Shown: positions 1-64,000 of the stretch, in pieces | Layout: the number at the start of each line of letters is the position of its first letter | How positions within the stretch are numbered: the first letter of the stretch is position 1 | Source of the DNA: Rhodanobacter glycinis | GTDB lineage: Bacteria; Pseudomonadota; Gammaproteobacteria; Xanthomonadales; Rhodanobacteraceae | Length of the DNA stretch: 64,000 nucleotides | NCBI RefSeq assembly: GCF_006438785.1 | Contig: NZ_RCZB01000001.1 | Location: 124,001 to 188,000, forward strand | Direction: 5' to 3' | The notes under the pieces: generated by a model | What the model was told of the DNA's origin: nothing | Seen by the model: the letters and a program-made list of their open reading frames with translations, nothing else | The model's database searches: none | Translations under genes and position numbers: made by a program

Positions 1-621
1 CGCGGCGGCCTTCAGCGCGGGATGCGGGTGGAGCAGGGCCATGGCGACCGTCCAGCCGTCGTAGGACGAGCCGATCATGCCGACGTTGCCGTTCGATTCC
101 TTTGTGTTCTTCACCAACCAGTCGATCGTGTCCCAGGCATCGGTGGTGTCGTCGGTCTTGGTCGGGTTCAGCGGCCCCATCGGCGGGCGCGTCATGATGT
201 ACTTGCCTTCCGATTTGTATTTGCCGCGGATGTCCTGCCAGACCAGGATGGTGCTGCCGTCGGCCCAGTCCTTGTCGCCCGACCACACCGCGTCGGCCAT
301 GTGCGGACTTTTGCCGGGCGCCATGTTGCTGGCGTTGTACGGCGTGCGCTCGAGCAGCATCGGCAGGCCATGCGCGTTCTTCGGGATCAGGATCACGGTG
401 TGCAGCTTCACGCCGTCGCGCATCGGGATCATCACGTCGCGCTTGATGTAGTCGAAGTTGCCTTGCGGCTGTTTCCAGTCGGTCGGGATGTCGGACCCGG
501 TCTGGATCATGTCGGGCGTGACCTTCGCCGAATCCTGGCCCGTCGGGGGCATCGCGAACGCGGCGGCTGATAAAAGGCAGGCAAGCGAAACGAGTGCCGA
601 GCCCAGAGCGGTTTTCTTCAT
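1..621 (-). CDS. CocE/NonD-family secreted hydrolase (X-Pro dipeptidyl-peptidase S15 type), 3' end outside window
   Basis: The reading frame opens at the ATG at 621 and runs off the window edge, so only the first 207 residues are visible. It begins MKKTALGSALVSLACLLSAA, a clear Sec signal peptide ending near residue 23. After that comes the typical CocE/S15 N-terminal region: IPMRDGVKLH near residue 60, then a TPYN segment. The nucleophile elbow GSSYDGW sits near residue 190, with Ser as the expected catalytic nucleophile. The family cleaves ester or amide bonds, for example X-Pro dipeptides, glutaryl-7-ACA or cocaine. The natural substrate here cannot be told. It is probably periplasmic. Confidence 0.85.
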   Translation of the reverse strand, partial: MKKTALGSALVSLACLLSAAAFAMPPTGQDSAKVTPDMIQTGSDIPTDWKQPQGNFDYIKRDVMIPMRDGVKLHTVILIPKNAHGLPMLLERTPYNASNMAPGKSPHMADAVWSGDKDWADGSTILVWQDIRGKYKSEGKYIMTRPPMGPLNPTKTDDTTDAWDTIDWLVKNTKESNGNVGMIGSSYDGWTVAMALLHPHPALKAAA

Positions 622-676
622 GTCCAGAGCGTCCTCGTGATGGTGGTCGCGTCCGCAACCTGTCGCGGTTGCACCC

Positions 677-698
677 TGTGACTATGAGAGCGGTCACA
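677..698. promoter_or_regulatory. Inverted repeat TGTGAC-N10-GTCACA upstream of the CocE-like gene
   Basis: Two perfect 6-base arms (677-682 and 693-698) lie about 55 bp upstream of the start at 621. The half sites look like CRP half sites, but the spacer is far too long for a canonical CRP operator. It may be a binding site for another regulator or coincidence. Confidence 0.25.
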
Positions 699-810
699 AG
701 GATTTTGCAAGGCGGGTGCGAAGGCGAAAGCGTGGTAGTTCCAACGTACCGCCATGCGCAGGAGGTGGCGACATGAGTATTCAGAAACATTTGCGCTTCG
801 GGCGCAAATA

Positions 811-836
811 GCGAAGGCGGCCGTGGCCGCCTTCGC
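811..836 (-). terminator. Perfect 12-bp inverted repeat, probable terminator of the 857-1756 gene
   Basis: Arms 811-822 and 825-836 are perfectly complementary with a 2-base centre, giving a very GC-rich hairpin. It starts 20 bp downstream of the stop of the minus-strand membrane gene. There is no long U tract, so it may act with Rho or as a 3' stability hairpin. Confidence 0.5.
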
Positions 837-856
837 ATGGGAATGGATGGCGCAGA

Positions 857-1756
857 TCAGGCGGCGATTGCCGGCGCCATGTCAGACACGGTGTCGTCGC
901 CACACACATCACGCCACAGGTGATACATCACCCCGAACATCACGGTGAACATCACCAGAATCATGGCGATATAAAACGGGACGATTACCGCGAGCACGAG
1001 CCAGGAGCTGATGAGCTTGGCCAGCAGGGCGAGCAGCATGATCACGATCGCAAAGACGATGGCCACGACGATCGAGACAAGGATGGAACTCAGCGCGAAC
1101 AGGAGCAGCGGCAACACGTTCTTCAGCGCGCCGGTGACGCCGTCGCCGATGGCGCCGAACACGTTGCGCCGGTTCAGCGCGACCTGGCCGAGGCTGATCG
1201 CATAGAAACCCATCATCAACAGGCCGAATGCCATGAGAAGCGCCACGGCGATCCAGAAGCCGCCGGGCAGCGCCGGTGGCGGCTGGTGGTTGACCTGTGC
1301 AGCCAGCGCTTGCATGTACCAACTGGCGATCCCGGCTCCCGTCGCCACGATGATGATTGCGATCCCGGCGATGTAGACCACAAAGTTCGCCAGCCCGAGC
1401 CCGATCAGCCGCCATGCCTCGCCTTGTCGATAGGGATTGAAGATGTCGAGTGCACGGACCGGCTGCTCCCGTTCGGCTGCATCGACCAGCTGCAGATAGC
1501 CCGCGTAGAGCGGAATGATCAGCAGTCCGAACAACACGGAGATGGCCATGATCAAAGCGGAGGTTGCCATGCTCGGCGGCGTGCCCGCGCTCATTGCGTG
1601 GAATTGCATCGGCATCGTGATCAGCGACGGCAGCAGGCACGCCACCACCAGAAAGGCTGCTCCTCCGAACAACGGCTTCGGATGACGAAAGCCCACGCTG
1701 ATGCCGTTCGTCAGCCAGCCAAAGCCAGCCGACGGTCCCCTGGATCGTGTGGTCAT
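857..1756 (-). CDS. Polytopic integral membrane protein, BPSS1780-like
   Basis: The product has 299 residues from the ATG at 1756, which is preceded by GGGGAAGC. The in-frame extension to 1879 is GC-rich and lacks a ribosome site, so it was rejected. An N-terminal segment WLTNGISVGFRHPKPLF precedes about six hydrophobic helices with many Ala, Ile, Val and Leu residues. The overall pattern resembles the uncharacterised BPSS1780 family of inner-membrane proteins. No catalytic motif is visible and the function is unknown. It is a stand-alone gene with a strong hairpin downstream. Confidence 0.75.
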   Translation of the reverse strand: MTTRSRGPSAGFGWLTNGISVGFRHPKPLFGGAAFLVVACLLPSLITMPMQFHAMSAGTPPSMATSALIMAISVLFGLLIIPLYAGYLQLVDAAEREQPVRALDIFNPYRQGEAWRLIGLGLANFVVYIAGIAIIIVATGAGIASWYMQALAAQVNHQPPPALPGGFWIAVALLMAFGLLMMGFYAISLGQVALNRRNVFGAIGDGVTGALKNVLPLLLFALSSILVSIVVAIVFAIVIMLLALLAKLISSWLVLAVIVPFYIAMILVMFTVMFGVMYHLWRDVCGDDTVSDMAPAIAA

Positions 1757-1939
1757 GTGTTGCTTCCCCGATGATCGGCGCCCCCGCGCCGCGCAGGCCG
1801 AGCATAACGGGTAGTGGCCATGGCCATCCAGGCGCACTCGAATTCCGGGAGAGCCAGAAACTAAAGGGGCCAGAGACAATTCCTCGCGGGCTGAATGTCT
1901 CTGATCCCGAGTACGCAGCTTAAGAGCGCGATGCGCGCA

Positions 1940-2305
1940 TCAATGCCATGTACTGCGCTTGCCGCCCGCGACGGCAGGGTTCATCTCGACGCTCAAGGTG
2001 AAGGTGCGTTGTTCGTCCGGTCGCATGGCACCGACGCCAACCAGCTTGCGCGCGATCTCCTCGCCGCGTTCGTCGCGGATGGTCAGCACCATCGAGTATT
2101 CCCACGCACCGCTGTCGACGGGGTTGCGAAAGCTGCCTTCCACGCGCAGCGGTACGGACGCTGGTGTTGCGGTCGTGCTGGTCGCATCGGTGAAGTGGAG
2201 CTTGTGGCGGCAGGCGGGGCACACGACCGCACTTTCCAGGATCGTCTCCCGGCAGTGCGGACAGGTGCGTGTCGCTCCGGCTGTGCCTGGGTGTGGGTTG
2301 CTCAC
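1940..2305 (-). CDS. Small zinc-ribbon protein, translationally coupled to bactofilin
   Basis: The product has 121 residues. The start is a GTG at 2305 that overlaps the stop of the upstream bactofilin gene (GTGA), which indicates translational coupling and argues against longer upstream starts. A four-cysteine ribbon CPHC...CPAC occurs near residues 15-33. It is followed by a beta-rich region, perhaps a small immunoglobulin-like domain, that contains WEYSMVLTIRDERG. No transmembrane helix is seen. The coupling suggests it works with bactofilin at the cell envelope or cytoskeleton, but its function is not known. Confidence 0.7.
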   Translation of the reverse strand: MSNPHPGTAGATRTCPHCRETILESAVVCPACRHKLHFTDATSTTATPASVPLRVEGSFRNPVDSGAWEYSMVLTIRDERGEEIARKLVGVGAMRPDEQRTFTLSVEMNPAVAGGKRSTWH

Positions 2306-2838
2306 GGAGCGGTGCCGCCGAGTCCGTGGGTCTTGTGCGCGCTGTTGCCGTCCTTCGCATCGTCCCAACCGAACTCGGCCTGGCCGCGCATGCGCGAACC
2401 TGCCGCCACGCTGAGCGATCCTGCCTTCAGGTCGCCGGTCAGCGCGCCGCTTTGCTGCAATTCCACGTGCGCCGCGGATTCGATGTTGCCGATCAGTTCG
2501 CCCGCGATGGTGACCTTCTCGGCACGCACGCTGCCGGTCACCCTGGCGCCGGGCTCGATGGTGAGGTCGCCGCGCACGTTGACGTCGCCCTTGAAGTTGC
2601 CGGCGATGCGCACATGACCCTCACCTTCGATCTTGCCCTCGATGGTGATATCGGGCGCGATCAGCGATTCGGTCTTGGGTTTGCCCGGCGCGAGTGTGGG
2701 CGTGGGCGTGGGACGGAATGCGGGCTGCACCGGCGTCTGTGCTTCGGGCTTGGTCTCCGTGATGCCGGGGCGAGCCAGGTCCGTGGCTTCGGGCGTTTCG
2801 GTGGCGGAGGTCTTGCTGGTTTCTTTCCACAGGGCCAT
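2302..2838 (-). CDS. Bactofilin-family polymer-forming protein
   Basis: The product has 178 residues from the ATG at 2838, which has GGAG seven bases upstream. An upstream in-frame ATG at 2850 lacks such a site. The first 55 residues are disordered and rich in Pro, Thr and Glu. A bactofilin core follows from roughly 60 to 160, with the repeating short beta-strand pattern of a right-handed beta helix (for example ITIEGKIEGEGHVRIAGNF and DLTIEPGARVTG). Bactofilins polymerise without nucleotide and organise cell-wall or surface machinery. It overlaps the zinc-ribbon gene by 4 bp. Confidence 0.9.
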   Translation of the reverse strand: MALWKETSKTSATETPEATDLARPGITETKPEAQTPVQPAFRPTPTPTLAPGKPKTESLIAPDITIEGKIEGEGHVRIAGNFKGDVNVRGDLTIEPGARVTGSVRAEKVTIAGELIGNIESAAHVELQQSGALTGDLKAGSLSVAAGSRMRGQAEFGWDDAKDGNSAHKTHGLGGTAP

Positions 2839-2892
2839 GGGGGACTCCATTTCGGTCAGACGGAGGGTCAGCCTACCCCCCAAACGGCACGT

Positions 2893-2941
2893 AAAACGGG
2901 GTCAGGTTCACTTGCCTGTGCAAAAACGGAGTCACGTTCAC
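2893..2941. repeat. Two imperfect 19-bp direct repeats
   Basis: The units at 2893-2911 and 2923-2941 match at 17 of 19 positions (core AAAACGGxGTCAxGTTCAC) with a 30-bp period. They lie between the bactofilin start and the stop of the next minus-strand gene. They may be a regulator site array or a repeat-element remnant. Confidence 0.45.
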
Positions 2942-3054
2942 GTCCCGTTAGCCATTTGCTACAGGAAGGAGTTTTGATCCGCTTTGAAGTGGAAGGTGTC
3001 GGAGGCGGCCACCTGATCGGCTCAACTGTCTCAGACACCACCCTTCCATTCTTG

Positions 3055-4563
3055 TCAGTCGGACGTCACATGGAAGTGCTCGATTCTGCCGACTTTCAGA
3101 AGCGCGGCCTGCACTTCCGGTCGCGCCACGATCATATCCCGGCGCTCGTTCAAGTCCTTCGCCCCCGGCGACTCCTGCACATCGGCGTACTTTTGCATCC
3201 CGACGATCGCATCATTGCGCCATTTCGGGTCGCGCAATCGATCGATCAGCAACTTCGCCGCTTCGTCGAAATCGCCATGCAGCAGCAGCGCGTTCTGCCA
3301 CGTTCCGATGGCAATGTCGTGATGCTTGCGCAGGTAGGCCATGTGCGTATCGATGCCGGCAGTGTCTTTTTGGTCGATAGCGATCCGCAGCTTCACGCTT
3401 TCAAGTTGCATGCGCCCGAAGTCGCTCATGTTGCCTATTTCCGAGATGGCATCGAGCGCCTTGTCCGGCTGGCGGAGGTTCGCGTATAGGCCGCCCAGAT
3501 TGATGGCCTGGCTGACGTTCATGGCGCCATCTTCCGGGCGACGCGCCGCCTTCGCCATCTGTCTGGCTGCCTCGTCCCATTGCCCGAGACGACCCAGCAC
3601 ACGTGAGCGGTCGTTGAGTAGCCAGACGTATTTCTCGTCGAAATCCTTGTAGCGCTTGCTACCTTCACCCGCGGCAGCTGCAGCGACGACACCGTCAGTG
3701 ACGGCGAGGGCTTGCTTGTCCTGTCGTGTGAGCATCAACAGCCGTTGCAGGTGAAGCAGTGGGCCAAGCCGGTCCGGCGTTGCCTTGACTCGTGCTTCAG
3801 CCGCTGTGATCTCCGCCGCTGCAAGACGATCGACATCGAAAGCTTCGGGGTTTCTCTGGGTAATGACATCAAACCGTTTGTCCACACGCATGCTCAGTGC
3901 CACTTCGGCCGAGCGTATGTGCAGGGCTACGGCAGCGGCCTTGGTGACGTTACCTTTTTCGAGCAAGAGACGCGTCAGCTCCTGCCACAAGGTGTCGGGA
4001 TCTCCGTCCTCGTCGGTCCAGGATGCATCGAAAAGTGCGTCCAGCATTTCGAAGTCCGCAGTGTGGTCGTTCGATTCCACCAGTCCGCGCTGAAGGGCAT
4101 AGATCGCCTCGCTGCGGATCTCGCCCATCGCCTTCGGCCAGCGGCTCGCCAGGATGGCAGTGCAATGGGCGGCATCGCGATTGTCACGTATCGCATACGC
4201 GGTGATCAGCCGGTTCGACCAGATCGTCGCGTCAGCTGCATCGTAGGTGCTGGCCTGCACTAGCAGGCCATGCGCGACCTCGTTCTTCTTGTTTTCTTTC
4301 GCGACGAGGCCAGCCACCATCAGTGACTGGTAGCGAAGGTCCTCCGGGAGCTCGGCAAAGGCCTTTGCATGGATAGCCTTGTCGAATGCGACCTCGGCGC
4401 CGTCGAAATCACTGCTCTTGGCATCATCGAAACCCTGCTGCAGTTTTTCGCGAACGACCATGACCGGATCGGTGGGTGCAGGCTGCATCGGCGCAGGGCT
4501 GATCGACGCCTGTGCTGCACTCGCAACGATCAGCAGCACGCCGATAAGGTATAGCTTCTTCAA
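3055..4563 (-). CDS. Secreted helical-repeat (TPR-like) protein of unknown function
   Basis: The product has 502 residues from a TTG at 4563 that is preceded by GGGGAAAG and yields the signal peptide MKKLYLIGVLLIVASAAQAS. The longer in-frame extension upstream is not signal-like. The mature protein consists of alpha-helical hairpins with TPR-like spacing, such as FDGAEVAFDKAIHAKAF near 65 and a clearer repeat LGQWDEAARQMAKAARRPEDG near 365. No catalytic motif is visible. It is probably a periplasmic protein-interaction scaffold. The TTG start and monocistronic position suggest low expression. Confidence 0.75.
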   Translation of the reverse strand: MKKLYLIGVLLIVASAAQASISPAPMQPAPTDPVMVVREKLQQGFDDAKSSDFDGAEVAFDKAIHAKAFAELPEDLRYQSLMVAGLVAKENKKNEVAHGLLVQASTYDAADATIWSNRLITAYAIRDNRDAAHCTAILASRWPKAMGEIRSEAIYALQRGLVESNDHTADFEMLDALFDASWTDEDGDPDTLWQELTRLLLEKGNVTKAAAVALHIRSAEVALSMRVDKRFDVITQRNPEAFDVDRLAAAEITAAEARVKATPDRLGPLLHLQRLLMLTRQDKQALAVTDGVVAAAAAGEGSKRYKDFDEKYVWLLNDRSRVLGRLGQWDEAARQMAKAARRPEDGAMNVSQAINLGGLYANLRQPDKALDAISEIGNMSDFGRMQLESVKLRIAIDQKDTAGIDTHMAYLRKHHDIAIGTWQNALLLHGDFDEAAKLLIDRLRDPKWRNDAIVGMQKYADVQESPGAKDLNERRDMIVARPEVQAALLKVGRIEHFHVTSD

Positions 4564-4769
4564 TGTCTTTCCCCTGCATCCGTCAGCTGTGGGCAAGCGT
4601 GCCTGTTTCAGAAAGTGCAGGCAATATGTCCGACTGAAGCTAGTTACGGGCGCATGGGGTGTTGTCTGAAAGGGGACGGATGGTGCTGAGAAAAAGGAAA
4701 AATTCCGACAAACTTGCCCGTTGCTCAACGGGCTTGAGCACTCCGGCACCGCGTGGGACGATCGTGCAG

Positions 4770-5234
4770 ATGAACAGCCGCCCCGCCGCAGCACAGCACC
4801 TGCGTGACCTCGCGCGGCTGCGCCGCGTTCGCGACCGGATCGATCGGGAATACGCGCAGCCGCTGAACGTCGAAACGCTCGCCTGCGGCGTGCACATGTC
4901 GGCCGGACACCTCAGTCGCCAGTTCAAGCTCGCCTTCGGCGAGTCGCCATACAGCTATCTGATGACCCGGCGCATCGAGCGCGCGATGGCGATGCTGCGT
5001 CGTGGCGACCTCAGCGTCACCGAGATCTGCTTCGCGGTGGGCTGCGCATCGCTGGGCACGTTCAGCACGCGCTTCACCGAGCTGGCCGGGGTGCCGCCCA
5101 GCGTCTATCGGCGCGAGGCGGCGCGTGCGACTGCGGGCATGCCGTCCTGCGTGGCGCGACAGGTGACGCGACCAGTCAGGACGCAACCGATCAGGAATGG
5201 AGAAGCGCCGGCCCCCGAGTCGGATCTAGCATGA
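4770..5234 (+). CDS. AraC-family transcriptional regulator (DNA-binding domain only)
   Basis: The product has 154 residues from the ATG at 4770. It is essentially a bare AraC/XylS double helix-turn-helix. The first helix-turn-helix contains LNVETLACGVHMSAGHLSRQ and the second SVTEICFAVGCASLGTFSTR, ending with the hallmark GVPPSVYR. There is no N-terminal cupin sensor, so it may act constitutively or through protein level. The stop overlaps a possible ATG for the next gene, so it is co-transcribed with the glyoxalase-fold gene, which it may regulate. Paired AraC/VOC genes of this kind are common in proteobacteria. Confidence 0.88.
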   Translation: MNSRPAAAQHLRDLARLRRVRDRIDREYAQPLNVETLACGVHMSAGHLSRQFKLAFGESPYSYLMTRRIERAMAMLRRGDLSVTEICFAVGCASLGTFSTRFTELAGVPPSVYRREAARATAGMPSCVARQVTRPVRTQPIRNGEAPAPESDLA

Positions 5235-5263
5235 CGGCTCCTTCCATATCGAGCAGGACTGCC

Positions 5264-5674
<411 letters not shown>

Positions 5675-5708
5675 GATTTTCGATGCGAATCCATGTGAGG
5701 AGTTTCCT

Positions 5709-6185
5709 ATGAGCCCGGTTGCAAAGAAGGCCCCACGCAAGTCCGTCACGGCGGTCGCGAAGAGTGCCGAGACATTCACGGCTGCGGAGCGGGCCGCGAT
5801 GCAGGCCCGCGCCCAGGAGCTGAAAGCGGAGACGCGTGCGAACAGGAGCCGGGAGGAAGGGGAGCGTGAGCTGCTGGCGGCGATCGCCGCGATGCAGGAG
5901 CCCGACCGCGGCATGGCGATGCGGCTGCACGCCGTCGTCAAGGCCAGCGCGCCGGCGTTGATGCCAAAGACTTGGTACGGCATGCCGGCGTACGCCTTGG
6001 ACGATAAGGTCGTCTGTTTCTTCAAGGGCGCACAGAAATTCAAAGACAGGTACGCCACCTTCGGCTTCAATGACAAGGCCAGGCTCGACGACGGCGCCAT
6101 GTGGCCGACCACATTCGCGCTCAAGGCCCTGAACGCCGAGGTGGAGAAGCGGATCGCCGCGCTGGTGAAACAGGCGGTGGGCTGA
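5709..6185 (+). CDS. DUF1801/YdhG-like protein
   Basis: The product has 158 residues from the ATG at 5709, preceded by GAGGAG. The N-terminal 60 residues are rich in Ala, Lys, Arg and Glu and are probably helical or disordered. The domain that follows contains KTWYGMPAYALDDKVVCFF near 92, the signature of the DUF1801/YdhG fold, which is structurally related to the frataxin-like iron chaperone YdhG. The function of this family is poorly defined. It lies 34 bp after the VOC gene in the same direction, so it is probably the third gene of that operon. Confidence 0.8.
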   Translation: MSPVAKKAPRKSVTAVAKSAETFTAAERAAMQARAQELKAETRANRSREEGERELLAAIAAMQEPDRGMAMRLHAVVKASAPALMPKTWYGMPAYALDDKVVCFFKGAQKFKDRYATFGFNDKARLDDGAMWPTTFALKALNAEVEKRIAALVKQAVG

Positions 6186-6280
6186 GGGAACGATCCCGGC
6201 CGGGGCGTGGTTGCTCCGCGAAGCGCGACGGCCGCACAGGCACATTCCCCGGTGCCATGCCCAACCCGGTTTCGCATCGG

Positions 6281-6937
6281 CTAACGCAGCGTCATCTGGA
6301 ACAATGCGTACGCAATGATCGCCATCACCACGATGGTAGCGCACCAGTGGAGCCAAGGGCGGCGTATCCAGATCAACGGAGTGCAGGTGCCGATGATGAC
6401 CAGGCGCAGCCACATGTTCTTGTTCCAGTGGAAGGCGCCGGCATGCACGACCGTGTCAAGCGCGGTCGCCAGAATGTAGAGCACGATGAGGATGAAAAAG
6501 TAGCGGCTCTCTACAAAGTAGGCGGCAAGCAGGTTGCGCCCACGCAAGGCATGCACATCGGGCAACGCGGCGGCGCAGATCAGATACAGCAGGATGGGCA
6601 GGACGAGGCCGAGCAGAAAGGTGTCGGCATTGGATGCGGCCGTTTCCGTGACCTCGCCCAGGTACAACCCCCACCAGTAGTTGTTGACCAGCAGCAGGGC
6701 GATAAGCGCCCACGCCAGCGGCAGGGCGTTCCAGCGGATCTCCTGCCGTCGGCGCATCAGCCGGTTGAATCCGCTGAACAGCTTGGCCAGGCCCAGACCG
6801 ATGATGACCGAGATCAAGCCGATGGAATGTTCGCGAATGTCCAAGGGCGTGGCGTCCGTTTCAGGTTGTACGGGATAGCTCGCGATCACCACTGCGGCCT
6901 GATGCTTCAAGCCTCGATGCAGCCAGCATCTTGCCAC
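6281..6937 (-). CDS. Integral membrane protein, about five helices, unknown function
   Basis: This is up to 218 residues, with hydrophobic helices at LISVIIGLGLAKLF, LAWALIALLLVNNYWWGLYL, LGLVLPILLYLICAA, YFFILIVLYILATAL and a C-terminal helix. The start is uncertain. A TTG at 6844 gives LDIREHSIGLISVIIGLGL, which looks like the natural N terminus of this family, and would shorten the product to 187 residues. The ATG at 6937 is the longest option but has a weak ribosome site. No motif indicates a reaction. It lies 89 bp downstream of the MFS gene on the same strand. Confidence 0.6.
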   Translation of the reverse strand: MARCWLHRGLKHQAAVVIASYPVQPETDATPLDIREHSIGLISVIIGLGLAKLFSGFNRLMRRRQEIRWNALPLAWALIALLLVNNYWWGLYLGEVTETAASNADTFLLGLVLPILLYLICAAALPDVHALRGRNLLAAYFVESRYFFILIVLYILATALDTVVHAGAFHWNKNMWLRLVIIGTCTPLIWIRRPWLHWCATIVVMAIIAYALFQMTLR

Positions 6938-7026
6938 GCGGCTCGATCAGCGAAAAGAGTGCGAGGGACAAATCCTGATGCAGCCATGGCGATGGGGGAC
7001 AGAGGGTGGGAGCCCATCCGCGCCGA

Positions 7027-8352
7027 TCAAATCTCGCCGTCATCCTTTGCGGGCCGCCCTCGAGCATGGGCTCTGACCAGGCGCGGCTGCGTCTCCGGCA
7101 TGGTCAGCAAGACGGGCATCACGGCCAAGGCGACGACGGCGATCATCGCGCCGGGCAGGGCGGTCCATCCGGTCATCCGGATGAAAAGTTCGGCGAGGAA
7201 GGGGGTCAGGCCGCCGAAGATGGCGGTTGCCATCGTCACGCCCAGTGCCAGGCCGCTGAGTCGGCCTTCGCCGGGAAACTGCTCGGCGGTCGCCGGGGCG
7301 CCTACCGCACTTACGCTACCGGCGAGACAGGCCAGCACGATCGCACCGGCAGCGATGTGCAGCTCGCCGCCGCCGGCCATCAGGCCGAACATCGACAACG
7401 GCAGCAGCATGCCGGCGACGCCCAGCCAGATCAGCACCGGCTTGCGTCCGACCCGGTCGGAGAGTGCACCCGTCAATGGCGTGACCAGGATGACCGCCAC
7501 CGCGGCAAGGGTCGATAGCCAGAGCGAACGGCCTTCGGCGAGGATGCCCGACGAGCTCAGGAACGCCGGCACATAAGTGATGCCGACGTAATAGGTGATC
7601 GAGCCAAGTGCCGAGATGGCGAAGGTGCGCAGCAGCGCGGGTCGGTGATGGGCGATCGTGTGGCGGAGCGGGGAATCGGGCACGCTGCTCTCCTGCACCT
7701 GGCGCAGGAAATCCGGCGATTCGTCCATGGTGGATCGCGCGATCCACACGCAGCCGGCCAGCGCCGCGCCCACCAGGAACGGAATGCGCCAGCCCCAGGC
7801 GTCGAGATGAGCGGTGCTCATCGCGGCGACTACCAGGGCGGAGATCGCCACGGCGAATAGTGCGCCGACCTCGCTGGCGGCGGAGGCCAGCGAGGTGATC
7901 AAGCCGCGCCGGTCCTCGCGCGTGCCTTCCAGCAGGTAGGCGACCACGCCCGTATATTCGCCGCCGACCGAGAACGCCATGAAACAGCGCAGCAGCAACA
8001 GCAGCGCGCCCGCCGCAGGCCCGATCGCGGCATAGTCAGGCAGCAACGCCGTCGTCAGCATCGCCAGCGTCATCAGCATCATTGACAGCACCAGCGTGCG
8101 CTGCCGCCCGATGCGGTCGCCGATATGGCCGAACACCATCGCACCCAGTGGTCGCATGGCGTAGGAAATGGCGAACCCGGCGAGCGTGGTCAGCAACGAG
8201 TTGTCGCCGCCGCCGAAAAACACCCGCGACAGCACCGTGGCGAAATACAGGTAGAGCGTGAAGTCGTACCACTCCACCACCGTCGACAACGCCGCGACCA
8301 CCATGGAGGCACGCGAAATTTCGGGGGCGCTGTGCGTTACGGTCGGGGTCAT
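7027..8352 (-). CDS. MFS transporter of the metabolite:H+ symporter (MHS) family
   Basis: The product has 441 residues and twelve predicted helices. The MHS signature is clear: VVEWYDFTLYLYFA in helix 1, RPLGAMVFGHIGDRIGR in the loop between helices 2 and 3, and the second-half counterpart GALSDRVGRKP. Members import organic acids, betaine/proline, alpha-ketoglutarate or citrate by proton symport. The substrate here cannot be assigned from sequence alone. The length is normal for the family. It stands alone apart from the membrane gene downstream. Confidence 0.87.
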   Translation of the reverse strand: MTPTVTHSAPEISRASMVVAALSTVVEWYDFTLYLYFATVLSRVFFGGGDNSLLTTLAGFAISYAMRPLGAMVFGHIGDRIGRQRTLVLSMMLMTLAMLTTALLPDYAAIGPAAGALLLLLRCFMAFSVGGEYTGVVAYLLEGTREDRRGLITSLASAASEVGALFAVAISALVVAAMSTAHLDAWGWRIPFLVGAALAGCVWIARSTMDESPDFLRQVQESSVPDSPLRHTIAHHRPALLRTFAISALGSITYYVGITYVPAFLSSSGILAEGRSLWLSTLAAVAVILVTPLTGALSDRVGRKPVLIWLGVAGMLLPLSMFGLMAGGGELHIAAGAIVLACLAGSVSAVGAPATAEQFPGEGRLSGLALGVTMATAIFGGLTPFLAELFIRMTGWTALPGAMIAVVALAVMPVLLTMPETQPRLVRAHARGRPAKDDGEI

Positions 8353-8420
8353 GCCGTTGCCGGAAGCGGGTAGGTGCCGATGACAATACCTGACGCAGCC
8401 GCGGTGATGGCGCTGCAGGA

Positions 8421-8888
8421 TCAGCGCAGCGGCTGTGTCGCCGTGTCACCCTTGCATGGGACCGGCGCGCCATCCTTGCCGACAGCTTGCGTGAAGCTCG
8501 AACCGCTGCGGTTGATGACGATGCCGCCGACGCACTTCTGGTTTCGGTCCAGCCGGTAACTTGCCTTTACGCGAAGCTCTTCCTGTCGTTGCCTGTCCAG
8601 GCGTACGGCCTGCTTCGCCTGATACTGCCGAGCCTGCTCGTTCACCTCTTGATAGGTGTTGGACAAGTCCTCACGCCGCTGTTTCAGATTGACTGCGAGT
8701 TGTGCCTGGTATTGCTGTGCATGGGCTCTGGCCTGCTGCGCATCCAGTTCGGCGACGCGAGCGGAATCGCGCGTGATCTCTTCGGCGTGGCGGGCCGCGA
8801 GGTACTGGGAAAGTCCGTTCCAGGCAAACACGGCGACGATCAAACCCGCCACTCCGGCCCCGATTTTCCACGACAACGGCATGACCAT
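8421..8888 (-). CDS. Membrane-anchored coiled-coil protein of unknown function
   Basis: The product has 155 residues from the ATG at 8888. A second in-frame ATG lies at 8882. A single transmembrane helix, KIGAGVAGLIVAVFAWNGL, occupies about residues 8-26. A long Gln/Ala/Arg-rich coiled coil follows from about 35 to 110. The small C-terminal region contains two Cys residues (KCVGGIVINR and VPCKG). The topology suggests a periplasmic stalk. No enzyme motif is present. It sits just upstream, in divergent orientation, of the duplicated YciI region. Confidence 0.65.
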   Translation of the reverse strand: MVMPLSWKIGAGVAGLIVAVFAWNGLSQYLAARHAEEITRDSARVAELDAQQARAHAQQYQAQLAVNLKQRREDLSNTYQEVNEQARQYQAKQAVRLDRQRQEELRVKASYRLDRNQKCVGGIVINRSGSSFTQAVGKDGAPVPCKGDTATQPLR

Positions 8889-9141
8889 GACACCCAACCC
8901 CCAGCACGATTGTGGAAAATCCCGCACCGCCCGTACCCCGGCGAAACCTCGTCGCGAGTAGAAACAGTCTAGCTGTGAGAAGTCGCGGAGAGCGTCGGCA
9001 CCGTGCAGGGAACAAAAGTTCGGTGGTCGGTTGGCCCGGTCGATCCCCGATAAGATCGGCCCTGTCCAAATCGCCGGACTTCGCGCGTCATGGGAAAGGC
9101 GGCGCACACTGCCCGCCGATCACTCATTGTGGAGAATCCCG

Positions 9142-9489
9142 ATGCAATACCTGTTGATGCTGTATTCGAACGAGAACGGCTGGTCGCAGATGACACCGGC
9201 CGAACAGGAGCAGGGCGTCGCAGCCTACGGGGCGTATACGCAGGCGCTGAAGACGGCGGGTGTGCTGGTTGGCTCGAATCGTCTGCAAAACAGCACGACC
9301 GCCACCACCGTGCATGTGACGGATGGCAAATCGCAGGTACTGGATGGCCCCTTTGTGGACTCCAAGGAGCAGTTGGCCGGCTACTACCTGATCGATGTGC
9401 CTGACCTGGATGCAGCGCTTGCGTGGACGGCGCGCTGTCCCGGTGCGAGCCATGGCACGATCGAAGTGCGGCCCATCTGGAGCATGTGA
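9142..9489 (+). CDS. YciI/DGPF-domain protein, copy 1
   Basis: The product has 115 residues from the ATG at 9142, with GGAGAATCCCG directly upstream. It has the YciI-related fold with MQYLLMLYSNENGW at the start and the DGPF-type motif LDGPFVDSKEQLAGYYLIDV near residue 70. The C terminus GTIEVRPIWSM is typical. DGPF proteins are small dimeric proteins of unclear enzymology that characteristically sit next to ECF42 sigma-factor genes, as here. It is nearly identical to the next gene. Confidence 0.9.
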   Translation: MQYLLMLYSNENGWSQMTPAEQEQGVAAYGAYTQALKTAGVLVGSNRLQNSTTATTVHVTDGKSQVLDGPFVDSKEQLAGYYLIDVPDLDAALAWTARCPGASHGTIEVRPIWSM

Positions 9490-9496
9490 AAAGGTA

Positions 9497-9513
9497 TCAG
9501 GAACAATTCCTGA
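9497..9513 (+). terminator. Short hairpin after YciI copy 1
   Basis: TCAGGAA and TTCCTGA form perfect 7-base arms around CAA, starting 8 bp after the stop. It is weak, with no U tract. It might attenuate read-through so that the two copies are expressed from their own promoters. The rest of the 306-bp gap to copy 2 shows no other gene. Confidence 0.35.
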
Positions 9514-9795
9514 AATCAGGCCGGCTCCCGGGATAAGGCCGCCATGCAGCTTGCACTGACGTCGTGCGCGGGGATCATGGAGGATGCGGCGAGCATGGCT
9601 CGCTGGCGCTCCAGATGCCGGCGACTTTCGCGACTCCGTGGCAGAGCGTCGGCACCATGTGGAGACAAGAGGACCCGTCGGTTTGGCTGGGTCGATCCCC
9701 GATAAGATCGACCCTGTCCAAATCGCCGAACCTCCCGCGTCATGGGAATGGTGGCGCACGCTGCCCGCCAATCACTCATCTTTTGGAGAGTCCCG

Positions 9796-10143
9796 ATGCA
9801 ATACCTGTTGATGCTGTATGCGAACGAGAACGTCTGGTCACAGATGACGCCGGCCGAAAAGGAGCAGGGCGCCGCGGCCTATGGGGCGTATACGCAGGCG
9901 CTGACGACGGCGGGTGTACTGGTCGGGGGAAACCGCCTGCAATACAGCACGACTGCGACTACCGTGCATGTGGCGGACGGCAAATCGCAGGTACTGGATG
10001 GCCCCTATGTGGACTCCAAGGAGCAGTTGGCCGGCTACTACCTGATCGACGTGCCTGACCTGGATGCGGCGCTCGCGTGGACGGTACGCCATCCCGGTGC
10101 GAGCCATGGCACGGTCGAAGTGCGGCCGGTCTGGAGCATGTAG
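9796..10143 (+). CDS. YciI/DGPF-domain protein, copy 2
   Basis: The product has 115 residues from the ATG at 9796, with GGAGAGTCCCG upstream. It is a close paralogue of the gene at 9142, with the same length and ends and roughly a dozen substitutions, including LDGPYVDSKE in place of LDGPFVDSKE. The sigma-factor frame begins essentially at its stop codon, so this copy is directly coupled to the ECF42 gene. The first copy is probably the newer or redundant one. Confidence 0.9.
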   Translation: MQYLLMLYANENVWSQMTPAEKEQGAAAYGAYTQALTTAGVLVGGNRLQYSTTATTVHVADGKSQVLDGPYVDSKEQLAGYYLIDVPDLDAALAWTVRHPGASHGTVEVRPVWSM

Positions 10144-10145
10144 GC

Positions 10146-11396
10146 TTGGATGGCGTGGCGCAGGCGCGCAGTACCGCAGACGCCGTCGCGCGTCGCAGCT
10201 ACGGCAAGCTGGTGGCCTTTCTGGCTGCTGCCATGCGTGATGTGGCGGCGGCCGAAGATGCACTGTCGGAAGCGTTTGCAGCGGCGCTGGCGGACTGGCC
10301 GCTCAACGGCTGTCCTGCGAATCCGGAAGCGTGGTTGCTGACCGTGGCCCGGCGCAAAGGGATCGATGGCATCCGACGCCGCCGCAGCGGCGAAGCAGCG
10401 GCCGTGCAGTTGCAGATACTGGCGGAGCTCGACGCGGCCACATCGACGGTGATGGATGACGCGGCCATTCCGGATCAGCGCCTGGCTCTGCTGTTCGCCT
10501 GCGCGCATCCGGCCATCGATGCCGGCATCCGCGCACCGCTGATGTTGCAGGCCGTGCTCGGGCTGGATGCGAAGACCATCGCGTCGGCGTTTCTCGCGTC
10601 ACCGGGCGCCATGGGCAAACGCCTCGGGCGCGCGAAGCAGAAGATCCGCGAGGCCGGCATCCGGTTTGCCATCCCCGCATGCAACGAGCTGGCCGGACGG
10701 CTGGACGGCGTGCTGGATGCAATTTACGCCGCGTTTGCGGAAGGCTGGAGCGATCCGGGCGGCACCGATGTGATCCGGCGCGATCTCACCGCGGAAGCGC
10801 TGTTTCTCGCCGGCCTGGTCGCCGGGCTGCTGCCGCAGGAACCGGAAGCGTTGGGTCTGCTGGCCTGCATGCTGCATGCGGAGGCACGCCGTCGCGCGCG
10901 CCGCAATGCGGATGGCGACTACGTGCCGCTGGCCGAGCAGGATGCCGCGCTGTGGGATGCAGTCATGATCGACGAGGCCGAAGCGCTGCTGCTGCGTGCG
11001 AGCGCTCTGGGCCACATCGGCCGCTATCAGCTCGAAGCGGCGCTGCAGTCCGCGCATGTCGAGCGCCGCCGCAGCGGGCGCACCGACTGGACCCCCGAGG
11101 TGCAGATTTACGACGCGCTGCTCGCACTCTCCGGTTCGCCAGTGGTCGCCCTCAACCGCGCGCTGGCCATCGCGGAACTGCAAGGCCCGTGCGCCGCACT
11201 CGAGATCGTGGATGCGCTCGCTGCCGACGGCCGGCTCGTCGAATACCAACCCTACTGGGCAGCGCGCGCGGCATTGCTGGCAAGAACCGCTGCCTACGCC
11301 GAGGCTCGCGCTGCCTTCGACATTGCGATCGGCCTCGCCAGCGACCCCGCCGTCCGGCGTTTCCTGCAGGGACGTCAGGCCGTATTGCCACGCTGA
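10146..11396 (+). CDS. ECF42-type RNA polymerase sigma factor with C-terminal TPR-like extension
   Basis: The product has about 416 residues from a TTG at 10146. A GTG at 10155 is equally possible, and frames further upstream lie inside the YciI gene. Sigma region 2 contains AEDALSEAFAAALADWPLNGCPANPEAWLLTVARR. A region 4-like segment follows near 130-190 (GLDAKTIASAFLASPGAMGKRL). The long C-terminal extension with helical repeats (VALNRALAIAELQGP) is the hallmark of ECF42 and replaces an anti-sigma factor. ECF42 factors are known to lie beside and control DGPF/YciI genes, which fits this locus. Confidence 0.9.
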   Translation: MDGVAQARSTADAVARRSYGKLVAFLAAAMRDVAAAEDALSEAFAAALADWPLNGCPANPEAWLLTVARRKGIDGIRRRRSGEAAAVQLQILAELDAATSTVMDDAAIPDQRLALLFACAHPAIDAGIRAPLMLQAVLGLDAKTIASAFLASPGAMGKRLGRAKQKIREAGIRFAIPACNELAGRLDGVLDAIYAAFAEGWSDPGGTDVIRRDLTAEALFLAGLVAGLLPQEPEALGLLACMLHAEARRRARRNADGDYVPLAEQDAALWDAVMIDEAEALLLRASALGHIGRYQLEAALQSAHVERRRSGRTDWTPEVQIYDALLALSGSPVVALNRALAIAELQGPCAALEIVDALAADGRLVEYQPYWAARAALLARTAAYAEARAAFDIAIGLASDPAVRRFLQGRQAVLPR

Positions 11397-11633
11397 GTTC
11401 GCCGCTGCACAACAGGCGTGACTGCCATGGTGCCGGCGGCGAGCCAGGTGGTCTGTCAACTGCGGTCAGGCAGGGAGCTGCGCCTTGATCACGGGTCTGT
11501 TTTGCCGCCAGCCTCAGCGGGATATGCCATAGTTCGTGCATCGGTCTTTCGGACCGACGGCTGACGGGCGCGTTGCTGAATGGCACGGTGCCGGGATGGA
11601 AGCCGGATCGCGGGGGGAGCGGTTGGATTGCGC

Positions 11634-14558
11634 ATGAATCGTCGTGTCGGAGGATGGGCTTCGCTCGTCCTGGTGGTGTGCGGCCTGCTGGCGTTTACAC
11701 CGGCAAGCGCGCTCGATCCTGACCGCGCGATCGGGCAGCTGACCCACGTCTGGTACGAGAACCAGCTGCCGCAGGGCACGGTGTTGTCCATCGCGCAGCG
11801 CAAGGACGGCTCGATCTGGCTGGCGACGTACGGCGGGCTGGTTCATCACAGCGGTGCGGAGTTCGACACCATCGACCCGCGCGTGGCGCCGGTGCTGAAG
11901 AGCACGGCGATCACCGCGGTCTATGTCGATCGCGATGGCACGTTGTGGGTCGGCACGTTGAACGACGGGCTCTACCGCATGCGCGGGCGCGAGCTGGAGT
12001 CGGTGGCGCTGCCGGCGAACATCAGGAGTGTGTTCGGCATCGTGGAGGACCAGAGCGGCGCGCTCTGGCTGACCACCAACGCCGGCGTCGCGCGGATGGG
12101 CGTGAAGGGCATTCGTCTGCTCGGCGAGGAAAGCGGGTTTCCGCCGCGCGGGTTCTATCATTCGATCGTGGCCGATGCGGCGGGCGGGGTGTGGATTGCC
12201 ACGGATGGTGCCGGTGTCGTGCACTGGCTCAACGGCCACGTCGAGACGTTCGACACCCGGCGCGGCCTGCCGAGCAATGCCGTCCACAGCCTCGCGATCG
12301 ATCATGTCGGAACGGTATGGGCGGGCACGCAGGCTGGCCCGGTGCGCTACCGCGATGGTGGCTTCGAGCGCGACCCGCGCGCGGCCGCGCTGGACGGGAA
12401 ACGCATCTATTCCCTGTTCGGCGACCGCGACGGCAACATGTGGTTCGCGCCACTCGGCATGGGTATCTGCCGCCTGACCGCCGCACGCTTCGATTGCGAC
12501 GACACGCTGAGCGGCATGGTCGGCGAGACCGTCCGCTCGATGTTCGAGGATCACGAAGGCAACCTCTGGCTGGGCACCACCTCCAGCGGCATCCATCGTT
12601 TCAGCGACTCGAAGCTCATCACCGTCACCGGGAAAATGGATTCCAATGCGGTGCGTGCTGTCTACCAGGATCGCGCAGGCACGCTCTGGATCGGCACCGA
12701 TGGCGCGGGGCTGGCGCGTTACGAGAACCAGGTGCTGGTGCCGGCGAAGGCGATCAACGCGAAGCTGCCGAGTCTTCTTGTGCGCGCGATCCAGTCCGAC
12801 GCGGCCGACAACCTCTGGGTGGGGTCGACCGATGGATTGAGCCGTATCGCACCCAATGGCACGGTGCGCAACTTCGGTACCGGCAATGGCCTGCCGGGCA
12901 CCATCGTGTTTGCATTTGCGCCGGGTCGCGATGGAGGCATGTGGGTAGGCACATTGCAGGGTGTGGCGAAAATCACCCGCGATAAAGTCGACGACAAGGT
13001 CAGCGTGGTTCCGGGTACGCACGGCGACGACACGCGTGCGCTGTATGAAGATCCAGCCGGGCGTCTGTGGATCGGTGAGCGCAGCGGCTTGCGCTGCCTG
13101 CACGATGGGGTGGTCGACCGTTGCGGCACCGATGGCCTGCCGGGCATCAGCGTGTTCGCGTTTCATCCCGAACCCAATGGCGATCTGTGGCTCGGCACCA
13201 GTCAGGGCCTCATGCGCATTCGCGGGCAGGCGGTGCAGGCCTTCACCGAGCGGGCGGGTTTCTACGGCGACACGGTGTTCGCCGTGCTCGATGACGACGC
13301 GGGCTACTTCTGGGTGAGCTCGAACCGTGGCATCGCGCGACTCGCGCGGGCCGACATCGATGCGCTCGACCGCGGTTCGGTGAAGCAGATAGAACCCCAC
13401 TGGTACGGCAAGCATGACGGCATGCTGTCGCAGCAGGCCAATGGCGCCTCGCAAACGCCGGCGTGGCGCACGCGCGACGGGCGGATGTGGTTCGGCACGG
13501 CCAACGGTGTGGTCATCGTCGATCCGAAACACGAGCGCGTGAACCGGATGAGTCCGCCGGTCGCGATCGAGCGCGTGCTGGTGGACGGCCAGGACGTGGC
13601 CGCGGACCATGTCGGCCGGATCGGCCCCGATGTGGAACGCATCGAACTGCACTATGCCGCGATGAGCTATGTAGCGCCGGCGGCGGTGAAGTACCGTTAT
13701 CGCATCGAGGGCTTCGACCGTGGCTGGATCGACGCCGGCGCCAGCCGCGTCGCCTACTACACCAACCTTCCGCCCGGCGACTACGTGTTCCGGGCGATCG
13801 CCAGCAACAACGACGGCGTGTGGAACACCGACGGGGCGAGCGTGGCCTTCACGATTGTGCCGAGCTGGTACGCCACCTGGTGGTTCCGCACCCTCGTCGC
13901 GCTGGCCGTCATCGGCCTGCTTGCCGCGATCTACCGACTGCGCGTATGGCGCCTGCATGAGCGCCAGCGCGAGCTGACCCGCGAGGTCGCGCAGCGCACC
14001 GAGGCGCTGCGCAATGCGAACGCCGAGCTGAAGCGTCTCGCCGCACTCGATGGCCTCACCCATATCGCGAACCGCGGTGCCTTCAACCTGCGGCTGCGCG
14101 AGGCTCTGGACGAACACGCAGCCAGCGGCTCGCCGCTGGCTGTACTGATGTGCGACGTGGATGCATTCAAGGCCTACAACGATACGTATGGCCATCTCGC
14201 CGGCGACGTCGCTTTGACCGCCGTAGCGGAAGCGCTGACGAACGTGCTGCGCTCGAAGGCGGCGGATCTCGCCGCACGCTACGGCGGCGAAGAATTCGCC
14301 GTACTGCTCGTCGAATGCGACGCCGCCGAAGCTGCCGTGGTTGCGCAACGCATGCTCAACGCCGTACGTGCGCTGGCGATCGAACATCGCAGCTCCGACA
14401 CCGCGCCGCACGTGACGATCAGCATCGGCATCGCCGCCGTCGTACCTACTGCCATGGATTCGCCGGAACAGTTGCTTCGCTGTGCGGACGAGGCCCTGTA
14501 TCGCGCCAAGGCGGAGGGACGAGATCGCATGGGTGGTGGTCCCGGGCTTGCGGAGTGA
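11634..14558 (+). CDS. Hybrid sensor: two-component-type beta propeller, Y_Y_Y domain, one TM helix, GGDEF diguanylate cyclase
   Basis: The product has 974 residues from the ATG at 11634. After a signal peptide come many reg_prop repeats of the form GTLWVGT or GNLWLGT from about 40 to 640, giving a periplasmic propeller. Next is a Y_Y_Y domain containing VKYRYRIEGFDRGWIDAG near 690. A TM helix lies near 752-772, then a coiled coil, then a GGDEF domain with an intact RYGGEEF at 884-888. The inhibitory I site is changed to KAAD, so feedback control by c-di-GMP is probably lost. It likely makes c-di-GMP in response to an extracellular carbohydrate or other ligand. Confidence 0.92.
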   Translation: MNRRVGGWASLVLVVCGLLAFTPASALDPDRAIGQLTHVWYENQLPQGTVLSIAQRKDGSIWLATYGGLVHHSGAEFDTIDPRVAPVLKSTAITAVYVDRDGTLWVGTLNDGLYRMRGRELESVALPANIRSVFGIVEDQSGALWLTTNAGVARMGVKGIRLLGEESGFPPRGFYHSIVADAAGGVWIATDGAGVVHWLNGHVETFDTRRGLPSNAVHSLAIDHVGTVWAGTQAGPVRYRDGGFERDPRAAALDGKRIYSLFGDRDGNMWFAPLGMGICRLTAARFDCDDTLSGMVGETVRSMFEDHEGNLWLGTTSSGIHRFSDSKLITVTGKMDSNAVRAVYQDRAGTLWIGTDGAGLARYENQVLVPAKAINAKLPSLLVRAIQSDAADNLWVGSTDGLSRIAPNGTVRNFGTGNGLPGTIVFAFAPGRDGGMWVGTLQGVAKITRDKVDDKVSVVPGTHGDDTRALYEDPAGRLWIGERSGLRCLHDGVVDRCGTDGLPGISVFAFHPEPNGDLWLGTSQGLMRIRGQAVQAFTERAGFYGDTVFAVLDDDAGYFWVSSNRGIARLARADIDALDRGSVKQIEPHWYGKHDGMLSQQANGASQTPAWRTRDGRMWFGTANGVVIVDPKHERVNRMSPPVAIERVLVDGQDVAADHVGRIGPDVERIELHYAAMSYVAPAAVKYRYRIEGFDRGWIDAGASRVAYYTNLPPGDYVFRAIASNNDGVWNTDGASVAFTIVPSWYATWWFRTLVALAVIGLLAAIYRLRVWRLHERQRELTREVAQRTEALRNANAELKRLAALDGLTHIANRGAFNLRLREALDEHAASGSPLAVLMCDVDAFKAYNDTYGHLAGDVALTAVAEALTNVLRSKAADLAARYGGEEFAVLLVECDAAEAAVVAQRMLNAVRALAIEHRSSDTAPHVTISIGIAAVVPTAMDSPEQLLRCADEALYRAKAEGRDRMGGGPGLAE

Positions 14559-14605
14559 TGGCTCTGACCAGGAAAGGGAAACCTCAGACTCTGGCCTTGG
14601 TTTGA

Positions 14606-14992
14606 TCATGCTCCGGAATGTTTCGGTTTGCCGCCGTGCAGCGTCAGGCGCAGGCCACTGCTGCGGCAGACATCGATGTGTGGAAAGAGCTGGGTACGTT
14701 CACCGTGGAAGGTGACGCGGAGGTCGCGCAGACATCCTCCAGCGGGGACGTCGAAGGTCATTGATGACAGGCCGCCTTGTAGCGGCTGGCCGAGATCGAT
14801 GTCCTGGAAGGCATCACGGTCGGCCGGCGCGATGGCGAGCGCGATGACACTATCAAGCGTGGCGTTCACCAGATCGAAGTGCCGAGCGGGCCTGCGCCCT
14901 GCGTCGGCGCAGGCCGCCGATGGAACGACGAGCAGGTTGCCAAGCGCGACGGCAAACATGGCGACGAGGACGGTGGCGCGGGTCGTATTCAT
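14606..14992 (-). CDS. Small secreted protein of unknown function
   Basis: The product has 128 residues from the ATG at 14992, with GGAG seven bases upstream. The N terminus MNTTRATVLVAMFAVALGNL is a Sec signal peptide. The mature part is predicted to be beta-rich and has two Cys residues (GGCLRDLRVTF and DVCRSSG) that could form a disulfide. It contains RHFDLVNATLDSVIALAIAP. It resembles small exported proteins of Lysobacterales without assigned function. Confidence 0.65.
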   Translation of the reverse strand: MNTTRATVLVAMFAVALGNLLVVPSAACADAGRRPARHFDLVNATLDSVIALAIAPADRDAFQDIDLGQPLQGGLSSMTFDVPAGGCLRDLRVTFHGERTQLFPHIDVCRSSGLRLTLHGGKPKHSGA

Positions 14993-15200
14993 GGAGGTGC
15001 TCCGGCTGAGGTGAGGTGCCACCGGTGGCTCGTGCGCACACGGTCGGCACCGTGATATGGCCGGATGGAGGTGTCCTGCGAAAGCGGTTCGGGACGAATC
15101 GTCGTGACGCGGTGGCGAATCGTAGTGGCGTCGCGGTCTTGCTGTTCAGCGCCGTGTGCAGCACCTAGGATGGCCACTTCAACCCACGGGACATCCCGCG

Positions 15201-16313
15201 ATGATGGTTCGCCTCGGCAACACGCAGATCGGTCTGTTTCGCTATCTCGGCCTGTGGGCGGCGGTAGCGGTGGTATTTGCGCTGCAGGGGTTCATGCACG
15301 ACGCGATGAACGGACATACCTGGTCGGCCTTCGACTACCTGCGCTGGTCGATCATCCAGTGGTATACATGGGCAGCATTGGCACCGATGGTGTTTCGGCT
15401 GGCAGCGAAGTATCCGATCCAGTCGCCGGTGCGCCTGCGCGGGCTGGGTATGCAATTGCCGGCGAGCGTGGGCGTGACTCTGCTGGCCATGCTCATCGGC
15501 GCGTTCGTGTCGACGGCGTTCGAGCCGAGTTCGTTCGATGAGCAGGTCAGGCAGTTTCTCGGCCAGCATTTCGCCACCGGCTTGCTGGCCTACTGGTCGC
15601 TGTTCGCGATTCAGCAGGCCATGCAGTTCCATGCCGAAAAGACGCGCCGCGAGATCGAGGCGAGCCAGCTGGCGACGGAGCTCGCACAGTCGCGCCTGCG
15701 TGCGCTGAAGTCGCAGCTGCAGCCGCATTTCCTGTTCAACACGCTGCACGCGATCGCGACGTTGCTGGACGAGGACACATTGTCGGCCGAAGACATGCTG
15801 CTGCGCCTGAGTGACCTGCTGCGCGCGTTCCTCGAGGACTACGACGGCCAGGAGGTCAGTTTGCGGCGGGAACTGGTGCTGCTGGATCTCTACCTCGGCA
15901 TCCAGCGCATACGCTTCAAGGATCGCCTCACCACGCAGATCTACGTCGCCCCGGACACGCTGGATTGTGCCGTGCCCAGCCTGATCCTGCAGCCGATCGT
16001 GGAGAATGCCATCACCCACGGGATCAGCAAGCGGATCGGCGTGGACTGCATCGAGGTCGAAAGCCGGCGCGAGGGCGACACTCTGTGCATCGATGTGCGC
16101 AATCGCAACAGCTCGCTGGAGGCAGGGGCTGCACCGGGGTCGGGGCATGGTATCGGCCTGTCGAACACCGAGCTGCGCCTGCGCGAACTGTATGGCGATG
16201 TTGCGCAGGTGCGCCTGGACATGATCTGGCCCGAGGGCGTGGTCTGCCGGCTTCGCCTGCCGTTTCGCGAGATCGAGGAACCTGACGATGCGCCCGAGGT
16301 CGCGTCCACATGA
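15201..16313 (+). CDS. LytS/AlgZ-type sensor histidine kinase
   Basis: The product has 370 residues from the ATG at 15201. Four N-terminal TM helices span about 10-140. A short coiled coil follows, then the His_kinase (PF06580) domain with the phospho-acceptor motif LQPHFLFNTLHAI near 175. The ATPase N box is LQPIVENAITHG and the G box GHGIGLSNTELRL. It lacks a large sensor domain, so signals are presumably membrane-borne. Its stop overlaps the ATG of the LytTR regulator by 4 bp, which shows co-translation and makes the pair a dedicated two-component system. Confidence 0.93.
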   Translation: MMVRLGNTQIGLFRYLGLWAAVAVVFALQGFMHDAMNGHTWSAFDYLRWSIIQWYTWAALAPMVFRLAAKYPIQSPVRLRGLGMQLPASVGVTLLAMLIGAFVSTAFEPSSFDEQVRQFLGQHFATGLLAYWSLFAIQQAMQFHAEKTRREIEASQLATELAQSRLRALKSQLQPHFLFNTLHAIATLLDEDTLSAEDMLLRLSDLLRAFLEDYDGQEVSLRRELVLLDLYLGIQRIRFKDRLTTQIYVAPDTLDCAVPSLILQPIVENAITHGISKRIGVDCIEVESRREGDTLCIDVRNRNSSLEAGAAPGSGHGIGLSNTELRLRELYGDVAQVRLDMIWPEGVVCRLRLPFREIEEPDDAPEVAST

Positions 16314-17098
16314 GCATCGCTACCCTGGTCGTGGACGACGAACCGATCGCGCGCCGTGCCATCGTGCGCCTGCTGCGCGACGATCCCGACATCGAACTGC
16401 TGGCCGAGTGCGGCGATGGCGTATCGGCGGTCGAGGCGATACGCAGCCAGTCGCCGGACCTGGTCTTTCTCGACATCCAGATGCCTGCCATGAGCGGCAT
16501 AGACGTGGCAGCGACCATTGGCGCAGAGCGCATGCCGGCGACGGTGTTTGTCACCGCCTTCGAGCAATACGCGGTGCGGGCGTTCGAGGCGAACGCGGTG
16601 GATTACCTGGTGAAACCGTTCAGCCGGGAGCGTTTCGCGAACACGCTGCGGCGCGTAAAGGCGCGGCTGTCCACCGGCGAGGGCGTGGGCGGGGCCGCCT
16701 CCGTGCGGATACTGCAGGCGCTCGACGCCTTGCGCCAGCGCGACGACTATATCCAGCGCCTGCCCGTGCGTATCGACGAGCACATCAGTTTCATCGACGT
16801 CGATGCCATCGTGTGGATCAAGGCCAGCGGCAACACCGTGCAAATCCACCTGGCCGACGGTGTCCACGAAATGCGCGAGACCATGAGCGCGCTCGCCGCG
16901 CGACTCGACCCGCGGCATTTCGCGCGCGTCCACCGTTCGGCCATCATCAACGTACGCCGGATCCAGGCCATCCATCCGTGGTTCAACGGCCACCACGTCG
17001 TCACGATGGATACCGGCCAGAAACTGCGCATGAGCCGCTACCAGCACGAAACCTTTCTGCGCCTGGTCTCGGCCAGCGGCGGGAAACGGGTGGAATAG
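16310..17098 (+). CDS. LytTR-family response regulator
   Basis: The product has 262 residues. The receiver domain is residues 1-120 with acidic pocket VVDDEP, phospho-acceptor Asp in LVFLDIQMP near 54, and conserved Lys in YLVKPFSRERF. The C-terminal LytTR DNA-binding domain is about 155-255 and contains ISFIDVDAIVWIKASGN and FARVHRSAIINVRRI. It forms a pair with the overlapping histidine kinase. LytTR regulators bind direct-repeat sites and often control envelope or exported enzymes. The M61 peptidase gene 150 bp downstream is a possible but unproven target. Confidence 0.94.
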   Translation: MSIATLVVDDEPIARRAIVRLLRDDPDIELLAECGDGVSAVEAIRSQSPDLVFLDIQMPAMSGIDVAATIGAERMPATVFVTAFEQYAVRAFEANAVDYLVKPFSRERFANTLRRVKARLSTGEGVGGAASVRILQALDALRQRDDYIQRLPVRIDEHISFIDVDAIVWIKASGNTVQIHLADGVHEMRETMSALAARLDPRHFARVHRSAIINVRRIQAIHPWFNGHHVVTMDTGQKLRMSRYQHETFLRLVSASGGKRVE

Positions 17099-17248
17099 GG
17101 AGGCGGGCGCAGACAGTATGGCGGAGCATCATTTCGCCGTGGCCAGATTCTCTCTCCACGTTCGGGACCAGAAATAAATCGGACTACACAGTTTGCGCAG
17201 CAATGTTAAGTTGTGCGAATCCCCTGGGTCAGCCTGTCGGAGTTCATC

Positions 17249-19207
17249 ATGCCCGTTGCCTCTCTCCCCCGGTCGCCGTCTGGCGCGCGCCGCACGTTTG
17301 CATGTCTTGCCGTGGCCCTATCGATGGCCCTCGCGACCGCCGCCGTCTATGCGCAGGATCCGCGAACCGACCTGGTACCTCCGCCGCAGGACACGCCGTA
17401 TGCCGGCACGATCGCGCTTCATGTCGATGCCGGCGACACGTTGCAGGGCATCTTCCGCGTGCACGAGACGATCCCGGTGAAGGCTGGCGCGTTGACGCTG
17501 CTGTATCCGCAGTGGATTCCCGGCGATCACTCGCCGACCGGCCCGATCGCCATGCTCGCCGGCCTCAAGCTCAGCGCCAACGGCAAGCCGCTTAAATGGA
17601 AGCGCGACAAGTACAACGTGTATGCGTTCCATCTCGACGTGCCCGCGGGCGTCACCAGCGTCGATGCGACCTTCCAGTACATGTCCGGCCGCACCGACAG
17701 TGCGGGGTTCGAGATCACCGACCGCATGATGGACATGGAGTGGAGCAAGGTGTCGCTGTATCCGGCCGGCTATTTTTCGCGCGGCATCACGTTTTCGCCC
17801 AGCGTGACGCTGGCGCATGGCTGGCAGCTCGGCACCGCGCTGGACACGACTTCGCAATCGGGCGACACCACCACCTTCAAGCCGGTGACATTCAACAACC
17901 TGGTCGATTCGCCGATCTACGCAGGTCGGTATTTCAAGCGGGTCGATCTCAACCCGGGCGGCGCGGCGCCGGTGCACCTGGACATCGTCGCCGACGCACC
18001 GAAGTACCTGGAGATGACGCCCGAGCAGTTGAAGGTGCATCGCGCGCTGGTGACGCAGGCGGTCAAGCTGTTCGGCTCGCATCACTACGACCATTACGAC
18101 TTCCTGTTCTCGTTGTCGGATGTCTTGGCTGGCAACGGTACCGAGCACCACCAGTCCAGCGAGGACGGCATGGATGCCGACTACTTCACCGCCTGGGCCG
18201 ACAACGCGCCCAACCGTGACCTGCTGGCGCACGAATACGCGCATTCGTGGAACGGCAAGTTCCGTCGTCCGGCCGATCTGTGGACGCCCAACTTCAACGT
18301 GCCGATGGGCGATTCGCTGCTGTGGGTATACGAAGGCCAGACGCAGTACTGGGGTTTCGTGCTGACCGCCCGTGCCGGGATGTGGACGCCGCAGGAATAC
18401 CGCGACGCGCTGGCTATGGTTGCTGCCAACTACGATCGCAACCGCGCCGGTTTCGACTGGCGCACGCTCGAGGACACCACCAACGATGCAACCGCCGCTC
18501 GCCGTTCGGGCCTGCCGTATCGCAGCTGGCAGATGAGCGAGGATTACTACAGCGGCGGGCAGATGCTGTGGCTGGCGGTCGATGCCAGAATTCGCGCGCT
18601 GACGCACGACGGGAAATCGCTGGACGATTTCGCGCGTGCTTTCTTTGGTGTCGACAACGGCAGCTTCGTGACGAAAACCTATACCTTCGACGACGTGGTC
18701 GCAGCCTTGAACGGCGTGGCGAAAGATGACTGGGCAAGCTTCCTGCACGCGCGGGTCGATGTGAACCAGCCGCCGTTGCTGAGCGGCCTTGCGGCATCAG
18801 GCTGGAAGCTGGTCTATACCGATCAGCAGAGCGCGTACGAAAAGCAGTACGACAGCCGGCCGGAACCATCCCGTCATATGTACAACTTTGCGTGGTCGAT
18901 CGGTCTGACGATGAACGACAAGGGGGAGGTCAACGACGTACGCTGGGACGGGCCGGCATTCAAGGCAGGTGTCAGCACCGGCGCCACGTTGACTGCGGTG
19001 AACGGACAGACCTATTCACGCGATGTGCTGAAGAGCGCGATCGCAGCGGCCAGGGACAGCAAGACGCCGATCCAATTGCTGCTGAAGTACCAGGGCGGCT
19101 ATCGCACGGTGCCGGTGGATTATCACGGTGGTCTGCAATATCCGCATCTGGCACGCATCGAAGGCGCGCCGGACTATCTGAGCGAGATGATCGCAGCGCG
19201 CAAGTAG
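17249..19207 (+). CDS. Secreted M61-family (glycyl aminopeptidase-like) metallopeptidase with PDZ domain
   Basis: The product has 652 residues from the ATG at 17249 preceded by CGGAG. A GTG at 17213 is a weaker alternative. The signal peptide runs to about residue 36. An N-terminal M61 beta domain precedes the gluzincin motif HEYAHSW at 328-334, with the third ligand expected in WVYEGQTQYWG. The C-terminal region is a PDZ-like domain (about 545-625) with VNDVRWDGPAFKAGVSTGAT. The family prefers N-terminal Gly or Ala and works in the periplasm. A hairpin follows the stop. Confidence 0.93.
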   Translation: MPVASLPRSPSGARRTFACLAVALSMALATAAVYAQDPRTDLVPPPQDTPYAGTIALHVDAGDTLQGIFRVHETIPVKAGALTLLYPQWIPGDHSPTGPIAMLAGLKLSANGKPLKWKRDKYNVYAFHLDVPAGVTSVDATFQYMSGRTDSAGFEITDRMMDMEWSKVSLYPAGYFSRGITFSPSVTLAHGWQLGTALDTTSQSGDTTTFKPVTFNNLVDSPIYAGRYFKRVDLNPGGAAPVHLDIVADAPKYLEMTPEQLKVHRALVTQAVKLFGSHHYDHYDFLFSLSDVLAGNGTEHHQSSEDGMDADYFTAWADNAPNRDLLAHEYAHSWNGKFRRPADLWTPNFNVPMGDSLLWVYEGQTQYWGFVLTARAGMWTPQEYRDALAMVAANYDRNRAGFDWRTLEDTTNDATAARRSGLPYRSWQMSEDYYSGGQMLWLAVDARIRALTHDGKSLDDFARAFFGVDNGSFVTKTYTFDDVVAALNGVAKDDWASFLHARVDVNQPPLLSGLAASGWKLVYTDQQSAYEKQYDSRPEPSRHMYNFAWSIGLTMNDKGEVNDVRWDGPAFKAGVSTGATLTAVNGQTYSRDVLKSAIAAARDSKTPIQLLLKYQGGYRTVPVDYHGGLQYPHLARIEGAPDYLSEMIAARK

Positions 19208-19221
19208 ACGTCGGTATCCAG

Positions 19222-19262
19222 GAGGATGGGGTAGTTGACCGGATTCAACTACCTCCGTCCTC
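19222..19262. terminator. Bidirectional terminator between convergent genes
   Basis: GAGGATGGGGTAGTTGA (19222-19238) pairs with TCAACTACCTCCGTCCTC (19245-19262) with one bulge and one mismatch around a 6-base loop. It lies between the stops of the M61 gene (plus) and the sugar dehydrogenase gene (minus), so it can serve both. Confidence 0.65.
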
Positions 19263-19321
19263 GATTGCATAAAGGGGCCTGCTCAACTTGTCCCCGTTCA
19301 TGACGGCGCCGCTCACGCCGC

Positions 19322-20638
19322 TCAGCGTGCGTCCGCAGTCACCCGCCAGACCGTGTCACCGACATCGTCCGCGATCAGCAGCGCGCCATCTTTATCCGTT
19401 ACCAGCCCGACCGGTGCGCCGTACAACTGTGTCTCGTCATTCGAGTGAAAGCCGGTGACGACGGGCTGGGGCAGGCCGACCGGCTTGCCGTTCTGGAAGG
19501 CGATGAAGGTGACGCGGTAACCGCTCAGTGGCGAGCGGTCCCAGCTGCCGTGCTCGCTGATGAAAGCACCACCGTGATACTTCGCCGGCAGCGCGTTGTT
19601 GTCGGAGAACAACAACCCCAAGGCGGCGACATGCGAGCCCAGCGCGTAATCCGGCTTGATCGCCTTGCTGACCAGATCCGGTCGCTGCGGCATCACGCGG
19701 CTGTCCACGTGCTGGCCGTAATAGCTGTAGGGCCAGCCGTAGAAACCTCCCTCCTGGACGGAGGTCAGGTAGTCCGGCACCAGGTCGGCGCCGATCTCGT
19801 CGCGTTCGTTGACGATCGCCCAGAGCTTGCCGGTGGTCGGCTCCCATTGCAGCCCGGTCGGATTGCGCAGGCCCGACGCGTAGATGCGGCTGGCGCCGGT
19901 GGCCACATCGACTTCGAGCACGTCCGCGCGACGGTATTCCACGGCCAGCCCGTTCTCGGTGATGTTGCTGTTGGAGCCGACGCCGACATACAGCTTGCTG
20001 CCGTCCGGGCTCGCCAGCAGTGCCTTGGTCCAGTGGTGGTTGATGGTGCCCGGCAGGTCTGCGAATGCTACGCCGGGCGCGGTGATCTGTGTTTCCCCCG
20101 TCACGTAGGGAAACTTCACGATGACGTCGGTATTGGCGACATAGAGGGAATCACCGATCAGCTGCACGCCGAACGGTGAGTGCAGGTGCTCGATGAAGAC
20201 ATGCTTCTCCCACTCGCCATCGGCGCCGTTCTTGCGCAGCAGGGTGATCCGGTTGCCGCCCTTGGCACCCTTGCCCGAGAGGTTCTTGACCTTGCCGGCA
20301 ATCAACTGCTTGGGGGTCGTCACCGGCTCGGTGCCGGGGCCATTGGACTCCACCACCAGGACATCGCCGTTGGGGAGTGCCAGGAGCTGACGTGGGTGCA
20401 TCAGGCCACTGGCGATCTTTTCGATCTTCAGTCCAGCCGCCACCTTGGGCGCCTGACCTTGAGCCCAGCCAACTCCCTTGGGAACCTGCATGGGCGGTAT
20501 CAGGAAGTTCCGGGCCTGGGGCAGTGGCGGGTTGTCGCCCGACTGCTGCGCAGGCTCAAACGCCGCTTTTCCGCTGCAGCCAGCGAGGATTGCCACGAAG
20601 GTCAGCGCCAGCGCGTTGCGATAGACGATCTTAGTCAT
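19322..20638 (-). CDS. Lipoprotein PQQ-type sugar/sorbosone dehydrogenase (six-bladed propeller)
   Basis: The product has 438 residues from the ATG at 20638. The N terminus ends in the lipobox LAGC, so the mature protein should be lipid-anchored at about Cys20. The rest matches the soluble glucose/sorbosone dehydrogenase-like propeller: GLMHPRQLLALPNGDVLVVE near 96, a central GLRNPTGLQWEP, and GAFISEHGSWDRSPLSGY. The family oxidises aldoses or sorbosone with PQQ, but many members are uncharacterised. It overlaps the upstream DUF2231 gene by 8 bp, so the two form an operon. Confidence 0.9.
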   Translation of the reverse strand: MTKIVYRNALALTFVAILAGCSGKAAFEPAQQSGDNPPLPQARNFLIPPMQVPKGVGWAQGQAPKVAAGLKIEKIASGLMHPRQLLALPNGDVLVVESNGPGTEPVTTPKQLIAGKVKNLSGKGAKGGNRITLLRKNGADGEWEKHVFIEHLHSPFGVQLIGDSLYVANTDVIVKFPYVTGETQITAPGVAFADLPGTINHHWTKALLASPDGSKLYVGVGSNSNITENGLAVEYRRADVLEVDVATGASRIYASGLRNPTGLQWEPTTGKLWAIVNERDEIGADLVPDYLTSVQEGGFYGWPYSYYGQHVDSRVMPQRPDLVSKAIKPDYALGSHVAALGLLFSDNNALPAKYHGGAFISEHGSWDRSPLSGYRVTFIAFQNGKPVGLPQPVVTGFHSNDETQLYGAPVGLVTDKDGALLIADDVGDTVWRVTADAR

Positions 20639-21074
20639 GGACGAAATCCCCCGATGCGGAGTGCTGCACGGCAATGACAATGTGGGCAATCGACAGCAGG
20701 ATTACCGTGCAGACCGAAAGCCAGACGCCGGCGGGAACCACCGCGTAGGCATCGCGGCTGTGCATGAAAGCGTTGAAGATCGCCGCGACGATGGCACACA
20801 GGTTGAGCCAGAAATCGAGCTTGTCGGTGCTCGTGGAGTACCGCCTGCCAGTGATCCAGACCTGGACCAGGTTGATCAGACGCGGGATCACCGCAAACAG
20901 CAGCCCGAACACGATGAGCCAGGCAGCACCTTTTCCCCACATCACCTCGGCGCTGCGGGCATAGATGATGTCGAAGATCAGCGCGGCGACGAAGAAGCCG
21001 AACGGGATCGGGTTGAGAAGTCCGTAGATGGCATTGGCCACGACGGAGCGACGCGGTGCGGTACGAGAGCTCAT
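20631..21074 (-). CDS. DUF2231-type small integral membrane protein
   Basis: The product has 147 residues from the ATG at 21074. Four hydrophobic helices are visible: IPFGFFVAALIFDIIYA, AWLIVFGLLFAVIPRLINL, FWLNLCAIVAAIFNAFMHS and WLSVCTVILLSIAHIVIAV. This layout, with a His and Arg between helices, is typical of DUF2231 (YtpI-like) proteins, some of which are proposed haem or cytochrome b-like proteins. Its stop lies inside the dehydrogenase gene, which suggests it hands electrons to or from the propeller enzyme. That role is inference. Confidence 0.82.
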   Translation of the reverse strand: MSSRTAPRRSVVANAIYGLLNPIPFGFFVAALIFDIIYARSAEVMWGKGAAWLIVFGLLFAVIPRLINLVQVWITGRRYSTSTDKLDFWLNLCAIVAAIFNAFMHSRDAYAVVPAGVWLSVCTVILLSIAHIVIAVQHSASGDFVHD

Positions 21075-21281
21075 GGGCTGCGGTCTCGATAGGATGAGGG
21101 GATACGCGTGGGCCTGCGGCATTGCGCGTTGCTGTTCCCAAGGCCTATGCGCGCCGTTGGATTAGCGGCGCACGCTAGTCGGCTCGGTGTGTGTGGCATG
21201 TCTAGATGCAGGGCACGTTCTTGGAAACAGGAGCCGGTCCGAGGAATACCCCAACGTGCGCTTTCCCCCGTTCAAGCGGCG

Positions 21282-21304
21282 GAGCAGATCATCCTGATCT
21301 GCTC
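21282..21304. terminator. Perfect 10-bp inverted repeat with 3-base loop
   Basis: GAGCAGATCA (21282-21291) and TGATCTGCTC (21295-21304) form a strong hairpin. It lies 25 bp downstream of the stop of the peroxiredoxin gene on the minus strand, where it probably ends that transcript. There is no U tract. The remaining DNA from 21075 to 21329 shows no gene. Confidence 0.5.
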
Positions 21305-21329
21305 TGCTGCCTCGCGATGGGCCCGCGTG

Positions 21330-21875
21330 CTACTTCTCGAGCGCCTTCACTGCATTGAGCGTTTCTGCCACATGTTTCTTCGGGCTGAGGTCCGAATAGA
21401 CATGGGTGATTTTTCCCGACGGGGCTATCACGTACGAGGTCCGGTTCGACCAGCCGGGCCTCAGCAGCAGCATGGCGTCGTACTCCTTCGCGATCTTTGC
21501 ACCGTCATCGGCGGCGACCGGGAACTTGCCGCCGCAGTGTTCGGTTTCCTTCGAAAAATCGGCCAGCTCGGTGATGTTGCCGGCGGTGACGCCGATCACG
21601 GTGGCGTGCTGCGCCTTGAACTTGTCGATGGCCTCCGAGAACAGGTGAGCCTCCACGTTGCAGCCCGCCGTGTGTGCAGCGGGGAAGAAATAGACCACCA
21701 CGGGCCCCTGCTTCAGGGCGTCGGCGAGCTTGAAGGTGAAGGGCTTGCCGGCGAGATAGGCCGGTGCGGAAAAATCGGGTGCCTGGGTGCCTTCCTTCAG
21801 CGCGGCGAAAGCCGGCGACGCGAGGGTGGCGGTAACGACAAGGGCGAGTGCGGCGAACTTCATCGAAGACTTCAT
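21330..21875 (-). CDS. Exported peroxiredoxin (BCP/AhpC-TSA family)
   Basis: The product has 181 residues from the ATG at 21875. A second in-frame ATG is at 21863. A signal peptide ends near PAFA at 21-24, so this peroxiredoxin works in the periplasm. The peroxidatic Cys is Cys72 in FFPAAHTAGCNVEAHLF, in the BCP-type position. The resolving Cys five residues downstream, found in E. coli BCP, is His here. The remaining Cys lies in TEHCGGKFPV near 118. It is therefore 1-Cys or an atypical 2-Cys type. The gene is monocistronic. Confidence 0.9.
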   Translation of the reverse strand: MKSSMKFAALALVVTATLASPAFAALKEGTQAPDFSAPAYLAGKPFTFKLADALKQGPVVVYFFPAAHTAGCNVEAHLFSEAIDKFKAQHATVIGVTAGNITELADFSKETEHCGGKFPVAADDGAKIAKEYDAMLLLRPGWSNRTSYVIAPSGKITHVYSDLSPKKHVAETLNAVKALEK

Positions 21876-21957
21876 GGCAACAATCCTGGGACGGTGGGGG
21901 AGGGCAACAGCTTTATACGCCAAAAGCGCCCGGGCGGATGCGGCGGCGCAGCGACCC

Positions 21958-23739
21958 TCAGGCTTCGACCAGGTTGTCCTTCTCGGTATCGGCGATGACC
22001 CGATTGCGCCCGGCGCGCTTGGCGCGATAGAGCGCTGCATCCGCTTCCTTGCAAAGCCGTTGCAACTCGTAGCCGGAACTGTCGGTGGAGGCCAGGCCGA
22101 CGCTGGCGGAAATCGATATGCCATCTCCATCTTCTTCCATCGGGGTTGTTCCGATGGTAATCCGGATGCGATTGGCGATATCCATACCCTGCTCGCGAGA
22201 ACACTCGTGCAGCAGGATGCCGAATTCCTCGCCGCCCAGGCGGCCAAACAAGTCGGTGGGGCGCAGGTGCTGCTGGCAGATGGCGACGGCACGTTTCAGC
22301 ACGGCATCGCCCATGGCGTGGCCATGCGTATCGTTGACCTGCTTGAAGTGGTCCAGGTCGATCGATACCAGGCAGGCATGGCCCAGCTTTTTCTGCAGCA
22401 GGCGCAGGACCCGCTCGGCTTCGCTGATGAAATGCTGGTGGTTGAAGATGCCGGTAAGGCTGTCATGGTGGGACAGCCGCTTGAAGCCAAGCTGCGAGCG
22501 CTTGAGTCGGTAGAGCCAGAGCACGATGGAGGCGAGGGCCATCAATAGCAGCGCGATGTACAGCCGGCTGGTCTCCACTGCCTTGGTGTCCAGCGCCTGC
22601 TGCAACCTCAGGACGCTGTTCTGCTTGCCGAGCGCTTCGGTCTCCAGTTTGTGGGCAAGTACCTGCTGCTCGACTGTCTGATAGGCCAGTGCCTGCGCGG
22701 CAGCATCGTCGATCGCGCCTTTGTCCTGCGTGACGTACTGCTCGTAGTAGGAGAGCGCGGACGCCATGTTGCCGCGGCGCTTCGCGATCCGGTAGAGCAC
22801 CTCGTACGCGTTCTTCTGCCAGTCGTTGATCTCGCCAGGTCTTGCCAGTGCCACCGCTGTCAGGGCCGCCTTGCGGGCGTCGTCGTCCCTGCCCATTTCT
22901 TCATAGGCCTGGGCGCGGTGCACCAGCGCTGACAGGGTATGCGGGTAATAGTGGTTTTTCAGAATGCTCGGTGCCACGCGGTCGAGCAGCGTCAGGGCCT
23001 TGGCCGGCTGGTGGTCTTCCAGATGGAGGGTAATCAGGATGAGTCGGGCAGCAGTGGCGTAGATGGGTTGCTGAGCCGCGTCACAGGTATCAATGGCCTG
23101 CTTCAGATCGGGGCTCGAAGAAGTCAGTTTCTTCGCGTTGTAAAGCGCTGCAACCCGCTTGTAGTGGGGGTCGCACAGGCTGACACCTGCCGGAACCGTG
23201 TCCTCCATCATGCGGGCGTACTGGATGGCCAGATCGGTTTGGCCGGCCAGGTTCAGCATCTGGGACAGGCCGCTTAGCACCTGGAAGCGTGTTGTCCTGT
23301 CGTGGATCTGAGGCAGATCGGTCGCCAGCTGTTGAGCCAGTTTGAAGGCGTCTTCATAGCGGTGACTGCCGGCCAGGTTGGTCAGGAGAACAACCGATGC
23401 TTTTGCGGCAAGCGTCGGATCACCCGAGCGATCAATCACGTCGCGCAAGGGCTTATTCGCCGCCCCGAAGTTGCCTTCCAGCGATACCTCCAATGCGTCC
23501 AGATATTGCAGTTGCCATTGTTCGGCGGTTGTCAGTGGGGGGGACTCGCGATGAATCTGCACCAGTCGTTGGGCGAACTGTCGGTGGTCCTTGACGCGTA
23601 GATTCTCGGTCTGAGCCAGAAAGCTGCCCGGATCGGTGATCTTGCCGGTATCGGCGGCATGCCCGGTTTGAATCAGGATGCATAGAACCAAGCCCGCCAA
23701 GGCGGTGCCTGGTCCTCTGCGTTGTCGCCAAAGTGTCAC
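21958..23739 (-). CDS. Membrane TPR-GGDEF diguanylate cyclase, third gene of the borosin-like operon
   Basis: The product has 593 residues from a GTG at 23739, 11 bp after the stop of the precursor-like gene. It has a signal peptide (1-29), a periplasmic helical-repeat region (about 35-380), a coiled coil, and a TM helix YIALLLMALASIVLWLYRL near 398-416. The cytoplasmic GGDEF domain has LGGEEF with GGEEF at 502-506. An intact inhibitory site RPTD lies just upstream, so both catalysis and product inhibition should work. Spacing puts it in one transcript with the methyltransferase and precursor genes. It may connect that pathway with c-di-GMP. Confidence 0.92.
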   Translation of the reverse strand: MTLWRQRRGPGTALAGLVLCILIQTGHAADTGKITDPGSFLAQTENLRVKDHRQFAQRLVQIHRESPPLTTAEQWQLQYLDALEVSLEGNFGAANKPLRDVIDRSGDPTLAAKASVVLLTNLAGSHRYEDAFKLAQQLATDLPQIHDRTTRFQVLSGLSQMLNLAGQTDLAIQYARMMEDTVPAGVSLCDPHYKRVAALYNAKKLTSSSPDLKQAIDTCDAAQQPIYATAARLILITLHLEDHQPAKALTLLDRVAPSILKNHYYPHTLSALVHRAQAYEEMGRDDDARKAALTAVALARPGEINDWQKNAYEVLYRIAKRRGNMASALSYYEQYVTQDKGAIDDAAAQALAYQTVEQQVLAHKLETEALGKQNSVLRLQQALDTKAVETSRLYIALLLMALASIVLWLYRLKRSQLGFKRLSHHDSLTGIFNHQHFISEAERVLRLLQKKLGHACLVSIDLDHFKQVNDTHGHAMGDAVLKRAVAICQQHLRPTDLFGRLGGEEFGILLHECSREQGMDIANRIRITIGTTPMEEDGDGISISASVGLASTDSSGYELQRLCKEADAALYRAKRAGRNRVIADTEKDNLVEA

Positions 23740-23750
23740 GTCGCGTCTTT

Positions 23751-24041
23751 CTATCGCTTCGACAGCGTATCGTTGTCAGGCTCGGACGGCTGCGATGAAT
23801 CGGCATCGCCCTGATCAGACTCCTCGTCTTCATGTCCCGGAGAATGGACGATCTGCGGCTCGAATCTCGGCTTGTTTCCAAGCTCTTCGGAAAGAAGCGA
23901 GCTATTGCCCGCAGCGACGGCTGCCTTCAGGGCTTCTGACGCATTCGCCTGTTCGAGGATCGGTGCAAGTTCCTCGGCGGACGCATGGCGCAGCGAAGCG
24001 TCCTGGCCGATGGTGCTCAGCAGTTCAATCGTGTCTGACAT
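23751..24041 (-). CDS. Candidate split-borosin precursor peptide (96 residues)
   Basis: It starts at the ATG at 24041, preceded by a strong AGGGGGAAAAC. Residues 1-55 look like the helical borosin-binding domain: LLSTIGQDASLRHASAEELA parallels LGQDAQL in SonA as I recall it. The segment QIVHSPGH (63-70) resembles the LVISHGNGD-type C-terminal core of SonA, in which backbone amides near L and I are methylated. A very acidic tail, EDEESDQGDADSSQPSEPDN, follows and is longer than in SonA. It lies 39 bp downstream of the methyltransferase. The assignment rests on context plus motif similarity. The product itself is unproven. Confidence 0.7.
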   Translation of the reverse strand: MSDTIELLSTIGQDASLRHASAEELAPILEQANASEALKAAVAAGNSSLLSEELGNKPRFEPQIVHSPGHEDEESDQGDADSSQPSEPDNDTLSKR

Positions 24042-24080
24042 GTTTTCCCCCTGTGATCCCGTTATGCGGAAGGCACCTGC

Positions 24081-24917
24081 TCAGGCGCTTTCCGCGACCA
24101 GTTGCTCATCAAGCGCTGCCAGCCGGGCACGGATCAGCCTATTCTGCTTCAAAGGCGCTGCGGGTGGCAGTACTACAGTTTCTTTGGCGGTCATCGCAAT
24201 CGTTGGCAAGTCACGCAGAGCCACGCGCTGGATATCCGGGCGTTGGATCGGCAGTGTGGCCGCCGCATAGATGAGCACCTCGTGATCCAGCGGATAGTCC
24301 TGCGCGAGCACGTCCACCAGCACCTGGCGGTAGGCCGAGCCCGTCGTGAAGCGGGTCAACGAGAGGTCGCCAACCAGCCCGACCTGCCAGAGCACCAGAT
24401 AGCCCGTGGGGTCGATACGACGCTCGTAGAACAGCAGCTGGCTGGCTTCGAAGTGCTGGCAGCCAAAGCGGCCGGGATCGATGCCCAAATCAGCGTACAG
24501 GCAGTCCTCGGCGGAGATGCCGGGCTCCATGTGGGCGTGAAAGCCTTCCGCACGGGCTACTTCGATCACCTTGTGCGGCGACCAGGCGAATACCCCCGGG
24601 TGTCCGTAGAACACGCCGCAGACGCGTTTGCCCGCGCGGACCTCGGTCATCATCACGTCGACCCACTGCTGGTAGGTGACCCTCCGCGACTTTCCCTCGG
24701 CGTAATAGGGATGCAGGCTGCGCACATCCGGGTGCATGCGTTCCAGCCACAGCTCCACGACGCCATCGGACAGTGCGGCGAACACCACGTCAGCCTGCTC
24801 GATATGGCTGCGTGCCAGCGGGGTGAGGTGGGAGCCCAGGGTCATGCCCAAGCCAACGCAGGCCAGGCTGCCGCGTCGGGCGCCGTTCGATGGCGGAATA
24901 GTCAGCGTGTCCATCAT
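24081..24917 (-). CDS. Borosin-type peptide alpha-N-methyltransferase (tetrapyrrole-methylase fold, SonM-like)
   Basis: The product has about 278 residues from the ATG at 24917. A GTG at 24932 and an ATG at 24914 are alternatives, and none has a strong ribosome site. The Rossmann-like start GSLACVGLGMTLG, the catalytic region RRVTYQQWVD (Arg and Tyr four apart, as in SonM/OphMA), YGHPGVFAWSPHKVI, MEPGISAEDCLYADLGIDPG, and PLDHEVLIYAAATLPIQRP together match bacterial borosin methyltransferases far better than cobalamin or sirohaem enzymes. It would transfer SAM methyl groups to backbone amides of a peptide supplied in trans. The next gene encodes a fitting substrate. Confidence 0.85.
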   Translation of the reverse strand: MMDTLTIPPSNGARRGSLACVGLGMTLGSHLTPLARSHIEQADVVFAALSDGVVELWLERMHPDVRSLHPYYAEGKSRRVTYQQWVDVMMTEVRAGKRVCGVFYGHPGVFAWSPHKVIEVARAEGFHAHMEPGISAEDCLYADLGIDPGRFGCQHFEASQLLFYERRIDPTGYLVLWQVGLVGDLSLTRFTTGSAYRQVLVDVLAQDYPLDHEVLIYAAATLPIQRPDIQRVALRDLPTIAMTAKETVVLPPAAPLKQNRLIRARLAALDEQLVAESA

Positions 24918-25013
24918 TCGATAGTAGGACACTACCGGGGCTGAAGCACGCCGGGATTGAGAACGACAAAGCCGATGGGAAGAGTGGGGCGGCCCGGGTT
25001 TGACGGACAGCTT

Positions 25014-25251
25014 TCAAGCCTCCTTGCGGTCATCTCCGGCCGGCTGCCAGTGGAACAGCTCGTCGATCCGTTTGCCGAATACATGCGCGATACGGAAGGC
25101 GATGTCGAGCGAGGGCGAATAACGCCCCTGCTCGATCGCGGCGATGGTCCTGGCGGGTGAGGCCAACACGCTTGCCCAATTCGGCCTGCGTCATGTCCTG
25201 CGCGAGGAACCGCAGCAGGCGCACGTCGTTGGTCGAGGACTCAGTGGACAA
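25014..25251 (-). pseudogene. Frameshifted XRE-family regulator
   Basis: The helix-turn-helix start DMTQAELGKRVGLTRQ reads in one frame. The natural continuation TIAAIEQGRYSPSLDIAFRI, ending HVFGKRIDELFHWQ, lies in another. The switch is a single extra base in the GG dinucleotide at about 25149-25150. Removing it restores a complete regulator of about 65-78 residues. Such regulators typically pair with a small membrane protein, and one lies just upstream. This could be a real mutation or an assembly error. Confidence 0.8.
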
Positions 25252-25369
25252 GGCGCGGCCTCCGGTAGCCGATCAGGATCAGCGCGTAGCGCGCCGTCTC
25301 GGCCAGCACGATGAACAACAGCGCGGTGTTGACGAGCTTCCAGCCAGCATTGTTGAACGGCATGACCAT
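25241..25369 (-). CDS. Very small membrane protein (42 residues)
   Basis: Translation from the ATG at 25369 gives MVMPFNNAGWKLVNTALLFI followed by more hydrophobic residues and a basic end YRRPRLVH. It is a single TM helix, too short to have been listed by ordinary ORF cut-offs. It ends 11 bp inside the XRE frame. Small membrane protein plus XRE operons are common, although the usual partner is longer, so this could be a remnant. A ribosome site is not obvious. Confidence 0.4.
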   Translation of the reverse strand: MVMPFNNAGWKLVNTALLFIVLAETARYALILIGYRRPRLVH

Positions 25370-25465
25370 GACGCGCGACCCGTACGGCCTATTTCATTAA
25401 CATCATGTCAAGCAAATCAACCAAGTGGCCAGATGAAACTGCTCTTCCGGCTCGCAAGGCCCGGC

Positions 25466-26323
25466 TTAGCGCCGAGTTGCCAGCACGCCATCAAGCGCGA
25501 GCTGCGCCTTGAACCCGGCCTTCTCCAGGCGCTTTTCCACCTCGCGCGGGACATTGCGGCCGCTGGTGAGTTTGTTCGGGCTGCCGGTGTAGTGGAACAG
25601 GCGTCCACCGCGGCGCAGCACGCGCGCCAGCTGATCGTAGAAAACCTGCGAGTACAGCTCGCCGGCGATGCCGAAGCGCGGCGGGTCGTGCAGCAGCGCG
25701 TCCACCGAAGCGTCGGCGACCTGCGTGATCGCCTGCGACACGTCGGCATGGGTGAGTTGCAGGCGGCCGCCGCTGGCGGGGACGTCCGGGTCAACCTCAT
25801 CAGGATCAGGCGACCATGGGTTGAGCGTGCGCAGCCACAACACATCGGCGTTCTTCTCGAAAGAGTGGATGCGCGCCACGCCAGCTTCCAGACAGCAGGC
25901 TGCGAAGTAACCGAGGCCGCCGCAGGTATCGAGCACCACCTTGCCGCGCGGCTCGATCAGCGCCACCTTGCGGCGCGCATCCTCGAACGGCGATTCCTTC
26001 GAGGTGGGCAGCATCTTGATGCCGTCGATCTCGAAGGTTGGCGCACCCCACTCGGTGGGCACCAGCTTGATCAGCGAGCCGGAATAGCGCGACACCGGCG
26101 CGAATTCGTCGCCGTCCCAGTAATAGATCGCGCGGTCTTTCAGCTTGTGCGGATACGGATAGTGCTGGCTCCGCCACTGCCAGCTGTCCGGTTCCAGTGA
26201 CGCGTTGCCGTTCGAGCGGCCCAGGTCCAGCGAGCCGGCCCATTCGCCCGCACCGGCATCACGCGCGGCCAGCAGTGCCTCGGCCGTCGGGCGCGTGAGC
26301 AGGGGGCCGGAATAATGCGGCAC
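25466..26323 (-). CDS. Class I SAM-dependent methyltransferase-like protein
   Basis: The product has about 285 residues from a GTG at 26323 with AGGAG ten bases upstream. The longer in-frame extension to 26530 looks non-coding. SAM-binding motif I is VLDTCGGLGYFA near residue 150. The acidic residue of motif II follows in IHSFEKNADV, and motif IV is ALLHDPPRFG. The N-terminal half (PHYSGPLLTRPTAEALLAAR) carries an unknown domain of about 140 residues. It resembles predicted spermine-synthase-like or RNA methyltransferases, but the substrate is unknown. Confidence 0.78.
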   Translation of the reverse strand: MPHYSGPLLTRPTAEALLAARDAGAGEWAGSLDLGRSNGNASLEPDSWQWRSQHYPYPHKLKDRAIYYWDGDEFAPVSRYSGSLIKLVPTEWGAPTFEIDGIKMLPTSKESPFEDARRKVALIEPRGKVVLDTCGGLGYFAACCLEAGVARIHSFEKNADVLWLRTLNPWSPDPDEVDPDVPASGGRLQLTHADVSQAITQVADASVDALLHDPPRFGIAGELYSQVFYDQLARVLRRGGRLFHYTGSPNKLTSGRNVPREVEKRLEKAGFKAQLALDGVLATRR

Positions 26324-26587
26324 GGCGGGCAATCTCCTGAAATAGCGGTAATGAACCGGCGACAGCTTGCCGCAACGCGACGAAGGGGGCGGCATCGTAA
26401 CCCACTGGCATGGCTGGAGCGGAGTGCATGGCGGAAAAAAACAAAGGAGGGTCAGGTTGGGCCATGCCTGGAGACAATTGAATGCCTCCATCGCGAACTC
26501 ATTGCCGTATGCGGTATCGCAGCGTGCCAATCGACGGCACGCGACTCATCGGGCTTGAGGTGGCGCTGGTTGCTGCCATCGGTCGGT

Positions 26588-26743
26588 TTAGCCCGCCGGG
26601 CTTACCACTGCAGCTACTGGTGCGTGGCTTGCGGCCACCGCAGACACGGGCACCTTCGTCGTGAGCATGGCGCCCAGCGCCAGCAGGCAAATCAGGGCAC
26701 AGGCGCTGAACAGGGTCTGCAGCATCAAGGTTTCGAATTTCAT
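26588..26743 (-). CDS. Small exported or membrane protein (51 residues), previously below ORF cut-off
   Basis: It starts at the ATG at 26743, with GGAGA eight bases upstream. The sequence is a short N terminus MKFETLMLQT, one hydrophobic helix LFSACALICLLALGAML, and a Val/Ala/Pro-rich tail VPVSAVAA...VVSPAG. No homologue is recognised. The good ribosome site and sensible topology support a real gene. The 298 bp between it and the FMN reductase gene show no other coding signal and should hold both divergent promoters. Confidence 0.55.
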   Translation of the reverse strand: MKFETLMLQTLFSACALICLLALGAMLTTKVPVSAVAASHAPVAAVVSPAG

Positions 26744-27041
26744 GGTTGTTCTCCGAGCTGTGAGGAAATGAAGCTTTCAAGGGATGGATGGCAAGTGGCG
26801 TGCCAACTTCGCGGAAGTGTGGAAACCCGCATTCCCATGCGATTTCCTCGATTGCTATCGCCAAGGTCCGGTTGTCCGCGGACGATCGGGCTGTCCGGAC
26901 ACGGTGTGCCGGACGGTGGTGCGGACATCACGCCCAAGTGCGGCGGCGCAGGCTGGCACGCCGGGTTCCCGCGACATGGATGGCCGCTGTTTCCACGCTA
27001 CCCTTGCGACTCTGTCGTCGCGATCGCTTCGGAGGTGAAAT

Positions 27042-27611
27042 GTGGCTGTTCTCGTGGGGTTTTCCGGCAGCCTGCGCAAGGGCTCGTTCAATGCCGCGCT
27101 GTTGCGTGCCGCTGGCGCGATGATGCCGGTCGGCAGCCGGCTGGAGATGATGTCGATCGCCGCATTTCCGCTGTACAACGGCGACGATGAAGCCGCGCAC
27201 GGCATCCCTGCCGAGGTCACTGCGCTCAAGGACGCGATCGCGGCGGCCGACGGCCTGCTGATCGCGACGCCCGAATACAACAACAGCATCCCCGGCGTGA
27301 CGAAGAATGCGCTGGACTGGCTAACGCGACCGCCGGCCGATATCCCGCGCGTGTTTGCCGGCAAGCCGGTGGCGGTCATCGGCGCATCGCCCGGCGGCTT
27401 CGGCACGATCCTGTCGCAGAATGCCTGGCTGCCGGTGCTGCGCACGCTTGGTGCGGAACTCTGGACCGGCGGCCGCCTGATGGTGTCGCGCGCGGGCAGC
27501 GTGTTCGATGCCGATGGCGCCATCGTCGATGCGCGCACCAGCGATTCGCTGCGCCAGTTCGTGGAAGGTTTCGCTGCTTTCGCGCAGGCCGGCTCGATGA
27601 GGGTGATCTAA
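27042..27611 (+). CDS. NAD(P)H-dependent FMN reductase
   Basis: The product has 189 residues from a GTG at 27042, with GGAGG nine bases upstream. The flavodoxin-like fold opens with VLVGFSGSLRKGSFNAALLR, the phosphate-binding loop of the ChrR/YieF type. The signature TPEYNNSIPGVTKNALDWLTRP follows near 86, and GASPGGFGT near 122. Members reduce FMN, quinones, chromate or azo dyes as soluble flavoproteins that limit redox cycling. It is a single gene with its own promoter. Confidence 0.93.
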   Translation: MAVLVGFSGSLRKGSFNAALLRAAGAMMPVGSRLEMMSIAAFPLYNGDDEAAHGIPAEVTALKDAIAAADGLLIATPEYNNSIPGVTKNALDWLTRPPADIPRVFAGKPVAVIGASPGGFGTILSQNAWLPVLRTLGAELWTGGRLMVSRAGSVFDADGAIVDARTSDSLRQFVEGFAAFAQAGSMRVI

Positions 27612-27658
27612 GGGGGCCTGCCGGCAGGATCGCGCCTTTCCGTGTTGCTGCCGCGGGC

Positions 27659-28531
27659 CTATCCCGATTGACCTGCGACTTGCGAGGGGCTCAGCCCCAG
27701 TACGCGGCGCATGCAGCGGGCCATGTGACTGGGGTGCGCGAAGCCCGCCTCCAGCGCAATCTCCGTCATGCTCCTGCCGCCTTCGAGCAGGCGCAGCCGT
27801 GCGCGTTCCACGCGGCGTTCGAGCACGAAGCGATGCACCGGCATGCCGACGGCTTGCCTGAACAGCGGTTTGAAGTGGGACAGGCTGAATCCCGCCACGC
27901 TTGCGAGTTCGGCCAGCGTGAGGTCTTGATCGAGATGGGCCTCGATGTATTCGATCACGTGGCGCAATCGCCATGCCGGCAACGCACGACCAGGTTTTGC
28001 GGCCGGGGCTGCGTTGCGCGATTGCAGTGCCAGCAGACGTGCAGCAAGCGCGGCGGCGAGGCTGTCGGCGAAGAGTCGGCCGCCCGGATACGCGTCGTGA
28101 TCCTCGGCTTGCATCATCCAGCCAATGCGCTCGATCTGCGGGTCGCGTATGTGGATCGACGGTGCGAGTTGAGCCTCGTGCGAGCCCAGGCCCATGGCGT
28201 CCGCGGTGTCCAGCAACAGCGAGGGCGTCAGCCGCAGCAGCAGGGAACGTGCAGGCCGCAACAATGTCCAGCGGGTACTTGAATGCGCGGGCACCACGCA
28301 GAACTGGCCATGGAGCCGAACGCCGTGCCGCTCGCAATGGCCCGCGCGATAGGAGACCGGCACCGGATCGCCCAAGTGAAGGCAGAGCACATGACGATGA
28401 TCCACCGGTGAATCGAACAATCCGAATGGCACGGGCGACGTGAGTACGTCCAGCAGTGGCAGGCGGTGCGGGTCGGCGCCCGCCAGTAGCGCGGCCGGAG
28501 GGCTGGGATAGCACGTGGGTCGGTCGATCAT
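27659..28531 (-). CDS. AraC-family transcriptional regulator with N-terminal sensor domain
   Basis: The product has 290 residues. The N-terminal 170 residues form a cupin-like sensor region without a clear ligand motif. The C-terminal double helix-turn-helix contains DLTLAELASVAGFSLSHFK near 215 and MTEIALEAGFAHPSHMARCM near 260, and ends with VLGLSPSQV. It is transcribed divergently from the Tat-exported alpha/beta hydrolase at 28678, with 146 bp between the starts. It is therefore a likely regulator of that operon. Confidence 0.9.
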   Translation of the reverse strand: MIDRPTCYPSPPAALLAGADPHRLPLLDVLTSPVPFGLFDSPVDHRHVLCLHLGDPVPVSYRAGHCERHGVRLHGQFCVVPAHSSTRWTLLRPARSLLLRLTPSLLLDTADAMGLGSHEAQLAPSIHIRDPQIERIGWMMQAEDHDAYPGGRLFADSLAAALAARLLALQSRNAAPAAKPGRALPAWRLRHVIEYIEAHLDQDLTLAELASVAGFSLSHFKPLFRQAVGMPVHRFVLERRVERARLRLLEGGRSMTEIALEAGFAHPSHMARCMRRVLGLSPSQVAGQSG

Positions 28532-28677
28532 GCACTGATCCTTCTACGCGCTGCGGCCTCGATGCAAGTGCCGAAAATCATCCGCCTGTACCCGATGCCG
28601 GCCGTTTGTGCGCGCGCTGTTGCAGCGGCGCTGCCAGCATGCCGGCAAGCAAAGCACTTGCCGCATGGAGATCCGGA

Positions 28678-29658
28678 ATGAGGCGTAGACAGTTTCTGAT
28701 GTTGACCGGTGCCACATTCGCCGCCGGCGTCGTTGGCGCGCGCGTGTCGCATGCCGACACTCATCGCGGCGCCACGGGCGCCGGCCTTTTGAAACCCATG
28801 GATGCCGTAGCGTTCCGTGCGACGCGACGATTCGCCGAGCTCCCGTTCGGCCGGATCGCGTATGTCGAGCGCGGCTTGGGCGATGCGGCGTTGTTTCTGC
28901 ACGGTGCGCCGCTCAACGGCTTTCAGTGGCGCGGCGCGATCGATCGGTTGTCCGCCCACCGGCGGTGCGTGGCGCCCGATTTCATGGGCCTCGGATATTC
29001 GCAGATTCCCGAGCACCAATCGCTGGCCGCCGACGCCCAGGCCGGGATGCTCGCAGCCTTGCTCGACAAGCTCGCGATCCGCAAGGTCGATATCGTCGCC
29101 AGCGATAGCGGCGGTGCGGTGGCGCAACTGTTCGTCGTCCGCTATCCCGAGCGCGTGCGCACGCTGCTGCTGACGAATTGCGACGTCGAACCCGACAGCC
29201 CTCCGCCCAAGGTCAAGCCCGCGATCGAGATGGCGCGCGCCGGAACGCTCGCGGGTGCCACCGCCCAATGGCTCACCGACAAAACGCTGGCGCGCTCGAC
29301 GTTCGGTGCTGCGGTATACAGCGATCCCAGCCGTTTCGCTGACGAGACCATCGAATACTACGTGGAGCCGCTGGTGAGTTCGCCGTTGCGCCGGGCGCAA
29401 TACCACGCGTTCCACCTCGCACTGGAGCCGAACCCGCTGCGCGGCATTGAAAAGTCGCTCAAGCGCAGCACGGTGCCGGTGCGGATCGTGTGGGGCGCCA
29501 GCGACGATATCTTTTCGCAGGCCGATGCCGATTACCTCGATCGCACGTTTCCGCGGTCCCGGGGTATCCGTCTCGTGCCCGGAGGGAAGCTGTTCTTCCC
29601 CGAGGAATTTCCCGAAATCATCGCCGAGGAGGCGCGGCGTCTATGGCGTGCCGCCTGA
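28678..29658 (+). CDS. Tat-exported alpha/beta hydrolase (haloalkane dehalogenase/epoxide hydrolase-like)
   Basis: The product has 326 residues from the ATG at 28678, with GGAG seven bases upstream. The N terminus MRRRQFLMLTGATFAAGVVG carries a twin-arginine motif RRQFL, so it is exported folded. The oxyanion HGAPLNGFQW and the nucleophile elbow DIVASDSGGAVAQ are visible, with an unusual S-D-S-G-G elbow. The acid is probably in VWGASDDIF. Substrate could be an ester, an epoxide or a halide. The stop overlaps or nearly overlaps the next gene, so the two are co-transcribed. Confidence 0.88.
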   Translation: MRRRQFLMLTGATFAAGVVGARVSHADTHRGATGAGLLKPMDAVAFRATRRFAELPFGRIAYVERGLGDAALFLHGAPLNGFQWRGAIDRLSAHRRCVAPDFMGLGYSQIPEHQSLAADAQAGMLAALLDKLAIRKVDIVASDSGGAVAQLFVVRYPERVRTLLLTNCDVEPDSPPPKVKPAIEMARAGTLAGATAQWLTDKTLARSTFGAAVYSDPSRFADETIEYYVEPLVSSPLRRAQYHAFHLALEPNPLRGIEKSLKRSTVPVRIVWGASDDIFSQADADYLDRTFPRSRGIRLVPGGKLFFPEEFPEIIAEEARRLWRAA

Positions 29659-29690
29659 TGTCGATATCACGTTCCAACGGAGCAAACGCC

Positions 29691-30689
29691 GTGCGATCCA
29701 TTCTCCTGTTTTTTGCATTGCTGCTGATGTTCGGCCTGGGCCGGCCTGCCGGTGCGATGGAGCCATCTACCGATGCGAGCTCGCTCGACCACATCCTGCT
29801 GTGGGGTCGCAACCTCGATCAGGTCACTGCGATCATGGCGGTCAAGCTCGGGTTCCAGGTTCGGCCGGGGCGCGATCCCGGCGGAGTGGCTAACCGCTAT
29901 GTGCGGATGGCCGACCGCAGCTATCTCGAACTGGAAGGCATCACGCGGCCGGACGCGGACATGGATCCCGGCATGCAGGCAGATCAGGCCGTATTGCGCG
30001 GCGGCCCGGGCGCGCGGACGTTCGGGCTGCGTTTGTCGGCGCTCGATCAGGCTCGTGCGTTCCTGAAACACCAGGGCCTGGAGCCCACTGCCATCTTCTC
30101 GGCGTCGCCTACGGACCCCGATGGCGCTGGCCCGTCCGCACCTGCGCGCTGGCGGCTGTTTGCCTTCAACCACCAGCCTCTTTCGAGCAACCTGTTCTTC
30201 ATCGACTACGCACCCGGCAACATCACGCCAGCCAGTGTCGCGGATGACCAGATCGCGCATGAGCATCCCAACACGGCACGCGAATTGTCCGCGCTATGGC
30301 TTCTTTCGGCGGACGCGGATGCCGATCGAAAACAGTTCGAGCGCATGGGCTACATGGGCGCGACATCTGTTCGCATCCCGCAGATATCAGCTCGCGGGTA
30401 TGCGGTGCCGATGGGATCGAAGCGCATTTTCGTGCTGCAACCGGATGGCGCGGGTATCGCTGCTGAAGCGCTGCGCAAAGGCGGCAGTCAGGTGCTTGGC
30501 GTCAGCATCGGCGTCGCGGATTTCGACGCGGCAAAAAGGCGGGTCGAGCGTGGATACGAAACGCAACTGACGAGTTACTGCGGATTGCAGGGCGAGTCCT
30601 TTCTGGCGCCGACGCAGGGTGACCTCGGACTCTTGATCGAATTCCACGCCTTGTCCGTGCCGGCCGCATCCGCCGGGCACTGCAACTAG
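29691..30689 (+). CDS. Secreted glyoxalase-like (VOC-related) domain protein
   Basis: The product has 332 residues from a GTG at 29691, with GGAG eight bases upstream and a clean signal peptide MRSILLFFALLLMFGLGRPA. ATGs at 29643 and 29658 (which overlaps the hydrolase stop as TGATG) are alternatives. The glyoxalase-like region starts with SLDHILLWGRNLDQVTAIMA and contains RYVRMADRSYLELEGI. A second, degenerate module occupies the C-terminal half. The exported location of both this protein and the hydrolase suggests periplasmic processing of a small compound. The substrate is unknown. Confidence 0.8.
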   Translation: MRSILLFFALLLMFGLGRPAGAMEPSTDASSLDHILLWGRNLDQVTAIMAVKLGFQVRPGRDPGGVANRYVRMADRSYLELEGITRPDADMDPGMQADQAVLRGGPGARTFGLRLSALDQARAFLKHQGLEPTAIFSASPTDPDGAGPSAPARWRLFAFNHQPLSSNLFFIDYAPGNITPASVADDQIAHEHPNTARELSALWLLSADADADRKQFERMGYMGATSVRIPQISARGYAVPMGSKRIFVLQPDGAGIAAEALRKGGSQVLGVSIGVADFDAAKRRVERGYETQLTSYCGLQGESFLAPTQGDLGLLIEFHALSVPAASAGHCN

Positions 30690-30718
30690 CGCGTTTGCCG
30701 TTGCGCGATACTTCGGCC

Positions 30719-31420
30719 ATGAACCGACTCCTGCAATGCCTCTGCTTCCTGCTTTTGATCGCACCGGCGTACGCTGCCGAAAGCCAGGCCCCCGCAGCGC
30801 GGACCATCGTGCTGGTGCGTCACGGTTACTACGTCCCGGACCCTGCTGCGGATGAACGGCTGGGGCCGCATCTGGCGCCGATCGGCGTGGCGCAGGCGCA
30901 ACTGGTGGGCGCGCGGCTGGCTGGTCTGCCGACGCGTTTCGACGCGATGTATGTCAGCCCGGTGCAGCGCGCACGCGACACGGCGGCGGTCATCGCCGGC
31001 AATTTCCCCGGGCGCCGCTTCGAGGTGGTCGATGATCTCGCCGAATGCACGCCGCCCAGCCGGCGCGCCGAGATCATGGTTCACGAAAATCCGAAGGACC
31101 TGGCCGCCTGCAAGACGCAGTTCGACCGGTTGTTCGCCCGCTACTTCAGGCCTGCCGCCGGCCACGAGCGCACCGACCTGCTGGTGTGCCACGGCAACGT
31201 GATCCGCTACCTGGTCACCCGAGCGCTCGGCGTCGACACCACGGCATGGCTGGAAATGTCGGTGGGCAATGCCAGCATCACCGAGATCCGCATCGAGGCT
31301 GACGGCAGCTTCAAGGTCATTGCCGTCGGCGATGTCGGACATCTGCCACCGGCCATGCTCACCGGGGCGACCGGCGACAGCGAACGCAGCCTGGCGATCC
31401 CGCCGCTGCCGCTCGACTGA
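30719..31420 (+). CDS. Exported histidine phosphatase (phosphoglycerate mutase-like)
   Basis: The product has 233 residues from the ATG at 30719. A signal peptide ends near residue 20 (APAYAA). The catalytic RHG tripeptide lies in TIVLVRHGYYVPDP near residue 34. The second active-site segment is LLVCHGNVIRYLV near 154, with an additional arginine in SPVQRARDTA. The fold transfers phosphate through a phospho-His intermediate. As an exported enzyme it may be a phytase, an acid phosphatase or a SixA-like enzyme. It is the third gene of the exported-enzyme run. Confidence 0.9.
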   Translation: MNRLLQCLCFLLLIAPAYAAESQAPAARTIVLVRHGYYVPDPAADERLGPHLAPIGVAQAQLVGARLAGLPTRFDAMYVSPVQRARDTAAVIAGNFPGRRFEVVDDLAECTPPSRRAEIMVHENPKDLAACKTQFDRLFARYFRPAAGHERTDLLVCHGNVIRYLVTRALGVDTTAWLEMSVGNASITEIRIEADGSFKVIAVGDVGHLPPAMLTGATGDSERSLAIPPLPLD

Positions 31421-31832
31421 TGGCTCGGCCGGGAGCTGGTGCCGGGTCGGGGCAGGCTGATCCAGCGAGCGCTGCCCACTTCATCCCGGACAGCGAATAG
31501 ATCCCCAGCGATATGCGCGCGGCGCCGGACGGACGCCACGAAGTTGAAGAGCGGCGGAACCCTCGAGTCGCAGGGCTTCCGCGCCACGCAGGTCATCATC
31601 GATTACCTGCCGTCTTCGGTTTCAGCTGAGCCGGGTTGGCAAGAGGCTGTGGGTGGCATCCTTCAGAAGCATCCGTCGTGGCCGATAACCGGTAAATCTC
31701 CCCGGCCGCCGGAAACCCGTGCTTCACATGTATTCGCCCTTTACCGCAACTGTCCGCCAAGCCGTCGCATGCCGCTTCCGGGATGTCGGTGGTGAGTTTG
31801 GCCGTGCCTACCCAGGGGGGGTGTCCGCGTAC
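31421..31832. other. Intergenic stretch without a convincing gene
   Basis: This 412 bp region lies between the histidine phosphatase and a small hypothetical gene. Open frames exist on both strands because of the high GC, but none has a ribosome site, a recognisable domain or normal codon bias. No strong palindrome was found. It may include decayed coding sequence. Confidence 0.4.
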
Positions 31833-32207
31833 ATGAACCACCACAAGCTACCCGCAAAGAAGCCGGTCAACCATGTGGACTGGAGCGATCCGCATCTGGA
31901 GTCGCTGCTGCGAAAGACCGAAAGCTGGAAGCTCGACAACCGTGGCGTCTATCCGGTGCAGGAGGTACAGATCCATATCGGCTGGGGCGCTGCTGCCGGC
32001 AAACCGGCTCTGCTGGTCTGGGAGCGCGACCAGGCGATGGTGCTGGAAACCTGCTTTACGCTGCCGCATGGCGAACATGTTCGGGTGGACAGTCATCTGG
32101 GCGACAGCATCCGCACCGTGTGGGGTGTGGTTATCGAAGGGCGCGAAGGGCATCGTGCCGAAGATCGTGCCAACGGGGTCCATGTGTATTGGCTGCACGT
32201 GCGTTGA
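31833..32207 (+). CDS. Hypothetical soluble protein (124 residues)
   Basis: The ATG at 31833 gives an N terminus MNHHKLPAKKPVNHVDWSD. An upstream in-frame ATG at 31719 adds 38 residues of poor quality. The middle part VQEVQIHIGWGAAAGKPALLVWERDQA and the conserved-looking tail GVHVYWLHVR suggest a compact beta protein. No family is recognised. The ribosome site is weak. It converges with the SLOG gene at 32300. Confidence 0.5.
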   Translation: MNHHKLPAKKPVNHVDWSDPHLESLLRKTESWKLDNRGVYPVQEVQIHIGWGAAAGKPALLVWERDQAMVLETCFTLPHGEHVRVDSHLGDSIRTVWGVVIEGREGHRAEDRANGVHVYWLHVR

Positions 32208-32299
32208 AGGTGAGCCGAAGGATCGGTGGCTGTCTGCAACCATGACGCATGCCTTGCCCCGGTGTTCGCGGTCTCGCCGGCCACGGTGTTCGTTTCCCC

Positions 32300-33982
32300 C
32301 TACAGCTTGCTGTGCTCCACCTGCCGCTCGCGCTGCATCAAGGTCCACTCGGCGTGCTCGGTCAACGCCGCGTCGCCCAGCGAGAGCAGGATTTCGCGCT
32401 GCTGAATGGGGTCCTGCGTGCGATCCAGTGCAGCGCGCGCGCCGGCGAAGATGCGCTGCATGAAGCGGTATTGGCGGATCAGTTCCTTGTCGGCCTTGCG
32501 ATAGGAGTAAGCCTCGCGCACGGCGGCAACGATCGATAGCACGGCCATGATCATCACCAGAAAGATCTTGGTGTCCGGCGCCAGCACGAGCGCAAACGCG
32601 GCGAGAAATACGCTGATCGCCACGCCACCCCACAAGCTGATCCTTCCGACCGTTTCGGTGACATGGTGCAGCCCGGTGCGCTCGACGATCTTGCATTCGT
32701 AGTAATGCAGCTGTCCGGATTTTCCGGATTCGCCTACCCATTCGGCGATGACATCGGCCAGTGCCGCGGGCGTGGCTTGTTCCGGTTGTATCGACGGATA
32801 CAGGCTGGCGGCGCGCATGACGTTGCGGATCCAGCCCAGTTCGATGTTCTGCTTCTGCAGGAAATTATCATGGGCGAACTCATGGTCGGCATTTGCCGAG
32901 ATGCCTGCCCGCCGCCAGTACGATTGTATGCGCAGGCCTTCCGCCAGCGCGCGGTAGTCCAGGTATTTGCGGTGCCAGCCGCGGCGGCGCGCGAGCACGG
33001 CCACGGCGCCGCCACTGGCGAACAGCAGCAGGAACAGGTAGATCAGATAGTCCTGCGCGGGCAGGTGCGCATAAAACGTGAATGCGATGCCCATCAGCGC
33101 GGCCAGTGTGTAGGTCAGGCGCATCGCCAGCAGCACGCGTTTCTGGAAATGCATGGCCAGCCAGTCCGCCGCATGAAAGGTCTGGTCGATGGTCAGGGTG
33201 GCGTTCGACGGAACGCCATGCGGCGCGGCTTCGATCTGGGTGGCGTAGTTGTCGCGTTCGGCATTGAACTCGGCCATTCGCGCAAACATCAGATGGAACT
33301 CCGCCGGCAGGCTGACCTGGGTGGCCAGGGTGTCGGCGCTGCGCCAGCCTGCCTGCAACGGCAGCAGCCCCTCAGCCGGAGCACCGTCGGGGTGAGCGCG
33401 CGAGCAGACGATGTGATACAGCAGGCTTTCGTCGCCACCGCCCAGCACATGGCGCGTATCGCGACGGCGATCGATCAGGCCGGGCAGCGCGCCGGTCAGG
33501 TGATAGTCCACGATCTGCGCGGTGCCGCCGAGCCGGCCCGACGCCTTGCCGTCCCAGATCGCCAGCAGGATGTGGCAATGGCTGGCGATGTACACGCCGG
33601 CCTTGGCGTACTGGCGGTCGCGTGGCATGCCCTGTGCTCCGATCGCAAGACTCGGCTGATTCATCAGCTTGGGCAGCAGCACGATCTCGGCCTGGCTGCA
33701 CAACGTGTCGAAGCTGGCGCGCACCGCGGGGTCGGCAAAGTCGTCCACATACATCTCGCGCGGCAACGGTAGCGGTGCCATCAGGCGCGCACCCTGGGCG
33801 AGTGCTTCCTGCGCAACCAGTTGGTCGCCGCCTTCGGCCAGCGCCGACAGCACCACCAGTGGCAGTTCGGGGAAATCGTGGCGCAGTTGCGCAAAAAACT
33901 CCCGCACGCGTTGCCGGATCGGTTCGATCTCGCGCGCGGGAATGTTTCGATGGCTGGTGACACCGACAACCAGGGGCGTCAT
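32300..33982 (-). CDS. SLOG-domain protein fused to two 2TM modules (putative nucleotide-sensing membrane effector)
   Basis: The product has 560 residues from the ATG at 33982, with GGAAG seven bases upstream. The N-terminal 200 residues form a Rossmann-like SLOG fold: TPLVVGVTSHRNIPAREIEP, then VLSALAEGGDQLVAQEAL, where the GGD loop is typical of the phosphate-binding site. Two pairs of TM helices follow near 300-350 and 460-505, in the style of SMODS/SLOG-associating 2TM effector domains. Such proteins are predicted to sense nucleotide second messengers and perturb the membrane. It is in one operon with a TIR protein. Function is inferred. Confidence 0.75.
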   Translation of the reverse strand: MTPLVVGVTSHRNIPAREIEPIRQRVREFFAQLRHDFPELPLVVLSALAEGGDQLVAQEALAQGARLMAPLPLPREMYVDDFADPAVRASFDTLCSQAEIVLLPKLMNQPSLAIGAQGMPRDRQYAKAGVYIASHCHILLAIWDGKASGRLGGTAQIVDYHLTGALPGLIDRRRDTRHVLGGGDESLLYHIVCSRAHPDGAPAEGLLPLQAGWRSADTLATQVSLPAEFHLMFARMAEFNAERDNYATQIEAAPHGVPSNATLTIDQTFHAADWLAMHFQKRVLLAMRLTYTLAALMGIAFTFYAHLPAQDYLIYLFLLLFASGGAVAVLARRRGWHRKYLDYRALAEGLRIQSYWRRAGISANADHEFAHDNFLQKQNIELGWIRNVMRAASLYPSIQPEQATPAALADVIAEWVGESGKSGQLHYYECKIVERTGLHHVTETVGRISLWGGVAISVFLAAFALVLAPDTKIFLVMIMAVLSIVAAVREAYSYRKADKELIRQYRFMQRIFAGARAALDRTQDPIQQREILLSLGDAALTEHAEWTLMQRERQVEHSKL

Positions 33983-34126
33983 GGGCGGCTTCCGGACGAT
34001 GGTGGATATCGCGATGGGCAATGCGCGGCCGCGCGACCGTATCGCCGGTCACAGGCGTTGCCGCCTGCCGTTCCATGCGATCGGTCTGGCCTTCTGCCCG
34101 ACCTGTGGTGATGGCGCTGGCGAGCC

Positions 34127-34273
34127 TCAGCTGGGCTTGATCCTCGGCACCGTGGTGGTGCGGGGCGCGGGTGCCTGCGGCTCGAAATCCGGCTCTGGCT
34201 GCAGCGCGGAGTCGTTGTTCTCTTCTTCCCCGGTGTCCGGGGCGTCCTGATTTTCATTGCCGGTCATTGACAT
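34127..34273 (-). CDS. Small acidic protein (48 residues) between TIR and SLOG genes
   Basis: It starts at the ATG at 34273, with a perfect AGGAGA nine bases upstream. An in-frame ATG follows two codons later. The sequence is disordered and strongly acidic at first (TGNENQDAPDTGEEENNDSA), then proline-rich, and ends basic with TTTVPRIKPS. No homologue is recognised. Its position inside the TIR-SLOG operon and its good ribosome site support a real gene, perhaps a regulator or linker protein. It is not secreted. Confidence 0.6.
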   Translation of the reverse strand: MSMTGNENQDAPDTGEEENNDSALQPEPDFEPQAPAPRTTTVPRIKPS

Positions 34274-34452
34274 GATGTTCTCCTGTCGTGGTGGTGGAAG
34301 TTGCCGTTGGCCGTGCCCAGGTGCGTGCATGCCCGGTACGCGGTGTGCTCGCCTGACTCCATGGCCCTACTTGCATGCAGCGCGTGCTGGTTGTTCCCGG
34401 TTGTCGGGCTCGTGGGACGCCCTCGACGGTTGTCGTGGTGCGGCAGGCGCGA

Positions 34453-36663
34453 CTATTTCCTCTGGCTGTCGCCGGATGCCGCCAGCAGCTCCTGCTGGAA
34501 CGCGGCATTGACCGGGTAGTCGATCCGTTCGCGTTGCAATACCTGCACCAGTGCCGCATCGCGATAGCCGCTGTTCCACAGTTGCCGGATCAGCGGCTGC
34601 GCCTCGGCTGTCCTGCCGAGCGCCAGCAGCGCGTCGACCTGCAGCGCCAGCAGACGCGGATCGCCACGCCCGTTTTTCACCGTCTGCATCGCGTGCAGTG
34701 CGTCCTCGCGTAGCGGCCGCGCGGTCGGCGCATCGTCCACCGCGGCAAGCGACAACCGCGCGCCTGCCGTGGCCAGCAAGGTGGCGCGATCCTCGGGCTG
34801 CCGGGCAAGCAGCGGGTCGAGCACACGCAGGGCCGCGCTTGCCTGCATGCGCGATGCGTCGATCCGGCCTGCGGCACGCGATTGCGCGGCCTGCTCTAGC
34901 TGCGCCTCGGCAAACTCGCGCCGCCAGCCGATGTTGGCGGGAGCCTGACGGGTCAGCGTGGCAAAGGTCGCCAGCGCCTGTACGGTGAGTGCGTTCGCTG
35001 CGCGCAGGTCGCCGCTCAGGCGCCGCAATCGGGCCAGCTGGGTGGCGTACAGGGCCGCGTGTTCCTGGAAGTCGGTGTTGCTGGGGTCGATCGGCTTCAG
35101 TTGCGTGGCGATGTCGACGGCCTGTTGCAGCCGCTCCATGCCGTTCTTGAGATCGCCGGTGAGCGCCTGCGTGCGCCCCAGGATCGCGCGTACGGTCAGC
35201 GTGCTGTCGCGCTGGCTGGCGTCCTTCGGGTCACGCGCCGTCAGTGCAGACTCGATGGCATCGTCGGTTGCGTAGTGCGCCACTGCGACAGCCAGTTCGC
35301 CACGCATCAGCGCCAGCCTGCCGATGTTGTTGTAGGCCGAGCCGAGAGAGGACATCCATTCCGCATTGCCCGGCTGCGTAGGGGCCAGCTGCTGCATCAG
35401 CTGCAGCATGCTGCGGTACTGCACCAGGGCCTCGTCCAGCTGGCCGCGCGCTTCCAGTACATGGCCAATGTTGTTGTCGATCGTGGCCAGCTGAAACCGC
35501 AGCTGGGGTTCGTCGGGGGTCAGCAGGTGCGCGCGGTGAAGGAGGGTCTGCGCCGCCACAAAGCTCTGCTGCGCGGCATCCAGCTCGCCCTGGCGCCAGT
35601 GGGTCATGCCGATGAACGCCGATACCTCCGCGCAGGCCAGTTGCCTCGAAGTGTTTGCCGGTGCGGCAGCGGCCAGCGGCACGGCCAGTTTCAACGCGGC
35701 CTGGTAGGACGCCATGGCAGCGGGCAGGTGGCCCTGATCAAGGCGCACGCTGCCGATTTTTTCGAGCGCCTTGATGCGCTGGGCGAGCGCTTCTTCGGTG
35801 ACGTCGCCGGTCGGCAGCGACTGGAAATAGTTCATGGCCTGGTTGTCGACCGCCTCCATGATGTCCAGTCGCGATACCTGCGCCAGCTTGTCGTTGAGAT
35901 CGCCAAGAATGAAATCGACCAGATCTTCGGCCTGTTTCTGCCGGCGTTCGGCGGCGTGGCTGGCGGCCACCGCGGCATTGCGCGCGATGACGGCGGCGAT
36001 CGCCAGCACGGTGGTCACCGTCATTACCATCACCGCGACCGTGGCCAGTGCCACCACGCGACGGATATGTCGCTGCAGCTCGCGCCGCTTCAATGCGTCG
36101 AAGCCGACATCCAGCATGCCGGCGATCAGCTTCAATTTGGCATTGGACTTGCCGTCCTTGCCGGGCCGCACATCCGCTGCAATCGGCTCGGTGCGTTCTT
36201 CGCCCAACGCGCCGTTCGCCGTCAGCTGATGGCGCAGCGCCAGCGCGAAGCATTCCTCCGCTTCGCGCCCAAGCTGATCGCTGGCACCGGGTTCACCATC
36301 GACGATCAGACAGAAGATGCGCTCACTGCGGCCGAGCCGTTTGAAAGCCAGCACTTCCTGATTGACCCAGTGCGAAACTGCCGAACGCGGCGAGCAGATC
36401 ACGACCAGACATTCCGATTGCGCCAGCGCCTCGTTGACCTTGTGCCCGAGATCGGTGGCGCTGGCCAGCTCGTCGCGGTCACGGAAGACGGGCGCGAAGC
36501 GTGCCGGCGTCACGCCGACCGCCGTGGTCTGGCCGACCAGCCGCCTGGGGATCACGTAGGCTTCCAGCGCCTTGTGCAGCCACGCGGCCCAGGACTTGTC
36601 CTGGTGGCTGTAGCTGATGAAGGCGCGGTACCGGAAAGCCGGTGTCGCGGAGGCTTGCGTCAT
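34453..36663 (-). CDS. TIR-domain protein with TM helix and TPR array
   Basis: The product has 736 residues from the ATG at 36663. The TIR domain spans about 11-150 with box 1 FRYRAFISYSHQDKSWAAWL and box 2-like PVFRDRDELASATDLG. The predicted NADase catalytic Glu is Glu103 in SHWVNQEVLAFKRLG. A TM helix lies near 203-225. Many TPR repeats (for example YNNIGRLALMRGELAVAVAH) fill 240-730, outside the cytoplasm if the topology is simple. It is the first gene of the operon with the acidic peptide and SLOG-2TM protein. Possible roles are NAD-based defence or signalling. Confidence 0.85.
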   Translation of the reverse strand: MTQASATPAFRYRAFISYSHQDKSWAAWLHKALEAYVIPRRLVGQTTAVGVTPARFAPVFRDRDELASATDLGHKVNEALAQSECLVVICSPRSAVSHWVNQEVLAFKRLGRSERIFCLIVDGEPGASDQLGREAEECFALALRHQLTANGALGEERTEPIAADVRPGKDGKSNAKLKLIAGMLDVGFDALKRRELQRHIRRVVALATVAVMVMTVTTVLAIAAVIARNAAVAASHAAERRQKQAEDLVDFILGDLNDKLAQVSRLDIMEAVDNQAMNYFQSLPTGDVTEEALAQRIKALEKIGSVRLDQGHLPAAMASYQAALKLAVPLAAAAPANTSRQLACAEVSAFIGMTHWRQGELDAAQQSFVAAQTLLHRAHLLTPDEPQLRFQLATIDNNIGHVLEARGQLDEALVQYRSMLQLMQQLAPTQPGNAEWMSSLGSAYNNIGRLALMRGELAVAVAHYATDDAIESALTARDPKDASQRDSTLTVRAILGRTQALTGDLKNGMERLQQAVDIATQLKPIDPSNTDFQEHAALYATQLARLRRLSGDLRAANALTVQALATFATLTRQAPANIGWRREFAEAQLEQAAQSRAAGRIDASRMQASAALRVLDPLLARQPEDRATLLATAGARLSLAAVDDAPTARPLREDALHAMQTVKNGRGDPRLLALQVDALLALGRTAEAQPLIRQLWNSGYRDAALVQVLQRERIDYPVNAAFQQELLAASGDSQRK

Positions 36664-36793
36664 GGCGCACCGCACTCCTGCAGCAGATGACGCATTCCCT
36701 TGCCGGGAAGCCCCCATCCATCCAGTCCGACGGGCGGCGCCAGACAATCGACCCCCGACGGCTGTCTGCTACGCAGAAAGATATCATCATAAA

Positions 36794-36809
36794 TGTGATG
36801 TAAATCACA
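36794..36809. promoter_or_regulatory. Perfect CRP/Clp-type binding site upstream of the TIR operon
   Basis: TGTGATGTAAATCACA exactly matches the CRP consensus TGTGA-N6-TCACA. It lies in a short AT-rich island 131 bp upstream of the TIR start at 36663. In Xanthomonads the CRP homologue Clp is inhibited by c-di-GMP, so this site could connect the operon to that messenger. It could also serve a divergent transcript that no longer exists. Confidence 0.75.
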
Positions 36810-36859
36810 AATTATGCACAAAAAAGGAAGTTTACGACTGAGCGAGAGCCCTCCAGGCC

Positions 36860-37120
36860 ATCCGCTGCCGCAGTTGCCGAAACCTCCCGGGGTGAACAAG
36901 CTGCCCATCCCGGATGTGAAGACGATTTTCGCCTTCTTCTTGCCTGCGACCCATTTCCTGATGAAACCCTGGGTCAGGATGATCGGCATGAAGACATGGG
37001 TCTCGAAATTTCTGCGGACCAGATCGATCGGTATCTCTGGCACCGGACCGGCATCGCCCATGCCTGCATTGTTCCAGAGCACCTCAATGTTCCAGCTGTG
37101 CGCCGGTGCGATGCCGCAGG
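36860..37120 (-). pseudogene. Internal fragment of a short-chain dehydrogenase (SDR)
   Basis: One minus-strand frame encodes EVLWNNAGMGDAGPVPEIPI, then LVRRNFETHVFMPIILTQGF and KAKIVFTSGMGSLFTPGGFG. This covers the NNAG motif and the catalytic Ser region of an SDR. The frame is closed upstream by a stop near 37120. Downstream the family resemblance stops abruptly. The N-terminal cofactor loop and the YxxxK active site are missing, so it is a relic. Confidence 0.75.
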
Positions 37121-37295
37121 AATCGTCGAATCACGAGTCTGGTCGACACAGCCCTGACGAGGGCCATGCCTTTATCGACACGGAAAGAACGGTGCTGGAA
37201 TACTGGAGTTGAGCTATCGCAAGTTGCAGCAGTCTTGCCGCGGTTTCCACGTCGGTTCGGGCACATTCCCGTATCGGAATGCGCCCTTCGGCCGA

Positions 37296-38042
37296 TTAGC
37301 GCACACCGCCGCCGGCAAGCAATTGTTCGCCAGTGAGCCAGTAGGAATCATCGGAGGCCAGGAACACGGCGATAGAGGCGATGTCGTCCGGCTGGCCGGT
37401 GCGTCCCAGCGGTGTCCGCGTGATGGCGTCGGCCTCGAAATCCGAGCCAATGAAACCGGCCGTGTGTGTACCCTCGGTTTCGACCATGCCCGGGTTCAGC
37501 GCGTTGACGCGGATCTTGCGCGGGCCCAGTTCGCGTGACAGCACGCCGGTGATGGCATCCACCGCGCCCTTGGTGCCGGTGTACACCGCACTTCCCGGAG
37601 GGGTGATTCGGGTGACGACGGAGCCGATGTTGATGATGCTGGAGCCCTCGCCGAGATGCTTGCTGGCAGCCTGGGTCGTCAGCAGCAGGCCGAGCACGTT
37701 GACGTTGAAGTGCCGGTGGAAGTCTTCCTCGGTGATCTCCTCAAGCGGGGAGAAGCCATAGACGCCCGAATTGTTGACGAGAATATCCAGCCGGCCGAAA
37801 TGCTCGATGGCCGCGTCGACGATGGCTTGCGCATCGGCCGCCTTGGAGACGTCACCGCGCACGGAAACCGCCTTGCCGCCGGCTGCACCGATCTCGGTGA
37901 CGACGGTCTCGGCGCCTGTCTTGCTGGATGCGTAGTTGACGACCACCGACGCGCCCGCGGCGGCCAGTGACTTGGCAATGGCAGCGCCAATGCCTTTGGA
38001 TGCGCCGGTGACGATGGCGACTTTACCTTTGAGCTTGCTCAT
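37296..38042 (-). CDS. Short-chain dehydrogenase/reductase (SDR, glucose 1-dehydrogenase/FabG-like)
   Basis: The product has 248 residues from the ATG at 38042, with AGGAAAC three bases upstream. It is a classical SDR with cofactor motif TGASKGIGAA near 13, NNSG at 90, catalytic Ser in INIGSVV and the active-site motif YTGTKGAVDAI at about 152. Asn at the NNSG position replaces the usual NNAG, which is still acceptable. It is divergent from an ArsR-type regulator. A strong palindrome in the shared promoter points to repression by that regulator. The substrate is unknown. Confidence 0.93.
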   Translation of the reverse strand: MSKLKGKVAIVTGASKGIGAAIAKSLAAAGASVVVNYASSKTGAETVVTEIGAAGGKAVSVRGDVSKAADAQAIVDAAIEHFGRLDILVNNSGVYGFSPLEEITEEDFHRHFNVNVLGLLLTTQAASKHLGEGSSIINIGSVVTRITPPGSAVYTGTKGAVDAITGVLSRELGPRKIRVNALNPGMVETEGTHTAGFIGSDFEADAITRTPLGRTGQPDDIASIAVFLASDDSYWLTGEQLLAGGGVR

Positions 38043-38081
38043 GACGTTTCCTGTGTGCGTGGTGTGGAAGGCTTTGTATTC

Positions 38082-38108
38082 CTATAGTTCGTAACTTATG
38101 AACTATAG
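38082..38108. promoter_or_regulatory. Operator: perfect 9-bp inverted repeat between SDR and ArsR-type genes
   Basis: CTATAGTTC (38082-38090) and GAACTATAG (38100-38108) are exact inverted arms around a 9-base spacer GTAACTTAT. The site sits between the divergent starts at 38042 and 38115. A half copy (AGAACT) follows. It is the likely target of the regulator at 38115 and should control both genes. Confidence 0.85.
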
Positions 38109-38114
38109 AACTAA

Positions 38115-38525
38115 ATGTCAAGTGCTGTTAGCATGGATGTCATGAGGCCGCTGGTTCACCCATCGATCGAGGACATCACCGTGGAGGGCATCCTGCATGC
38201 CCTATCCGATCCTGTGCGGGTGGCGATCTATGCGGAACTGGCAAGCTCGACGTGTACCAACATCTGCTCGAACTTTCTGCAGGTCAGCGACCGCAGCATC
38301 CCCAAATCCACGCTTTCACAGCACTTCCGCGCGCTCAGAGAGGCGGGGCTCGTGCGTAGCGAACGGCATGGCGTCGAAATGCACAACACCAGCCGCTGCA
38401 TGGAGATCGAGCAACGCTTCCCGGGCTTGCTCGCCGCGATCCTGAACGCACACCGCATCCAGTCCGCAGGCCGCGTCCGCGCCGTCAAGCGCAAGCAGGC
38501 CGCCGTCAAAAAGCAGGGTGGCTGA
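38115..38525 (+). CDS. ArsR/SmtB-like winged-helix transcriptional regulator
   Basis: The product has up to 136 residues from the ATG at 38115. Later in-frame ATGs at 38133 and 38142 are alternatives, and none has a good ribosome site. The winged helix contains LHALSDPVRVAIYAELASS near 28 and the recognition region SKSTLSQHFRALREAGLVRSE in the form PKSTLSQHFRALREAGLV. No metal-binding cysteine pattern like that of ArsR is obvious, although a CTNICSN segment is present. It probably represses itself and the divergent SDR gene. Confidence 0.88.
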   Translation: MSSAVSMDVMRPLVHPSIEDITVEGILHALSDPVRVAIYAELASSTCTNICSNFLQVSDRSIPKSTLSQHFRALREAGLVRSERHGVEMHNTSRCMEIEQRFPGLLAAILNAHRIQSAGRVRAVKRKQAAVKKQGG

Positions 38526-38969
38526 TCAGGAGCCAGCTCCCAGAGGGTAGGGGCTTCTGCCTTGTGGTCATCCGATTCAAGCATGCCCGTCGTTCTGCGG
38601 GCCACTAGTGAGCCCATCACGGATTGGAGATCACGTTCGGTTTCCAGCTACGTTGATCGGCTGGTGCGGTTCGAACAGGGTGCGCCGATGACCGGTGTTT
38701 GCCAGGAAGCGTGGCGGGAAGCAACCGGAAATCACCTTCTGGCGAATGGATGTCCATACGTCCATGCGAAGTATTTCGATTTCCATTCGATGGCGCGACC
38801 AGGTTGCTGACTCCTTGATCGGATATTGCCGTCCACCCGTCGCAAGCCCTGCTCAGGCTGGCCGGATGAGGTGCGCGCTTCACCCCTGAGATCGGCCCGT
38901 CACTGCTGACACGATGCTGTCAGCAGCTTCCAGCCATGCTGCGCTCACCTTTCGCCGCCGAGCTTTCCC
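38526..38969. other. Intergenic stretch without a convincing gene
   Basis: This 444 bp lies between the ArsR-type regulator and the GST gene. Short open frames on both strands have no ribosome site and no recognised domain. No strong palindrome was seen. It should contain the promoter of the GST gene. Confidence 0.4.
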
Positions 38970-39692
38970 ATGTCGTCATCAGGCCTCACCCTGCACGCCA
39001 CTCGTGCCGCCTTCGGGCTGCCCGATTCCAGCCCGTTCGTGATCAAGACCGAAGTACAGCTGCAGATGGCCGGCCTTGCCTATGACCGGGCATCCGCCAT
39101 TCCGCCGCAGGCGCCCAACGGCAAGCTGCCTTTCATCAACGACCACGACGAAGTAGTGAGCGACTCCACCTTCATCCGCGCGCATGTCGAGCGCAAGTAT
39201 GGGGTGGACCTGGACGAGGGTCTGGACGCACCCCAGCGCGCGCAGGCCTGGGCGATCGAGCGGTTGCTGGAGGATCACCTCTACTTTGCGATGGTCTGGT
39301 TCCGCTGGATCGATCCGGAGAATTTTGCCAAGGGCCCGGCGCATTTTGCGGATGGCGCGCCCGAGGCGGATCGCGCGCAGCTGCGCAAAGACCTGCAGGC
39401 ACGCAAGGCTGTCGAGCTGCACGCGCAGGGGCTTGGTCGGCATGCGCCTGCGCAGATCGCTGCACTGGGCAAACGCTCGATCGATGCCTTGGCGCAACTG
39501 CTGGGCGATCAGCCGTATCTCATGGGCGCGTCGCCCAGTGGCGTGGACGCCACCGCGTTCGGCGTACTTGCCTGTGTCATCACGCCGTTCTTCGACACGC
39601 CGCTGCGCCGCGCGGCGGAAGCCCACCCTAACCTGGCCGCTTATGTGGCCCGCATGATGCAGCGCTACTACCCGCAGCACGCATGGGGTTGA
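38970..39692 (+). CDS. Glutathione S-transferase-family protein
   Basis: The product has 240 residues. The N-terminal thioredoxin-like domain carries the cis-Pro/Ser-like stretch GKLPFINDHDEVVSDSTFI near 50-68, which is the glutathione-binding site. The helical C-terminal domain (90-235) contains YLMGASPSGVDATAFGVLA. The family resemblance is closest to GSTs of the metaxin/failed-axon-connection type. A catalytic Cys or Ser is not clear. It is probably a detoxification enzyme or a thiol-binding protein in the cytoplasm. Confidence 0.85.
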   Translation: MSSSGLTLHATRAAFGLPDSSPFVIKTEVQLQMAGLAYDRASAIPPQAPNGKLPFINDHDEVVSDSTFIRAHVERKYGVDLDEGLDAPQRAQAWAIERLLEDHLYFAMVWFRWIDPENFAKGPAHFADGAPEADRAQLRKDLQARKAVELHAQGLGRHAPAQIAALGKRSIDALAQLLGDQPYLMGASPSGVDATAFGVLACVITPFFDTPLRRAAEAHPNLAAYVARMMQRYYPQHAWG

Positions 39693-39733
39693 TCGCCGAC
39701 GGCGGATGGGAATCCAGCTGTAGTGGTAGCCGA

Positions 39734-41191
39734 TTACGAAGGCAACGATCGACGCAAGTCCCGCAAGGCCGATAGAAGCTCCGCGGGCTCGCGCACCGAC
39801 TTGCGGGCCGTACCGATCGCCCGGCGTACGGCGCCCGGCGTGTCGCCCTTTTCGATCAGCGTGATCGCAGGAGCGCGGCACGCCACCAGTGCATCCACCC
39901 AGTCGGCTGGTTGCATGACACGGAAACGCCGCGTGACGAGCCGGCTTGCCCGAAACGCCGGGGCCAGTTGCTCCACCCCGGCGACTGCCGCGATGAAGCC
40001 ATCGATGGTTCGTACCGGAATGGCCGGGTCCATCGCAGTGGCGAGCGCGGCCAGCGCATCCGCTATGCGCCGGCGCAGTACAGCGGTCGAGCGCACGGGC
40101 AACACGAACCAGGCGCAGACGACACCGATGATCGCCCCGATCACGATTTCCTCCAGCCGCGGCCACAGGATGCGTGGTGCCGATGCGCCGGCAAAGCCCT
40201 GCAGCAGCGCCAGCGCGAGAGTGGCGAACAGCGCCCACCATGCGTACCCCAGCGGGCGCAGCCACACGCCAAGAAAGACCGCGGCAAGGATCAGCGCCGC
40301 CGCTGTCGCGTCGTGTGATCCAGCGTGGAGAGTGAACGTCAACGCAAGCACGGTGCCGGCCGCCGCACCCAGCACGCGCAGCACGCTCTTGTAGGCGACA
40401 TCCAGCCGGCCCCGGTTGCCACTGATGACAATGAAGGCAGTGAGGACGATCCATGCCCATCGCTCGGGGAAGAAGACGTAGCCGACTGTGAAAGATACCG
40501 TGAGCGCGATAGCCATCTGGATGGCCATTCGCGTGCTCGCCATCGGTCGTAGCGAGCTTTCGCGTGTTGGTGTCGGTGCCAGGCGTGCCGACGCGCGCAC
40601 CGATGGCAGAAAACGCAGGCGGCGGGCCAGCGCTTGCAGTGTGCCTACCCACAGCAGGGCCAGCAGCGCGATGAGTATCGGCACCAGCGGCGCCGGAATG
40701 GCGCTGGCTGGCACCGCCTGGATGTGCGGTGTAGTGAGCAGCACGACAAACGGCAGCGCGATCAGCGAACCGGCTCGCCGCGCCATCGGACCGAACCGGC
40801 GCAGCCAGATCGACACGAACATGCCGGCAACGAAGACCAGCGCACCCAGCCACGGTGCGCTATGCAGCAGCATGCCGACGCCCACCGCGAGCACGCCGAC
40901 GACAGGCAACGCGATGGCCGCTTCAATGCGGCCGCGCAGGTCGCGATCGAGCTGGCTGCGCGAGAGCGAGAGGCACAGCACCACGGCCAGCACCGCCGGG
41001 CCAGGCCCGGGGGCGATCGCCAGCGCGCACAGCATGGTGGCGATGGCGGCCAACATGGTCACGCAGGCTTCCCGTAGTGTGCGCAGGGCCGCAGCTACAT
41101 TTGCCGCCGTGCCTGGCTGCTGCGTTGTGGTGGCTGCGGAAATCATTTGCGCAACATGGATCGGTGAAGGAGTGGGCCGCCACTTTCTCAT
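39734..41191 (-). CDS. FUSC-family (aromatic acid exporter-like) inner membrane protein
   Basis: The product has 485 residues from the ATG at 41191, with GAAAGG upstream. An ATG at 41146 is an alternative. Two blocks of membrane helices (about 35-175 and 215-345) are separated by a cytoplasmic region and followed by a helical C-terminal domain. The second block begins MAIQMAIALTVSFTVGYVFF and includes WAWIVLTAFIVISGNRGR. This is the layout of FUSC/AaeB-like proteins, which export aromatic carboxylic acids with a membrane-fusion partner. No partner gene is adjacent, so the role is uncertain. Confidence 0.85.
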   Translation of the reverse strand: MRKWRPTPSPIHVAQMISAATTTQQPGTAANVAAALRTLREACVTMLAAIATMLCALAIAPGPGPAVLAVVLCLSLSRSQLDRDLRGRIEAAIALPVVGVLAVGVGMLLHSAPWLGALVFVAGMFVSIWLRRFGPMARRAGSLIALPFVVLLTTPHIQAVPASAIPAPLVPILIALLALLWVGTLQALARRLRFLPSVRASARLAPTPTRESSLRPMASTRMAIQMAIALTVSFTVGYVFFPERWAWIVLTAFIVISGNRGRLDVAYKSVLRVLGAAAGTVLALTFTLHAGSHDATAAALILAAVFLGVWLRPLGYAWWALFATLALALLQGFAGASAPRILWPRLEEIVIGAIIGVVCAWFVLPVRSTAVLRRRIADALAALATAMDPAIPVRTIDGFIAAVAGVEQLAPAFRASRLVTRRFRVMQPADWVDALVACRAPAITLIEKGDTPGAVRRAIGTARKSVREPAELLSALRDLRRSLPS

Positions 41192-41286
41192 GCATGCCGA
41201 CCTTTCCGACAGTCCGGAAAGTATTGCTGAAAGCGACGAGGCGCAGGGGCGGCTGTGGGCACGTTTTTGTGCAGATCACGCGTGCT

Positions 41287-42663
41287 CTAGCGCACCGCCG
41301 CCGACACCTCGTTGATCAGACGCAGCAGGCCGCGCATGTCGAAGTACGGTGGATCGAGGGTGGAGCCGAGCCGCACGATCACCAGCCGTCTGGATGGCAC
41401 GATGACGATGCGCTGCCCGTTCATGCCCGAGGCGAAGTAGGCATCGTCCGGCATGCCGGTGATGATGTGACTGCCATCCGCTCCGGTGCCGGTATTGGTC
41501 CAGAAGCCGGAGCCGTAGATGCTGTTCAGCGTCTGCTTGCTGACGTAGGCGCTCCATCCTTCGGGCAGGATGCGGCGGCCGTCGAGCATGCCGTCGTCGA
41601 GGTAGAGCTGGCCGAAGCGCGCCCAGTCGCGGGCTGAGGCGTAGATGCGCGTGGAACCGACCAGGGTTTGCGCGCCATCGAATTCCATCAGCACGTGACG
41701 CATGCCGAGCGGATCGAACAGTTCGCGATGCGCGAAATGGATCAGGCCGGATGCGCCACCACCTATCGCATCGCGCAGCACGCCGCCGAGAATCAGCGTG
41801 TTGCCGCTGGTGTATTCCCACTGCGTTCCGGGCGGGATGCGCAGCGCGGCATGGGCGGCGTACGCGGCCATGTCCTTGTGCAGAAACAGCATGTTGGACA
41901 CCGGATCGAAACCGCTGTCGTCTTCGGTGAGATCGAGCCCCGAGGTCATTCGCGACAGCTGGTCAAGCGTGATGTGGTGACGCGGGTCGTCGAGCGCTTG
42001 CCAGGTCGGCACCGGTGCCATCGCGTGCATGTCCAGCTTGCCTTGGCGGACCAGGATGCCGAGCAGCGCGTTCACTACCGATTTGCTCATCGAGTAGCCG
42101 AGTTGCGGTGTGTCCGGATGAAAACCGGTGGCATAGCGCTCGGCAACGAGCTGGCCGTCGTGCAGTACCACGATCGCGTGCACGTTGCGGCGCGGGCCGC
42201 TGGCCGGCTCTGCAAATGCGTGCGCCAGCGCGTCGACAATGGCCGGATCGGTGTTGACGACTGGCGCTGCAGATGTCGTTGCCGGCGACGCCACTTCGCG
42301 CGCTGCCTGCAGCGTCGCCGCATCCGGTGTCGTCGTGGGCAGCGCGCAGCCATAGCCCGGGTAGTAGGTCGCCACGCTGGTGAAGCGACCGTGCCATTGC
42401 GCCGTCACGGTTTGCCGCGCGGTGTCGACGGCGTAGCGCAGGTGCGGCAGCAGGATGTGCATGCCCTGCATCGGCGCGATGTTCTCGGCAAATACCCGAT
42501 CCGGCGCCAGGCCGGAAACGAACACGTCCGCACACAGCGTCTGCGCGACGTTGGCGGTGGCGACATGCAACGCCCGATCCGGCCGCTTCCACGCAGTGAG
42601 TCCGGCCACCCCGGCGACCAGCGCCAGGGTGACAAGGAGTTTCAGCCGGATCATTCCCTTCAT
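41287..42663 (-). CDS. Membrane-anchored beta-lactamase-family serine hydrolase (class C-like)
   Basis: The product has 458 residues from the ATG at 42663. An ATG at 42654 is an alternative. One N-terminal hydrophobic helix serves as anchor or signal (LLVTLALVAGVAGLTAW). The catalytic SxxK is in LGYSMSKSVVNALLG. The Tyr-containing motif is WEYTSGNTLILGG. The C-terminal end has a basic-G-type strand IVIVPSRRLVIVRLGST. The fold serves D-Ala-D-Ala peptidases, esterases and 6-aminohexanoate dimer hydrolases. The reaction here is unknown, but it acts in the periplasm. Confidence 0.9.
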   Translation of the reverse strand: MKGMIRLKLLVTLALVAGVAGLTAWKRPDRALHVATANVAQTLCADVFVSGLAPDRVFAENIAPMQGMHILLPHLRYAVDTARQTVTAQWHGRFTSVATYYPGYGCALPTTTPDAATLQAAREVASPATTSAAPVVNTDPAIVDALAHAFAEPASGPRRNVHAIVVLHDGQLVAERYATGFHPDTPQLGYSMSKSVVNALLGILVRQGKLDMHAMAPVPTWQALDDPRHHITLDQLSRMTSGLDLTEDDSGFDPVSNMLFLHKDMAAYAAHAALRIPPGTQWEYTSGNTLILGGVLRDAIGGGASGLIHFAHRELFDPLGMRHVLMEFDGAQTLVGSTRIYASARDWARFGQLYLDDGMLDGRRILPEGWSAYVSKQTLNSIYGSGFWTNTGTGADGSHIITGMPDDAYFASGMNGQRIVIVPSRRLVIVRLGSTLDPPYFDMRGLLRLINEVSAAVR

Positions 42664-42875
42664 GCGCTTCGGCACAAGCTTCCTTGATATGCGGTGGTCG
42701 ATGGATGCCTGCGGATGAGCGGCTGGGCTTGCCGCCCGTGCGTCGCGTGTCGGCGCTACGCTAACCGATCCATCGTGGCCCAGACAGTGACAGGTGTCAG
42801 CAACTGGGGCGGGCTTGCCGGCAGGTCGGATGTGGCGTTGTACGATGCGGCTCGAGAACCTCGGCGGAACACAGG

Positions 42876-43454
42876 ATGTCGCAGCAAGCATCACTTCCCG
42901 GCTTTGCGCCGGCGGCGGCCACGGATCGACTGTTTCTGGCGATCTTTCCGGATCGTGACATCGCGGCGCAGCTGGCTGCGCTCGCGGCCACCCAATGCGC
43001 ACATCACGGCTTGCGCGGCAGGCCGCTGGGCACCGAGCGCTTCCACGTCACGCTGTTCCATCTCGGCGACTCGGCCGGCCTGCGCCAGGATGTGGTGGAC
43101 ACTGCATCGAAAGCGGCCTCGCGAGTGCAGGCGACATCGTTCGAGCTGGTTTTCGATCAGGTCGCCAGCTTTGCCGGCCGGCGGGACAAGTTGCCGTTCG
43201 TGCTCAAGGCTGACGGCGGCAATGCGCCGTTGCGTGCGTTCCATGCGGAGCTGGCTGAGCAGCTTCGCGAGGTCGGCCTGGCGCATTTTGCGCGTGAGAG
43301 TTTCGAGCCCCACGTCACGCTGGCGTACGACGCACGCACGATCGTGCCGGAGGCGGTGTCGCCGGTGCGCTGGCGCGCTCACGAGTTTGTGTTGATCCAC
43401 AGCCTGCTCGGGCAGACACGCCATATTCCGTTGGCGCGCTGGGCGCTCGTTTGA
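42876..43454 (+). CDS. thpR: RNA 2',3'-cyclic phosphodiesterase (2'-5' RNA ligase family)
   Basis: The product has 192 residues from the ATG at 42876. Two HxTx motifs define the 2H phosphoesterase: HVTL at 57-60 (ERFHVTLFHLG) and HVTLAYD near 145. The start RLFLAIFPDRDIAAQLAAL is typical of ThpR. It opens 2',3'-cyclic phosphates to 2'-phosphates and can join tRNA halves in reverse. It is a soluble cytoplasmic enzyme. A second, more divergent family member lies at 60940. The GGAACACAGG upstream acts as the ribosome site. Confidence 0.93.
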   Translation: MSQQASLPGFAPAAATDRLFLAIFPDRDIAAQLAALAATQCAHHGLRGRPLGTERFHVTLFHLGDSAGLRQDVVDTASKAASRVQATSFELVFDQVASFAGRRDKLPFVLKADGGNAPLRAFHAELAEQLREVGLAHFARESFEPHVTLAYDARTIVPEAVSPVRWRAHEFVLIHSLLGQTRHIPLARWALV

Positions 43455-43513
43455 TCGGGTCGGCACGTCGAATCCGCAACGGATGACGCGTTCATCGCGA
43501 AGCCGCTATCACC

Positions 43514-44749
43514 TCAGGCTTTGCGCCGGCGCACCCGATGCGCGACCGGCATCAAGGCCAGCACGGTGATGGCCGCAATGCCCGCGCCAACGAGAAAAGT
43601 AACGCGTGAACCGAAGGCATCCCACAGCGCGCCGGCCACGATGCTCGCCAGCAGCAGCGCCAGCCCGCTCACGAGGTTGAACACGCCGAATGCCGCGCCG
43701 CGCAGGTTTGCCGGCGCCACGTCAGCCACCAGGGTGGCGAGCAGGCCCTGGGTCATGCCCATGTGCAGGCCCCACAACACCACACCCAGCGCCAGGCCGC
43801 CCATGCCGCCGACGAGGGCGAGCGCCAGATCCGACACCACCAGTGCGGCCACACCAAGCGCGAGCAGCGTGCCGCGGTCGAAGCGGTCGGCCAGCACGCC
43901 GACGGGATAGGACGAGAACGCATACACCACGTTGAGCACCACCAGCACCAGCGGAATCAGGGCCAGCGTCAACCCCAGTTCCTGCGCGCGCAAGACCAGG
44001 AACGCCTCGCTGAAACGCGCCAGCGCGAACACGGCGGCAATCGACACCACGCCCCAGTACAACGGTGGCAGGCGCGCCAGTTCGACGCGCGAAAGCGGTG
44101 CGTGCACGCGCTCTTCCCGCCCGTGCACGGGCTTGTCGTGCACGCCGAACAGTACCAGCGCGAGCGCGGCGAAGGCCGGTGGCAGTGCCGCCCAGAACAC
44201 CCACGGAATGTTGTCGGCGGTCAACCACATCAGGCCGATCGCCAGCGCCGGCCCGATGAACGCGCCAACTGTGTCGAGCGATTGACGCAGGCCGAATGAG
44301 GCTCCCCGCAGCTCGATCGGGGCGAGGTCGGCGATCAGGGCGTCGCGCGGTGCACCGCGAATGCCCTTGCCGATGCGATCGACGAAGCGCGCCGCGATTA
44401 CCCAACCCACGGTGCTGGCCAGGGGAAAGACGGGCTTGGTGAATGCCGCCAGGCCGTAACCGATCGCCACCAGCAGCTTGCGTCGACCCAGCCAGTCGGA
44501 CAACACGCCGGAGAACACCTTGGTGATCGCTGCGGTGGATTCGGCGATACCCTCGATGAGCCCGACGGTCAGCGCCGACGTGCCGAGCACGGTGACCAGG
44601 TACACCGGCAGCAGCGCATGGATCATCTCCGAGGAGGTATCCATCAGCATGGAAACGAATCCCAGTGCCCAGATACCCCGTGGTATCCGCCGCAGCACCG
44701 AGCGCTTTTCCGCAACGTCGTGGGCGGATTCGTCCGCGGCAAGGCTCAT
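43514..44749 (-). CDS. MFS transporter, likely drug or unknown exporter
   Basis: The product has 411 residues and twelve helices from the ATG at 44749, with GGAGAG upstream. MFS motif A is GVLSDWLGRRKLLVAIGYGL near 79. The sequence FVSMLMDTSSEMIHALLPVY in helix 1 is a signature of a proteobacterial MFS subgroup often annotated as an exporter. RIGKGIRGAPRDALIAD sits in the loop between helices 4 and 5, and the second half has GVLADRFDRGTLL. No regulator is adjacent. The substrate cannot be assigned. Confidence 0.88.
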   Translation of the reverse strand: MSLAADESAHDVAEKRSVLRRIPRGIWALGFVSMLMDTSSEMIHALLPVYLVTVLGTSALTVGLIEGIAESTAAITKVFSGVLSDWLGRRKLLVAIGYGLAAFTKPVFPLASTVGWVIAARFVDRIGKGIRGAPRDALIADLAPIELRGASFGLRQSLDTVGAFIGPALAIGLMWLTADNIPWVFWAALPPAFAALALVLFGVHDKPVHGREERVHAPLSRVELARLPPLYWGVVSIAAVFALARFSEAFLVLRAQELGLTLALIPLVLVVLNVVYAFSSYPVGVLADRFDRGTLLALGVAALVVSDLALALVGGMGGLALGVVLWGLHMGMTQGLLATLVADVAPANLRGAAFGVFNLVSGLALLLASIVAGALWDAFGSRVTFLVGAGIAAITVLALMPVAHRVRRRKA

Positions 44750-44975
44750 CGAGACTCTCCATGGCTTTTGTCGGAGTTTTCAGAAACCCCGCTTTGAGGC
44801 GTCGTTTCAGCGAACGCGGCTCGCGCCCCATACGCTACCCGGTGCCGGCGATGGCGACGTGGCCGATGCCGGGCCGCCGCCGTCGACGGCAGGCCACGCC
44901 GCGATCCCTGTGTCGGTCAACCCGGATGCATGCCGCCGCCGCGCCGGTTGATGAATACCGTCCGCTTCGAACGGC

Positions 44976-45215
44976 CTATCCACCGCAACCGCCGCAACAG
45001 ATGGATGGCAGCTCCACCACCTGGTGCAGCTCCACCTGGCAGCCCGCCTGCCGCATCATGCCAAGCAAGTCCGTCACAGGGAGGTAGGTGGCGATTCTCA
45101 AGGTGCAGCCGTCCCGCGCCATGGCCACCACCACCGCCGGATCCGAGTCATACAGGACGTCCTCGATGGCACGCAGGTCCGGTTTCGCCCCGGACATGTC
45201 AATGTGATATTCCAC
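44976..45215 (-). CDS. Small conserved-looking protein ending in a CCGGCGG motif
   Basis: The product has 79 residues from a GTG at 45215, with a strong GAGGAG seven bases upstream. It starts MEYHIDMSGAKPDLRAIEDV and has a compact alpha/beta core, then a single Cys (DGCTLRIATYL) and another (QAGCQVELHQVVELPS). It ends ICCGGCGG, a dense Cys-Gly cluster suited to metal or persulfide binding. No family is recognised. It stands between convergent or distant genes without an operon partner. Confidence 0.7.
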   Translation of the reverse strand: MEYHIDMSGAKPDLRAIEDVLYDSDPAVVVAMARDGCTLRIATYLPVTDLLGMMRQAGCQVELHQVVELPSICCGGCGG

Positions 45216-45500
45216 CGCCTGCTCCTCAAGATCGGGTGGACGCCGGACTGGCGCCTTTGCCCATCATCGCTTTGACCCGGTGTCCGTCACCTTGACCCCG
45301 GTCATCGCCGGGCCGGAACGCGCAAGGAACGCAGTGCCGAGCGTGGCGGGCCACAGTGGCGCGCTGCATTCGCTCGCCGGTCATCGCGGCGGTGTCTCCT
45401 TGAAGCGGGGAGCGAAATGATCAGCGGATCGCGCACCGGATCGGGATGTGCGTGGAGCCGGGGCCGTCGATCGTGGCGAAGGCAGAACCGCTCGCCGCAG

Positions 45501-46658
45501 CTACCGCGATTGCGGCGTGGGCTTCGAAAACACCTGCTCGACGATCGGCACCAGCGCGGTGGTGAAGCGTCTGGCCTCCGGCGCGGAAAGGTGTGACCAC
45601 TCCGGCTGCTGGTAATTCTGCAATTGCGGGTAGTCCGTGAAGTGAATACCGGGCGCGTGCGTGCGTTGCAGCAGCACATCCCAGGTCCGTGCGCGTGGCA
45701 GCACCTTTTCCTCCATCGCGTAGAACGGGCCGATGCTTGGCATGCGCACGAACAGCACCTTGACGCCGCGCGCACGCAGCGTGGCCACCGCCGCGGTCGC
45801 CCGCGAGATCTGCGTGTCGATGACCCGCTGCAGTGCCGCCGGCGTAGCCATCTGGGGCGGCGGCGGTGCGGTAATCATCTGCATCCAGATACCCCGTGCC
45901 ACCGCCCGGTAGTCGGCATCGGCCTCCAGTTTTGGCCACATGTGCGTGTTGCGGTCCGCTTCGGAGTTGGCCAGCTTGCGCACCGCCGGTCTCGGGTGAG
46001 TGCCTGGGCGCACCGGCCACGGCTGGCGTTTCAGCACCGTGTCCAGCGCAAAGTCCGGGTCGTCGAAGGCCAGGTACGGCTCCAGCAGATGTACGGACAG
46101 CCAGTGACCCACCCGCTGCGACGGACTCTGCTTGCGCGTATACGCCAGAACATCGCCGCGATAGGCCTGGCCGGAAAAGAACAGGCTTGGTGCGACACCG
46201 ATCAACAGGCGTCCGGTGAAATGCGGATCGGCGGCCAGGTCCTCCAGAATCGGTATGGGCGAAGTGCCCTCCAGCGCAAGCTGGATCGGTCGTTCGCCGG
46301 TGATCTGCTGCCACTGCGGCAACTGCACGTCGAACAGCACCCGCGACGAGCCGATCAGCACGGTCTTGCTTCCTTCGCCGTGATCGATGCGCAGGCGTTG
46401 CTGCGCCCATGCGCCATTGCTGTTGCGATAGCTCGGGGTGACGCCGAACGCACGCCAGTGCGATTCCCATGCGCCCAACGCCAGTAATGCGAGCACAGCC
46501 GCGCCAAGCCAGATCAAGCGCCACGGCTGCACAGGGATGTCGCGTTCCGGCACCGGCTGCGCCACGCCGGGGCGATCGGCGGCGGTGAGACGCACGAAGC
46601 CGGGGCGCGCGTCCGCGTCGCGCGCGACGAAGTCAGAACTGGAAATAGATGAAGGCAT
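45501..46658 (-). CDS. Membrane-anchored SGNH/AlgX-like protein, partner of MBOAT acyltransferase
   Basis: The product has 385 residues. A single TM helix (LIWLGAAVLALLALGAWESH) lies near 46-66. The periplasmic domain has the SGNH-like block I in KTVLIGSSRVLFDVQLPQW near 98, block III-like features, and a C-terminal catalytic-type D/H region in EWSHLSAPEARRF near 360. Its start lies 26 bp inside the upstream MBOAT gene. MBOAT/SGNH pairs O-acetylate alginate, peptidoglycan or other polysaccharides, so this should act on an acylated glycan. The substrate is unknown. Confidence 0.8.
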   Translation of the reverse strand: MPSSISSSDFVARDADARPGFVRLTAADRPGVAQPVPERDIPVQPWRLIWLGAAVLALLALGAWESHWRAFGVTPSYRNSNGAWAQQRLRIDHGEGSKTVLIGSSRVLFDVQLPQWQQITGERPIQLALEGTSPIPILEDLAADPHFTGRLLIGVAPSLFFSGQAYRGDVLAYTRKQSPSQRVGHWLSVHLLEPYLAFDDPDFALDTVLKRQPWPVRPGTHPRPAVRKLANSEADRNTHMWPKLEADADYRAVARGIWMQMITAPPPPQMATPAALQRVIDTQISRATAAVATLRARGVKVLFVRMPSIGPFYAMEEKVLPRARTWDVLLQRTHAPGIHFTDYPQLQNYQQPEWSHLSAPEARRFTTALVPIVEQVFSKPTPQSR

Positions 46659-48048
46659 TTCCCGCCCCCTGCGCGATCACGATGGTGAAAAGCATCACGC
46701 CCAGGGCCGCCGACAACGACACGGCCGGCGCGCGTTGCAGCATCGACTCCAGCGTGCGTTCGCGCATCAGCCAGTGCGCCAGCACCAGCCCGCCCACGAT
46801 CAGTGCCGTCATCACCAGATACATCGTGGGCAGGATCGGCGCGGCCGCCATGTTGCTGCCGACCATGCCGCGCAGCACGCTCCAAGCCTTGCCGAAACTG
46901 TGCGCGCGAAAGAACACCCAGGTCACATTGATCAGCACATAGGTGAGCAGTCCCAGCGCCAGTAGCATGCCAGGACCGGGGCGGTAGCCGGCAAAGCGCG
47001 CACGCAGTAGCCGTTCGGTCGACAGGTACAGGCCGTGCAGGCCACCCCACACCACGAAGGTCCAGCTCGCACCGTGCCAGAGGCCGCCGAGCAGCATGGT
47101 GGTCATCAAGGCGAGATAGGTGCGCGCCGCGCCGTGGCGATTGCCACCGAGCGGGATATAAAGGTAATCGCGCAACCACGACGACAGCGTGATGTGCCAG
47201 CGGCGCCAGAAATCGGAGAAGCCGATGGCCGCGTAGGGAAAGCGGAAATTGTCCGGCATGGCGAAGCCCAGGCACATCGCCGCGCCGATGGCGGTGGTCG
47301 AGTAGCCCGCGAAGTCGCAGAAGATCTGTCCGCTGAAGGCCAGCGTGCCGAACCAGGCGTCCAGTGCGCCGGGGATCTTGTCGCTGTCGTAGATCATTTC
47401 CGCGGCCTGGGCCAGAAAGCTGTCGGCCAGCACGATTTTCTGGAACAGCCCCAGCGTCATCAGCGCCAGACCGAAGCGCAGTTGGTTGGCGCTGGCGCGA
47501 TGCGGCTGCTCGAACTGCGGCACCAGCTCGGTCGGGCGCATGATCGGGCCCGCCACCAGATGCGGAAAGAAAGTCACGAACAGCGCGTAGTCGAGAAACC
47601 GGCGCGCCGGCATGGCGCGATGCAGATAGACGTCCAGCGTGTAGGACAGCGTGGCGAACGTGTAGAAAGAAATGCCCACCGGCAGCACGATGTCCCACGC
47701 CGGTGGCACGTAATGCACGCCGATGCCTGTCATCAACATGCTGAAATTGTCGAGCAGGAAATGGCCGTACTTGAAATAACCCAGCATGCCCAGGTTGGCC
47801 ACCACCGACAGCAGCATCCACGCCCGCCGCACCATCTGCCTGCGCGCATGCACCAGCTTCTGCGCGGCGAACCAGTCGACCACCGTGGAGATCCACAGCA
47901 GGATCACGAACGGCGGATTCCACGCCGCGTAGAACAGATAACTGGCGATCAGCAGGTTGACCTTCTTGGTGTTCCAGCTGAATGGCATCGCGTGCAACAC
48001 CAGCACCACGGCGAAGAACGCCATGAAGGCGAGGGAATTGAAAACCAT
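46633..48048 (-). CDS. MBOAT-family O-acyltransferase (AlgI-like)
   Basis: The product has 471 residues and about eleven helices. The MBOAT catalytic His is His325 in LLGGLWHGASWTFVVWGGLH. The GFSDFWRRWHITLSSWLRDYLYIPLGG block, written here as FWRRWHITLSSWLRDYLYIP, is the hallmark of AlgI/PatA-type enzymes. It moves acyl groups, usually acetyl, across the inner membrane to a periplasmic acceptor. It is the first gene of a pair with the SGNH protein. A CRP-like site lies upstream in an AT-rich island. Confidence 0.94.
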   Translation of the reverse strand: MVFNSLAFMAFFAVVLVLHAMPFSWNTKKVNLLIASYLFYAAWNPPFVILLWISTVVDWFAAQKLVHARRQMVRRAWMLLSVVANLGMLGYFKYGHFLLDNFSMLMTGIGVHYVPPAWDIVLPVGISFYTFATLSYTLDVYLHRAMPARRFLDYALFVTFFPHLVAGPIMRPTELVPQFEQPHRASANQLRFGLALMTLGLFQKIVLADSFLAQAAEMIYDSDKIPGALDAWFGTLAFSGQIFCDFAGYSTTAIGAAMCLGFAMPDNFRFPYAAIGFSDFWRRWHITLSSWLRDYLYIPLGGNRHGAARTYLALMTTMLLGGLWHGASWTFVVWGGLHGLYLSTERLLRARFAGYRPGPGMLLALGLLTYVLINVTWVFFRAHSFGKAWSVLRGMVGSNMAAAPILPTMYLVMTALIVGGLVLAHWLMRERTLESMLQRAPAVSLSAALGVMLFTIVIAQGAGNAFIYFQF

Positions 48049-48132
48049 CGAAATCCCCGGGTGCGCCCGCGATAGGGCGCGCGATTCTTAGCAAATAAAA
48101 AAACAATTTGCAAGTTCTTATTATTTATAAAA

Positions 48133-48148
48133 TGCGATGAAAGTCACA
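48133..48148. promoter_or_regulatory. CRP/Clp-like site upstream of the MBOAT gene
   Basis: TGCGATGAAAGTCACA matches TGTGA-N6-TCACA with one mismatch in the left half. It lies in an AT-rich island about 85 bp upstream of the MBOAT start at 48048. This is a plausible activator position. It is the second CRP-like site in the window. Confidence 0.55.
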
Positions 48149-48202
48149 ATTTCAATGATCAAAAGTGTGTGGCGGCAATATCCGGTGCGTGCGGAAAAGT
48201 CC

Positions 48203-48250
48203 GGCAGGCGTGTCGATCCGACGATCACCTGTTCGTTGCATGGGTAGCCG
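48203..48250. repeat. 48-bp repeat, copy A
   Basis: This ungapped 48-bp stretch matches 50058-50105 at 40 of 48 positions. The ends are most conserved: GGCAGGCxTGTCGATC on the left and TTCGTTGCATGGGTAGCCG on the right. It lies in the 495-bp gap between the MBOAT and GST genes, which shows no convincing gene. On the minus strand both copies read as MQR...ID.PA in one frame. Confidence 0.6.
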
Positions 48251-48543
48251 TGGGGTTTGCAGGATGCGCATCGTCCGCGTCCGGCCCAGTCGGCCAACCA
48301 CGGGAGTGTGACAAAGCGATTCCTCATGCGCATCCCAACGAATGAAGTCCGGGTAGACAGCGTCGGTGGCGGAAACCTCGTCATGCGGTGCGGATCTCTT
48401 GCCCTCGCAGGTGGGTCTGGCCGCGGCGATCCAGGCCGGCAGACAGGATCGCTGCCGACCTGACGTGCAAGTAGAAGAGCGCCGCGCGTTCGACGGGAAG
48501 TACATGACATGGCTGTGAGCATGCCTCGAAAGTATCATCGCGC

Positions 48544-49251
48544 ATGGACAGGAAACCGATCGATCTTTTTTCAAGAGGTGATGCATTGACCACTATTGGC
48601 CAGATGCCGGTTCCGTGCATCGTCGGGCGCAGCAGCTCGCACTTCACTCGTCTCGTGCGCGTATTTGCGGAGGAGCTTGGCGTGGCCTGCGAGTTCGCCC
48701 CGGTGTACGACCTTTCATCACTGGATGCGCGTGACTACGCGGGGAATCCCGCGCTCAAATTGCCCGTGCTCAGGGCGGGCGGGGTGACGATCTTCGGTGC
48801 CGAAAACATCTGTCGCGCGCTGGCGGATACCGCGCCTTCCCGCCATCGGATCGTCTGGCCAGAGGAGATGCACGACGCGCAGGCGCGCAACGCGCAGGAG
48901 CTGGTCTGGCACGCCATGCAGGCGCAGGTGCAGCTTGGCTTCGGCACACAGATCGCGAAGCTGCCCGCCGAAAGCATCTACTTCGCGAAGGCGACTGCGG
49001 GAATGCGCAACGCCCTGGCATGGCTTGATGAAAGGGTGCAGTCGGTGATCGATGCCCTGCCACCCCGCGACATCAGCATGCTGGAAGCGTCGTTGTTCTG
49101 TCTGGTCGAGCACCTCGCATTTCGCGCGACGATTTCTCTGGCGCCTTATGAGCGCCTGACTGCGTTCGCGCATGTGTTCGGCAAGCGCGCCTCGGCGCAG
49201 TGGACGCCGTACTTGTTCGACACGCCGCCAGGGGCGCCTCAGCCCGGATAG
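48544..49251 (+). CDS. Glutathione S-transferase-like protein
   Basis: The product has 235 residues from the ATG at 48544. An ATG at 48604, giving MPVPCIVGRSSSHFTRLVRV, is the more usual family start. The thioredoxin-like N domain holds CIVGRSSSHFTRLVRVFAEE and the Pro-containing loop NPALKLPVLRAGGVTIFGAE. The C-terminal helical domain contains DISMLEASLFCLVEHLAFR. It is related to bacterial GSTs of unknown substrate. It overlaps, on the opposite strand, the end of the DUF899 gene by 13 bp. Confidence 0.8.
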   Translation: MDRKPIDLFSRGDALTTIGQMPVPCIVGRSSSHFTRLVRVFAEELGVACEFAPVYDLSSLDARDYAGNPALKLPVLRAGGVTIFGAENICRALADTAPSRHRIVWPEEMHDAQARNAQELVWHAMQAQVQLGFGTQIAKLPAESIYFAKATAGMRNALAWLDERVQSVIDALPPRDISMLEASLFCLVEHLAFRATISLAPYERLTAFAHVFGKRASAQWTPYLFDTPPGAPQPG

Positions 49252-49949
49252 TCGAGCTTCGGATACCAGTCGGTGCCGCGTCCCTCGGGGGTCATGTCGA
49301 GAATGGTCCACAGCGGCATCAGGTCGGGGGCGCCGCGCGGATCCTGGCCGGGATCGGCGGTTTCGAAGCCCATCTCGCCGCTCCAGAAGTGGCGGATGCG
49401 GCCGTCGCGACGGGTGAACACGTTGATGGCGGAGTCATCGCCGCCATCGTTGCCGATACCGTGATAGTCGCGGCTGTAGCAGTCGTCGATATCCGAATAC
49501 AGCCTCAGGTCGCGCCAGCCGCGTTCGTTCCTGAACGCCACGAGGCGCTCGATCGGTGAGCGGGCAACCACGGCGAGCGCCACGCGCTGCTCGATATCGC
49601 GCGCCTCGCCGTCCCATGCGCTCAGCAGCGAGGTGCACATCGGGCAGGGGCGTTCGCGCTGCGGGCCGAACATGTAGCTGTAGACGACGAGGGTCTGCCG
49701 GTCGCCGAACAGGTCGGCAAGATCGAGCAGCCCGTGTTCGCCCTGAAACTGGTAGCGCCCATTCACCTCGCCGCCGGGCGGCAGGGCGCGGCGCTGCGCA
49801 GCAACGCGTTCGATGTGCCGGCGCAGTTCGATTTCCTCCGCCAGCAGTGCATGGCGCGCGCGGCGGTAGTCGTCGCTTTCGTTGGGGTAGCGAAAGCCGC
49901 TTCGACCGGCCAGTTCGACGGCGGATACGAGGGATGAAGTAATTGTCAT
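49239..49949 (-). CDS. DUF899-family thioredoxin-like protein, intact
   Basis: The product has 236 residues from the ATG at 49949, with GAGAGG seven bases upstream. The N-terminal helix pair ALLAEEIELRRHIERVAAQR precedes a thioredoxin-like core with a CPMC motif in ERPCPMCTSLLSAW. It ends in the family's WSGEMGF and DMTPEGRGTDWYPKLDY segments. DUF899 proteins are cytoplasmic with unknown function, possibly redox or dithiol related. A truncated relative is at 56235. A divergent YciI-like gene begins 222 bp upstream. Confidence 0.88.
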   Translation of the reverse strand: MTITSSLVSAVELAGRSGFRYPNESDDYRRARHALLAEEIELRRHIERVAAQRRALPPGGEVNGRYQFQGEHGLLDLADLFGDRQTLVVYSYMFGPQRERPCPMCTSLLSAWDGEARDIEQRVALAVVARSPIERLVAFRNERGWRDLRLYSDIDDCYSRDYHGIGNDGGDDSAINVFTRRDGRIRHFWSGEMGFETADPGQDPRGAPDLMPLWTILDMTPEGRGTDWYPKLDYPG

Positions 49950-50057
49950 GATCGGCCTCTCTGGTTTTGACATGCTCCTTGTGTGACGAACGGGCGGGCA
50001 CGGAATCGACATGGCGCGGGCCATCGGGCGAGGAAGGGCACGGGCGCAGAGAAGCGG

Positions 50058-50105
50058 GGCAGGCATGTCGATCTGGCCCTCACTCATTCGTTGCATGGGT
50101 AGCCG
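50058..50105. repeat. 48-bp repeat, copy B
   Basis: This is the second copy of the element at 48203-48250 (40 of 48 identical, no gaps). It lies between the divergent DUF899 and YciI-like genes, 67 bp upstream of the latter. It may be a binding site or a relic of a repeated sequence. Confidence 0.6.
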
Positions 50106-50171
50106 CGGTGCCGGCGATACGAAACCGTCCGATGCCAGGCCCGATTCAATCATCCACTGCAGGAGAAGCAG

Positions 50172-50753
50172 ATGCGATTCCTTTCGATGATCAGGGTCAA
50201 CGAAAATTGCGGGCTGCGGCCCAGCGAGCAGCTCATGAGCGACATGGGCAAGTTGATCGAGGAGATGACCGCGGCCGGCGTGTTGCTGGACACCGCCGGC
50301 CTCAAGCCGACGTCGGCGGGCGTGCGCGTGCGGTTCACCCATGGAAAGATCAGCCTGGTCGATGGCCCGTTCACCGAGATCAAGGAAGTGATCGGCGGCT
50401 ACGCGATGCTGGAGGCGAAGTCGATGGAAGAAGCCGTTCAATGGACTACGCGCTTCCTCACCATCCATGGTGACGAATGGGACATCGCCTGCGAGGTGCG
50501 CCAGCTGGAAGAGCCGGACTTCGGCGCCGGTTGCGGCACCGCTGCGCAATCGCGGCCGAAAGCCTGGATGCCGCACATCGTCGCCCCCCGGCTTTCTTCA
50601 CAAACCCTCATGCATGCTCGGTTTCCCCAAGGGAGACCGCTTTGTGAAAATCACCAATGTGACGATCTGGTTGCTTGCTTGCGCGATGGTGATGGCGACG
50701 GTGCAGACGACTGCCGCTGCTTCTCCTGCGGTGCCGGGAGTGCTGACGCCTGA
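50172..50753 (+). CDS. YciI-like protein with abnormal C-terminal extension
   Basis: The product has 193 residues from the ATG at 50172, with AGGAG five bases upstream. Residues 1-120 are a YciI-related domain with MRFLSMIRVNENCG and FTHGKISLVDGPFTEIKEVI. Normal family members end near the acidic DFG segment (EEPDFGAG, about 118). Here the frame continues for some 70 residues of low-quality sequence, which overlap the L,D-transpeptidase gene from 50644 to 50753. The natural stop was probably lost by mutation. Confidence 0.75.
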   Translation: MRFLSMIRVNENCGLRPSEQLMSDMGKLIEEMTAAGVLLDTAGLKPTSAGVRVRFTHGKISLVDGPFTEIKEVIGGYAMLEAKSMEEAVQWTTRFLTIHGDEWDIACEVRQLEEPDFGAGCGTAAQSRPKAWMPHIVAPRLSSQTLMHARFPQGRPLCENHQCDDLVACLRDGDGDGADDCRCFSCGAGSADA

Positions 50754-51642
50754 GTCGGTCAACGATGCCGGCCTGACCACGCCGGTGAAAGCCGGCGACA
50801 AGGGCGCCGCCGTGCTGCGCGCGCAGATCCTGCTGGATCGCGCGCGGTTTTCGCCGGGCGAGATTGACGGCGCCTACGGATCCAATCTCCATCGGGCCAT
50901 TGCGGGCTTTCAGGCCAGTCATGGCCTTGAGGTCAGTGGCAACATGGATGCGCCGACCTGGACCGCACTGGACAGCGACAGCGCGCCGGCGCTGATCAGT
51001 GTGACGTTGAGCGCCGAGGATGTGGCCGGCCCGTTCCGGTCGCTGCCATCGGGCATGCCGGCGCAGGCGAAGCTCGACGCGCTGGGCTATGTCTCTTCGC
51101 TGGAGGCGCTGGGCGAGCGGTTTCACGCCAGCCCGACCTTGCTCAGGCAGCTCAACCCAGGCAAGGATTTTGGCCGTGCCGGCGAACAGCTGATGGTGCC
51201 GGGCGTGCAGGCCACCTCACCGATGGCAGCGGTCGCGAAAGTGGTGGTCGACAAGTCCGACTCCACCGTGTCGTTGCTGGATGAGGCCGGCAGGGTGGTG
51301 GCGCAGTACCCGGCATCCACCGGCAGCGAACACGACCCGTTGCCGCTCGGCGACTGGAAGATCAAGGGCGTGGGCAAGCACCCGGTGTTCCACTACAACC
51401 CCAAACTGTTCTGGGATGCCAAGGCGAAGGATGCCAAGGCCACGCTTGCCGCCGGCCCGAACAACCCGGTCGGTGTGGTGTGGATCGATCTTTCCAAGGA
51501 TCACTACGGCATCCATGGCACGCCGGAGCCGTCGAAGATCGGCAAGACCCAGTCGCACGGCTGCATCCGCATGACCAACTGGAGTGCGCAGGAAGTCTCC
51601 GAAGCGGTGAAGCCCGGCATGATCGCCACATTGCAGGAGTGA
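50644..51642 (+). CDS. Exported L,D-transpeptidase with peptidoglycan-binding domain
   Basis: The product has 332 residues from a GTG at 50644, with AGGGAGA seven bases upstream. A signal peptide ends near residue 24. A PG_binding_1 domain follows at about 45-100 (LLDRARFSPGEIDGAYGSNL), then a LysM-like segment near 150-195 and a YkuD domain. The YkuD active site is HGCIRM with nucleophile Cys307, preceded by GIHGTPEPSKIG. It forms 3-3 crosslinks or attaches lipoproteins to peptidoglycan. It is the first of three cell-wall genes in a row. Confidence 0.93.
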   Translation: MKITNVTIWLLACAMVMATVQTTAAASPAVPGVLTPESVNDAGLTTPVKAGDKGAAVLRAQILLDRARFSPGEIDGAYGSNLHRAIAGFQASHGLEVSGNMDAPTWTALDSDSAPALISVTLSAEDVAGPFRSLPSGMPAQAKLDALGYVSSLEALGERFHASPTLLRQLNPGKDFGRAGEQLMVPGVQATSPMAAVAKVVVDKSDSTVSLLDEAGRVVAQYPASTGSEHDPLPLGDWKIKGVGKHPVFHYNPKLFWDAKAKDAKATLAAGPNNPVGVVWIDLSKDHYGIHGTPEPSKIGKTQSHGCIRMTNWSAQEVSEAVKPGMIATLQE

Positions 51643-51644
51643 GC

Positions 51645-52409
51645 ATGCGCTGGTTTTTCGTTTTCCTGCTGGGTGCGACATGCGGTGCAGCGGCGATGTT
51701 CCATTTGTCCGGCCGGTGGTACGTGCCGCTGCACGGGCAGGGTACCCGGATCAGTGAATTGCACGCTGCCATGGTGGGCCTTCCGGCGTCGGCAGCATCG
51801 CTGAGGCATGAGGCGCCACCTGCGCAAGCGGCCGGTTTGCCCACGGCCGTCAAACCCGCTGTGGCGATCGATTCGATGACGGCCAGTCCACTGTCCGAAG
51901 CCGTATCCACGACGTCTGTCGCCGCGCCGGCCGCTGCAGCGCCGGTCGACCTGACAAAGCTGGCCGCGCCGGCGGTGAACGGTCTGCTGATACCAGTCGT
52001 CGGCGTGAAGGCCGGCGATCTGGTGGATACATTTACCCAGGCCCGTGGCGCGGGCCGGGTGCACGACGCGATCGACATCATGGCGGCGCGCGGCACGCCG
52101 GTAGTGGCAGTGAACGATGGTCATGTGGTCAAGCTGTTTACCAGCAAGCCAGGCGGACTGACGGTGTACCAGTTCGATCCGCAGGATCAGGTCATCTACT
52201 ACTACGCGCACCTGGACAGCTATGCGCCGGGCCTGGCCGAGGGGCAGATCGTGCATCGGGGCGACCCGATCGGTTTCGTCGGCAGTACCGGCAACGCGAG
52301 CGCCGATGCGCCGCACCTGCATTTCGAGATCGAGATCCTCGGCCCGGAAAAGCAGTGGTGGCACGCCACCTCGATCAATCCCTACGGACGATTCGCCGGC
52401 CAGCCGTGA
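51645..52409 (+). CDS. M23-family metallopeptidase (LytM-like)
   Basis: The product has 254 residues. Its ATG at 51645 lies 2 bp after the transpeptidase stop, with AGGAG in the stop region. A signal anchor RWFFVFLLGATCGAAAMFHL leads into a low-complexity Ala/Pro region. The M23 domain starts near 130 and carries the zinc motifs HDAIDIMA (HxxxD) and the C-terminal HLHFEIEI (HxH). GYVxG is replaced by GDPIGFVGSTGN. It cleaves or binds peptide crosslinks of peptidoglycan. It is in an operon with the L,D-transpeptidase. Confidence 0.92.
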   Translation: MRWFFVFLLGATCGAAAMFHLSGRWYVPLHGQGTRISELHAAMVGLPASAASLRHEAPPAQAAGLPTAVKPAVAIDSMTASPLSEAVSTTSVAAPAAAAPVDLTKLAAPAVNGLLIPVVGVKAGDLVDTFTQARGAGRVHDAIDIMAARGTPVVAVNDGHVVKLFTSKPGGLTVYQFDPQDQVIYYYAHLDSYAPGLAEGQIVHRGDPIGFVGSTGNASADAPHLHFEIEILGPEKQWWHATSINPYGRFAGQP

Positions 52410-52479
52410 AAGCGGGCACGCGGCGGCACTTTTGCCGCAGCCCAACAATTCGTTCAGCGATCCTCGCTAGACTTGCCCG

Positions 52480-53265
52480 ATGTCAGGCAAGCATCTCGCT
52501 CCCCGGCTGGCACTGGTCATCGCTGTGTCCGCTTCCAGCCTCGCGATCGCGGCGACTTCGCCGGGACCGCTTTCGCATGGCCCACGATCTGCCGCGATAT
52601 CGTCGCGGCGCGCTTCCCCTTCGCATTTGCCGCTGCCGCAACGGCTTGTCGAACTGGCCCCCGCAGCCGATCCGCAGGTGCTGGCGCTGGCGCTGTCCGC
52701 CGTGCGTTGCGCGCAGGCTGAGGGCAACGGCACGACCGCACGGCGACTGGCGGTGATCGACTACAGCCGCTCGTCGCTGCAGCCGCGGTTGTGGGTGTTC
52801 GACCTGGCCAGCCACAAGCTGCTGTACCGGGAGCTGGTGGCACATGGTCGCGGTTCCGGTGGCGATATACCCACGCACTTTTCCAATGCGGATGGCAGCC
52901 ATGCTTCGAGTCTCGGCCTGTTCGTCACCCGTGACACCTACACCGGCCACAACGGCTACTCGTTGCGCATGGACGGGTTGGAGCCAGGCATCAACGACGA
53001 TGCCATGGCGCGCGCCATCGTGATGCACGGCGCTCCCTACGTGAATGCCGACAGCGGCCGTCAGATGGGCCGGCTTGGCCGCAGCTGGGGTTGCCCGGCA
53101 CTGCGCAACGCAGTGGCCAAGCCGATCATCGACGTGATGAAGGATGGCCAGTTCGTGTTCTCGTACTACCCCGATCAGGCCTGGCTCGCCCGCTCGGCGT
53201 TGCTGCATTGCGCGGCATCGCACACGGCGCGACGTGACGCCGGCGGGAATCCTGACGCGTCCTGA
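52480..53265 (+). CDS. Murein L,D-transpeptidase catalytic-domain protein (YkuD_2 type)
   Basis: The product has 261 residues from the ATG at 52480. A signal peptide runs to about residue 24. The domain contains LAVIDYSRSSLQPRLWVFDL, a GSGGDIPTHFSN loop and a His-Gly catalytic-type stretch. Its active site is RSWGCPALRN, the SxGC variant of the YkuD motif, near residue 207. This class belongs to the YkuD_2 group, distinct from the enzyme at 50644. Being the third wall gene in a row, it may be expressed with the others. Confidence 0.9.
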   Translation: MSGKHLAPRLALVIAVSASSLAIAATSPGPLSHGPRSAAISSRRASPSHLPLPQRLVELAPAADPQVLALALSAVRCAQAEGNGTTARRLAVIDYSRSSLQPRLWVFDLASHKLLYRELVAHGRGSGGDIPTHFSNADGSHASSLGLFVTRDTYTGHNGYSLRMDGLEPGINDDAMARAIVMHGAPYVNADSGRQMGRLGRSWGCPALRNAVAKPIIDVMKDGQFVFSYYPDQAWLARSALLHCAASHTARRDAGGNPDAS

Positions 53266-53499
53266 TCCGTTCTGACCCGGACCGGCACCGGGTCGCCTCT
53301 TCAATGTTGTGCGCAGACTTTTCCGGCTGGCCTGTCGTGGCAGCCTGGCGTCGATTGGCGTCGAAGCGCGGGGTGAGCTGGGCTCGGTCCGGCATGCGGG
53401 TTCGGCCGTGTTACCTTGAAGGCAATGTCAGTCCTGAAGTCCCGTGTGCGCATGAAAGAGGCGGCACGCTGACCCTGGCTTTCGGGTCTGCATACGGGA

Positions 53500-54681
53500 A
53501 TGGGCATGCACTTCGACCTCTTTACGCTGGGCGTCATTGGTGCAGCCATTGGCATTGCCATCTCGATGAGCTTCACCTTGCTCGGGCTGGTGCTGCGTGG
53601 CCTGCCGGCGTTGCGCATCTGGGTCATCGCGTTCTGGGTGTTGACCGCCGCCGCGCTCGCGCAGGGGCTGAACGAAGACGGCAGCATGCTCTCGACGATC
53701 GTGGGTGGCGGCATGATCGCGCTGGCCAATGCGCTGATGCTGATGGGCATCGCCATCCACCTGCGCTATCCGTTGCGCTGGCGCTGGCCGATGGCGGTAG
53801 TGGGTCTGTTCCTCGCCAACCAGATCAGCGTCTACCTGTCGCCGCCATCGCAGACGGTATCGGCGCTGATGTTTGGCGCTTACAGCTTGGTATGGGACCT
53901 GTGGATGATCTGGGTGCTGCTGTGGCGCTCGCCGCGGGACATGCGCAACACCTGCGGCTTTACCGCGCTGATCTTTGCCATCGACGCGGTCTTCTACTTG
54001 CTGCGCTCGGTCGTCGTCCTGTTTCCGGAAAGATTCGCGAGCACAGCGCTCGACGACCTGCTTACCACGTGGAATTACCTCTTCGGCATCCTGTCCTCGT
54101 TCCTGCTGAGCACCGGGTTCACCCTGATGCTGGCCGAGCGATTGACCCTGGACCTGCGCCGGCTGGCGCACACCGATGGGCTCACCGGCCTGCTCAATCG
54201 CGGCGCGTTGATCGAAGCGGGCCTGCGCCTGGTCGATGCATGCCGTGCGCGCGGCCAGGCGTGCTGCGTGCTGATGTTCGACCTGGACAATTTCAAGGCG
54301 ATCAACGACGGCTGGGGCCACGCCGCGGGCGATGCAGTGCTCAATCATTTCGTCGAGGTGATCCGCGACACCGGACTGGCGCAAGGCGCATTGTTCGCCC
54401 GCTATGGCGGCGAGGAATTCGTACTGGTACTGCCCGCGATCGACCCTGCGCAGGCGGGTGCCATGGCCGAACGCATGCGCGCCGCCGTAGCAGCAAGATC
54501 CGCGCTGTTCCATGGTCGCCCCATCAACATCACCACCAGCGTCGGCGGCGCCGCGGCGGTCGACGCGAACTTCGAGCAGCTGGTCAGTGCCGCCGATGTC
54601 GCGTTGTATCGGGCCAAGCGCCAAGGCCGCAACCAGGTGGCGTGGAATCCGGGCGGAGCCGTGGCATCCGTGGTCCCCTGA
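53500..54681 (+). CDS. Membrane diguanylate cyclase (multi-TM sensor plus GGDEF)
   Basis: The product has 393 residues from the ATG at 53500. An ATG at 53506 is an alternative. About six TM helices span 5-195, followed by a GGDEF domain starting at HTDGLTGLLNRGALIEAG. The active site is ARYGGEEFVLV with GGEEF at 303-307. The usual RxxD inhibitory site is absent (AQGA at that place), so product feedback is probably lost. The membrane sensor has no known ligand. It makes c-di-GMP at the inner membrane. Confidence 0.93.
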   Translation: MGMHFDLFTLGVIGAAIGIAISMSFTLLGLVLRGLPALRIWVIAFWVLTAAALAQGLNEDGSMLSTIVGGGMIALANALMLMGIAIHLRYPLRWRWPMAVVGLFLANQISVYLSPPSQTVSALMFGAYSLVWDLWMIWVLLWRSPRDMRNTCGFTALIFAIDAVFYLLRSVVVLFPERFASTALDDLLTTWNYLFGILSSFLLSTGFTLMLAERLTLDLRRLAHTDGLTGLLNRGALIEAGLRLVDACRARGQACCVLMFDLDNFKAINDGWGHAAGDAVLNHFVEVIRDTGLAQGALFARYGGEEFVLVLPAIDPAQAGAMAERMRAAVAARSALFHGRPINITTSVGGAAAVDANFEQLVSAADVALYRAKRQGRNQVAWNPGGAVASVVP

Positions 54682-54748
54682 CGAAAACTTCACGCCTGGC
54701 CGGGTTCTCGCGTATGTTTGCGCATTCCGAAAGCCAAAGGCGCGCACC

Positions 54749-56134
54749 ATGACCGCATCGCTGGAGCAACACCCAGATCACCTCAGGCGCAGCCTGTCGA
54801 ACCGGCACCTGCAGCTGATCGCCATCGGTGGCGCGATCGGCACCGGCCTGTTCATGGGCTCGGGCAAGACGATCAGTCTGGCCGGACCGTCGATCCTGCT
54901 GGTCTATCTGATCATCGGCGTGATGCTGTTTTTCGTGATGCGGGCGATGGGCGAGCTGTTGCTGTCCAACCTCGAGTACAAATCCTTCATCGATTTCTCC
55001 ACCGATCTGCTCGGGCCATGGGCCGGGTTCTTCTGCGGCTGGACCTACTGGTTCTGCTGGATCATCACCGCGATCGCCGACGTGATCGCGATCGCCGCGT
55101 ACGCGCAGTTCTGGTTTCCCGGGCTGGCGCCGTGGATTCCGGCGGTGCTGTGCGTGGTGCTGCTGCTCAGCCTGAATCTGGTGACGGTGAAGCTGTTCGG
55201 CGAGATGGAGTTCTGGTTCGCGCTGATCAAGATCATCGCGATCTGCGCGCTGATCGTGACCGGTTTCGCCCTGGTCGCCTGGGGCTTCACGTCGCCGACC
55301 GGACACAAGGCTTCGCTGGCCAATCTCTGGAATGACGGGGGCGTGTTCCCGAAGGGGATGAGCGGTTTCTTCGCCGGCTTCCAGATCGCGGTATTCGCCT
55401 TCGTCGGCATCGAGCTGGTGGGCACCACCGCCGCCGAGACGGCCGACCCGAAGCGCAACCTGCCCAAGGCGATCAACTCGATCCCGGTGCGCATCATCAT
55501 CTTCTACGTGCTGGCCCTGGTCGCGATCATGGTGGTGACGCCGTGGCGCCTGGTGGAGCCCGGCAAGAGCCCCTTCGTGGAGCTGTTCGTGCTGGCCGGT
55601 ATCCCGGCCGCGGCGAGCCTGATCAACTTCGTGGTGCTGACCTCGGCCACGTCCTCGGCCAACAGCGGCATCTTCTCCACCAGTCGCATGCTCTATGGCC
55701 TGGCCGAAGAGCAGCATGCGCCGAAGATGTTCGCGCGGTTGTCGCGCGCGGCGGTGCCGTCGCTGGGCCTGCTGTTCTCTTGTTTTTGCCTGCTGCTGGG
55801 CGCGGCACTGATCTACCTGATCCCCGACCTGATCACCGCGTTCACCCTGATCACCACGTTGTCCGCGGTGCTGTTCATGTTCGTGTGGTCGCTGATCCTG
55901 TTCGCCTATATCGCCTACCGGCGCAAGCGCCCGCAGCTGCACGAAGAGTCCATCTACAAGATGCCCGGCGGCGTGGCGATGTGTTACGTCTGCCTGGCGT
56001 TTTTCGTGTTCGTGCTGGTGCTGCTGAGCCTGCAGCCGGATACCCGCGAAGCGTTGATCGCCAGCCCGGTGTGGTTCGTGCTGCTGGCGATCGGCTACCT
56101 GTGGAAGGGACGTCGGGCGCGCCGGGCCGCGTAA
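54749..56134 (+). CDS. cycA: D-serine/D-alanine/glycine permease (APC family)
   Basis: The product has 461 residues from the ATG at 54749, twelve helices, near the usual length. It matches E. coli CycA over its whole length, as I recall that sequence. NRHLQLIAIGGAIGTGLFMG is in helix 1. FFAGFQIAVFAFVGIELVGT and the TSATSSANSGIFSTSRMLYG stretch follow. It imports D-Ala, D-Ser, glycine and D-cycloserine with protons. Its position after the peptidoglycan genes fits recycling of D-amino acids from the wall. Confidence 0.95.
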   Translation: MTASLEQHPDHLRRSLSNRHLQLIAIGGAIGTGLFMGSGKTISLAGPSILLVYLIIGVMLFFVMRAMGELLLSNLEYKSFIDFSTDLLGPWAGFFCGWTYWFCWIITAIADVIAIAAYAQFWFPGLAPWIPAVLCVVLLLSLNLVTVKLFGEMEFWFALIKIIAICALIVTGFALVAWGFTSPTGHKASLANLWNDGGVFPKGMSGFFAGFQIAVFAFVGIELVGTTAAETADPKRNLPKAINSIPVRIIIFYVLALVAIMVVTPWRLVEPGKSPFVELFVLAGIPAAASLINFVVLTSATSSANSGIFSTSRMLYGLAEEQHAPKMFARLSRAAVPSLGLLFSCFCLLLGAALIYLIPDLITAFTLITTLSAVLFMFVWSLILFAYIAYRRKRPQLHEESIYKMPGGVAMCYVCLAFFVFVLVLLSLQPDTREALIASPVWFVLLAIGYLWKGRRARRAA

Positions 56135-56234
56135 TGCCGGCCGAGTGATCCATCGGGTGGGCGGCGCGGTGAATGACTGACGGCCGCGCTGCCATGCGGG
56201 GATTCCCGTTGCCGTAGGAGTACATCTTGTGCGC

Positions 56235-56509
56235 AATAGTAACGAGCAGCCGGGACAGACGTGGTCCGAATCCGGTGCCAGCATGTTGTGATAGACGATG
56301 AGCTGCGGACGGCCTTCGAACAGGTCTGCGAATGTGCGCGTACCGGCGGTCGAGCCGAATGTGTAGCTGTCGTCGACGCGTGTCATCGGCAAGCGTCGAC
56401 GCTGTGCGTTCAAGGCATCCTGCGCGCGGGTGTGCGCTTTCTCTTCAACGAGCAAGGCGCGGCGCTCGGCCTGCCATTGTTCACGCGAGACGATGGGTGG
56501 ATGGCTCAT
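56235..56509 (-). pseudogene. 3'-truncated DUF899 gene
   Basis: It has a perfect start at 56509 with GAGGAG upstream. The family sequence REQWQAERRALLVEEKAHTR continues to DHVCPGCSLLL near residue 92, then stops matching abruptly near 56240. The remaining two thirds of the family are missing. The frame stays open through antisense cycA, which has no meaning. It lies 34 bp after the GST gene and would be co-transcribed. Truncation looks recent. Confidence 0.82.
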
Positions 56510-56542
56510 GGCGGTCTCCTCGGGATGCGTCGAAGGATTCGA

Positions 56543-57202
56543 TCAGTCGCGGTCGGGTGCGCCAAGCGGGAAGTAGGCGCGGTACGGCCGCGCCTCATCG
56601 ACGGCACGCGCAAACGAGGGACGTGCCAGCAGGCGTTGCCGGTACGCCGTGACGTTGGCGTATTTCGGCGGGATCGGGTGCGCCCAGTCGGCGTAGAACA
56701 ACGCGGGTGCGGCGGCGCAGTCGGCGAGGCTGAAATTGTCGCCGGCGGCCCAGCGGCGCGCGGCCATCTTCTGGTCAAGCCAGGTGTAGGCGGTGTCGAG
56801 CATCGTGCGCGCCTCGGTCACGCCGAAGCTATCGCGATCGGCGTCGGGGCGCAGGCGGTCGAACACGAGCTTCTGCAGCGGCGTCTGGATGTAGTTGTCG
56901 AAGAAACGATCCAGCACGCGCGCCTCGAGCGCGGCATCGGCGTCGATGGGGATCAGTCGCGCCGCGCCGGGATAGTGCAGGTCGAGGTACTCGATGATGA
57001 TGCTCGACTCGACCACCGAGCGCTCGCCGTCCAGCAGCAGGGGCATGCGTTTCAGCGGCCATAGCCGCGCGAACTCTTCGGCGGCGTCGGCGGCGCCCGG
57101 AGCGAGCATGCGCCACTCGAACGGCGTGCCGTTTTCGTACAGCGCAATCAGCACCTTCTGGCAGTAGGATGAGAACGGATGGGCGTACAGCTTCAGGGTC
57201 AT
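56543..57202 (-). CDS. Glutathione S-transferase
   Basis: The product has 219 residues from the ATG at 57202. The thioredoxin-like N domain starts LKLYAHPFSSYCQKVLIALYE, with a Ser-Ser-Tyr-Cys active-site turn near 11-14. Gln/Glu-Ser binding is in ERSVVESSIIIEYL near 60. The helical domain contains AAGDNFSLADCAAAPALFYA. It is a typical beta-like GST for detoxification. The following truncated DUF899 gene is on the same transcript. Confidence 0.93.
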   Translation of the reverse strand: MTLKLYAHPFSSYCQKVLIALYENGTPFEWRMLAPGAADAAEEFARLWPLKRMPLLLDGERSVVESSIIIEYLDLHYPGAARLIPIDADAALEARVLDRFFDNYIQTPLQKLVFDRLRPDADRDSFGVTEARTMLDTAYTWLDQKMAARRWAAGDNFSLADCAAAPALFYADWAHPIPPKYANVTAYRQRLLARPSFARAVDEARPYRAYFPLGAPDRD

Positions 57203-57315
57203 CGATCGGTCGTCTTGTGGGGGGTCTGCCAGAGCGACGAATGGTCGGCCGGGAAATCGACATTCGCCGTGTTCGACGCGCTGTTGGCATCATCTTGGTA
57301 TCGTCAGACGGCGAC

Positions 57316-57540
57316 ATGTTGCCGGCGAGCTGCGGCATGCACGTTACCGGTACCGCCAGCGCACCCCGCTTCAAGATCGATCCGGCCGCGGTCACCAGCG
57401 TGATCAAGGCGGGCCTGACCGGATCCAAAGATACCGGCGCCAAGACGCCGCGCACCGGCAAATCCACCCGCAAGAAGGATGCGCTTAACAATTTGCTGCG
57501 GCGGGGGCGCTGGGGTCGAAGAGCGGACATTGAGCGCAGC
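57316..57540 (+). pseudogene. Possible fragment of an AsmA-like C terminus
   Basis: One plus frame reads GTASAPRFKIDPAAVTSVIK and then a Lys-rich end KKDALNNLLRRGRW. This resembles the C terminus of AsmA-type proteins, in which GT.. .PRF..DP is followed by a basic LLRGLF-type end. There is no start and no upstream body. It could be a relic or chance. The rest of the 57203-57621 gap shows no gene. Confidence 0.3.
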
Positions 57541-57621
57541 AGTGGATTTTCGCGGCCACGCCCATACTTTCCATCGGGACAGGCTCGTGTCTTGAACTGA
57601 TGTGTACTACCGGAGGTTTCC

Positions 57622-57888
57622 ATGGCAACGGGTTGGGCAGGCGACGGCGCCGTGCAGGAGCAGATCGACGCCACGGTCAACGATGCCGTGCAGCGGGCGC
57701 GCCAGCAGTTGCGCAAGGGCCCCGGCCTGAAGCGCTGCGAGGAATGCGATGCGGCAATCCCGGCAGCACGGCGCAAGGCCGTGCCGGGCGTGCGCCTGTG
57801 CGTGGCCTGCCAGGAGCTCCGCGACGAAGAAAGCCGCGGCGCTGGTCTCTACAACCGCCGCGGCAGCAAGGACAGTCAGCTGCGCTGA
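57622..57888 (+). CDS. DksA/TraR-type C4 zinc-finger protein
   Basis: The product has 88 residues from the ATG at 57622, with GGAGG six bases upstream. The zinc finger is CEECDAAIPAARR then CVACQELRDEES near 44-68, matching the C-terminal finger of the DksA/TraR group (YbiI type). There is no long coiled coil as in DksA itself, so it is a short homologue. It may modulate RNA polymerase or act in another manner. It stands alone. A short palindrome follows. Confidence 0.9.
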   Translation: MATGWAGDGAVQEQIDATVNDAVQRARQQLRKGPGLKRCEECDAAIPAARRKAVPGVRLCVACQELRDEESRGAGLYNRRGSKDSQLR

Positions 57889-57927
57889 CGCTCGAACGCA
57901 AGGTGCAGCCACCGGCGAATCTTTTGA

Positions 57928-57944
57928 GGGAATTTCGAATTCCC
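57928..57944 (+). terminator. Short palindrome after the DksA-like gene
   Basis: GGGAATT and AATTCCC form perfect 7-base arms around TCG, 40 bp downstream of the stop at 57888. It may be a weak terminator or processing hairpin. It sits just before the long inverted repeat at 57954. Confidence 0.4.
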
Positions 57945-57953
57945 CTGTTCTGT

Positions 57954-58030
57954 CGTCATCCCGGCGAAGACCGGAATGCATGTTGCCGTTACGAAGGAGC
58001 CCATGGATTCCAGTCTTCGCCGGAATGACG
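57954..58030. repeat. Mirrored REP-like element (24-bp inverted arms)
   Basis: CGTCATCCCGGCGAAGACCG begins one arm (57954-57977). The other arm at 58007-58030 is its reverse complement with 22 of 24 matches. The 29-base spacer holds an ATGGATTCC-type end. This is the well-known dispersed GTCATTCCGGCGAAGACC repeat of many Proteobacteria. It can fold into a stable hairpin and probably ends or protects transcripts. Confidence 0.85.
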
Positions 58031-58048
58031 GCATTGGGTGGCGGATGT

Positions 58049-58462
58049 CTAAGAATCAGCAGTCAGCTGCGTGGCGATGCGCACCTCGCCGGTCAGCACC
58101 TTGTGGATGGGGCACATATTGGCGATCTGCAGCAGGCGACCGCGCTGCTCGTCGGTCAATGTCCCCTGCAGAGCGATCGCACGCGTGATGTCGCTGCCTG
58201 CCGCGGGTGTGCCATCAGGATTGAATTGCAGCTCGACGCCAACGCCGGTCAGCGGCCACTGTTTGCGTGCGGCGTACATCTGCAGCGTGATCGCGGTGCA
58301 TGCTCCGAGCGCCGAAAGCAGTAATTGATGTGGCGACGGAGCGGTGTCGCCGCCGCCCTTGTCGGCGGGCTCATCCGCCAGCCAGCTGTGCCCGGGATCG
58401 TCGGTGAATGTGACGGTGAACGGGACGGCACCGGTAGTGGCACGGACGGTGGGGATGGTCAT
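58049..58462 (-). CDS. OsmC/Ohr-family protein
   Basis: The product has 137 residues. The two catalytic cysteines are Cys55 in [13 protein letters not shown] and Cys117 in [11 protein letters not shown]. This is the OsmC arrangement of peroxide-reducing dithiol proteins. It has [13 protein letters not shown] near the start. It should reduce organic hydroperoxides in the cytoplasm. The gene stands alone, and the REP-like element lies just downstream of its stop. Confidence 0.94.
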
Positions 58463-58596
58463 GGATGAAATCTCTGGTGGTATGTCGCCTGATCATCGCC
58501 TCATTCGCCAGAGCGTGCCAAACAGAGCGAAACACCATTGCGAGGAATCTCCATCTATTGGAATGAATCGGTGCCATGCATGAGCGAACAGCGGCA

Positions 58597-59865
58597 TCAG
58601 TGTCCCTTCTTCGATATTGAGATGACACGCTCGCCTAGCGTCTTGCCGGCAATACCCCACGCGCGCACGAAGTACGCGCCTGGCTCCAGGTAAAGTGAGG
58701 CTTGTTCCCGCATGTGCAACAGAGTGAAGCGATCTGCTGGCGTGGCGTCGTCAGACTCGTTTGCCGCATGGGCCTCGACCACGCAGGGGCGTCTCCCGGC
58801 ACAAAGGGAGGAGTCGATGGGCCACGCATGACGCCGGTGATCCAAGCTCAGCCATTCGGGACGCAGCTGCCTGTCTGCAGGCGGCAAGATCACGCTGACA
58901 TCGTTGCGCAGCGGGTCGGCGCTCCACGGACTTTCATCACTGCGGCGCAGCAGAATCGTGGCACGGTTCGGATGGAATGCCGCGATCAGCTGTCGATAGT
59001 TTGGCGTCTGGCGGTCGGGATCGACACCACGGAATTTTGTTTGGTCGATGGACAAGGGGTCGAAACTACTCAATCGCTTCAGTTCCATCGCCATGGGCCT
59101 GGCGCCTAACATGAACCCCTCGGCCTTGTCTATATGCCCATAGCCTGCGTGCACGAACAGGCGCGCTTCTGGATTTTCAGCAAACACGCGGCGATAGAGA
59201 TTGCCAGCCTGACCGCTTTCCCGATCCTGTTGTGTCTTCCCAACCGATTCGTAAGGCACGATCACAAAGCCCAGCCGGATCGCCTCCCGCACGATTTCGC
59301 CGTAAAGCGGCTCGCGCAGATATTCACTGCCGCTGGCCGCTACCGGATAACCGCGGCGGGTCAGCCCGGTGTCCTCCTCGCCGATGGCCTCGGCGGCGAA
59401 ATGTGTAAAGCCGAGCCTGCGCAGGCGTGGCAATAGCGCCAGCGTGAGCAGGCGGGTTTGCGGGTCGTGATGGGCCTCGTTGACCATTACGATGCGGCCG
59501 TCTGCGGCGAGCCTGGTTATCGCGGTTACCGCGTTTGCAGTTCGCCAGAGAGATGGCGATGGCATGACCGGACTGGGATGGATCGCGCCGGTGAATGGGA
59601 AGTCAGCTATGGCGGCCCGATACAGCCCAAGATTGGCGTCAGCGAAAGCGAGAAACTGGCGGGCCTGCAACCGATCGTCGGCTGAAAGCTGCGGCATGAT
59701 GCGGCGCAGATAACCGTAGCGCGCAAGGTCATTGGTCAACGGCTTCAGCTCGCTGAAGAAATCGTGGGTCACCGGCGGTATGGGTTCGCCAGCGCCCGCA
59801 TTCATCGCGTTCATGGCGAGCAACACGGAAAGGCAAAGCATCGCGGCAGAGATTCGTGTCGGCAT
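58597..59865 (-). CDS. Secreted protein with EreA/ChaN-like signature
   Basis: The product has 422 residues with a signal peptide (1-25). The segment GRIVMVNEAHHDPQTRLLTL near 125, followed by FTHFAAEAI and then FVIVPYESV, resembles the conserved acidic/His motif of the ChaN/EreA/TraB superfamily, where Glu-His pairs take part in metal or haem binding or in hydrolysis. The C-terminal third is poorly conserved. The role is unknown, and it acts in the periplasm. An imperfect inverted repeat lies directly upstream. Confidence 0.6.
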   Translation of the reverse strand: MPTRISAAMLCLSVLLAMNAMNAGAGEPIPPVTHDFFSELKPLTNDLARYGYLRRIMPQLSADDRLQARQFLAFADANLGLYRAAIADFPFTGAIHPSPVMPSPSLWRTANAVTAITRLAADGRIVMVNEAHHDPQTRLLTLALLPRLRRLGFTHFAAEAIGEEDTGLTRRGYPVAASGSEYLREPLYGEIVREAIRLGFVIVPYESVGKTQQDRESGQAGNLYRRVFAENPEARLFVHAGYGHIDKAEGFMLGARPMAMELKRLSSFDPLSIDQTKFRGVDPDRQTPNYRQLIAAFHPNRATILLRRSDESPWSADPLRNDVSVILPPADRQLRPEWLSLDHRRHAWPIDSSLCAGRRPCVVEAHAANESDDATPADRFTLLHMREQASLYLEPGAYFVRAWGIAGKTLGERVISISKKGH

Positions 59866-59870
59866 GATTA

Positions 59871-59912
59871 GGATTACTCATGTAATTTTATTAAAAACTA
59901 CACGTGTAATCC
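59871..59912. promoter_or_regulatory. Inverted repeat upstream of the EreA/ChaN-like gene
   Basis: GGATTACTCATGTA (59871-59884) and TACACGTGTAATCC (59899-59912) match as inverted arms at 12 of 14 positions with a 14-base AT-rich spacer. The site starts 6 bp upstream of the start at 59865. It would cover the promoter or leader and is suitable for a repressor. Confidence 0.6.
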
Positions 59913-59993
59913 AGTCGGTGCAAGCGACCCACCCACGAGGCTTTGACTGTGAAGACACGCGGCGCGGCTGTTTTGCCGCGCCCCGTGGCCTGA

Positions 59994-60395
59994 TTATCGT
60001 CGGTCGATGAAGTTGATACTGGCCATGCCGTTCGATTTGGCGCTGGACAGCACATGTGCCACGACCTGATAGGACGCGCCGTCGGCAACATCGATGTACA
60101 GCGCCGGTTGGATCTTCTGCAACCCGGCAATGGCCAGCTGGGCGTTGATGGCGATCTGGTCCACCGGCATGTCATTCCAGTACAACGAGCCATCGGCGTG
60201 GATCGCCAACTGGATCGGTTCGACTTTTTGTTGCGTTCCGTCCGGGATCGGTCGCGGCAAATCGATCTTCAGCTTGTGGGTGACGACCGGCGTCGAGATC
60301 ATGAAGATGATCAGCAGCACCAGCAGCACGTCGACGAGTGGAGTGACGTTGATCTGTGAAACGGCAACACTGGAAACGCGAGCAGGGAAAGCCAT
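59994..60395 (-). CDS. ExbD/TolR-family protein, orphan
   Basis: The product has 133 residues from the ATG at 60395, with AGGAGGAAG six bases upstream. The single TM helix holds INVTPLVDVLLVLLIIFMIS, including the conserved proton-carrying Asp, near 17-36. The periplasmic domain follows. These proteins energise TonB or Tol systems only with an ExbB/TolQ partner, and none is nearby. It probably joins a complex encoded elsewhere. Confidence 0.92.
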   Translation of the reverse strand: MAFPARVSSVAVSQINVTPLVDVLLVLLIIFMISTPVVTHKLKIDLPRPIPDGTQQKVEPIQLAIHADGSLYWNDMPVDQIAINAQLAIAGLQKIQPALYIDVADGASYQVVAHVLSSAKSNGMASINFIDRR

Positions 60396-60525
60396 GATTC
60401 TTCCTCCTGATGAACGTGACAAGGTCGATCGACGCCACGCCTGGCGGACCGTGGCGAGGCCAGCTTACTCCTGCCTGCGCGGAGGCTGGCGAGGTGCCGA
60501 GGCGCATCGCGAATCACGCAGCCGC

Positions 60526-60798
60526 TCACTGCAGCGCCGTCACGTCGATCTTCTGCATCATGGCTGCCATTACCCGTCGCGCCTTGGCTTGGTTAGGGTC
60601 GGTCAGCCACTCGATCAGCTGCCTGGGTACACACTTGCCACGAGGCCGTAGCGATCTTTCAGCCAACCGCATTGCTGGGCGTTCTCGTCGCCACCGGCGG
60701 ACAGGTGTAGAACGTGGCGGCCTGTTCGGCCTGGTCGTCGAACCACCGGAACGGGGTGATGCGCTGGAAGCGGGCGTTTGTGGTTTTCTCTTCGGCAT
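60526..60798 (-). pseudogene. Degraded PhnB-like VOC gene
   Basis: Three pieces of a 3-demethylubiquinone methyltransferase/PhnB-like glyoxalase remain in different frames. They are RITPFRWFDDQAEQAATFYT (N terminus), CGWLKDRYGLVASVYP (middle) and LIEWLTDPNQAKARRVMAAM (C terminus), ending TALQ. Much of the central part is missing and at least two frameshifts separate them. The order is correct, so it is one decayed gene. Confidence 0.85.
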
Positions 60799-60939
60799 GT
60801 CGCGGTAACGTGGACGACGGGCGGGCAGTTCGCCAGACCCGGCCTGCCACGGGCCATGGCGCTGCACTTCCATGGGGCTTCGTGGCGCGCCTGGGCGGTA
60901 TCGTGGGAACATGCCGGCTGCCCTCAACCGTGATTTGCC

Positions 60940-61611
60940 GTGGAGACACAGGCCATTCCGATCCCACCGAACCAACCTGAGCTTGCGCCTGGAATCAGCT
61001 ACTTCTTTGCCGTGCTGCCCGATGACCGGGCGAAGTCCGAAATCGCTGGCGCGGGCGAGCGCTTTCGCAAATCGCATCGGGTAAGCGGTTCATCGGTGGG
61101 CGTCGACAGCCTGCATCTGTCGTTGTGTCCGATGGGCAAGCCGGAACGATTGCGACAACCACTGGAAAGCGCGTTACTGGCAGCTGCGGCGGAGGTGGTC
61201 GCCGAAAGTTTCGACGCCATGCTGGATTCGGCGATGCGCTTCAGCGCCAGGGATGGTCAGTTTCCGTTCGTGCTGTGCACGGACGCCGCCACCACGGCGG
61301 CGGCATTGGACCTGCGCAAGGCGATCGCCGCAGCGCAGCTTCGCGTCGGGTTGCAGGTGAGCGGGGTTTCCAGTTTCCTGCCGCACGTCACTCTGCTGCA
61401 GGGTCATGCGGTCGACGCCATCGAGGAATCGATTACACCGATTCAATGGCATGTGCACGAGTTCGTGCTGATCCGCAGTTTCTTCGGCCAATCCAGATAC
61501 GAAGTGATCGGCTGTTGGCCGCTGACGTTGCAAGCCGAACCCGAGGTGCATGACCTGCTGGAGGAAATGGCCCGCATGCCGGATCTGCCCGACTTGCCTG
61601 CCGAGGATTGA
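60940..61611 (+). CDS. 2'-5' RNA ligase family (2H phosphoesterase) protein, second copy
   Basis: The product has 223 residues from a GTG at 60940. The two motifs are HLSL in DSLHLSLCPMGKPERL near 59 and HVTLLQG near 149, so one HxSx and one HxTx. The overall length and the ending HEFVLIRSFFGQSRYE agree with the ThpR-like family. It is diverged from the gene at 42876. It probably hydrolyses a cyclic phosphodiester, possibly a different one. Confidence 0.85.
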   Translation: METQAIPIPPNQPELAPGISYFFAVLPDDRAKSEIAGAGERFRKSHRVSGSSVGVDSLHLSLCPMGKPERLRQPLESALLAAAAEVVAESFDAMLDSAMRFSARDGQFPFVLCTDAATTAAALDLRKAIAAAQLRVGLQVSGVSSFLPHVTLLQGHAVDAIEESITPIQWHVHEFVLIRSFFGQSRYEVIGCWPLTLQAEPEVHDLLEEMARMPDLPDLPAED

Positions 61612-61639
61612 TGCGGGTTGATTGTGCTGGTCGACGCCG

Positions 61640-62551
61640 TCAGATTGTCGGCTCGGCACGCGCGGCGGAAACCTGCCGGTGGCGCCGGCGTGCCAGGCTG
61701 TATTCGCGATGCGTGATGTACAGGCTGGCGCCGATGATGATGGCTGCACCCATCACGGTGTAGCGGTCGACGTTCTCGCCGAAAATCAACCACGCCAGCA
61801 CGGCTACGACCAGCAGCTGCAGGTAGCTGAACGGTGCCAGCAGCGAGGCATCGGCAAGCCGCAGCGCGCGCGTCCAGCAATAATGCCCACCGGTACCCAG
61901 CGCGCCGGAAAGTATCAGCCATCGCCAGATATCGGGGTGCGGCCATTGCCACACGCCAAGGGCTGCAGGCAGCGACAGCGGCACCCACAGCAAGGTGGTG
62001 AGCAGCACGATGCGGTCTGCTGGTTCACTGCCGGTCAGCGACTTGATGCTGATCGTCACGGCGCCGGTGAGTCCCGCTGCCATCAGGGCAACCAGGCTGC
62101 CGGCGGTGAAGCTGTCGCTGCCTGGACGCACGATGACCAGCACGCCGATGAAACCGGCGACCACGGCGCTCCATCGACGCATGCGCACGACCTCGCCGAG
62201 AAACAGCACGGCGCCGATGGTGACGAACAACGGCGAGGAGTACGACAGCGCCACCGCCTCGGCCAGTGGCAGGTTCACGATCGCCCAGAAGCCGGCCAGC
62301 ATCCCGCCCATGCCGAGTACGCAGCGCATCACGTAGAAACCGAAACGCGGCGTGCGCAGAAGTTGCCAGCCGTGCATGTAGAGAAGCGGCAGCGCGAACA
62401 GCGCACCGAAGCTGCTGCGGAAGAAGGTGATCTGGAACGGATGCAGCTGCGCGGATGCGAGCCGAATCACCACCGCCATCAATGCGAACAGGCTGGCGCT
62501 GGCCATCATCAGCCATACGGCGCGCAGGGGCAGCGCCGTCGCAGTTGGCAT
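61640..62551 (-). CDS. DMT-superfamily (EamA) transporter
   Basis: The product has 303 residues from the ATG at 62551. The longer frame to 62638 has no ribosome site. It has ten helices in two EamA repeats. The first contains FQITFFRSSFGALFALPLLY and LAEAVALSYSSPLFVTIGAV. The second repeat has ADASLLAPFSYLQLLVVAVL. Members export amino acids, drugs or other metabolites. The substrate is unknown. The gene stands alone between an RNA-ligase-like gene and a phosphatase. Confidence 0.92.
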   Translation of the reverse strand: MPTATALPLRAVWLMMASASLFALMAVVIRLASAQLHPFQITFFRSSFGALFALPLLYMHGWQLLRTPRFGFYVMRCVLGMGGMLAGFWAIVNLPLAEAVALSYSSPLFVTIGAVLFLGEVVRMRRWSAVVAGFIGVLVIVRPGSDSFTAGSLVALMAAGLTGAVTISIKSLTGSEPADRIVLLTTLLWVPLSLPAALGVWQWPHPDIWRWLILSGALGTGGHYCWTRALRLADASLLAPFSYLQLLVVAVLAWLIFGENVDRYTVMGAAIIIGASLYITHREYSLARRRHRQVSAARAEPTI

Positions 62552-62654
62552 CGGTGCGAGAGTCGAATCCAGAGCCGTGATGCAGGTGGCGGGCAGGCGC
62601 TCATGGTATCCCAACCGGGCTTGGCCCTCACACGTCAACCAGCCTCCATCGGGC

Positions 62655-63206
62655 TCAGCGCGCGGGCAGTGGGGTATTGCCGGATGCGCCTGTCGACCAT
62701 GCAGCCAACCGTTCGCGCACGGCCGGTTGCAGGCTCTTAAGTCCCCAGCGCCGACCCTCGGTAAGCGCAGCCTCGGTGGACTCGCCGTAGATGAGCGCAG
62801 CGCGCAGGGCGATCATGGCGCCGACACGATTGCTGCTGGCGCAATGCACGAGGGTGGATTCGGTGCCGGCATCGAGTAGCAGCCGGTTGAACTGCCCGAC
62901 GTTGGTACGGGTCAAGTCCTGTGCGCCGCGAATGGGCAGGTTGTGATACTCGATGCCGGCAGCGTGCATGGCGGCAGCTTCGTCGAAGTCCGGGGTTTCG
63001 TTATCGACACTGAGATCGATCACGTTGCGAATGCCGGCGTGCTTCAGCGCCGCCATGTCACCCGGCTGCAGGCGACCGGACGCGATCCGATGCGATGCGG
63101 GGAATGCGACGTTGAACAGCCGGCTCAAACCATCCTGCGCAGGTGAGGTCGCCATGGCGGCAACACTGGCTACACCAAATGCGATCGACAGCAGCAGACG
63201 GATCAT
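62655..63206 (-). CDS. Exported dual-specificity/tyrosine phosphatase-like protein
   Basis: The product has 183 residues from the ATG at 63206. A signal peptide ends near residue 19 (ASVAAMAT). The P-loop is VHCASSNRVGAM with Cys122 and Arg127, the CX4R arrangement (one residue shorter than the usual CX5R loop). General-acid candidates lie in PIRGAQDLT. It resembles DSP-PTPase/beta-lactamase hydrolase-like proteins. Because it is exported it may act on an unusual phospho-substrate. It is divergent from the chitin-binding gene. Confidence 0.82.
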   Translation of the reverse strand: MIRLLLSIAFGVASVAAMATSPAQDGLSRLFNVAFPASHRIASGRLQPGDMAALKHAGIRNVIDLSVDNETPDFDEAAAMHAAGIEYHNLPIRGAQDLTRTNVGQFNRLLLDAGTESTLVHCASSNRVGAMIALRAALIYGESTEAALTEGRRWGLKSLQPAVRERLAAWSTGASGNTPLPAR

Positions 63207-63288
63207 CTCGGGCACCTTTCGCTGGGGTGCGCACAAGATAACCGGACGGGGCTCGACGACGCACTGGATGGTACGAGCAAGTAGCAAA

Positions 63289-63300
63289 GACAACGTTGTC
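63289..63300. promoter_or_regulatory. Palindrome GACAACGTTGTC, copy 1
   Basis: This perfect 12-base palindrome lies 83 bp upstream of the phosphatase start at 63206. Extended context is AGACAACGTTGTCAT, identical to copy 2. It resembles LacI-family operators used in carbohydrate regulation. Confidence 0.7.
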
Positions 63301-63466
63301 ATCATAAAACGATCCCGGTCACCAAAAGACTTGATCGCGGTTCGAGCCGATACCCATTCAATGGATTGAATGCCGCGACAAAGCACCATGCATCGTTTGT
63401 AGTGCAGGCATTCATGCGAATACGCAGGTTTCGCGAAAACCGTCACAGTTGGGAAAAAGGCTTTTA

Positions 63467-63478
63467 GACAACGTTGTC
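63467..63478. promoter_or_regulatory. Palindrome GACAACGTTGTC, copy 2
   Basis: This second perfect copy lies 178 bp from the first and 162 bp upstream of the chitin-binding gene start at 63640. Two identical sites in one intergenic region suggest DNA looping by a LacI-type repressor. The 433-bp region 63207-63639 has no gene. Confidence 0.7.
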
Positions 63479-63639
63479 ATATAGAGCCTAAGACGAGACA
63501 GTTCCATGCACAACAAGCGGTAGCGAGCAGGGAAGCTGCAAGGTGATCGGGTCCCCACCCAGACGGCTGATCGGAGCGCGGCCATGCACTCGCCTTGGTA
63601 ACTCACCCGTAGCGATGCAATTCCATCAGGAGACATCTC

Positions 63640-64000
63640 ATGTTTGTGAAACGATCGGCTGTGTGGTCAGGCCTGACCCTGAGTGTGTTGAGCAGTGCGG
63701 TGGGAGCCGGCTTGTCGGTGACCCTGCTGGCGGCAATACCGGTGCAGGTGGTGTACGCGCAATCCAGCCCCGCCTGTGTCGCCGCGTGGAGTGCGACAAC
63801 GGCGTACAGCGGTGGCAATGTCGCCAGTGAGAACGGCACGAACTACGTGGCGAACTGGTGGACCCAGGGCAATGACCCGGCCACCAGCAGTGGCGCCATC
63901 GGGTCGGGTCAGCCGTGGACGTCGCAAGGCGCCTGTGGCGGATCGACTCCGCCCACCGATCCGCCACCGACGGAGCCGCCGGGGTCGGGTGGCTGCGTCG
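63640..64000 (+). CDS. Secreted chitin-binding protein/chitinase N terminus, 3' end outside window
   Basis: The reading frame starts at the ATG at 63640, with AGGAG seven bases upstream, and is open to the window end. It was not listed among complete ORFs because it is partial. A long signal peptide MFVKRSAVWSGLTLSVLSSA runs to about residue 40 (VYAQ). A CBM5/12-type chitin-binding domain follows, with VAAWSATTAYSGGN and YVANWWTQGNDPATSS. A Pro/Thr-rich linker starts near residue 108. A catalytic GH18 or LPMO domain would follow. It is probably induced by chitin. Confidence 0.9.
   Translation, partial: MFVKRSAVWSGLTLSVLSSAVGAGLSVTLLAAIPVQVVYAQSSPACVAAWSATTAYSGGNVASENGTNYVANWWTQGNDPATSSGAIGSGQPWTSQGACGGSTPPTDPPPTEPPGSGGCV

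What the first reader, a model, noticed from the sequence alone, without database searches (positions are those of the whole stretch)
23751..24917. Split-borosin locus: SonM-like methyltransferase with precursor in trans
The methyltransferase at 24081-24917 carries the whole motif order I recall for SonM-type borosin enzymes (RRxTYxQ, YGHPGVFA, MEPGISAE, ADLGIDPG, PLDHEV). The gene 39 bp downstream encodes a 96-residue protein with a leading helical domain like the borosin-binding domain and a possible core near the C terminus. Borosins carry backbone N-methylated amides. Bacterial split systems are known, but this arrangement with a GGDEF partner is not one I can name.
Basis: partly seen in the sequence, partly recalled or inferred. 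Interest (0 to 1): 0.93.

Follow-up and report, generated by a model that had tools for sequence, protein, structure and literature searches.

The report
Methylated-peptide operon with its own sensor
A Rhodanobacter-type bacterium carries a three-gene unit encoding an enzyme predicted to methylate the backbone of a small peptide encoded next to it, and a protein, predicted to sit in the membrane, that likely senses that peptide and would make the second messenger c-di-GMP; the same unit recurs across many related bacteria, so the unknown role of these peptides becomes testable.

Summary
M (24081-24917, -) matches the backbone N-methyltransferase SonM best among solved structures (E 2e-78), with four SonM active-site residues conserved. 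A (96 aa) starts 39 nt downstream; its family profile finds SonA as top PDB hit (weak, E 0.089), and its model has five helices at residues 2-54, like SonA's binding domain. A TPR-GGDEF gene (G) starts 11 nt after A.

The GGDEF partner is no oddity. In 76 of the 80 closest loci the order is M, A(s), G. In 45 Rhodanobacter genomes M, A and G's sensor each occur in the same 43. In another gammaproteobacterial order most sampled M genes lie beside a TPR-GGDEF or a histidine kinase. A SonMA-like locus has the same arrangement. In two genomes of a sister genus sensor, GGDEF and methyltransferase form one protein.

Best reading: a split borosin whose product likely acts as ligand of the TPR sensor beside it. 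Methylation, maturation and binding are untested. A published borosin scheme already names GGDEF, so this is a new member of a known kind with an unproven signalling role.

The parts
24081..24917 (-). M: SonM-like borosin alpha-N-methyltransferase, 278 aa (alternative GTG start at 24932)
   Evidence: PDB best hit SonM 7ltc_A E 2.1e-78; Y77, R83, Y87, Y109 (283-aa numbering) align with SonM Y58, R67, Y71, Y93; Pfam TP_methylase E 3.4e-19
23751..24041 (-). A: precursor protein, 96 aa
   Evidence: 99 database matches at E <= 1e-3 incl. its own entry; family profile's top PDB hit is SonA, E 0.089, gapless over residues 1-60; ORF
23880..24041 (-). Borosin-binding-domain-like leader of A, residues 1-54
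   Evidence: Five predicted helices 2-13, 15-18, 22-31, 36-44, 47-54; SonA's BBD is a five-helix bundle at 1-53 (PMC8429565)
23829..23873 (-). Candidate core of A, residues 57-71 (inferred)
   Evidence: Continues in register from the gapless alignment of residues 1-60 to where SonA is methylated, L63 and I65; recurrent PQ[IV]x[QNH]xPGHE pattern in homologues; nine short homologues of 67-77 aa end at or soon after it
23754..23828 (-). Acidic, variable C-terminal tail of A, residues 72-96
   Evidence: 36% D/E on average after residue 70 in homologues longer than 80 aa; absent from the short homologues
21958..23739 (-). G: TPR-GGDEF protein, 593 aa (predicted membrane diguanylate cyclase)
   Evidence: Pfam GGDEF E 8e-41; GGEEF and RxxD I-site present
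22573..23652 (-). TPR sensor of G, about residues 30-389, predicted periplasmic (signal-like N terminus by eye, one hydrophobic segment after it)
   Evidence: Model of residues 1-390, mean pLDDT 90, all helical; TPR superhelix matches; hydropathy peak starting at 390-396
22000..22473 (-). GGDEF domain of G, residues 423-580
   Evidence: Pfam PF00990

Best explanation
This operon matches the split borosins: a SonM-like enzyme is predicted to N-methylate the backbone of a neighbouring 96-residue precursor, and the product likely acts as the ligand that controls the TPR-GGDEF protein encoded 11 nt downstream. Shown by sequence: the three genes form one tight co-directional unit, the methyltransferase keeps four SonM active-site residues, the precursor family resembles SonA in predicted fold and register, and the GGDEF domain has its active-site and I-site motifs. 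Shown by comparison: M, A and G occur in the same genomes, A and G are nearly always adjacent, and in two genomes of a sister genus the sensor, GGDEF and methyltransferase are one protein. Inferred: M docks A's helical leader, methylates residues within about 57-71, a general protease releases the peptide (none was found in the unit), the peptide reaches the periplasm, binds the TPR superhelix and changes c-di-GMP synthesis; in other lineages the same input would drive a histidine kinase instead.
Against: No methylation, binding or c-di-GMP data. The precursor-SonA link is weak by itself (E 0.089 by sequence; Foldseek E 1.2 on a pLDDT-67 model). A has no signal-like segment (highest 17-residue hydropathy 1.77 among 102 precursors) while the sensor is predicted periplasmic, and no exporter or protease recurs in the unit. 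The periplasmic placement itself is unsettled: the hydropathy cut flagged an N-terminal segment in only 34 of 84 G proteins. TPR matches include proteins that are not signal receptors (APC/C subunits, APPBP2) at equal or higher Z, and the best profile hit is a kinesin light chain, so the fold is not specific. In one search the leader tracks the sensor even more (r 0.59) and the tail does too (0.24), so the correlation may only reflect that the sensor evolves fast. Eight of 87 sensors have no A upstream, and 4 of 32 sensor hits in the other order are far from any M. Six of the eight class-scan hits outside the family (L163 and L175-L179) have no detected sensor or BBD gene, nor have L246 and L249; L232 has no sensor. 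The M-negative genomes are mostly one genus (16 of 18), and those include very small genomes.
Confidence: 0.58

Rival explanations
1. The control runs the other way: G senses an outside cue and its c-di-GMP controls when the borosin is made or methylated, while the methylated peptide has some unrelated target (competitor, metal, surface).
For: The GGDEF-methyltransferase fusion puts M on the output side of G. Borosins from fungi act as natural products (omphalotin, nematocidal; PMC11285071 passage). TPR domains bind many things.
Against: The A-G pair is tighter than the M-G pair: 103 of 104 A hits have a G close by, and A-G pairs occur far from any intact M (clear cases G149 and G173). Histidine-kinase outputs replace GGDEF elsewhere, which fits a shared input better than a shared output.
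Confidence: 0.25
2. The uncleaved, methylated A protein, not a released peptide, binds G or another partner in the cytoplasm; N-methylation is a regulatory mark.
For: No protease or exporter recurs in the unit; the leader tracks the sensor more strongly than the core does.
Against: The TPR domain is predicted to lie on the other side of the membrane (signal-like start by eye, one hydrophobic segment before GGDEF), and a leader that binds M explains the BBD by itself.
Confidence: 0.12
3. Ordinary tetrapyrrole methylase next to an unrelated small ORF and a chance GGDEF neighbour.
For: Pfam names only TP_methylase; sources call several of the listed homologues precorrin methylases.
Against: SonM is the best solved match, active-site residues conserved; CobA/CysG-type models far below cut-off; conserved order and co-occurrence.
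Confidence: 0.03

Closest known systems
SonM-SonA, type IV split borosin of Shewanella oneidensis (PMC8429565; PDB 7ltc and others)
   Same: Separate methyltransferase and precursor; 129 of 253 aligned residues identical; Y58, R67, Y71, Y93 kept; five-helix leader in the precursor. A close relative of that locus also has a TPR-GGDEF gene next to A.
   Different: A is longer (96 aa against the 71-aa SonA chain of 7ltc) with an acidic tail and a different core; relatives can have several A copies per M (up to seven in L072).
Borosin architectures with a GGDEF domain (Figure 1 legend of PMC11395268)
   Same: The legend lists a 'GGDEF-sequence-containing domain' in the scheme of borosin types.
   Different: Only the legend was seen, so which type carries GGDEF, and whether a function was proposed, is unknown to me. 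The primary papers (Imani 2022, Cho 2022, Lee 2024) are not held.
RRNPP peptide receptors (Rap, NprR, AimR; family name recalled)
   Same: TPR superhelix; RapF hit by profile, Rap, NprR and AimR by fold. Here, as in those systems (recalled), a small peptide gene lies beside the receptor gene.
   Different: Here the TPR domain belongs to a predicted membrane protein with GGDEF output, the peptide is predicted to be backbone-methylated, and the host is Gram-negative.
Fused borosins (OphA/OphMA, dbOphM, MroMA)
   Same: Same methyltransferase family (E 2e-50 to 6e-48).
   Different: Core fused to the enzyme there (PMC11285071 passage), separate here.

Membership tests
Split borosin (type IV) | Borosin-type alpha-N-methyltransferase encoded apart from its precursor | tested here: met
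   best solved match SonM; separate 96-aa ORF 39 nt downstream
Split borosin (type IV) | Active-site residues (SonM Y58, R67, Y71, Y93) | tested here: met
   identical in the window and in all 14 rows of alignment A2 (window included)
Split borosin (type IV) | Precursor with N-terminal five-helix borosin-binding domain | tested here: met
   SonA top hit by profile (E 0.089) and fold (E 1.2; 11 of 20 listed chains are SonA), five helices 2-54; each line weak alone, all agree. Distant relatives hit Pfam LigA (6.3e-7 in L173, above its cut-off; 0.0043 in L157 and 0.00038 in L267, below it)
Split borosin (type IV) | Hydrophobic core peptide after the leader | tested here: inconclusive
   a recurrent segment at about 57-71 in register with SonA's core; mixed, not strongly hydrophobic, in the window protein
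Split borosin (type IV) | Backbone N-methylation of the precursor | not testable with these tools
   Needs co-expression and LC-MS/MS
Tetrapyrrole methylases CobA/CysG/CbiF | Score above the curated cut-off of a named tetrapyrrole methylase model | tested here: not met
   6 NCBIfam models matched, best 35 bits against cut-off 525; cobM/cbiF 21.2 against 259.65; CysG 18.1 against 400
RRNPP peptide receptors | TPR superhelix receptor domain | tested here: met
   the fold is common, so low specificity
RRNPP peptide receptors | Cytoplasmic Rap-type or HTH output (recalled) | tested here: not met
   GGDEF output behind a predicted membrane segment; filed as 'works like', not as a member
Diguanylate cyclase | GG[DE]EF active site and RxxD inhibitory site | tested here: met
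   present in the window's G; 84 of 84 and 83 of 84 homologues in the fetched loci. Activity untested

The most novel reading that the evidence does not exclude
Split borosins of gammaproteobacteria are a peptide-signalling system: each backbone-methylated peptide is the dedicated ligand of the TPR receptor encoded beside it, and the receptor's output is exchangeable (c-di-GMP synthesis in most, histidine-kinase phosphorelay in others), with one methyltransferase serving several peptide-receptor pairs and in one genus fused to the receptor itself.
Probability: 0.42. Interest if true: 0.88.

Novelty: new member of a known kind. Interest (0 to 1): 0.63.

Why it matters
[quoted passage not shown] I recall the title of a later paper on one bacterial product, not seen here. 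The strict pairing of precursor and TPR sensor, across lineages and with exchangeable outputs, gives a concrete and cheap hypothesis for what these peptides do. If true, it would add ribosomal backbone-N-methylated peptides to the inputs of c-di-GMP and two-component signalling in Gram-negative bacteria.

Tried and rejected
Tetrapyrrole methylase: rejected.

Chance neighbour: rejected.

Dedicated exporter or protease in the unit: looked for and not found. Apart from M, A and G, the most widespread neighbour is in 10 of 80 loci and the next in 8. That count took non-overlapping longest ORFs of 100 aa or more, which can pick wrong frames in GC-rich DNA and misses small genes.

A direct PDB search with A alone found nothing up to E 10; only the family profile reached SonA. 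Pfam on A alone gave only Secretin_N below its cut-off (17.6 against 28.2 bits), taken as chance.

Co-evolution test: positive for core against sensor, but leader and tail correlate as well, so I count it as suggestive only.

A profile search for the sensor missed 9 of 27 M-positive genomes at 1e-10: G580, G604, G611, G613, G636, G668, G883, G928, G971. In some the partner is a histidine kinase, in others a TPR-GGDEF found when ORFs were scored one by one (L224, L245, L265); G883 (L246) showed none.

Exceptions in the family: L103 and L123 run into contig ends, L105 has no G, L118 no A. Sensors without A: G156, G190, G150, G151, G169, G186, and two fragments (G181, G182); five of the six regions were looked at (not G151), and only G169 showed fragments matching the A profile, in two frames. 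M acting at a distance: of 15 G hits with no M within 8 kb, several lie at the starts of contigs; the clear cases with an A are G149, where weak matches to the end of M (E 3e-7 and 5e-6) lie just upstream of A, and G173. Loci without a sensor outside the family: L163 and L175-L179 from the class scan, and L232, L246, L249.

Literature: searches for split borosin, borosin with bacteria/precursor/GGDEF, borosin with RODEO/diguanylate, borosin alone, GGDEF+RiPP+precursor peptide, backbone N-methyl+Rhodanobacter, diguanylate cyclase+ribosomally synthesized, SO1479/SO1480, borosin+histidine kinase, borosin+quorum sensing showed in their listings no paper that proposes the signalling role. The library lacks the main bacterial borosin papers, so this is not evidence that it is unpublished. 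Seen: PMC8429565 (abstract, passages, sections 7 and 16), PMC11395268 (passages and the figure-legend section), PMC11285071 and PMC9505594 (passages). Imani 2022, Cho 2022 and Lee 2024: reference-list entries only. All other papers: listings only.

Full report
WHAT IS THERE. The window holds three genes on the - strand with gaps of 39 and 11 nt. M (24081-24917) is a SonM-like methyltransferase, A (23751-24041) a 96-residue protein, and G (21958-23739) a protein with a TPR part and a GGDEF domain, predicted to be in the membrane. The genome is Rhodanobacter-like: the closest named locus, in Rhodanobacter sp. UBA5168, encodes an M 98% identical.

METHYLTRANSFERASE. Pfam gives the superfamily (TP_methylase). 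Six NCBIfam models match, the best with 35 bits against a cut-off of 525. Among solved structures the 25 hits are SonM and fused borosin enzymes (OphA, dbOphM, MroMA), led by SonM at E 2.1e-78. Over 253 aligned positions 129 are identical, and SonM Y58, R67, Y71 and Y93 correspond to Y77, R83, Y87 and Y109, invariant in 14 aligned family members. The discussion of PMC8429565 ties Y58, R67 and Y71 to stabilising the deprotonated amide.

PRECURSOR. A has no Pfam domain above cut-off and no direct PDB match. Its 99 database matches (own entry included; 104 candidates) share a leader of about 55 residues, then a short recurrent segment (often PQ[IV]x[QNH]xPGHE), then an acidic variable tail. A profile of 35 members puts SonA first among 177,635 distinct PDB sequences, gapless from residue 1 to 60, but at E 0.089. 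The model has five helices between residues 2 and 54 (mean pLDDT 67), as in SonA's five-helix binding domain at 1-53. Foldseek's best hit is SonA at E 1.2, and 11 of the 20 listed chains are SonA. Each line is weak; together, and beside a SonM-like gene, they are convincing. Continuing that register puts residues 63-65 of A opposite SonA's methylated L63 and I65. Nine short homologues of 67-77 residues, six of them in L072, end at or soon after this segment, which supports it as the core.

A SECOND COPY. The same genome holds a paralogous unit 66 kb away: M2 (78% identical over residues 19-276), two A-type precursors and G2, same order. Of 28 matches of G in this genome only these two cover the sensor; the sensor alone finds the same two.

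CONSERVATION IN THE FAMILY. M-like genes occur in 162 of 233 genomes of the family. A scan of named genomes confirmed 535 places and kept the best 80. In these the order M, A(s), G holds in 76; of the other four, two run into contig ends, one lacks G and one lacks A. Some have more A genes (seven in L072) or repeated A-G units (L110, L112, L114). In 45 genomes of the genus the three genes occur in the same 43. Of 87 sensor hits 79 have an A within 600 nt upstream (median gap 87 nt); of 104 A hits 103 have a G within 2.5 kb downstream; of 62 M hits 58 have an A within 1.5 kb. Fifteen G hits have no M within 8 kb on their contig, several at contig starts; the clear cases with an A are G149, where what looks like the decayed end of an M lies just upstream, and G173. 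So the tight pair is A-G, and M can probably act on A genes elsewhere in the genome. Outside the genus, the sensor was found in 18 of 18 M-positive and 0 of 18 M-negative family genomes tested; 16 of those 18 negatives are one genus, so they are not independent. No further family of ORFs of 100 aa or more recurs in more than 10 of 80 loci.

BEYOND THE FAMILY. M-like genes are rare in the class as a whole (10 of 369 genomes, two of them in the window's own family) and in the phylum (15 of 398), but in one other gammaproteobacterial order 94 of 394 genomes have one. I took 40 regions from 34 genomes, 38 regions from that order plus one from the window's order and one from elsewhere in the phylum, by genus label and then further species and second copies. 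They hold 42 M genes. Within 2.5 kb downstream of M on the same strand lies a TPR-GGDEF (22), a histidine kinase (10) or a TPR-only ORF (2); 8 have none there. By locus and in any orientation, 35 of 40 have a GGDEF protein with the sensor (26) or a histidine kinase (9) beside M, and 2 more a TPR-only gene; L232, L246 and L249 have none. Pfam confirmed TPR plus HisKA/HATPase in L227, L229, L244, L256, L257, L258 and L262; in L234, cut by its contig end, only HisKA passed although the sensor profile matches; L263 was not scanned; L259 and L261 are TPR only. In L173 a precursor, a TPR hybrid kinase, M and a TPR-GGDEF lie together, and in L174 M, a precursor and a TPR kinase with receiver and Hpt domains. 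These two are the only ones of eight class-scan hits outside the family with a sensor; L163 and L175-L179 show none. The sensor profile finds hits in 18 of 27 M-positive and 0 of 20 M-negative genomes of that order.

SONMA ITSELF. A locus with SonM at 77% and SonA at 63% identity reads M, A, TPR-GGDEF (L264), as do L265 and L224.

FUSION. In two genomes of another genus of the window's family (L266, L267; two looked at of five with an M match) the TPR sensor, GGDEF and a SonM-like methyltransferase form one protein of 872 or 829 aa, with a BBD precursor upstream. This is strong evidence that G and M belong to one pathway. It may be the GGDEF architecture named in the PMC11395268 legend; I could not see the figure.

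MECHANISM. Likely steps: M binds A's leader and methylates the core; the core is released by an unidentified protease and reaches the periplasm by an unidentified route (backbone N-methylation favours membrane permeability according to the PMC8429565 abstract); it binds the TPR groove of G; G's cyclase activity changes. Only the genes, motifs, conservation and fusion are shown. The co-variation test is compatible but not decisive. The main rival is that G controls the production of a peptide with another target.

VERDICT. The operon is a new member of a known kind; the tight precursor-sensor pairing is what makes it interesting.

Noticed in passing
L003:9073-12669 (G000:C1, about 66 kb from the window's copy): Second unit in the same genome: M2, two precursors with Cys-containing cores, and G2; the ORFs upstream look NfeD-like and stomatin-like by eye.
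   Followed up: partly
L266:6306-8921 and L267:6344-8830: TPR sensor, GGDEF and borosin methyltransferase fused in one protein, with a BBD precursor upstream.
   Followed up: yes
L173:5791-11793 and L174:6778-11128: Borosin loci with TPR hybrid histidine kinases; L173 has a kinase and a TPR-GGDEF around the same M.
   Followed up: yes
L072:6903-9159: Luteibacter locus with seven precursors in a row; six of them are short (67-77 aa) and end at or soon after the core.
   Followed up: partly
window 25014-25251, - strand: HTH-like ORF upstream of M (by eye) appears split over two frames (decay or sequence error); described only.
   Followed up: no
L177 and L178 downstream of M: More distant M genes followed by what looks by eye like a transporter ORF instead of a precursor and sensor.
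   Followed up: no
L232:6365-7858 and L249:4343-7873: L232: LigA-like hit (just below cut-off) inside a long ORF overlapping M in another frame; L249: TP_methylase domain within a 1177-aa open frame. Possibly other borosin types.
   Followed up: no
L170:4020-5263: Weak matches to the end of M just upstream of an intact A-G pair in G149, whose intact M is about 56 kb away: looks like a decayed M.
   Followed up: partly
A3 alignment, residues 189 and 219 of the window's G: Two cysteines invariant in 43 of 43 aligned sensors, perhaps a periplasmic disulfide.
   Followed up: no
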